Virus record (IMG/VR): IMGVR_UViG_3300005253_000249
Span: 1-20,945 of that record
From: a virus
DNA length: 20,945 nt
Reading direction: 5' to 3' (one strand)
Notes under the pieces: generated by a model
What the model was told of the DNA's origin: nothing
What the model saw: the letters and a program-made list of their open reading frames with translations, nothing else
The model's database searches: none
Made by a program: the position numbers and the translations under genes
Shown here: positions 1 to 20,945 of the stretch, piece after piece
Layout: each line of letters begins with the position of its first letter
Position numbering within the stretch: the stretch's first letter is position 1

Positions 1-3000
1 TGTGGCTGTCAGTGCGCCCACCACATCTACAGAGGTTGCGACGGCTCTAATCAGATCAACAACTGTACCAGTCCGAGTTATGCGAAGCACATTAGCGCCG
101 GCCCCCAAAGCGTCTGTCTTCGTTTGTAAGTATAAATCCCCAATTGAGGCAGTCCAACGCCAAAACTTTTCGTCGATAGGACCATCAGTTTCATTGAAAT
201 CGAGGACCGGCTGCGTCGATGATAGTGTTAAGGCACCTGCGACATCTAGTTTGCTTGTTGGAATTGCTATTCCAATCCCAACGTTTCCAGCAGAATCAAT
301 CCTTACAGCCTCGCTGTTAGCACCTGTAGAAAATGCTATCTCCCCCGCTGCATAATCAGTAGCAAGTTGCATTACGTCATTACTAGAACTGGCCATACCC
401 CAAAATCCAACCCTGTTTGTCAGATTTCCACGGTAAAGTTCTATGAGAGTTGCTACTGCTTGGTCTGTTGCAGCGTTTGAATCTGACAATCTTATTGTTG
501 GGACTGTGCTCTCTATATGTAGGTTTTTTTGTGGGCTTGCTGTTCCTATCCCAACATCACCAACAAAGGAACTATCTCCTGCTCCGTCAGTTACTAGAGT
601 GGTAGCTGTTAGCGCGTCGAAGTCGGCGTTAGCTCCCTCACGAGCTAACAAGGACCCATCAGGTATCTGTGTCTCTGCGATTGACAGTGCTGCTTGATGC
701 TGTGTAACGGAGCCTTGTGTAATGTTCGCGTCAGGTACATTGGCCCATGTCACCGTTGCCGTGAGATCGTTCACTTCTGAAGTAACCGCGCCAATGTACG
801 TGGCAAGCACGCTGGCATCCATTCGCTTGATAACGCCAGCATCGTTGATAAGGAACTCGTCCGTGTCTGCCAATCCAGAGGCGAGCGCTGTCTGTCCCGT
901 GATCGCCGCCACGACCAACGTTAGGGCCGTGTCGCCCGTTACGTGTCCTGTGTGCGTGGGAATGGATGTCAGGTACGCCTGCAGATCGCTGATGTCTGCC
1001 TCAACAAGCAAACGAGACTCCCACGCCGTGTTACCCGAGTTGCGCGCGAGAGCGTGAAACTGTGTCGGAGAAACCTGGGAAACATCAGAGAGGTCAGCAA
1101 GCGCTGTAACGCCTCCGCCAACCGTACCACCCGCTGAAGTAGAAGGTACCTTGCCCCTCAGGTCGATGTTCGATGAGATCGAATACGTGTTACCGCCGGC
1201 CTGGTGCCGAACAACCAACCGAGCAATCAGGAACCCAACGCCGACAAAGTCGGTTGGTATATCGTAAACTGTAGTGGCATCAGCATCCAGTATCGCACGC
1301 GCTGACGTATTGTACGAAGCTGTCGGCAGGTTAACCATGAGCTGGCAATCGCCAGCGTCCTCTGACACCACCCCCCATACGACGAGGTTGTAGTACTTGC
1401 CGGACATCGATCCACCGGATGCATCTGTGATTTGGCTGACCATATTGCCGACACGATCAAACGCCGTGCCGTTCTGGTTCACAATCATTATCTCTGAGCC
1501 AGTGGCCGTATCAAAGGCCGGGTAGGTCTGATTATGCATCTGCTGTATCACGCCGGTAGCGACAGCTATATCAAACGTTGCTGCACCAACTGATGTCGTA
1601 GCAAGCGTTCCACTTTTCCACGTCGCGGGCTGACTACGCATCCAATAGGTGTGATGCGCATTAGCTTCGTCTGTGTGGTCAGACCATGCATGCATCTTAT
1701 AGACGCCATCCGTCTGCGCCGATGCGGCACTCTGACAGAAGACCGTTGCCAGTCGCGAGTGTTCGGCCGATGGCCAGTCACTCGTTGAGACGGTAAGCGC
1801 CTTATCGCTCTGCAGAATGTAAACGAAGTTGATCTGCGGCGACACGTCAGTTCCCGCGTTCAGCGCTACGCTGTCAGGGGTTGGGTCCGTGTCATGTGTG
1901 TGCACGCCATCACTGAACAGGATGCGTATATCGCCTCCACCTTCCTTCTCAAGTGAGAACGTAATGGCCGCGCCATCAGAGGACACAGTGATGTCTGTCG
2001 CGTCCATCTGAAGTGTGTTCGCGATTTCAAGGATATGCACCAGGTCTCCGACCGTTTGGTCGTAATCCACAAAGACCAATGACTGATCGACGCCGTTCAG
2101 GCTGACGAGAATGTCAGAGGCCGTTACCCATATGTCTCCCTGCACTGACGAGGTTGGGGCCACGCCTGTCGGGATATTGAATCCGGAACGAGTGGCCGTA
2201 CTGTCGTCGGTAACCAGCCTTCCGGTCAGCGTCAAGTCGCCGTCAAAATTCGTGGTGGTAGAAGAATTGCCAAAGGTGAACTCTGTTACATCTCCCACAG
2301 TAAGGAATGCCGCCGATGGTGGAGTGAGGTCCGTAGTGGTATCGTATCGCTCAACGCCTACTGTAATTCGAACATCGTCCAACCAGCCATCTAGGTATTG
2401 TTCATTGCCCCCACCAACCCCCGGATCACGCACTCCGAGTTTGGTGGTCACAGTGGTGTTGTCTATCGTGCCAGAAAATATACCGGGCGAGCTATTAAAT
2501 TCACGAGCACCGTCCCACCATATGAACAGGGCGTCGTTGGCTTTGCGTATTACGGTAAAATGATACCAAGTATTTGCAACTGGATCAACGGGGTCGATGC
2601 TCCCCGACTGAATCTTGGCGCCGCCGCTGTCAACCCATTCAAATTTTAGTGAAAATCCAAACACTGCGTGATTGTGAATAAATAGATCGAAAGCCCTTTC
2701 AGTGCCCACGCCCTCCCACTGCGAGATCAGCGACATTGACTCGCCTACGGCGGGAACTGTGTTGAGCCGAACCCACCCCTCTATCGTGAAGACTCCCGAA
2801 CCAAGTTCCAGCGCGGGATCGTCCGGGAACGTCACATAGTCGCCCGTACCATCCAGCAATATCGAGGCTGTTCCAAACTTAAACTGATCGGTATCGAGCT
2901 GCGCATTTGCGACAAATGTCGCGGCTGCGGCATTGACTGATCGTTCCGTATATGATGTTGCCGCGTCAGCGCCATCGGCATCTACAAGCAGCCTCACGCT

Positions 3001-3222
3001 GGCAAAGTCAGAATCTCCGGGAGTATCTACAAACGAAATAGCGTCTACCGGCACGCCATCAGCGCCTGTAAACTGCAGGGCTTCTTGTTTTGCTAGAATC
3101 CAATCGAAGGCTCTGTTTAGTTCGGCCTGTGTGCGCATCAGCTCGTCAACGAGCTGTCGCATCTTCAGGCCATCGTACTCATCCTCGAACTGAGGTGGAT
3201 TGAATGACGTAGATACGGCCAT
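1..3222 (-). CDS. Large tail fibre/adhesin with LamG-like domain, C-terminus cut by window edge
   Basis: The frame is open without a stop from ATG 3222 to base 1, giving 1,074 residues; the end lies outside the window. The ATG overlaps the TAA of the nozzle gene (TAATG). Residues 10-50 are helical and may anchor the fibre to the tail. Residues about 112-300 look like a concanavalin A/LamG jelly-roll: FGTASILLDGTGDYVTFP, FTIEGWV, then DGWLDDVRI. Residues 605-700 carry a tail-fibre stretch (YYNLVVWGV, GVGFLIARL, DLRGKVPST). Two VGIG..P repeats occur at residues 890-897 and 981-988, as in fibres that end in an S74 endosialidase-type chaperone; that domain would lie beyond the left edge. Likely role: receptor binding, perhaps to glycans. 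Codon use changes near base 690. The structural class is well supported; the ligand is unknown. Confidence 0.85.
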   Translation of the reverse strand, partial: MAVSTSFNPPQFEDEYDGLKMRQLVDELMRTQAELNRAFDWILAKQEALQFTGADGVPVDAISFVDTPGDSDFASVRLLVDADGADAATSYTERSVNAAAATFVANAQLDTDQFKFGTASILLDGTGDYVTFPDDPALELGSGVFTIEGWVRLNTVPAVGESMSLISQWEGVGTERAFDLFIHNHAVFGFSLKFEWVDSGGAKIQSGSIDPVDPVANTWYHFTVIRKANDALFIWWDGAREFNSSPGIFSGTIDNTTVTTKLGVRDPGVGGGNEQYLDGWLDDVRITVGVERYDTTTDLTPPSAAFLTVGDVTEFTFGNSSTTTNFDGDLTLTGRLVTDDSTATRSGFNIPTGVAPTSSVQGDIWVTASDILVSLNGVDQSLVFVDYDQTVGDLVHILEIANTLQMDATDITVSSDGAAITFSLEKEGGGDIRILFSDGVHTHDTDPTPDSVALNAGTDVSPQINFVYILQSDKALTVSTSDWPSAEHSRLATVFCQSAASAQTDGVYKMHAWSDHTDEANAHHTYWMRSQPATWKSGTLATTSVGAATFDIAVATGVIQQMHNQTYPAFDTATGSEIMIVNQNGTAFDRVGNMVSQITDASGGSMSGKYYNLVVWGVVSEDAGDCQLMVNLPTASYNTSARAILDADATTVYDIPTDFVGVGFLIARLVVRHQAGGNTYSISSNIDLRGKVPSTSAGGTVGGGVTALADLSDVSQVSPTQFHALARNSGNTAWESRLLVEADISDLQAYLTSIPTHTGHVTGDTALTLVVAAITGQTALASGLADTDEFLINDAGVIKRMDASVLATYIGAVTSEVNDLTATVTWANVPDANITQGSVTQHQAALSIAETQIPDGSLLAREGANADFDALTATTLVTDGAGDSSFVGDVGIGTASPQKNLHIESTVPTIRLSDSNAATDQAVATLIELYRGNLTNRVGFWGMASSSNDVMQLATDYAAGEIAFSTGANSEAVRIDSAGNVGIGIAIPTSKLDVAGALTLSSTQPVLDFNETDGPIDEKFWRWTASIGDLYLQTKTDALGAGANVLRITRTGTVVDLIRAVATSVDVVGALTAT

Positions 3223-5048
3223 TACCGTTCACCGTCTTTCTGCATCCTGGCCCGCCAAGAACCCATGCGAAAACTTTCCCCGATGCCCTCTTGGGTGATC
3301 CGTAGCGCGAGGTATCTAGCGCGAATGCGTACGCCCATTTCAGATGTGGCGCCTGTTGCTATGTATGGACCCTTGGTAAACTGCTCCCTCTGTGGCTGCT
3401 TGCGGCCCTTCAGGAGAACCTCTACCGAGCCGGCAATTCTGTCAAAGTCGGGTATCAGTCTGCTAACATGCATCAACTCATCTCCTTCCTCGATTGACAT
3501 GTCGCTACTTTCAATAAACGACACCATGGCCGATTCGTCGGCATCGACGCCGTCTTCGTGCGCATACAAGTTACCCGCAGCATCGAAACCAAACGGCTTC
3601 TTAAAGAACGGAGAATAATCATGGAAGGTCTGCCTGTCCATGTCCCCGTAATACCAGATTTTTTCAACGTAATTGTATACGATGTACCTGTCGTTCGAGA
3701 ACTTTCCCTCGCTTGGATAGAACCACCAAATCTCGTTGAAGTCCTTGGAGTGCGAGCAAAATACACTGAATGACTGGTCAATGTTGAAGCTGTCGTAAAC
3801 CCTTGTCCAGTTCGGGCATGGCAAAACCCTAAGCGTGCCGTCGTAAATATAGAAGTTTGATATTCCCATAAAGTACACGATGCCGTGCGCATCCACGCCT
3901 GCCGAGGGGCCGGCTATGGAGATTCCGCTGGCAATTTCTCTGAATGCGTAAATCTCGTTACCGCTAATCGGTTGCATAACATGCACTGATGTGTCTGTAA
4001 GAACCAGAACGCCAATACGAGACCGAATGCCGGCCACAATCTCCGATCCTGAGTCCAGACGCTTTGTTCCAGCGTTGTTATCTGCGGCCGAAGTCCATGT
4101 GGTGAAGTCCTCGTTGTCACACCAGCGAATAAACAAACTGTCGTCTGTTGTATCCGTGTGCGCCCCGAAGGCTATCAACTGTCTGTTTTCAGGGGACACA
4201 ATCACACTGAGGTTAGTGGCCGGGGCCTCTGTGATCTCCTGTGCCCTTGTGCCTACTCCATTAGATTTATCCCATTGGTATATCTTTCCCCCTCGCGGGC
4301 TGGCGATCAAGTCTTCCCCCCAGTTACCCAGAGACCACTTGCGCGTCTCCGTAACGAACGTTGACACGGTACGAGGGTTGCCGTACGTTTCAGCGCCGTA
4401 TGGGCCAGTGCCATATCCAAGCACGAACCCGGCCGCGCCTGATCCGGAGGTAATTTCGTACGTGACGTTTCCAGTGCTGCCTCCGCCCACCACGGTGCTG
4501 GAAGCAGCTTCAGCTCCCTTGAGGGTTATAACGGTCGAGCTGGTGACCTCAACAACCTCGAACGATCCATTCACGACAATCCCGCCAACGGGGGATGTGT
4601 AGCTGTCAAACTCAACGATGTCCCCAAGAGTGCAACCATGGTTGGCAGGGTCGGTAAACGTGAAGTACTTTGCGCTGCTTCCGTTCGGATCATGATCTCC
4701 GTCTGTATTTGTACCAAATGGGCCGGATGGGGATGCGGTTGCCCTGATAGGGGTTATGTTTGTAGCAACCAGGCTGGTCTGAATTATGTACAGGCGCTTT
4801 TCTGTGCCAACCGCCAGGTATTTCGTTGCATCTAGCGCCGACCAGTCGTGCGCAGAACGAGGCACGCCAAGAATGGCGTCACCCGTTAGTGTTTTCTTTT
4901 TCCACCCGCCAAGGCTTTGGCACAGGCTGTTCTTGAATCGAATCAGGTCGCAGTCTTTCCATGTCCCCATGGCCCCTGAAGGCGTTTCATCAGAGTAGAC
5001 GCCTGGAGCGAGGTCAAGCTTTACCGGTGTGCCTAGTTGCTCGGCCAT
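3222..5048 (-). CDS. Tail nozzle / P22 gp10-like stabilisation protein
   Basis: This 608-residue protein starts at ATG 5048, two bases after the stop of the upstream gene. The N-terminus (LDLAPGVYSDETPSGAMGTW, then DLIRFKNSLCQSLGGWKK) matches the widespread phage pattern in which a residue stretch like W.D.D.IRFR precedes a GGW motif, seen in nozzle or gp10-like tail proteins of short-tailed phages. The body is rich in short beta segments and reads as a beta-propeller-like repeat region (IYQWDKSNG, LIAFGAHTD, VYFMGISNFYIYDG, IWWFYPSEGKF). In such phages this protein closes the distal end of the tail channel and follows the adaptor in assembly. Its position between adaptor/tail genes and the fibre gene fits this role. 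I infer the family from motif and context; the exact homologue is not proven. Confidence 0.72.
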   Translation of the reverse strand: MAEQLGTPVKLDLAPGVYSDETPSGAMGTWKDCDLIRFKNSLCQSLGGWKKKTLTGDAILGVPRSAHDWSALDATKYLAVGTEKRLYIIQTSLVATNITPIRATASPSGPFGTNTDGDHDPNGSSAKYFTFTDPANHGCTLGDIVEFDSYTSPVGGIVVNGSFEVVEVTSSTVITLKGAEAASSTVVGGGSTGNVTYEITSGSGAAGFVLGYGTGPYGAETYGNPRTVSTFVTETRKWSLGNWGEDLIASPRGGKIYQWDKSNGVGTRAQEITEAPATNLSVIVSPENRQLIAFGAHTDTTDDSLFIRWCDNEDFTTWTSAADNNAGTKRLDSGSEIVAGIRSRIGVLVLTDTSVHVMQPISGNEIYAFREIASGISIAGPSAGVDAHGIVYFMGISNFYIYDGTLRVLPCPNWTRVYDSFNIDQSFSVFCSHSKDFNEIWWFYPSEGKFSNDRYIVYNYVEKIWYYGDMDRQTFHDYSPFFKKPFGFDAAGNLYAHEDGVDADESAMVSFIESSDMSIEEGDELMHVSRLIPDFDRIAGSVEVLLKGRKQPQREQFTKGPYIATGATSEMGVRIRARYLALRITQEGIGESFRMGSWRARMQKDGER

Positions 5049-5050
5049 GG

Positions 5051-5923
5051 TTACGACCTCGGAATATTAAGGGCGGTACCGAAGTTCAACCAGAGGGCAA
5101 CGTTTGCATTGTACATGAAGGAGAACGCATCGATTTTGTCAACCGTCTGCGTAAGGTCGATAGCCGTGTTATCGGGCCACTTGAACTCTGAGCCCCACGT
5201 AATTGAAGCCAGAGCAGAAGACCTTTGTTCTACGGTAACGACCAGGATCTGTCCGTCCACCGGAGTTCCGGTAGGATTCTTAATCTGCACGTCGTCAGTG
5301 TCTCGCATCATCTCCGCTTGCGTCACGAGAATATTTGTGTCGGAGTCGGCGTCCGGCACGTAGAAGTTTGGGTCACCACTAATGTCCAAAGTCACCTGAT
5401 CGGCCAAAAGAACTTGAGGCTTAGTCCATTGATTCTTAACGGCTTTTTGGGCGAAGTTGGCACCAGCTACGCCGATCAACTGGGTAGAGTCCGTCGCATT
5501 AGATACCACTCCGGATGTTAGTGCGTTGATCTGTTTTATGCCGGCCGCGCCATCGCACCATACAATGATCGCTGTGTCCTGAGGAATGTCGAGCCGAGTC
5601 CCGGCTGATGTTTTAATTCCAACCGTGAAGTCTTCCGTGGTGTTGTTCCATACGATGTAAATCTTCGGCTCGTTTGGAATGATAAAGTTTACGTTTCCCG
5701 CGAGCGCACCCGTTGCGACGAGGATAGCCTTGCGCGCTTCTTCGTTAGCACCGCCGGCCGCGCCAAGCGTTACGTCCGAGGAGGTAAATGCCTGGCTGTG
5801 GATTGCGGTAATCGAACGCTCGAATTCCCCAATCAGCGTGTTGAGGATCGTGCCCCACGTGTTGTCGTCCAGCGTTACATCTGGTACGTCAAGTCGTAGA
5901 TTATTGTCTGGTGTTGCAGCCAT
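5051..5923 (-). CDS. Tail fibre- or tip-like virion protein
   Basis: This 290-residue protein begins at ATG 5923, overlapping the TAA of the adaptor gene by one base. The N-terminus (LRLDVPDVTLDDNTWG, then ILNTLIGEFERSITAI) looks like a helical attachment region found near the start of phage fibre or tip proteins. The middle is beta-rich (VNFIIPNEPKIYIVWNN, AIIVWCDG). The C-terminal part (VDGQILVVTVEQ, ASITWGSEFKWPD, IDAFSFMYN) resembles a small beta domain common at the ends of phage fibre proteins, where a T/ITW..xFKWP motif is followed by K.D.F.F. Its place between adaptor and nozzle supports a tail component. Whether it is a fibre, a tip or a plug is open. No catalytic motif is visible. 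Confidence 0.55.
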   Translation of the reverse strand: MAATPDNNLRLDVPDVTLDDNTWGTILNTLIGEFERSITAIHSQAFTSSDVTLGAAGGANEEARKAILVATGALAGNVNFIIPNEPKIYIVWNNTTEDFTVGIKTSAGTRLDIPQDTAIIVWCDGAAGIKQINALTSGVVSNATDSTQLIGVAGANFAQKAVKNQWTKPQVLLADQVTLDISGDPNFYVPDADSDTNILVTQAEMMRDTDDVQIKNPTGTPVDGQILVVTVEQRSSALASITWGSEFKWPDNTAIDLTQTVDKIDAFSFMYNANVALWLNFGTALNIPRS

Positions 5924-6591
5924 TAGTCATCCGCTCCTTTTTGTTCTTTTTGCGCGTTCAGGGCCTTGTACTTCGGTCGCTTCCCTTGCTCCTGCTCGCG
6001 AGAAATTTGGTTAATCAAGCTGTTGTACATGTCAGCGGCTTCCTTTACTTTCGCTGGGTGCTTCAGGAAGTTGTGTACCTCAATCATGCAGCCATGAAAG
6101 AGTAGATCCGCCAGGTTGTCCCCAAGCCAGGACGTAGCGTTGTCTGAACTCAGTCCGGTAGGACGAATGGTAGCACGGGCCTTGGAGTTTCCAGAGGCGT
6201 ACGCCTGATCGGGCGTCGGTACCACGTAAATATTTGTACCATCAAGTTCTGCGTAAAACTTCGGAACCCCAATGTCAGATTCAATCGGAGCGTACATTAT
6301 GCAGTATTCGTACGACCTGCGAGGCAGTTCCAGCCACTTTTGTTCGGACGGGCTTCTGACAAACACGTCGTTGATGATCGCCGTATTCGAGGGCTTTGGC
6401 ACCGTCCTGTTGCCGCTGGAGATTGTCAGGTTGGACCACGTCTCGAACAGCTCAAGGTCAAGGTCACGCAGAACTCGTAGCTCCGCCTTCGCGATGAAGT
6501 CATCTACCGAGGCAACGAAATTAGGATCAAGGTCTTCGGCATAGGACTTAATAACCGCGACCAATTGAGTATAGGTGTATGTGAGGGACAT
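5923..6591 (-). CDS. Head-to-tail adaptor (phage SU10-type adaptor family)
   Basis: The product is 222 residues, with ATG 6591 overlapping the previous TAA (TAATG). The N-terminal half has the adaptor signature: YTQLVAVIKSYAED, FIAKAELRVLRDLDLELFE, then a beta segment (LTISSGNRTVPKPS) and LPRRSYEYC. The pattern of two helices with an A..R..RDL core, a beta hairpin, and a C-terminal helical region (LADLLFHGCMIEVHNFLKHP) is typical of the adaptors that dock under the portal in SU10-like and other short-tailed phages. The last 20 residues are very basic and glutamine-rich (EQEQGKRPKYK), a possible contact with DNA or portal. Its neighbours (gp4-like connector, zinc-ribbon protein, nozzle) form a neck module. 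I am fairly sure of the family from motif pattern, without a search. Confidence 0.72.
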   Translation of the reverse strand: MSLTYTYTQLVAVIKSYAEDLDPNFVASVDDFIAKAELRVLRDLDLELFETWSNLTISSGNRTVPKPSNTAIINDVFVRSPSEQKWLELPRRSYEYCIMYAPIESDIGVPKFYAELDGTNIYVVPTPDQAYASGNSKARATIRPTGLSSDNATSWLGDNLADLLFHGCMIEVHNFLKHPAKVKEAADMYNSLINQISREQEQGKRPKYKALNAQKEQKGADD

Positions 6592-7073
6592 TAGTTAGAC
6601 CTTCCTATCAGCGGAATCAGCGCATCAGACCAGTTCACAACGTCCCCGATTGCCCAGTTTATTTTCACGCCGGTCACGGGAATAAGGTTCTGCCCGAAGT
6701 CCAGAGTGAAGATGTTCCTGTTGCTTTGAGTTACGTTGTAAATCATGATTCCTCGGCATGCTGCGCCAGTGAATGGAAGATTGGTGACCAGTGTTGGCTG
6801 CAGGTACGCCCCATTGCTGAACTGCGTACCGCCGGCACGATCTGATCCTGTCTTGCCGACCACCTCCAGTACGAGCGACACACCACCGGCCGTGTAGCCG
6901 CCGCCGGTTACTTCTCCGGTCGTCGTGTATACGGCGGTCGTTGGGCCAATGGCTGCGTTAGGCCCATAGAGCGCGCACTTTATTGTATCCGGACCCGCGC
7001 CCTCGTAAAGATTGTGAGTGCCGATAAACAGCTCTTCCAAAAAGAGTTCACCTATGCCTGTCGTGATAGTCAT
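6591..7073 (-). CDS. Small neck/tail virion protein of a widespread phage family
   Basis: This 160-residue product starts at ATG 7073 (TAATG overlap). It resembles a common phage structural family whose members have a short helix and loop (FLEELFIGTHNL), then a CALYG/CALYT-type strand followed by a TTAVYTTTGEVTGGGYTAGG segment, and end in a beta-rich part with a short hydrophobic strand (GDVVNWSDALIPLIGR). The GEVTGGGYTAGG motif is the recognisable core and is usually written VSGTGYTAGG in other members. It is probably a small beta-sandwich virion component. Its place between the zinc-ribbon protein and the adaptor puts it in the neck or upper tail. No enzyme motif is seen; the exact structural role is unknown. 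Confidence 0.55.
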   Translation of the reverse strand: MTITTGIGELFLEELFIGTHNLYEGAGPDTIKCALYGPNAAIGPTTAVYTTTGEVTGGGYTAGGVSLVLEVVGKTGSDRAGGTQFSNGAYLQPTLVTNLPFTGAACRGIMIYNVTQSNRNIFTLDFGQNLIPVTGVKINWAIGDVVNWSDALIPLIGRSN

Positions 7074-7483
7074 TATGCGTCCGTTACTCCACCACCATTA
7101 ATGGTAAATTTGTTGTTGTCGTCCAGGCCTAATGTTACCAGACCGGGCACCTTGAATGTCGGCGTCAAGTTCAAGGGCCTGCCGCTAGAAGTTGTCGGAT
7201 AATCCGCTCCGTAAATAAACTTCCACGGTGGAAAGCTGACCACCAGCGTGTTGGCCGCCGCCTTATCCAGGTCACCGGTTGGCTTGTATATCGTCTCGGG
7301 ATCGTGAATATCCGGCAGGTAGTCCTGCGGATGCTTCGGGTCGAAACAATCTGTGCAAACCAACAGGTCCGGGAAGTGGCCGTCAAACACCAGGTGCCGG
7401 CGCAGTACTTTGTTGCCGCACCTCTTGCAGTGCGCAATGGCGTGATGTCCTCTAGCGTATCCACCTGTTCCCATGCCGCCCAT
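7073..7483 (-). CDS. Zinc-ribbon phage protein in the neck/tail module
   Basis: A 136-residue protein with ATG 7483 overlapping the upstream TAA. Residues 19-42 hold two CxxC pairs (CKRCG and CTDCFDPKHPQ) separated by about 20 residues, a typical zinc ribbon. The second knuckle followed by DPKHPQ is a pattern I know from small phage proteins located beside connector genes, often reading CxxCWEPRHPQ. A glycine-rich start (MGGMGTGGYARGHH) precedes the ribbon. The C-terminal half has beta segments (LNLTPTFKVPGLVTLGLD). It probably binds zinc and sits in or assembles the neck; no DNA-binding or catalytic function is shown. Position in a TAATG-coupled series suggests it is made with the structural proteins. 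Confidence 0.6.
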   Translation of the reverse strand: MGGMGTGGYARGHHAIAHCKRCGNKVLRRHLVFDGHFPDLLVCTDCFDPKHPQDYLPDIHDPETIYKPTGDLDKAAANTLVVSFPPWKFIYGADYPTTSSGRPLNLTPTFKVPGLVTLGLDDNNKFTINGGGVTDA

Positions 7484-8214
7484 TATCTACGTCCCCTGTA
7501 CCGGTCGAACCGAACCCGAAGGATCGCGTCACCGGTGTCTCTGTCTTCAGTGAGCGCACGGCCCATGGCGCCGGCCGGCCTACTGTTTTTGTATTCGTCA
7601 TAGCGCTCGCCCAGGTAATCGGCAAGCAATGCCTTGCGACGTTGAGGGGCGTACTTTCTGCATAGATGGAACGCCATCCCGCACGCGAAGGCCTCCTGGT
7701 AGTTCGGGGTCATAGCCAGCGTATTGGCCGGGTCCCCGGCATCTGCCTGGGTGCGCATGTACCATATCTCAAGCGTGTCAGTGGAATTCTCGGCAGCCTG
7801 CCAGGTAAACACTGTCGCTCCGGACGAGGGGGTAAAGGAGCCCCTGTCAACGAAGTAACGATCAGGCCGTCCCTCAACCGTCTTGTCGGTGATGGCATTG
7901 TAGTCCGACCTGGAGATGGGATGCATCTCGGTCTCGCGCGAGTCTCGCTTCAGGGTCGCATGGAATATGTCATAGCCGCCAGCAGGTAGCGTGAAGCTTT
8001 GATCTTCTGCGGTGACGGTCTGAGAAACGAAGGTAAGGTTGTGCTGCTTGTGGCCAAAGTTCTGCCAGTCAGAAAAGAGAAGGTTTGCTGATCGGATCGC
8101 CGAACGGATGTGACGGGCCTTCAAGTCTGACGGATCAATACCGCAGCGCTCGAAAGCTTCGTCGATGTGATCCTGGAGTTCGGGATTAAAGGCGTAGGTG
8201 CCTGAACTGGCCAT
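7483..8214 (-). CDS. P22 gp4-like head completion/connector protein
   Basis: The 243-residue product starts at ATG 8214, ten bases downstream of the previous stop. The N-terminal half is helical (LQDHIDEAFERCGIDPSDL, HIRSAIRSANLLFSDWQN), followed by a strand region (FTLPAGGYDIFHATLKRDS) and a tyrosine-containing motif (ISRSDYNAI). The C-terminal helices contain NYQEAFACGMAFHLCRKYAP and a basic tail (RFDRYRGRR). This layout, with helix pairs, a beta core and an EA.A.GMA..L helix, is that of gp4-like or tail-tubular-A-like proteins, which bind below the portal and keep packaged DNA in the head. Its position before the adaptor and nozzle supports this. P22 gp4 is shorter, so a distant relationship is most likely. 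Confidence 0.58.
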   Translation of the reverse strand: MASSGTYAFNPELQDHIDEAFERCGIDPSDLKARHIRSAIRSANLLFSDWQNFGHKQHNLTFVSQTVTAEDQSFTLPAGGYDIFHATLKRDSRETEMHPISRSDYNAITDKTVEGRPDRYFVDRGSFTPSSGATVFTWQAAENSTDTLEIWYMRTQADAGDPANTLAMTPNYQEAFACGMAFHLCRKYAPQRRKALLADYLGERYDEYKNSRPAGAMGRALTEDRDTGDAILRVRFDRYRGRR

Positions 8215-8224
8215 TATCTACTCC

Positions 8225-8938
8225 TTATCGTCCGCGCCCACCACCAGCCTGCGTGAATCTAGCGCGCCACTTGCCGGCAGTACCTGCCGTGTGTCGCAGC
8301 CTTGCGGCTAGGAATGGAAGGACTTGATCTGCGTCGGCCGTTACGATGCCCTGTGCGCTTATGATAATAGTCGGCGCAAACGGAGCGACCGCATCGAATG
8401 TTCGAACGTCAAAGTTCGAACCTGGGGTCCAGATGTCGGGGTCAGTCGTTAGCTCGATGGTCAGCGTTGATCCGTCCGTTACCTCTTCCAGGTCAAGGAA
8501 GACCGAGAATGGGTTTGCATACGGGTCAAAAACAATCCACCGGCTGAACTGATCGATCTCGGCCTTCACGCCAACCTCAAGGTTGGTGTAGGCGCCGTCC
8601 ATTGAGATGCTGTCGATTCGACTGAATGGCTTCAACGACTCAACTGCCGCGGATGCGCCCGGCATTGTTACCGTTTCCGTATCTTCGTTTCCGTGGATAT
8701 CGAGACCGGTAATGGTTGCAATCGCAGTAGAGCCAGTCGCCCCAGTCTTGAAGGCCACCAGAGGTGTGAAGTTGGTTTTGAGGGAGAAGTCGACGTATGC
8801 GCCGCGCCACGCATCGGTTGTCGCAAGAACGCCGCCGAGCGTAAGGTCAGCGAATGGCGACGCAATATCCGTCGCCGATACTGAAATACCGTTGAGATCC
8901 TCGGCAACTACTGTCTGGATTAGGGTTTTAGTCCTCAT
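8225..8938 (-). CDS. Beta-rich virion protein, related to its upstream neighbour
   Basis: This product has 237 residues and starts at ATG 8938, ten bases after the previous stop. It is nearly all beta-strand and small residues, with no enzyme motif. The middle (ITGLDIHGNEDTETV, ESLKPFSRIDSISMDG) follows a phage structural-protein pattern: G.D..G....E.VT, then a K.F..I.SI.V strand pair. The same pattern occurs in the gene next to it at 8949-10028. A later segment (FDPYANPFSVFLDLEEV, TLTIELTTDPDIW) is also typical of phage capsid- or neck-associated proteins. The C-terminus ends glycine/arginine-rich (GGGRGR). I infer a virion surface or head-decoration role; the exact function is unknown. Confidence 0.5.
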   Translation of the reverse strand: MRTKTLIQTVVAEDLNGISVSATDIASPFADLTLGGVLATTDAWRGAYVDFSLKTNFTPLVAFKTGATGSTAIATITGLDIHGNEDTETVTMPGASAAVESLKPFSRIDSISMDGAYTNLEVGVKAEIDQFSRWIVFDPYANPFSVFLDLEEVTDGSTLTIELTTDPDIWTPGSNFDVRTFDAVAPFAPTIIISAQGIVTADADQVLPFLAARLRHTAGTAGKWRARFTQAGGGRGR

Positions 8939-8948
8939 GAACTAGCCC

Positions 8949-10028
8949 CTAAGCCCTGTACTGAACAGATCCGTACGCTCCGCGTGTGTTTCGACCCTTC
9001 GGCTTATACGTCAACTTAAGGGTCTTCGACCCATCAAGTGCCATTGTTGGGTCGTACGTTCCGCGAACGTCGCCGGTTGTGGCTGTGGACGTTGCTGTGG
9101 CGTCGGCCTTAACCAACGTTCCAGTGTCAATCGCGGCTGCATCGACAACCAGCTTGTCTACCTCGACCCGAATCAGGTTCACGTCGGTAAGCAGCTTCGC
9201 TAGTTCCGCAAGAGTTGCCACGTCATCCGCTATCAACTCGTCAATTGAAGACTTGTTGTCAGCGATGTCGGTTTGCGCGGCATTCAGTTGCAAGCCTACT
9301 ACACCAAAGTTGGTTTCGTTTTCGTCAGCAGTCGCCACTGTGCTTGTGGTCAGCGCCGTTCCTGTAAACGTTGCTCCGTTAAGGGCATCGGTAACGGTCA
9401 CTTGCGTTTGAGCAGGGGAAGAGGCGGTAACCGCCGGTGCGCCCGCTGTTGCCCCGGCTACTGTTGCCGCTGTCTTGGCAACGCGTCCAAACAAGAGGCT
9501 GTCGTTTTCATCGACAACCAAAACATCGGCAACGTTTTCAAGCCGGAACGGAAGTCCCAGAACGCCGCTGCTGCCAAAGTTGTAAGAGGCAGTGGTGTCT
9601 GCACTTACCGTAACCTGGGTGATTGTCTTGAAGGCTTTCAGGCCCTTGACGATTGTCGTACCGTTTGAGGTAACGCTTTCCTGAATCAGTACACCGTACT
9701 TGTCGGTTCCGTAGAACACAAACACGGCCGTACCGGTATCGGCACCACCTGACACGACCTGTACGCCTCGCGGAACGTCAAAGGTAGCTACGCCACCTGT
9801 CGCAAGGGAGCCGTCAATCGTAAGGGAAAACGGGTAGGGGCCACCAGCTCCGCTATCTTGAGCGCCGATGCCGGCAGCTACAGCGAGTGCTGGGGTTCCA
9901 AGGTCTACTTGGACCAGGCTGGCTCGCGGGATACCGCGGCCGTTTCCTTCTGCGCCTGCTTGATACGCATCACCGGAGTAAATACTCTCGGCATGCGAAA
10001 CGGTGTGGGAGTCTGTACGCTTACTCAT
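8949..10028 (-). CDS. Virion structural protein with beta domain and helical stalk
   Basis: This 359-residue protein has ATG 10028 preceded by AGGA at eight bases. The N-terminal part is beta-rich; residues 105-150 (FYGTDKYGVLIQESVT, LKAFKTITQVTVS) align by eye with the middle of the neighbouring 237-residue protein. Residues about 160-180 (LPFRLENVADVLVVDENDS) continue the beta domain. Residues about 240-310 look like an amphipathic helical or coiled-coil stalk (LQLNAAQTDIADNKSSIDEL, LAELAKLLTDVNLIRVEVDK). The C-terminus (GDVRGTYDPTMALDGSKTL) is a motif I know from phage structural proteins near the major capsid gene. It follows the terminator behind the capsid gene, so it may belong to a separate transcript. 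Likely a fibrous or decoration-type virion protein; not proven. Confidence 0.5.
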   Translation of the reverse strand: MSKRTDSHTVSHAESIYSGDAYQAGAEGNGRGIPRASLVQVDLGTPALAVAAGIGAQDSGAGGPYPFSLTIDGSLATGGVATFDVPRGVQVVSGGADTGTAVFVFYGTDKYGVLIQESVTSNGTTIVKGLKAFKTITQVTVSADTTASYNFGSSGVLGLPFRLENVADVLVVDENDSLLFGRVAKTAATVAGATAGAPAVTASSPAQTQVTVTDALNGATFTGTALTTSTVATADENETNFGVVGLQLNAAQTDIADNKSSIDELIADDVATLAELAKLLTDVNLIRVEVDKLVVDAAAIDTGTLVKADATATSTATTGDVRGTYDPTMALDGSKTLKLTYKPKGRNTRGAYGSVQYRA

Positions 10029-10051
10029 TTTGTCAATCCTATTTCAAAGAA

Positions 10052-10070
10052 GGTCAGCCACCACCTGACC
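10052..10070 (-). promoter_or_regulatory. Hairpin in the leader of the 8949-10028 gene
   Basis: On the minus strand GGTCAG and CTGACC form a perfect 6 bp stem around a seven-base loop (GTGGTGG). It lies 24-42 bases before ATG 10028 and is followed by TTCTTTG, which is too weak a U-tract for a confident terminator. It could stabilise a 5' end or be chance. I found no convincing promoter between the upstream terminator and the gene. Confidence 0.3.
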
Positions 10071-10105
10071 AGATTTATTACGCTGTCGTTGGTGAATTCG
10101 CCAGC

Positions 10106-10138
10106 AAAAAAGGTGCCCCCCGCTTACTCAGCGGAGGG
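10106..10138 (-). terminator. Rho-independent terminator after the major capsid gene
   Basis: Reading the minus strand, CCCTCCGCT pairs with AGCGGGGGG (nine pairs, one G-T) around the loop GAGTA, and the stem is followed by CACC and six T residues. It starts ten bases downstream of the capsid stop. Outer AAG/CTT bases can extend pairing across a small internal loop. Position and structure suit partial or full termination of the packaging/head transcript, lowering tail gene expression relative to capsid. Confidence 0.8.
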
Positions 10139-10147
10139 ACTTGTGGG

Positions 10148-11062
10148 TTACACGTCTGCGCCGGCTGTGCCGAACGCTCCGCGGTAGTCGGACCAGCCAA
10201 ACGAATACCTCTCCCTGGCTTTATATCTCATGTTTCCGGTTTCGAAGTCACCCTCGATTCCCCTGCTTACTTTCTTACGCACCATGTGCTTAAGGCCGTC
10301 AGGGCAATCTGTGATGATGAACCAGGCATCGGCATCGGTCAATCTGTGGTTGATCTTGACACCCTTGGGGAAGAATCCCATGCTGTTTAGAGCATTGATG
10401 TCGTTGTCAGCCGTTCCTGACCGGAATGGAGATGCAAGGATACGTTCCGTGATGAACTGGAGATCGGTCGGAATCAGTAGGCATAGCGCTGAGACTGCAA
10501 CCGGAATTCCGCGTTCATCTACCCAGTCACCGATCTGAATCAGAGCTGTTTCAAGGCTCGCTTCAGCGATGTCGGACGGCGTCGCAAGCAGGTTGCTCTG
10601 CGAACCACCACCCCAGAGGGCATGTGTTGCGCTGAACAAAGGCTTGGTGTCGCCACCAGGGAAGTTCGTATCGAATCCGTTGTTAAATACGTTTGAACCC
10701 TTGACTTCTTTTGTGTGCTGTAGAGCACGAGCCAGAGCCTTCGCATATTTTGCGCCCAATGCGCCGTACAGACCATCTTCTTCCGCTTCCTCGGTAATCG
10801 AGAATGCGAGAGCGATTGTCTCATGATTGTATCGAGCGACGTAGGATTCTGCTCCTTCGTCGTATTCGACTCCGGCGCCCTCGCCCTTCACAGGGGCGGC
10901 ACCAAAGCCTGCCATCAATACGTCTTCCTCAAAAGCCTTGCGGGATGTTGATACTGCAAACACCGCACGCCACTCTTCCGGATATGTCTTGTAAGCCATA
11001 CCGAAAACAGCGTTAAGGCCTTCTTGGAGTTGCTTCCTGAAGTCTGCGCGATTAAGAGCCAT
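10148..11062 (-). CDS. Major capsid protein (HK97 fold, Mu gpT-like)
   Basis: I choose ATG 11062 (MALNRADFRK), which overlaps the TAA of the upstream gene by one base, over an in-frame ATG five codons earlier; the product is 304 residues. The helical N-terminus (FRKQLQEGLNAVFG, YPEEWRAVF) and the E.....V.MAGF/P segment lead into a YNHETIALAFSITEEAEEDG stretch. Then come KPLFSATHALWGGG, a long helix region with ALCLLIPTDLQ, and a C-terminal basic beta part (NMRYKARERYSFGWSDYR). This motif order matches capsid proteins of the Mu gpT-like group: extended arm, spine helix, A-domain with a 'LLIP' strand. No protease-delta domain is seen, so a separate scaffold is expected and is encoded upstream. 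It assembles the head shell. Confidence 0.85.
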   Translation of the reverse strand: MALNRADFRKQLQEGLNAVFGMAYKTYPEEWRAVFAVSTSRKAFEEDVLMAGFGAAPVKGEGAGVEYDEGAESYVARYNHETIALAFSITEEAEEDGLYGALGAKYAKALARALQHTKEVKGSNVFNNGFDTNFPGGDTKPLFSATHALWGGGSQSNLLATPSDIAEASLETALIQIGDWVDERGIPVAVSALCLLIPTDLQFITERILASPFRSGTADNDINALNSMGFFPKGVKINHRLTDADAWFIITDCPDGLKHMVRKKVSRGIEGDFETGNMRYKARERYSFGWSDYRGAFGTAGADV

Positions 11063-11643
11063 TATGCTGCAGCCCAATTCGCGTACTGCGGACGTATGAA
11101 CTGAACGATCACACTGCGTAGGTCACCGGGCTTTTTGGACAGCTCGATGATCTGCACAACGTTGTTCGTTGCGTCAATGCCACCAACATCGTCAGTAGCG
11201 CTAACATCCACTTGCGCAGTCGATCTACCGGTTACCGTGCTTCCGCCAGTCGCCGTTGCCGGCGTCAGGTCCGAATACTCGAACATCATCGCTTGCGTAA
11301 GATCGGCGTTAGCCAATGCTATGAAGGATTGATTACGAGTATCGATAAGCTTGGCGTTTGCAACTGAGCCAGTCTGCAGGGCAGTTGAAGCGGGCCAGTA
11401 CGGACGAAAAACGACGTTGCCATCGCTCTCGACGTAAAAGACTCCATCAAATACACCAGCAATCGGGTCAGCAGCAGCAGCAAGTACGTTAACTTGCCCA
11501 CCAGTGCTCAGACGAACAGGCTGACCAGCAAACATCGAAGTGCCATAGGCACTTGCAATCTCATACTCGTTAACTCGTTCGGTACCAGTTTGTGATCGAA
11601 CAGGAGTAAAGCCTTTAGGTGTAGACTTAACAGAAAAAACCAT
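11062..11643 (-). CDS. Head decoration-like protein
   Basis: This 193-residue product starts at ATG 11643. A GGAG lies nine bases upstream, inside a hairpin described separately. The sequence is beta-rich: YEIASAYGTSMFAGQPVRLS, then AADPIAGVFDGVFYVESDGN and VFRPYWPAST. The order GT.MF.G.PV.L, then P.AGVF.GV.Y.....G, then YWPA is a pattern I associate with small capsid-associated proteins encoded directly before the major capsid gene in many phages. The C-terminus (VVQIIELSKKPGDL) ends in a strand. Its stop overlaps the capsid start as TAATG, so the two are probably translated together and made in related amounts. Decoration or head stabilisation is an inference from position and family feel. 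Confidence 0.6.
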   Translation of the reverse strand: MVFSVKSTPKGFTPVRSQTGTERVNEYEIASAYGTSMFAGQPVRLSTGGQVNVLAAAADPIAGVFDGVFYVESDGNVVFRPYWPASTALQTGSVANAKLIDTRNQSFIALANADLTQAMMFEYSDLTPATATGGSTVTGRSTAQVDVSATDDVGGIDATNNVVQIIELSKKPGDLRSVIVQFIRPQYANWAAA

Positions 11644-11651
11644 TTTTTCGT

Positions 11652-11679
11652 TCTCCGTGGTTAAAGGGACCGACGGAGA
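11652..11679 (-). promoter_or_regulatory. Hairpin covering the ribosome binding site of the decoration gene
   Basis: On the minus strand TCTCCGT pairs with ACGGAGA (seven pairs); an inner GGT/ACC can add three pairs beyond a single-base bulge. The 3' arm contains the GGAG that sits nine bases before ATG 11643. When folded, the site would be hidden from the ribosome. The arm is followed by A residues rather than T, so it is not a terminator. A role in translational control is inferred from sequence only. Confidence 0.4.
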
Positions 11680-11701
11680 GCGTATGGTCTAGGAGGGGAG
11701 G

Positions 11702-12310
11702 TTAGTCCGCGCCCGGATCGGCGATCTTTAGTCGGCGTTTAGTAACTTGAGTTCGCTGTGTGCGCGTGATCCTTGGGCCGCCTGCTGAGACGTTCCGAAG
11801 ATCATTCTCGATGCCTTCGATCATTCTTGACAGCTTCGCCTTGTAGTAGGCATTTCGCTGACGAGCCTTTCGAACGGGCATCTCACAGAGAATCAAATCC
11901 TCAACACCGATTACATTCCCGAGTCGGGCGTGAAGGAAGGTCGGTGGCGAATATCCCTGGGGCACTGAATCCAGAGCCCTGGGTAGCCATCCTTCACGGA
12001 ATTTGCGCATTGCGTTACGCGCATCTTCATCGTTTCCAAGTCTTACCCTAATCCAGCGCTGGGTGTATCCAGCGCGTGGCTTTGGTGCTTCAAGTTCTGA
12101 TGGGCGAGACCAATCGCTTTCTGCGGTCGGAATCTCGAATCCCATCGACTGGGCAACGTTCTGCTCAGTTGTTCGTTCGTCTTCGGGCAGCTCCACATCA
12201 TGTGAGGAGCTTGCCTCTTCTCCAAGTAGCTTGGCCTTACTTCGCGCCTGTCGTGTTGCCCAGGCCTTCTTGCCGGCTGCTTTTCGTTGTGCTTTTGTTA
12301 GTGCGGTCAT
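11702..12310 (-). CDS. Head-region protein of unknown function
   Basis: This protein has 202 residues and starts at ATG 12310, five bases after the scaffold stop. It opens with a basic helix (ALTKAQRKAAGKKAWATRQ), then a charged linker. The centre holds RAGYTQRWIRVRLGNDEDAR and MRKFREGWLPRALDSVP, a pattern I have seen in phage proteins beside capsid genes, in which RWVR, then a D..N, then a GW.P motif recur. It then reads LGNVIGVEDLILCEMPVRKA and ends in a basic, threonine-rich tail. The family has no function I can name; a head-assembly or minor virion role is likely from position between scaffold and decoration protein. No enzyme motif is visible. Confidence 0.5.
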   Translation of the reverse strand: MTALTKAQRKAAGKKAWATRQARSKAKLLGEEASSSHDVELPEDERTTEQNVAQSMGFEIPTAESDWSRPSELEAPKPRAGYTQRWIRVRLGNDEDARNAMRKFREGWLPRALDSVPQGYSPPTFLHARLGNVIGVEDLILCEMPVRKARQRNAYYKAKLSRMIEGIENDLRNVSAGGPRITRTQRTQVTKRRLKIADPGAD

Positions 12311-12315
12311 GAGTT

Positions 12316-13437
12316 TTATTTACCTGCCTTGCTGTCGGCCCAAGCCTTAACGTCTTTCACGTTCTTGGGGTCCATGCCGAAGACTTCCATTTGCTCCTGG
12401 TCATTCTTCGTTAGTCGAATTACGCCTCGTCGCGTGCGCTTAGTTCCGGCCCTTTGGGTACCGCCAACCGCACTGCGTCCTCTTTTCTTAGGCGCCCTGC
12501 GCTTTGGCTTCTTGGTTGACTTGACGTTCTTGATAATTTCGGGGAACTGCGGTCGGAGAATCTTTTCGATCTCCAAGTAGTACTTGTCCGTGTTTCTGTC
12601 AAAGCCCCTCGAAGCTACCATCTTATCAGCTTGCAGAACCGTTGTTTGGAACTGCTTGTTGGTGTGGTATTGGGGGTACTTATCGAGCCACTTTAATCCA
12701 GCGGGAGGTGTTCCTCTTCCGCCGGCGTCATCAGAGTCGTCATCGATACCGCCTTCAAGCTGCTTCAGTTCGAACTGCTTTACCTTTCGGTCAGACTTGA
12801 TGTCGAGGATTTCATCGTCGATATCAACCTGCTTGGAGGTATTGCCCTCTTCGATTGCTTCCGTCTTTTCCTTTCGGAGTTTACGTAGCTTGGAGTCAGC
12901 GTCGGCCTGCTCTTCCTTGAACTTGCTCTGCGCACGAAAGAGTTTATTCTCCCGCTCAAGATTCGCAATTCGCCGGTTTGAGTCTGCATTGTCTGAGACC
13001 CTTAGGTCTCGTTCCCTGTCGATGCGTGCTTGGACTTTCTTGCTCCACGACTTTTTATCGTCGTCGTCCTCGCCGTCGTCCTCATCGTCATCTTCGTCGT
13101 CGTCATCGGCATCTTCGTCATCGTCGTCGTCATCCCGCTTTTTCTTTTTGGGCTTGCCGTCGTCGCCATCGTCATCACCATCGTCGTCATCGTCGAGTTC
13201 TTCTAGGTCATCGTCATCTTCATCGTCGTCGATGAACTTATCCTCGTCATCCCCTTTCTTTTTCTTAGGCTTATCGTCCTTGTCGGGGGCAACGTAATCG
13301 TCGTCCTTACCAGTCACGAAAGCCTGTATGATGGGATTGTCCGAGTCTGAGAGGTCAACCTCTAGCTCACTGACTTCTGCGGGGTCACCGTGCAGATCGT
13401 CAAAATCTGAATCAACCGTGTATCGGTCTTTACTCAT
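12316..13437 (-). CDS. Scaffolding-like protein with very acidic N-terminal half
   Basis: This 373-residue product starts at ATG 13437, with GGAGG eleven bases upstream. Residues about 45-128 are almost all Asp and Glu, broken by two lysine blocks (KPKKKK at 57-61 and 95-100) that look like an internal repeat. Residues about 135-228 form a strongly charged, heptad-like coiled coil. A Gly/Pro linker and a helical region with WLDKYPQYHTN follow. The tail is basic (KPKRRAPKKRGRSA) and ends in a conserved-looking motif, RLTKNDQEQMEVFGMDPKN. Acidic, helical N-terminal parts with a basic C-terminus that binds capsid are the usual scaffold layout. It lies between co-chaperonin/endonuclease and capsid genes, where a scaffold is expected. 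No protease motif is seen. Confidence 0.72.
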   Translation of the reverse strand: MSKDRYTVDSDFDDLHGDPAEVSELEVDLSDSDNPIIQAFVTGKDDDYVAPDKDDKPKKKKGDDEDKFIDDDEDDDDLEELDDDDDGDDDGDDGKPKKKKRDDDDDDEDADDDDEDDDEDDGEDDDDKKSWSKKVQARIDRERDLRVSDNADSNRRIANLERENKLFRAQSKFKEEQADADSKLRKLRKEKTEAIEEGNTSKQVDIDDEILDIKSDRKVKQFELKQLEGGIDDDSDDAGGRGTPPAGLKWLDKYPQYHTNKQFQTTVLQADKMVASRGFDRNTDKYYLEIEKILRPQFPEIIKNVKSTKKPKRRAPKKRGRSAVGGTQRAGTKRTRRGVIRLTKNDQEQMEVFGMDPKNVKDVKAWADSKAGK

Positions 13438-13559
13438 TTCCGTATTTTCCTCCAGCTCGATGGCTGTGTTGCTAGCTCGCCAGGAGGTAGCCAGGTGATT
13501 GTTTCACGAACAGGCTGCTAGTTGCAACCCGCTGTAGTCAATTTTGAGTGATAAAGAAA

Positions 13560-13931
13560 CTACCCGAGATACTCGATAGCTCGCGCCAGTAACGCCCCAT
13601 CATCGTCAAAAAGGCCGAGGCCGATATTGCACTTATGGCACAGCAGGCCTCGCACCACTCCCGTCAGATGGCAATGGTCTATCGCCAGAAGCCTTGATCC
13701 GTGCTTTTGCTTTCCTTGACATATGGCGCATCTCCCCTTCTGGGAGATAAACATCTCTTCGTATTCCTCTAGCGAGATGCCGAAGTAGTGCTTAATCTTG
13801 GCGCGCCTTGCTATGATGCTTTGTTTTTTGGGATTATCGCGCCGCCATTTTTTCATGTAGTGCTTCTTGCATAGCCCCTTGGCGGAACCGATTTGGTTAC
13901 ACGCGGTGTCGCACCCGTCGACCTTGCACAC
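13560..13931 (-). CDS. HNH homing-type endonuclease, endonuclease VII-like
   Basis: This 123-residue protein starts at GTG 13931, overlapping the co-chaperonin TAG by one base (TAGTG). Residues 2-24 hold cysteines and a histidine (CKVDGCDTAC, then LCKKHYMKKW) of an N-terminal zinc finger. Residues about 47-123 match recombination endonuclease VII-type HNH enzymes: YFGISLEEYEEMF, a CAIC pair, LAIDHCHLTGVVRGLLCHK, then CNIGLGLFDDD. The zinc ligands are the CxxC pairs at 68/71 and 98/101; the DH pair is the catalytic core. It cuts DNA and probably spreads by homing. The 122-base gap after it, before the scaffold gene, has no clear gene and no terminator. Insertion into the co-chaperonin to scaffold junction is inferred. 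Confidence 0.85.
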   Translation of the reverse strand: MCKVDGCDTACNQIGSAKGLCKKHYMKKWRRDNPKKQSIIARRAKIKHYFGISLEEYEEMFISQKGRCAICQGKQKHGSRLLAIDHCHLTGVVRGLLCHKCNIGLGLFDDDGALLARAIEYLG

Positions 13932-14302
13932 TACCCGTCAATCCAAGAATAGTAGTCATTGGGGTCATCAATTAGGGCCTGAATGTCCGTGTCATTTAGC
14001 AGGATAATCCAGTTCTCGTCTTTTTCTCCCGAGCGGCGTATCCTTATTCCGGCATATGGAGTATGCACAACCCAATCTCCGATCTGCGGGCGTACCTTCC
14101 ACTGTGACATATCTATACCAGATTTGGTTCTGGCCGTAAAGGCGGCCTCACCAAGGGCAAGCACTTCTCCTATGTAGCTCAAATGCGCTTCCGCATCTTG
14201 GGTAGCGGAAATGTCAATGCCACCCGCGCTAGTCTTTTTACCCTGCTTTGGGAGCAGTATTACTTTCCACCCAAGTGGAATTGGAACTGGTACGCTACTC
14301 AT
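13931..14302 (-). CDS. GroES-like co-chaperonin
   Basis: The product has 123 residues. ATG 14302 has AGGAG seven bases upstream and overlaps the previous gene by eight bases. The order of strands and motifs fits Cpn10: PLGWKVILLPK at the start, then a mobile-loop-like KKTSAGGIDISAT (GroES: KSAGGIVL), GEVLALGEAAF, a domain with RPQIGDWVVHTPYAGIRI, and a C-terminal ILLNDTDIQALI. In GroES the GGI region binds the chaperonin. Phages encode such proteins to help fold their capsid protein, T4 gp31 being the classical case. The gene sits between portal and scaffold, fitting that role. The loop tripeptide reads IDI, where GroES has IVL. No phage GroEL partner is seen here, so the host chaperonin is the likely partner. 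Confidence 0.82.
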   Translation of the reverse strand: MSSVPVPIPLGWKVILLPKQGKKTSAGGIDISATQDAEAHLSYIGEVLALGEAAFTARTKSGIDMSQWKVRPQIGDWVVHTPYAGIRIRRSGEKDENWIILLNDTDIQALIDDPNDYYSWIDG

Positions 14303-14564
14303 CAGGCATCTCCTCTAGTCCGTCGTTCTCCAGCGCGTTATCTTCCGCTTGCTGGAACTCCTCAAAGATCTCGGAGATTACGAATTTCTTCCAGCGCTTC
14401 GCCTCTTTGCAGCGTCCGACCATAGCTTCATACTCATCGCGAGGTACGCCGTCAGCCATCCCCTCCTTGAGATACTCATAACGCTCTTCTGCCACGACCT
14501 GCAGTTTCTCCAGCAGCCACGATACGCCACTGCCTACGACTATTTTTCCTTCGCCTTCCGCCAT
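14295..14564 (-). CDS. Small helical protein of unknown function
   Basis: An 89-residue product starting at ATG 14564, with AGAGG four bases upstream. It is predicted mostly helical and acidic at the C-terminus (QQAEDNALENDGLEEMPDE). An N-terminal GVSWLLEKLQVVAEERYEYL helix is followed by a second helix (YEAMVGRCKEAKRWKKFVI). I do not recognise a family. Its stop overlaps the start of the co-chaperonin by eight bases, so translation is probably coupled, which suggests a job in head assembly, but this is inference. Confidence 0.6.
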   Translation of the reverse strand: MAEGEGKIVVGSGVSWLLEKLQVVAEERYEYLKEGMADGVPRDEYEAMVGRCKEAKRWKKFVISEIFEEFQQAEDNALENDGLEEMPDE

Positions 14565-14571
14565 GGTGCCT

Positions 14572-14745
14572 CTACTTTCTTTGCTCTTGTGCGGTGATTA
14601 TAAACCTAAGTGTCTCGCGGAATCCGCGATCCAGCTCCTTCGCGGCGCTCGCAAATTTCCGGGGCGGGATCTCCTGAGTGGTGATACCCTTGCTCCGCAA
14701 AAACGCCCTGGCCTTCCGCACCTCTGGCGGGGTAGCAGCGACCAT
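14572..14745 (-). CDS. 57-residue protein of unknown function
   Basis: The frame runs from ATG 14745, overlapping the portal stop as TAATG, to TAG 14572, seven bases before the next start. It encodes 57 residues: a helix with TPPEVRKARAFLRSKGI, a short PPRKFAS turn, then a helix with AKELDRGFRETLRFIIT. The stretch is otherwise the only gap between the portal and the next gene, and the start follows the same one-base overlap as neighbouring genes. This makes it very likely real. It is short, basic and helical, with no motif that names a function. It might act with the portal or small helical protein next to it. Confidence 0.72.
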   Translation of the reverse strand: MVAATPPEVRKARAFLRSKGITTQEIPPRKFASAAKELDRGFRETLRFIITAQEQRK

Positions 14746-17171
14746 TATTCAGTCTTCAGGGCCGCGGCTTTTTCGGCGGTCTTCAGGACGTTCTCCGCTG
14801 ACTTGGCTTTGGCCGACTGGTCGGCCGCCCTGCCGTCGATTGCGAGTTGCTGCCCGGCTTCTTTGGCCGTTATGGACATCTTCTGCTGATGCTGCTCGTC
14901 CTTCTGCTGTAGACCCTGCTTGTGGTCTTGATCGCTGTGCTCCAGTTTCTGTTCGTGCGCAGCCTGCGCCTGCTCTTCGTCAGACGGCTCTGGCCCCTGG
15001 GCCGGCGGCGGCGGTGCGATGCTGTTTGCAACGGCCCGCGCTACCGCGTTGTCAAGTTCGATATCCACGTCTTCCTCGATGTCCTTGAAATCGGTATCCG
15101 GTAGTGACGTACCCAGTTCCTGCTCGATGCGCAGCCTGTACGAGTGAGCGTGATGCTCAGTCAAGTGGGCATGCATATTCAGCATGGCCGATTGAAGTAG
15201 CTGCTCGTCAAGTCCCATGCCGGCAACTTCCTGCTGGAACAGATTGTGGGCCTGGATGTGGCTCTCGTGATCCTGTTCCGGGAACGCCTTCACAGCGCCT
15301 CCCGTTAGCATCAGTTGGTTCTCGGTTACCGGGTCCAGCCGCTTGGTTGATGTGTCCGGAAGTAGCCGATCCGGATCGGGCGCGCGTAGGGCGCGCAACA
15401 TATCCAAGTGCGCCATCCGGCGAGACTCCAGAGTATACAGCTCTGGGTCCTCGCGTATCAGCTCCAGGATTGCCTGGGCCTTAGCGACACGCTGGATGTT
15501 GGAATAGATGTTCGGGTCTGAGATGGGCAGAATGTCGACGCGGCCGTCAAAGTCCTGGGCCATAACGGTTTGCTCTCCGCCGTTGACTTCAAACGGATAC
15601 CCCTCTTCAGGCATGTGCTCAAAGTTGAGCCGTGCGAGCAACTTGAATTCGAAGCGCGCCGCTTTGTGCATCCGCTTATGGATGCCGGAATAAATCTTGG
15701 AGCCTTGCTCGATCAGGGCCAGTGTAGTTCCAACCGGTCCCTTGTTGTCGCCGGCACCGGTCATCGCCTCCGTAGTGGAAGCAAACTCCTGAATACCGTT
15801 AACCAGCAACTCAAGCGTGTGGAATAGGGCGGGAGACGGCTCCTTGAACGGAGGTGTGTAGAATGACTTCGCGAGATCTTCGGCCGTCATGTCCACGTCT
15901 TTCCAGACGCCAGGCGTAAATACGAACTCGCCAGCTAGTCGCGATTCTTTCGACTTGAACCCACCCTGAAGGGACGCTGTGGCAGAACCATCAAGCAGGG
16001 CTCGCAATGCACCAGAAGCCGCCTTACCAAGTGAACCGATGATGTGGAGGTATCCCCAGCCATAGAAGCCAAGTCCTGGCAAAAACTTATAGTGGATGAA
16101 GTGAACTCTTTTCTTGCGTCGATCATCGTCTTCCCTCCATAGTCTGCGGATGGCGAGAACTTCGCCGGACTCCGCTTCAATTGTAACAACGTACGGCAGC
16201 GCTACCCTGTGTGCGCCGCTCTCGGCCGCATCGGGCTCATCGAACTCTGCGAAAATCAATTCGGCATGACACTCGTAAATCTGGTAAACAACGTCTTCTT
16301 CTGCGCGGAACGGTTCCCGGTTATCCGAGATGTCTTTTATGTCGTCCGTGTCCGGGCCGACCGAACCCCTTGTCATTGTTCCCTGGGGGTCCAACTGATC
16401 TGAGTCAATGAACTCTCCCGAAACAATGCGTGAGTTTATTTCATTTCCGTACAGCTTGTATTTGTGGGTGTATCGAGGGCAGGTCTTCAGCGAGGTTGCG
16501 TCGTACGGAACAACGAGGTCCTCGGCCGAGATGAATCGAGACAGTGCCATGTCCTGTGTCTGGTCGTAGTACACTTTCTTGAACGCGCTGCCAGAGTAGG
16601 GAAGATACATGCACATCTGATCGGTATGATCGAAGTACTCGTCGTCCTCTTCCACGAGCATGTAGTTCATGAACTCCTGCACGCGCATCGACTGCTCTTC
16701 CCGATCCTGGTCAGACTTGCCAACCACTTTCGTTTTGACCGGCCCTTCAGACGGGAATAGCTCTTCCATGGCGTTCGCTTGGAAACGAACCATGGCTTCT
16801 GCGATTCCCGGATGGGTTACCGTCGAGCTGCCGTCGAACGCGCTAGATTCTGTGGGGATTTCTTCGACGCCGATTATCTCAAGGCCTTCGATAAGTCGGC
16901 GCTTCCAGGTAGCTCTCGACCCTTCGTCTTCTTGAACCCATTCGACGATACGAGTACCGAGCGCTATTCGGTTTGAACCGTCAATGTATATTGCAAGGTT
17001 TTCGTCGTGTTCGCCGGTTGGCTCCTCGACCTGTCCGAGATCTCCGCTGAAGTCAACAACGATGTCGTCGCCTTCCTGCCTTATGGAAGCCCCATCAACT
17101 ACGCGGGCCTCAAGGCCGTCAGCCTCCATCTCTTCAAGATAGCCGGTCTTCTGTTTGTTTTTCTTAGCCAT
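14745..17171 (-). CDS. Portal protein (P22-like)
   Basis: This 808-residue protein starts at ATG 17171, overlapping the preceding TAA by one base. It shows a long N-terminal acidic part, then WVQEDEGSRATWKRRLIEGL and AEAMVRFQANAMEELFPSEG. Further on come CMYLPYSGSAFKKVYYD, LVVPYDATSL, then KFLPGLGFYGWGYLHIIGSL. These match the order of portal-type wing/stem motifs seen in P22-like portals. Residues about 450-520 have EFASTTEAMTGAGDNKGPVG, a common portal loop. The last 160 residues are rich in Q, E, K and A with long helices (HEQKLEHSDQDHKQGLQQK), which could form a barrel like the one at the top of the P22 portal. It forms the DNA-entry ring at one head vertex and docks the terminase. Confidence 0.88.
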   Translation of the reverse strand: MAKKNKQKTGYLEEMEADGLEARVVDGASIRQEGDDIVVDFSGDLGQVEEPTGEHDENLAIYIDGSNRIALGTRIVEWVQEDEGSRATWKRRLIEGLEIIGVEEIPTESSAFDGSSTVTHPGIAEAMVRFQANAMEELFPSEGPVKTKVVGKSDQDREEQSMRVQEFMNYMLVEEDDEYFDHTDQMCMYLPYSGSAFKKVYYDQTQDMALSRFISAEDLVVPYDATSLKTCPRYTHKYKLYGNEINSRIVSGEFIDSDQLDPQGTMTRGSVGPDTDDIKDISDNREPFRAEEDVVYQIYECHAELIFAEFDEPDAAESGAHRVALPYVVTIEAESGEVLAIRRLWREDDDRRKKRVHFIHYKFLPGLGFYGWGYLHIIGSLGKAASGALRALLDGSATASLQGGFKSKESRLAGEFVFTPGVWKDVDMTAEDLAKSFYTPPFKEPSPALFHTLELLVNGIQEFASTTEAMTGAGDNKGPVGTTLALIEQGSKIYSGIHKRMHKAARFEFKLLARLNFEHMPEEGYPFEVNGGEQTVMAQDFDGRVDILPISDPNIYSNIQRVAKAQAILELIREDPELYTLESRRMAHLDMLRALRAPDPDRLLPDTSTKRLDPVTENQLMLTGGAVKAFPEQDHESHIQAHNLFQQEVAGMGLDEQLLQSAMLNMHAHLTEHHAHSYRLRIEQELGTSLPDTDFKDIEEDVDIELDNAVARAVANSIAPPPPAQGPEPSDEEQAQAAHEQKLEHSDQDHKQGLQQKDEQHQQKMSITAKEAGQQLAIDGRAADQSAKAKSAENVLKTAEKAAALKTE

Positions 17172-17452
17172 TAGTGTGTCAGGTAACTACGGTTTTCTCT
17201 CGGGGCGGTTATCAGTTTTTTGAATTGCATGTTGGACTCGTACAGACCAAGCAGGCGATTCAATGCTGGGCGCAGCACCGGCTCTTCAGGCTGGTTCAGA
17301 TAAAAGAACGCGGGCTCGCCGTTTTTCCGTATTGCGCACACCCCAATTCCGTCCAGGTTCCCGGACAGGAGATCTCCCATCAGACCATCGAGGTGTCGGG
17401 CGACCATCATTTCAGCGGGGGTGGGCATGTATTCTTCGGTCATCGTGACCAT
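17171..17452 (-). CDS. Small protein of unknown function between terminase and portal
   Basis: The 93-residue product starts at ATG 17452; an internal ATG three codons later (MTEEYMP) is an alternative. No clear ribosome binding site precedes either. The sequence is partly helical (EMMVARHLDGLMGDLLSG), followed by IGVCAIRKNGEPAFFYLNQ and a C-terminal helix (NRLLGLYESNMQFKKLI). The pattern strand-KNG-strand suggests a small alpha/beta fold, but I do not recognise a family. The stop overlaps the portal ATG as TAATG, so coupling is likely. Genes in this position in other phages are varied; a role in packaging or portal assembly is only possible by position. Confidence 0.6.
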   Translation of the reverse strand: MVTMTEEYMPTPAEMMVARHLDGLMGDLLSGNLDGIGVCAIRKNGEPAFFYLNQPEEPVLRPALNRLLGLYESNMQFKKLITAPRENRSYLTH

Positions 17453-17465
17453 ACTACAGCAAACA

Positions 17466-17876
17466 TTAGCCGTACGTCTCTACGATCCACTCGTTTGCGA
17501 TGGGCAAAAAAACCTCCTGCCCCCAGTCGCCACAGGCAAGATTTATCGCCCATAGAACCATTCTCGTGTTCTCCGGCGTGTATCCCTTGCTGCTGTCCAT
17601 ACGATCCAGGCTTGGGGATTTTGGACCCCTTCCGCCCGTCAGCTCGAACCCAAGCCCGGTTGCTTCACACACTCCGTTTAGCTTTTCCTCGATCCACTCT
17701 TTGGTAAGGGTTGCATCAAGGCCCCGGACCTTGGCCGTCCTTCGATGGCTGTGCCACATCTCTACGGCCCGCCCATGAGTGGTTGCTCTGTAAGCCCTAG
17801 ATCGCGTCACGTATGTGTCCCTGTTTCTCAGGTACTTTGCGCGGTCGGTTATTTTTTTCCTTGCCTTGTTACCCAT
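17466..17876 (-). CDS. HNH-type homing endonuclease (GYTPEN group)
   Basis: This 136-residue protein starts at ATG 17876, which overlaps the terminase end by eight bases, with AGAGG five bases upstream. The basic N-terminal region (NKARKKITDRAKYLRNRD) leads into WHSHRRTAKVRGLDATLT, then VCEATGLGFELTGG. The signature KSPSLDRMDSSKGYTPENTR follows, and then VLWAINLACGDWG. This C..TG..F, PSLDR.D..KGYT.EN pattern is well known in free-standing phage endonucleases and differs from the endonuclease VII type. It lies directly behind the terminase and in front of a small unknown gene, so it is likely a mobile gene placed between two genes without breaking either. DNA target unknown. Confidence 0.8.
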   Translation of the reverse strand: MGNKARKKITDRAKYLRNRDTYVTRSRAYRATTHGRAVEMWHSHRRTAKVRGLDATLTKEWIEEKLNGVCEATGLGFELTGGRGPKSPSLDRMDSSKGYTPENTRMVLWAINLACGDWGQEVFLPIANEWIVETYG

Positions 17877-19494
17877 AGATTCCTCTCGTTCTTCTTGGTT
17901 TGAAAAGATTCATGTCATCTCCGTCCTCGTCGAAGTACTCGATGCTGCCCATTCGGCGCAACCAGGCGAGCGCCATCACAACGGTGTCGACGTAATCATC
18001 GTACTGGCCAACTGGGAACTTCGCGCATTCTTCAATTACGTCTGACGCCTCCAGGTGCCCAGGCACGTAAAATATGCAGCCCTGCTCCAACGGGCCGGAG
18101 CTGATGTGCGCGCGCATGGTTTTGTCCTTACCTTTCGGGTCAATTCCCCTCACGCGAACGCCTGACTTGCGCATCTCCTGGATCAGTGAATGGCCCGACG
18201 CCTTCTTCTCGATCAGGACAAAGTCAGGGTCCCAGTCCTTGTATGAGTTTATCGCCTCACGTCGGAGGTCCGGGAACGCAATCTTCTCGTGCCACGCCTC
18301 CAGCAAAATAACGCACCTCTTCTCTTCTCGTCTGATAATGACACCAGTAGTCGGATGTATGAGCTCGTGTGCGAACAAGAACACACCCCAGGTAGTTCGT
18401 GCTGAAAAGTCATTTTCCTCTTCCTCCTCAAACGCAGTGTCGTATATTTGTATGGTCGCTTCGCACTCCGGCATCGGCCGGCGCTCGTGCGATAGTGGAT
18501 GCCACTCTGGCCACTCCCACGGAATCCACCAAGACCTTTTCAAGATCAGGCCGTCATCGGCTGCCGGGTCCTGCTGGTACTGGGAGTTGTAATCCCTTTG
18601 GCTCATTCCCACCGGGGGCTTCAATGCGATTGTGGCTTCCTTATCGAGTCGGCCCGGACATAGCAGGTCCCCCTCCTTTTGACGGGGGTCCGAAAACACA
18701 ACCGGGGGCTCGTACCCAGGGTCTTCCTGGTGCTTTTTGATATCTTTCGGCAGGGAAAGAATGCACCGCGTCACCGCGCGGAACTCGTTCGGCATGACAA
18801 GGTGAACCCATTTTCCGCGCTCCTCGATGGTACAGCGCCCCTCCTTCCGAATAACGTGGCCGATGATGTCTGCCTCATGGGTGCGCTGTCCAACGTGTAC
18901 GATGCGTCCAGTATTCTGGTTGTTCAACCTGGATCTCATGGCGTTGTCGTACCACTCGATAACACCCTCTCGCTTGACATCGGAGTGGACATCGCGCGCG
19001 TTATGTGAATCATCCAACAAGATGATATCTCCGCCCTCGCCGGTCGTTCGTCCGGCTGAACTAATGGCGATCCTGTGTCCGCCAACGGTATTGGAGTAAC
19101 GAGACTTCATGTTCTCGTCAGCGCGGATTGTGAACCGGTCGCCCCATCGATCCTTGAACCAAGGACACTCGATAAGTCGGCGAGACTTCAGGGAGTCGCG
19201 GGTGGAGAGATCAGCGTCATACGAGGAGGTTAGCCACTGGATTTCTGGATGGTCGATCCACTCCCACACTGGCCAGGCCACGGAACACGACAAGGACTTC
19301 GTCATGCGCGGCGGCATCGATACAATTAGTCGGCGGATTTCGCCCTGGGATACGTACGAGAGAAACTCGCACAGCACTTCGAGATGCCACGTTTCAACAA
19401 ACACGGCGGGGTCCATAAACGGCCACGCGTCCTTGAAGAACCGGAAGAGATTGCGACGGGCCAGCTCACCCTGTATCTGTGTTAAATCTCCCAA
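17869..19494 (-). CDS. terL: Terminase large subunit
   Basis: This ATP-driven packaging motor and nuclease is 541 residues from TTG 19494, one base after the upstream stop, with GGAG seven bases before it. A longer in-frame TTG at 19527 lies inside the HNH gene and is less likely. Counting from 19494: the ATPase part holds a Walker A-like MPPRMTKSLS near 60-69, with T in place of the usual G, and Walker B GGDIILLDDSHN near 154-165. A C-loop-like segment follows (IVHVGQRTHEADI). The RNase H-like nuclease has IYDTAF (D352), DFVLIEKK (E429) and a YDDYVDTVVMAL helix (D500/D503), the expected acidic set. The C-terminus ends with KPRRTRGIYG. The first seven codons repeat, in recoded form, the start of the HNH gene upstream. 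Confidence 0.93.
   Translation of the reverse strand: MGDLTQIQGELARRNLFRFFKDAWPFMDPAVFVETWHLEVLCEFLSYVSQGEIRRLIVSMPPRMTKSLSCSVAWPVWEWIDHPEIQWLTSSYDADLSTRDSLKSRRLIECPWFKDRWGDRFTIRADENMKSRYSNTVGGHRIAISSAGRTTGEGGDIILLDDSHNARDVHSDVKREGVIEWYDNAMRSRLNNQNTGRIVHVGQRTHEADIIGHVIRKEGRCTIEERGKWVHLVMPNEFRAVTRCILSLPKDIKKHQEDPGYEPPVVFSDPRQKEGDLLCPGRLDKEATIALKPPVGMSQRDYNSQYQQDPAADDGLILKRSWWIPWEWPEWHPLSHERRPMPECEATIQIYDTAFEEEEENDFSARTTWGVFLFAHELIHPTTGVIIRREEKRCVILLEAWHEKIAFPDLRREAINSYKDWDPDFVLIEKKASGHSLIQEMRKSGVRVRGIDPKGKDKTMRAHISSGPLEQGCIFYVPGHLEASDVIEECAKFPVGQYDDYVDTVVMALAWLRRMGSIEYFDEDGDDMNLFKPRRTRGIYG
19474..19494 (-). repeat. Recoded copy of the HNH gene start (partner at 19883-19903)
   Basis: Minus-strand codons TTG GGA GAT TTA ACA CAG ATA at the terminase start encode (M)GDLTQI. 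The codons ATG GGT GAC CTC ACC CAA ATA at the start of the upstream HNH gene (19903 to 19883) encode MGDLTQI. The peptide is the same, but 7 of 21 bases differ, almost all at third positions. Similarity stops after the seventh codon. Confidence 0.8.
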
Positions 19495-19495
19495 C

Positions 19496-19903
19496 CTATC
19501 GCTCCAAATATCTGGTGACCTTACCAAGCGCCTCCGCGTTATCCCCTAAAAGCCCTAACCCAAGATTGCATTTATTGCACAGCCATCCCCGAAACTCACC
19601 GGCTTCATGGCTGTGGTCTAAATCTAAACTCCTTTGCCCTGAGGGTGATCCGCAGATTTCGCAAAATTCAGGACATGCGCGAGTGGGCTCTGGAAGCCCC
19701 TTAGCCCTCCGCTTGTGAGCGGCTACCCTTTCCGGGTTCCCTATTCTCCATGCGCGAAGCTTGTTTTTGTTGCACTGAATGCACCCCTTGTTGGAAATAA
19801 GCCTCTCGCAAGCATGGCCGTACCGACAGAGCCGCCCCGTGAAGTATCGCTTGAGCCCAAGAAGCTTGGCCTCCTTGCGGGATATTTGGGTGAGGTCACC
19901 CAT
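19496..19903 (-). CDS. HNH homing-type endonuclease at the terminase start
   Basis: This 135-residue protein starts at ATG 19903, overlapping the upstream stop as TAATG. After MGDLTQ it carries a region I know from phage HNH genes: ISRKEAKLLGLKRYFTGRL, CRYGH, then CIQC, likely a zinc finger. The HNH part has CEICGS, LDLDHSHEAGEFRGWLC and CNLGLGLL, with two CxxC zinc pairs (81/84 and 109/112) and the DH catalytic pair. The end (GDNAEALGKVTRYLER) is typical of endonuclease VII-like enzymes. Its first seven residues are the same as those of the terminase that follows, and its stop and the terminase TTG are one base apart. It probably arrived by homing and reused the old terminase start signals. 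Confidence 0.87.
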   Translation of the reverse strand: MGDLTQISRKEAKLLGLKRYFTGRLCRYGHACERLISNKGCIQCNKNKLRAWRIGNPERVAAHKRRAKGLPEPTRACPEFCEICGSPSGQRSLDLDHSHEAGEFRGWLCNKCNLGLGLLGDNAEALGKVTRYLER

Positions 19904-20190
19904 TATTCTTCCTCATAGTCTTCGGGGTCGTTGAACGAGTCATCGTCCGTGTCGTACACAAGATTGCGTTCGTTTTTGTAGTGCTCGCCTCTGCCAATCA
20001 GGGGATTCTTCCGAGGCGGCCGAACTGTGACCTTCCTGGGTTTTCTCGGATCACGCGGCCTGCGCGTCCTTACGCGCGGCGCACTGGTTTCTAGCTGCTC
20101 GACTTCCGGACCTGCGCCTGGAACCCTGAAATGCTCAGTGACGGTAGCGGGGCACCCCGTTTGACCGCTTTTGTTTGATCTTGAGGACAC
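19903..20190 (-). CDS. Small charged protein of unknown function
   Basis: The 95-residue product starts at GTG 20190, where GGAGG lies four bases upstream. It has a basic, proline-rich middle (RTRRPRDPRKPRKVTVRPPR) and an acidic end (DTDDDSFNDPEDYEEE). The basic part could bind DNA or an acidic partner, but no family is recognised. It is not a clear small terminase subunit, because no helix-turn-helix or oligomerisation pattern is visible, though it occupies the slot where that gene is often found. The stop overlaps the HNH start as TAATG. Its first 100 bases overlap the doubtful ORF upstream in another frame. Confidence 0.6.
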   Translation of the reverse strand: MSSRSNKSGQTGCPATVTEHFRVPGAGPEVEQLETSAPRVRTRRPRDPRKPRKVTVRPPRKNPLIGRGEHYKNERNLVYDTDDDSFNDPEDYEEE

Positions 20191-20333
20191 AGTACCTCCA
20201 GTGACCGCATGATGCGCGCCAACTTCACGCGCCTTGGTCCCACCGCGGACGTGCTTTGCACAACGTCCATGGCTCCCTTCATGAGACGAATCGTCTGATT
20301 CATTTGCTTACAGAGGGCGGGTCTTTGACTCAT
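20091..20333 (-). CDS. Possible small ORF, uncertain
   Basis: An 80-residue frame from ATG 20333 with a helical N-terminal half (CKQMNQTIRLMKGAMDVV, then KLARIMRSLEVL). No ribosome binding site precedes the ATG. The last 100 bases overlap the better-supported gene starting at 20190 in another frame, where the protein becomes serine-rich and less convincing. It would otherwise leave 143 bases between the terminator and GTG 20190, which could simply be an untranslated leader. Treat as possible only. A predicted promoter could place the transcript start at this ATG, making it leaderless. Confidence 0.35.
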   Translation of the reverse strand: MSQRPALCKQMNQTIRLMKGAMDVVQSTSAVGPRRVKLARIMRSLEVLCPQDQTKAVKRGAPLPSLSISGFQAQVRKSSS

Positions 20334-20339
20334 TCAGCC

Positions 20340-20369
20340 ATCATAGCGCAAAAAGCCCCGCTCAGTCAC
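20340..20369 (-). promoter_or_regulatory. Candidate sigma70-like promoter overlapping the terminator
   Basis: On the minus strand GTGACT (20369-20364, four of six matches to TTGACA), an 18-base spacer and TATGAT (20345-20340, five of six matches to TATAAT) form a plausible promoter. The -35 starts in the terminator loop. A start about seven bases downstream would fall near 20333. The -35 is weak and phage promoters can differ, so this is a guess supported by the need to restart transcription after the terminator. Confidence 0.3.
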
Positions 20370-20380
20370 CTAAGCGAGGC
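20350..20380 (-). terminator. Rho-independent terminator after the SPFH gene
   Basis: On the minus strand an 11 bp stem (GCCTCGCTTAG with CTGAGCGGGGC, two G-T pairs) closes a GTGA tetraloop of the GNRA type, followed by five T residues. It starts 24 bases after the SPFH stop. It separates that gene from the packaging block. Confidence 0.88.
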
Positions 20381-20404
20381 CGGCTGGTACTCCCAAAAAA
20401 ACTC

Positions 20405-20945
20405 CTATTCTTCTTCCTCTTCCTCCCCTTCGCCCACAAACCCGACGCCACCGTCGTGGCTGAACACCGTTGTTTTGGTGAAGTTGCACACGTAGCCATC
20501 TTCCACATCGAGTCCATAACGGTGCAGCAGTTTTTTGGCGCCGCGGGTGATTTCGTTTCGCAATTCATTGGAATCGCCCATGTCTGCGCGGGTTTCTGAG
20601 AACTCGCGGCCCATGATTGGACGAAGGGTTATCTTCTGCGCAATCTCTCCGACCGTGTCTTCAAAGTCGTCCACGCCAATAATTGCCAGCTTGGCATCGT
20701 AAATGGTAAACGCGATCACCGTGTCGAGCTGCACCGCAAACCCATCTTTTGTTGTGAGCCGCTGACCGAACGTCAGGGTTTGTCGGTTCGTGGCAATCTT
20801 GAATATGTAAGTCGTTACTGGCCACCACCAAAAAATCTCACCCGGCTCCAGAATAACGATCTCTCCGTGCGGCTTGAACTTTATTCCCCCTTCAGTCGGA
20901 AGCAGCAGATCCCACTTTGGAACCCACTGGCCGAGCCACTGAAAT
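20405..20945 (-). CDS. SPFH/Band 7 domain protein, start outside the window
   Basis: The frame is open from the right edge (first full codon at 20944) to TAG 20405, giving 179 residues; the true start lies outside. A later GTG at 20734 is in frame but would cut off half the domain. The sequence follows stomatin/prohibitin-type Band 7 order: PHGEIVILEPGEIFWWWPV (the turn into the beta part), TNRQTLTFGQRLTTKDGFAV, a strand FTIYDAKLAII, a helix with VGEIAQKITLRPIMGREFSE, then ELRNEITRGAKKLLHRYGLD and a short VCNFTKTTVF strand. The end is a run of glutamates. These proteins form membrane-associated rings. Here the N-terminus (FQWLGQWVPKWDLLLP) may be membrane-touching; a full membrane segment is not seen. 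Role in the phage unknown; the terminator behind it shows it ends a transcript. Confidence 0.8.
   Translation of the reverse strand, partial: FQWLGQWVPKWDLLLPTEGGIKFKPHGEIVILEPGEIFWWWPVTTYIFKIATNRQTLTFGQRLTTKDGFAVQLDTVIAFTIYDAKLAIIGVDDFEDTVGEIAQKITLRPIMGREFSETRADMGDSNELRNEITRGAKKLLHRYGLDVEDGYVCNFTKTTVFSHDGGVGFVGEGEEEEEE

Follow-up and report, generated by a model that had tools for sequence, protein, structure and literature searches.

How the start of one gene came to stand twice, in front of two different proteins, is the question raised by a nuclease gene and a terminase gene that lie side by side in a viral genome and begin with the same peptide spelled in different codons. Free-standing homing endonuclease genes of phages are usually located between genes or split the genes in which they lie. 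The DNA analyzed here, referred to as the window, has a length of 20,945 bases and comprises positions 1-20,945 of a single metagenomic contig, IMGVR_UViG_3300005253_000249.

Results

The same peptide at two adjacent gene starts

On the minus strand of the window, a small charged gene is followed by the nuclease gene and then by the gene of the terminase large subunit (Table 1). The TAA of the small charged gene overlaps the nuclease ATG (TAATG), and the terminase TTG is located one base past the nuclease TAG stop, with a GGAG seven bases upstream. A search with the small charged gene itself returned no homologues.

Direct reading of the sequence bears out the preliminary description of this DNA in that both genes start with MGDLTQI in different spelling. 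After the seventh codon the nuclease gene continues with TCC CGC AAG GAG, its translation beginning MGDLTQISRKEAKLLGLKRYFTG..., and the terminase gene with CAG GGT GAG, its translation beginning (M)GDLTQIQGELARR... The two starts have the same base at 14 of 21 positions and differ at the remaining 7, the longest identical run being 4 bases. All six residues past the initiator are the same but five of the six codons differ, only the ATA (Ile) being common to both copies, and every base change outside the start codon is synonymous.

Table 1. Features of the nuclease-terminase region, in positions of the window.
Feature	Position	Strand	Basis
Small charged gene	19903..20190	-	Sequence; L042 has a weak homologue, RPRDPR..RRNPLI, upstream of the terminase
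Putative captured native terminase start, now nuclease codons 1-7	19883..19903	-	ATG GGT GAC CTC ACC CAA ATA (MGDLTQI); peptide matches terminase starts of HNH-free relatives
Nuclease gene, Endonuclease VII-type homing endonuclease candidate, 135 aa	19496..19903	-	PF02945, PHROG 2633 and 1081, Hpy99I (3fc3), F-CphI motif
GGAG, likely terminase ribosome-binding site, within the nuclease gene 3' end	19502..19505	-	Sequence
Putative replacement terminase start	19474..19494	-	TTG GGA GAT TTA ACA CAG ATA ((M)GDLTQI); synonymous with the captured copy
Terminase large subunit, 541 aa	17869..19494	-	PHROG 38, E 3e-70; Pfam PF17289; relatives 71-93% identical

By our own arithmetic, two unrelated six-residue peptides agree with a probability of about 5e-8. 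The window pair obtains a score of 32, compared with at most 29 for 326 mismatched pairs drawn from 109 nuclease relatives. A six-mer screen was in addition run over the first tens of residues of neighbouring ORFs (3341 pairs from 268 loci, 2.0 Mb), in which the other early shared six-mers were paralogous or DNA-identical repeats, plus one chance match away from the starts. The mismatched pairs together with this screen reject a chance match of the two starts. No second such case was present among the approximately 109 relatives of the nuclease N-terminal domain or among the neighbouring ORF pairs. Two candidates were discarded: the shared FGRRYT of L233 pairs a 212-aa protein of unknown function with the capsid-like gene behind it, neither of which is the nuclease gene of L233, and the score of L217 lies at background. 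Separately, L208 contains tandem paralogous small ORFs with common MTDNSWPDPE.PGVPLNPEKDGWHW-type starts.

An Endonuclease VII-type nuclease

The first of the two genes had been described as an HNH gene. It does encode a nuclease, but one of the Endonuclease VII / F-CphI type and not a classical HNH enzyme, as indicated by matches to Pfam PF02945 (Endonuclease_7, E 1e-14), to PHROG 2633 and 1081, both named endonuclease VII, and to the restriction enzyme Hpy99I (3fc3, E 2e-8). Homing endonucleases of the F-CphI family are defined by the pattern CX2C, DHxH, R, CX2C, N (PMC6083498). Compared with the Endo VII-type (F-CphI-like) series CX2-4C, DHxH, R, CX2C, N, the nuclease carries each element, in the form CX2C-DHxH-R-CX2C-N (C81, C84, D96, H97, H99, R105, C109, C112, N113), and judging from this motif it has retained both the catalytic residues and the zinc residues of the F-CphI/Endo VII type.

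The N-terminal domain of the nuclease, ISRKEAxxLGLKRYFTG, occurs in many phages. In its relatives, the gene start is usually three or four residues ahead of ISRKEA, and the residues at this place are unrelated (KI, NI, GV, EI); the Ile before SRKEA is conserved in the family, and the residues of the leader are not part of what is conserved. In agreement with the preliminary description, related nuclease genes elsewhere do not start with MGDLTQI: the peptide GDLTQI is absent from all of the approximately 109 relatives examined, and a degenerate search of IMG/VR found no other [DN]LTQI joined to a SRKEA-like motif.

Terminase relatives without the nuclease gene

Relatives of the terminase were collected by a degenerate peptide search and an alignment search, which gave eleven with readable 5' ends (71-80% identical); L001, L002 and L059 were left out as uninformative because their 5' ends are missing, and genome contigs yielded distant terminases only. 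L001 opens, at positions 1-132, with the part of this terminase gene that encodes residues 274-317 in inverted orientation, apparently a chimera of assembly or amplification.

The nuclease gene is absent upstream of the terminase in all eleven relatives. Their terminases begin, as had been anticipated, within a few codons with [DN]LTQIQ right after the preceding gene, the common form being M(x)n[DN]LTQIQ[GA]ELARR, located directly or a few bases past the preceding stop codon, with [DN]LTQI exact in nine. The nearest intact locus, L042, has MSGDLTQIQGELARR; in this locus, the small charged gene is separated from the terminase by an extra ORF of 50 codons. The downstream neighbour (a homologue of the gene at 17171-17452) is kept in 11/11, followed by the portal where the contig reaches, and the upstream Band_7 gene is found in six. 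Based on these starts and on the lack of GDLTQI in nuclease relatives, the GDLTQI peptide is the native terminase start, and the nuclease gene is located in the terminase gene after codon 7, where it uses this native start. The TAATG junction of the small charged gene would then originally have led into the terminase. Two findings had been named as speaking against such an insertion, namely other terminase starts in HNH-free relatives and MGDLTQI starts of related nucleases at unrelated sites; the relatives' 5' ends and the other nuclease starts were both inspected, and neither finding was made. The argument drawn from a rare TTG start carries little weight, as L058 and L275 also appear to begin the terminase with TTG natively.

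The position next to the terminase gene would also suit a packaging-associated nuclease, like HK97 gp74 beside its terminase, that is not a mobile gene, and such nucleases can assist packaging (discussed in PMC10448857). This is nevertheless very improbable, given the absence of the gene in each of the eleven relatives, its Endo VII type, and the fact that no close homologue beside other terminases was found. We regard a location of the nuclease ORF within a self-splicing intron or an intein of the terminase as extremely improbable. Joining codon 7 to codon 8 does give MGDLTQIQGELARR, phage terminase introns are known from ICP1 (PMC10448857), and L060 has an intein-like insertion; however, the nuclease ORF is closed by a stop codon of its own and leaves fewer than 50 bases uncovered, and a second GDLTQI preceded by a separate ribosome-binding site would not be expected of an intron. 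A group I or group II intron was rejected on the same small number of non-ORF bases and on the search of Rfam, which gave no match around the nuclease ORF at E values up to 1.

Probable native and substitute copies of the start

The nuclease copy of the start is as close or closer in bases to each of ten relatives than the terminase copy, with a small margin of one to three bases of 15. The third base of the Asp/Asn codon is C in all ten relatives compared and in the nuclease copy (GAC), but T in the terminase copy (GAT). The TTA of the terminase copy represents 2% of the Leu codons in the window and is found in no relative. From these comparisons, the terminase's present copy looks like the replacement, which is a lean rather than proof.

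The replacement could owe its spelling to translation initiation, in that the weak TTG start selected AT-rich early codons after the insertion. Codons 2-7 of the terminase copy have a GC3 of 0.17, and gene starts in the window are in general AT-richer than gene bodies, with an average GC3 of 0.45 in codons 2-7 versus 0.61 in the rest; a value of 0.17 or lower is reached by 5 of 23 genes, i.e. by four others. As AT-rich early codons are common in the window, initiation could explain part of the terminase spelling. Yet the TTG starts of L058 and L275 accompany GC-richer codons, and the origin of the duplicate is left unexplained, making this unlikely as the account of the locus.

A further route is duplication followed by drift, in which repair of staggered ends doubled 21 bases and the terminase copy gained synonymous changes only, as the peptide was needed. 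This accounts for the same peptide in both copies and for the common ATA, and the terminase N-terminus is indeed conserved. The difficulty lies in the nuclease leader, which is unconserved in its family but has no amino acid change even though five of six codons differ synonymously; our own rough estimate is that neutral change at equal rates would have produced about ten amino acid changes. We therefore hold duplication with drift to be rather unlikely. Of their six codons the two copies share one. Different phages of the group have a codon identity of 0.40-0.47 at conserved residues; at that rate, one or fewer of six codons would agree with a probability of about 0.18 (own arithmetic), which places the difference within the range expected for alleles of two diverged phages. 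Since the copies diverge as between phages and the nuclease leader is without amino acid change, a donor allele is favored, and the terminase copy looks like a start from such an allele and not like a drifted duplicate. No donor allele with the TTA/GAT spelling was found, and there is no sign of a longer foreign tract past terminase codon 7, identity to relatives and GC3 being roughly uniform along the gene. Thus, what the preliminary description held about an insertion after codon 7, with the nuclease keeping the old start signals and the terminase obtaining a new start, stands; its purposeful recoding is less secure, as the spelling may be merely that of a donor allele, the copies being about as different as those of separate phages.

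The window derives from a metagenomic contig, and the related contig L001 starts with an inverted chimeric terminase piece, so an assembly or amplification chimera was also considered, joining an upstream part with the native start to a phage whose nuclease precedes an ordinary TTG GDLTQI terminase. This is decidedly unlikely: the join is in frame and placed exactly at the Ile of the nuclease family, the gene order is common to the relatives, and the approximately three bases common at the join are too few for an assembler overlap.

Discussion

Proposed mechanism

We propose that insertion, a captured start and replacement by a donor allele together form the best explanation of the locus, and we consider this probable as a whole. 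A free-standing Endonuclease VII-type homing endonuclease gene would have entered the terminase gene between codons 7 and 8, with the nuclease frame fused to the native start of the terminase through the Ile codon ATA, i.e. the family's conserved Ile before SRKEA. In conjunction, the native TAATG start and the first terminase codons would now drive the nuclease. The inserted unit would end with a ribosome-binding site, the TTG start and a divergent copy of seven terminase codons, which would allow the terminase to be made whole. This divergent copy most likely stems from the terminase allele of a diverged donor phage and would have moved together with the nuclease gene.

In an insertion-free phage, the nuclease would cut at or near the unbroken terminase start. 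With the donor as template for repair, the phage would then acquire the nuclease gene, the ribosome-binding site and the substitute start, after which the insertion would interrupt the left side of the target and the changed spelling its right side. The cut site may lie away from the insertion point, as free-standing endonucleases of the T4 type mostly cleave at a distance of hundreds of bases from the gene that encodes them (PMC2988022). The different spelling probably protects the restored gene against the nuclease and prevents recombination between the copies, as the same spelling would presumably recreate the target and form a repeat of 21 bases that permits deletion. Nuclease activity, mobility, donor origin and immunity are what we infer in this scheme. 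A second phage with a nuclease-terminase joint was not found, and the junction is known from one metagenomic contig.

Comparison with known systems

In yeast, WHO elements exchange the 3' end of FBA1 for that of a resistant allele, the old end remaining next to the endonuclease gene (PMC7282813). As proposed for the phage, these elements of Torulaspora and Lachancea are homing units that bring a divergent gene end and restore the invaded gene. They differ in that a 3' end of about 400 bases is concerned, the enzyme is of an intein/HO-like kind and the old fragment can remain untranslated, whereas in the phage it would be the 5' end, over seven codons, with the old fragment serving as the translated start of the nuclease. 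A WHO element proper, an HO/intein-derived zinc-finger protein at FBA1, was rejected as a classification, the phage having an Endo VII family protein in a terminase. Mobile ORFs in Glomus atp6, atp9, cox2 and nad3 and in Allomyces atp6 are likewise endonuclease ORFs in genes with a protein-conserved but DNA-divergent end (PMC3630166), and the divergent ends in Glomus mitochondria have been attributed to a foreign donor (PMC3630166). These are unlike the phage case in being C-terminal and longer, in their LAGLIDADG or GIY-YIG enzymes and in their mitochondrial location (PMC3630166). Two features of a gene-end-replacing homing element are found in the window, where the nuclease gene lies in a target gene with a second copy of the gene end, and the replacement end is diverged in DNA and conserved in protein. 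By analogy, the logic would be common to the WHO and Glomus elements, here at the 5' end, in a phage and with an Endo VII-type enzyme.

Among phage systems, the F-CphI family shares the CX2C-DHxH-R-CX2C-N domain, the free-standing form and the place beside an essential gene, but F-CphI is protected by an intron in the target gene (PMC6083498), a role that the respelled start would take here. Aeh1 mobE in nrdA and T4 mobA in the topoisomerase gene are free-standing endonuclease genes in essential coding sequences, and Aeh1 mobE also resembles the phage case in its UAAUG coupling (PMC2988022). Their host genes, however, stay split into two proteins (PMC2988022), while here the missing piece would be supplied again. 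No phage precedent for the replacement of a gene start was found in the literature searched, which is not proof that none exists.

The locus suggests a third way for such genes, i.e. to settle in a coding sequence, appropriate its start and return a replacement for it. If true, this would explain how a nuclease can reside where an essential gene is conserved and do the phage no harm, and it would provide a parallel with the gene-end-replacing elements of eukaryotes. Going further, a phage counterpart of WHO elements can be envisaged, in which a nuclease enters an essential gene at its 5' end, takes over the start signals of this gene and brings a synonymous start that both repairs and immunizes, as a general and overlooked way of life inside coding sequences; this broader reading is tentative, and we lean slightly against it.

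An intein-like insertion and further nuclease genes

The terminase gene in L060/L275 (IMGVR_UViG_3300037755_000910) is interrupted in the Walker A region by an intein-like insertion, which ends with ...SFVADGLIVSN, suggesting that the same gene has been invaded at another site. In the window, a second HNH-like gene (17466-17876; PHROG 3322) is located directly behind the terminase and has no match in the relatives examined, so that the terminase appears bracketed by two lineage-specific nuclease genes. A third nuclease gene, again of the Endonuclease VII type, lies at 13560-13931 behind a GroES-like gene; its homologues occur near the same place in L042 (11792-12055, 51% identical) and in L058, pointing to an older insertion.
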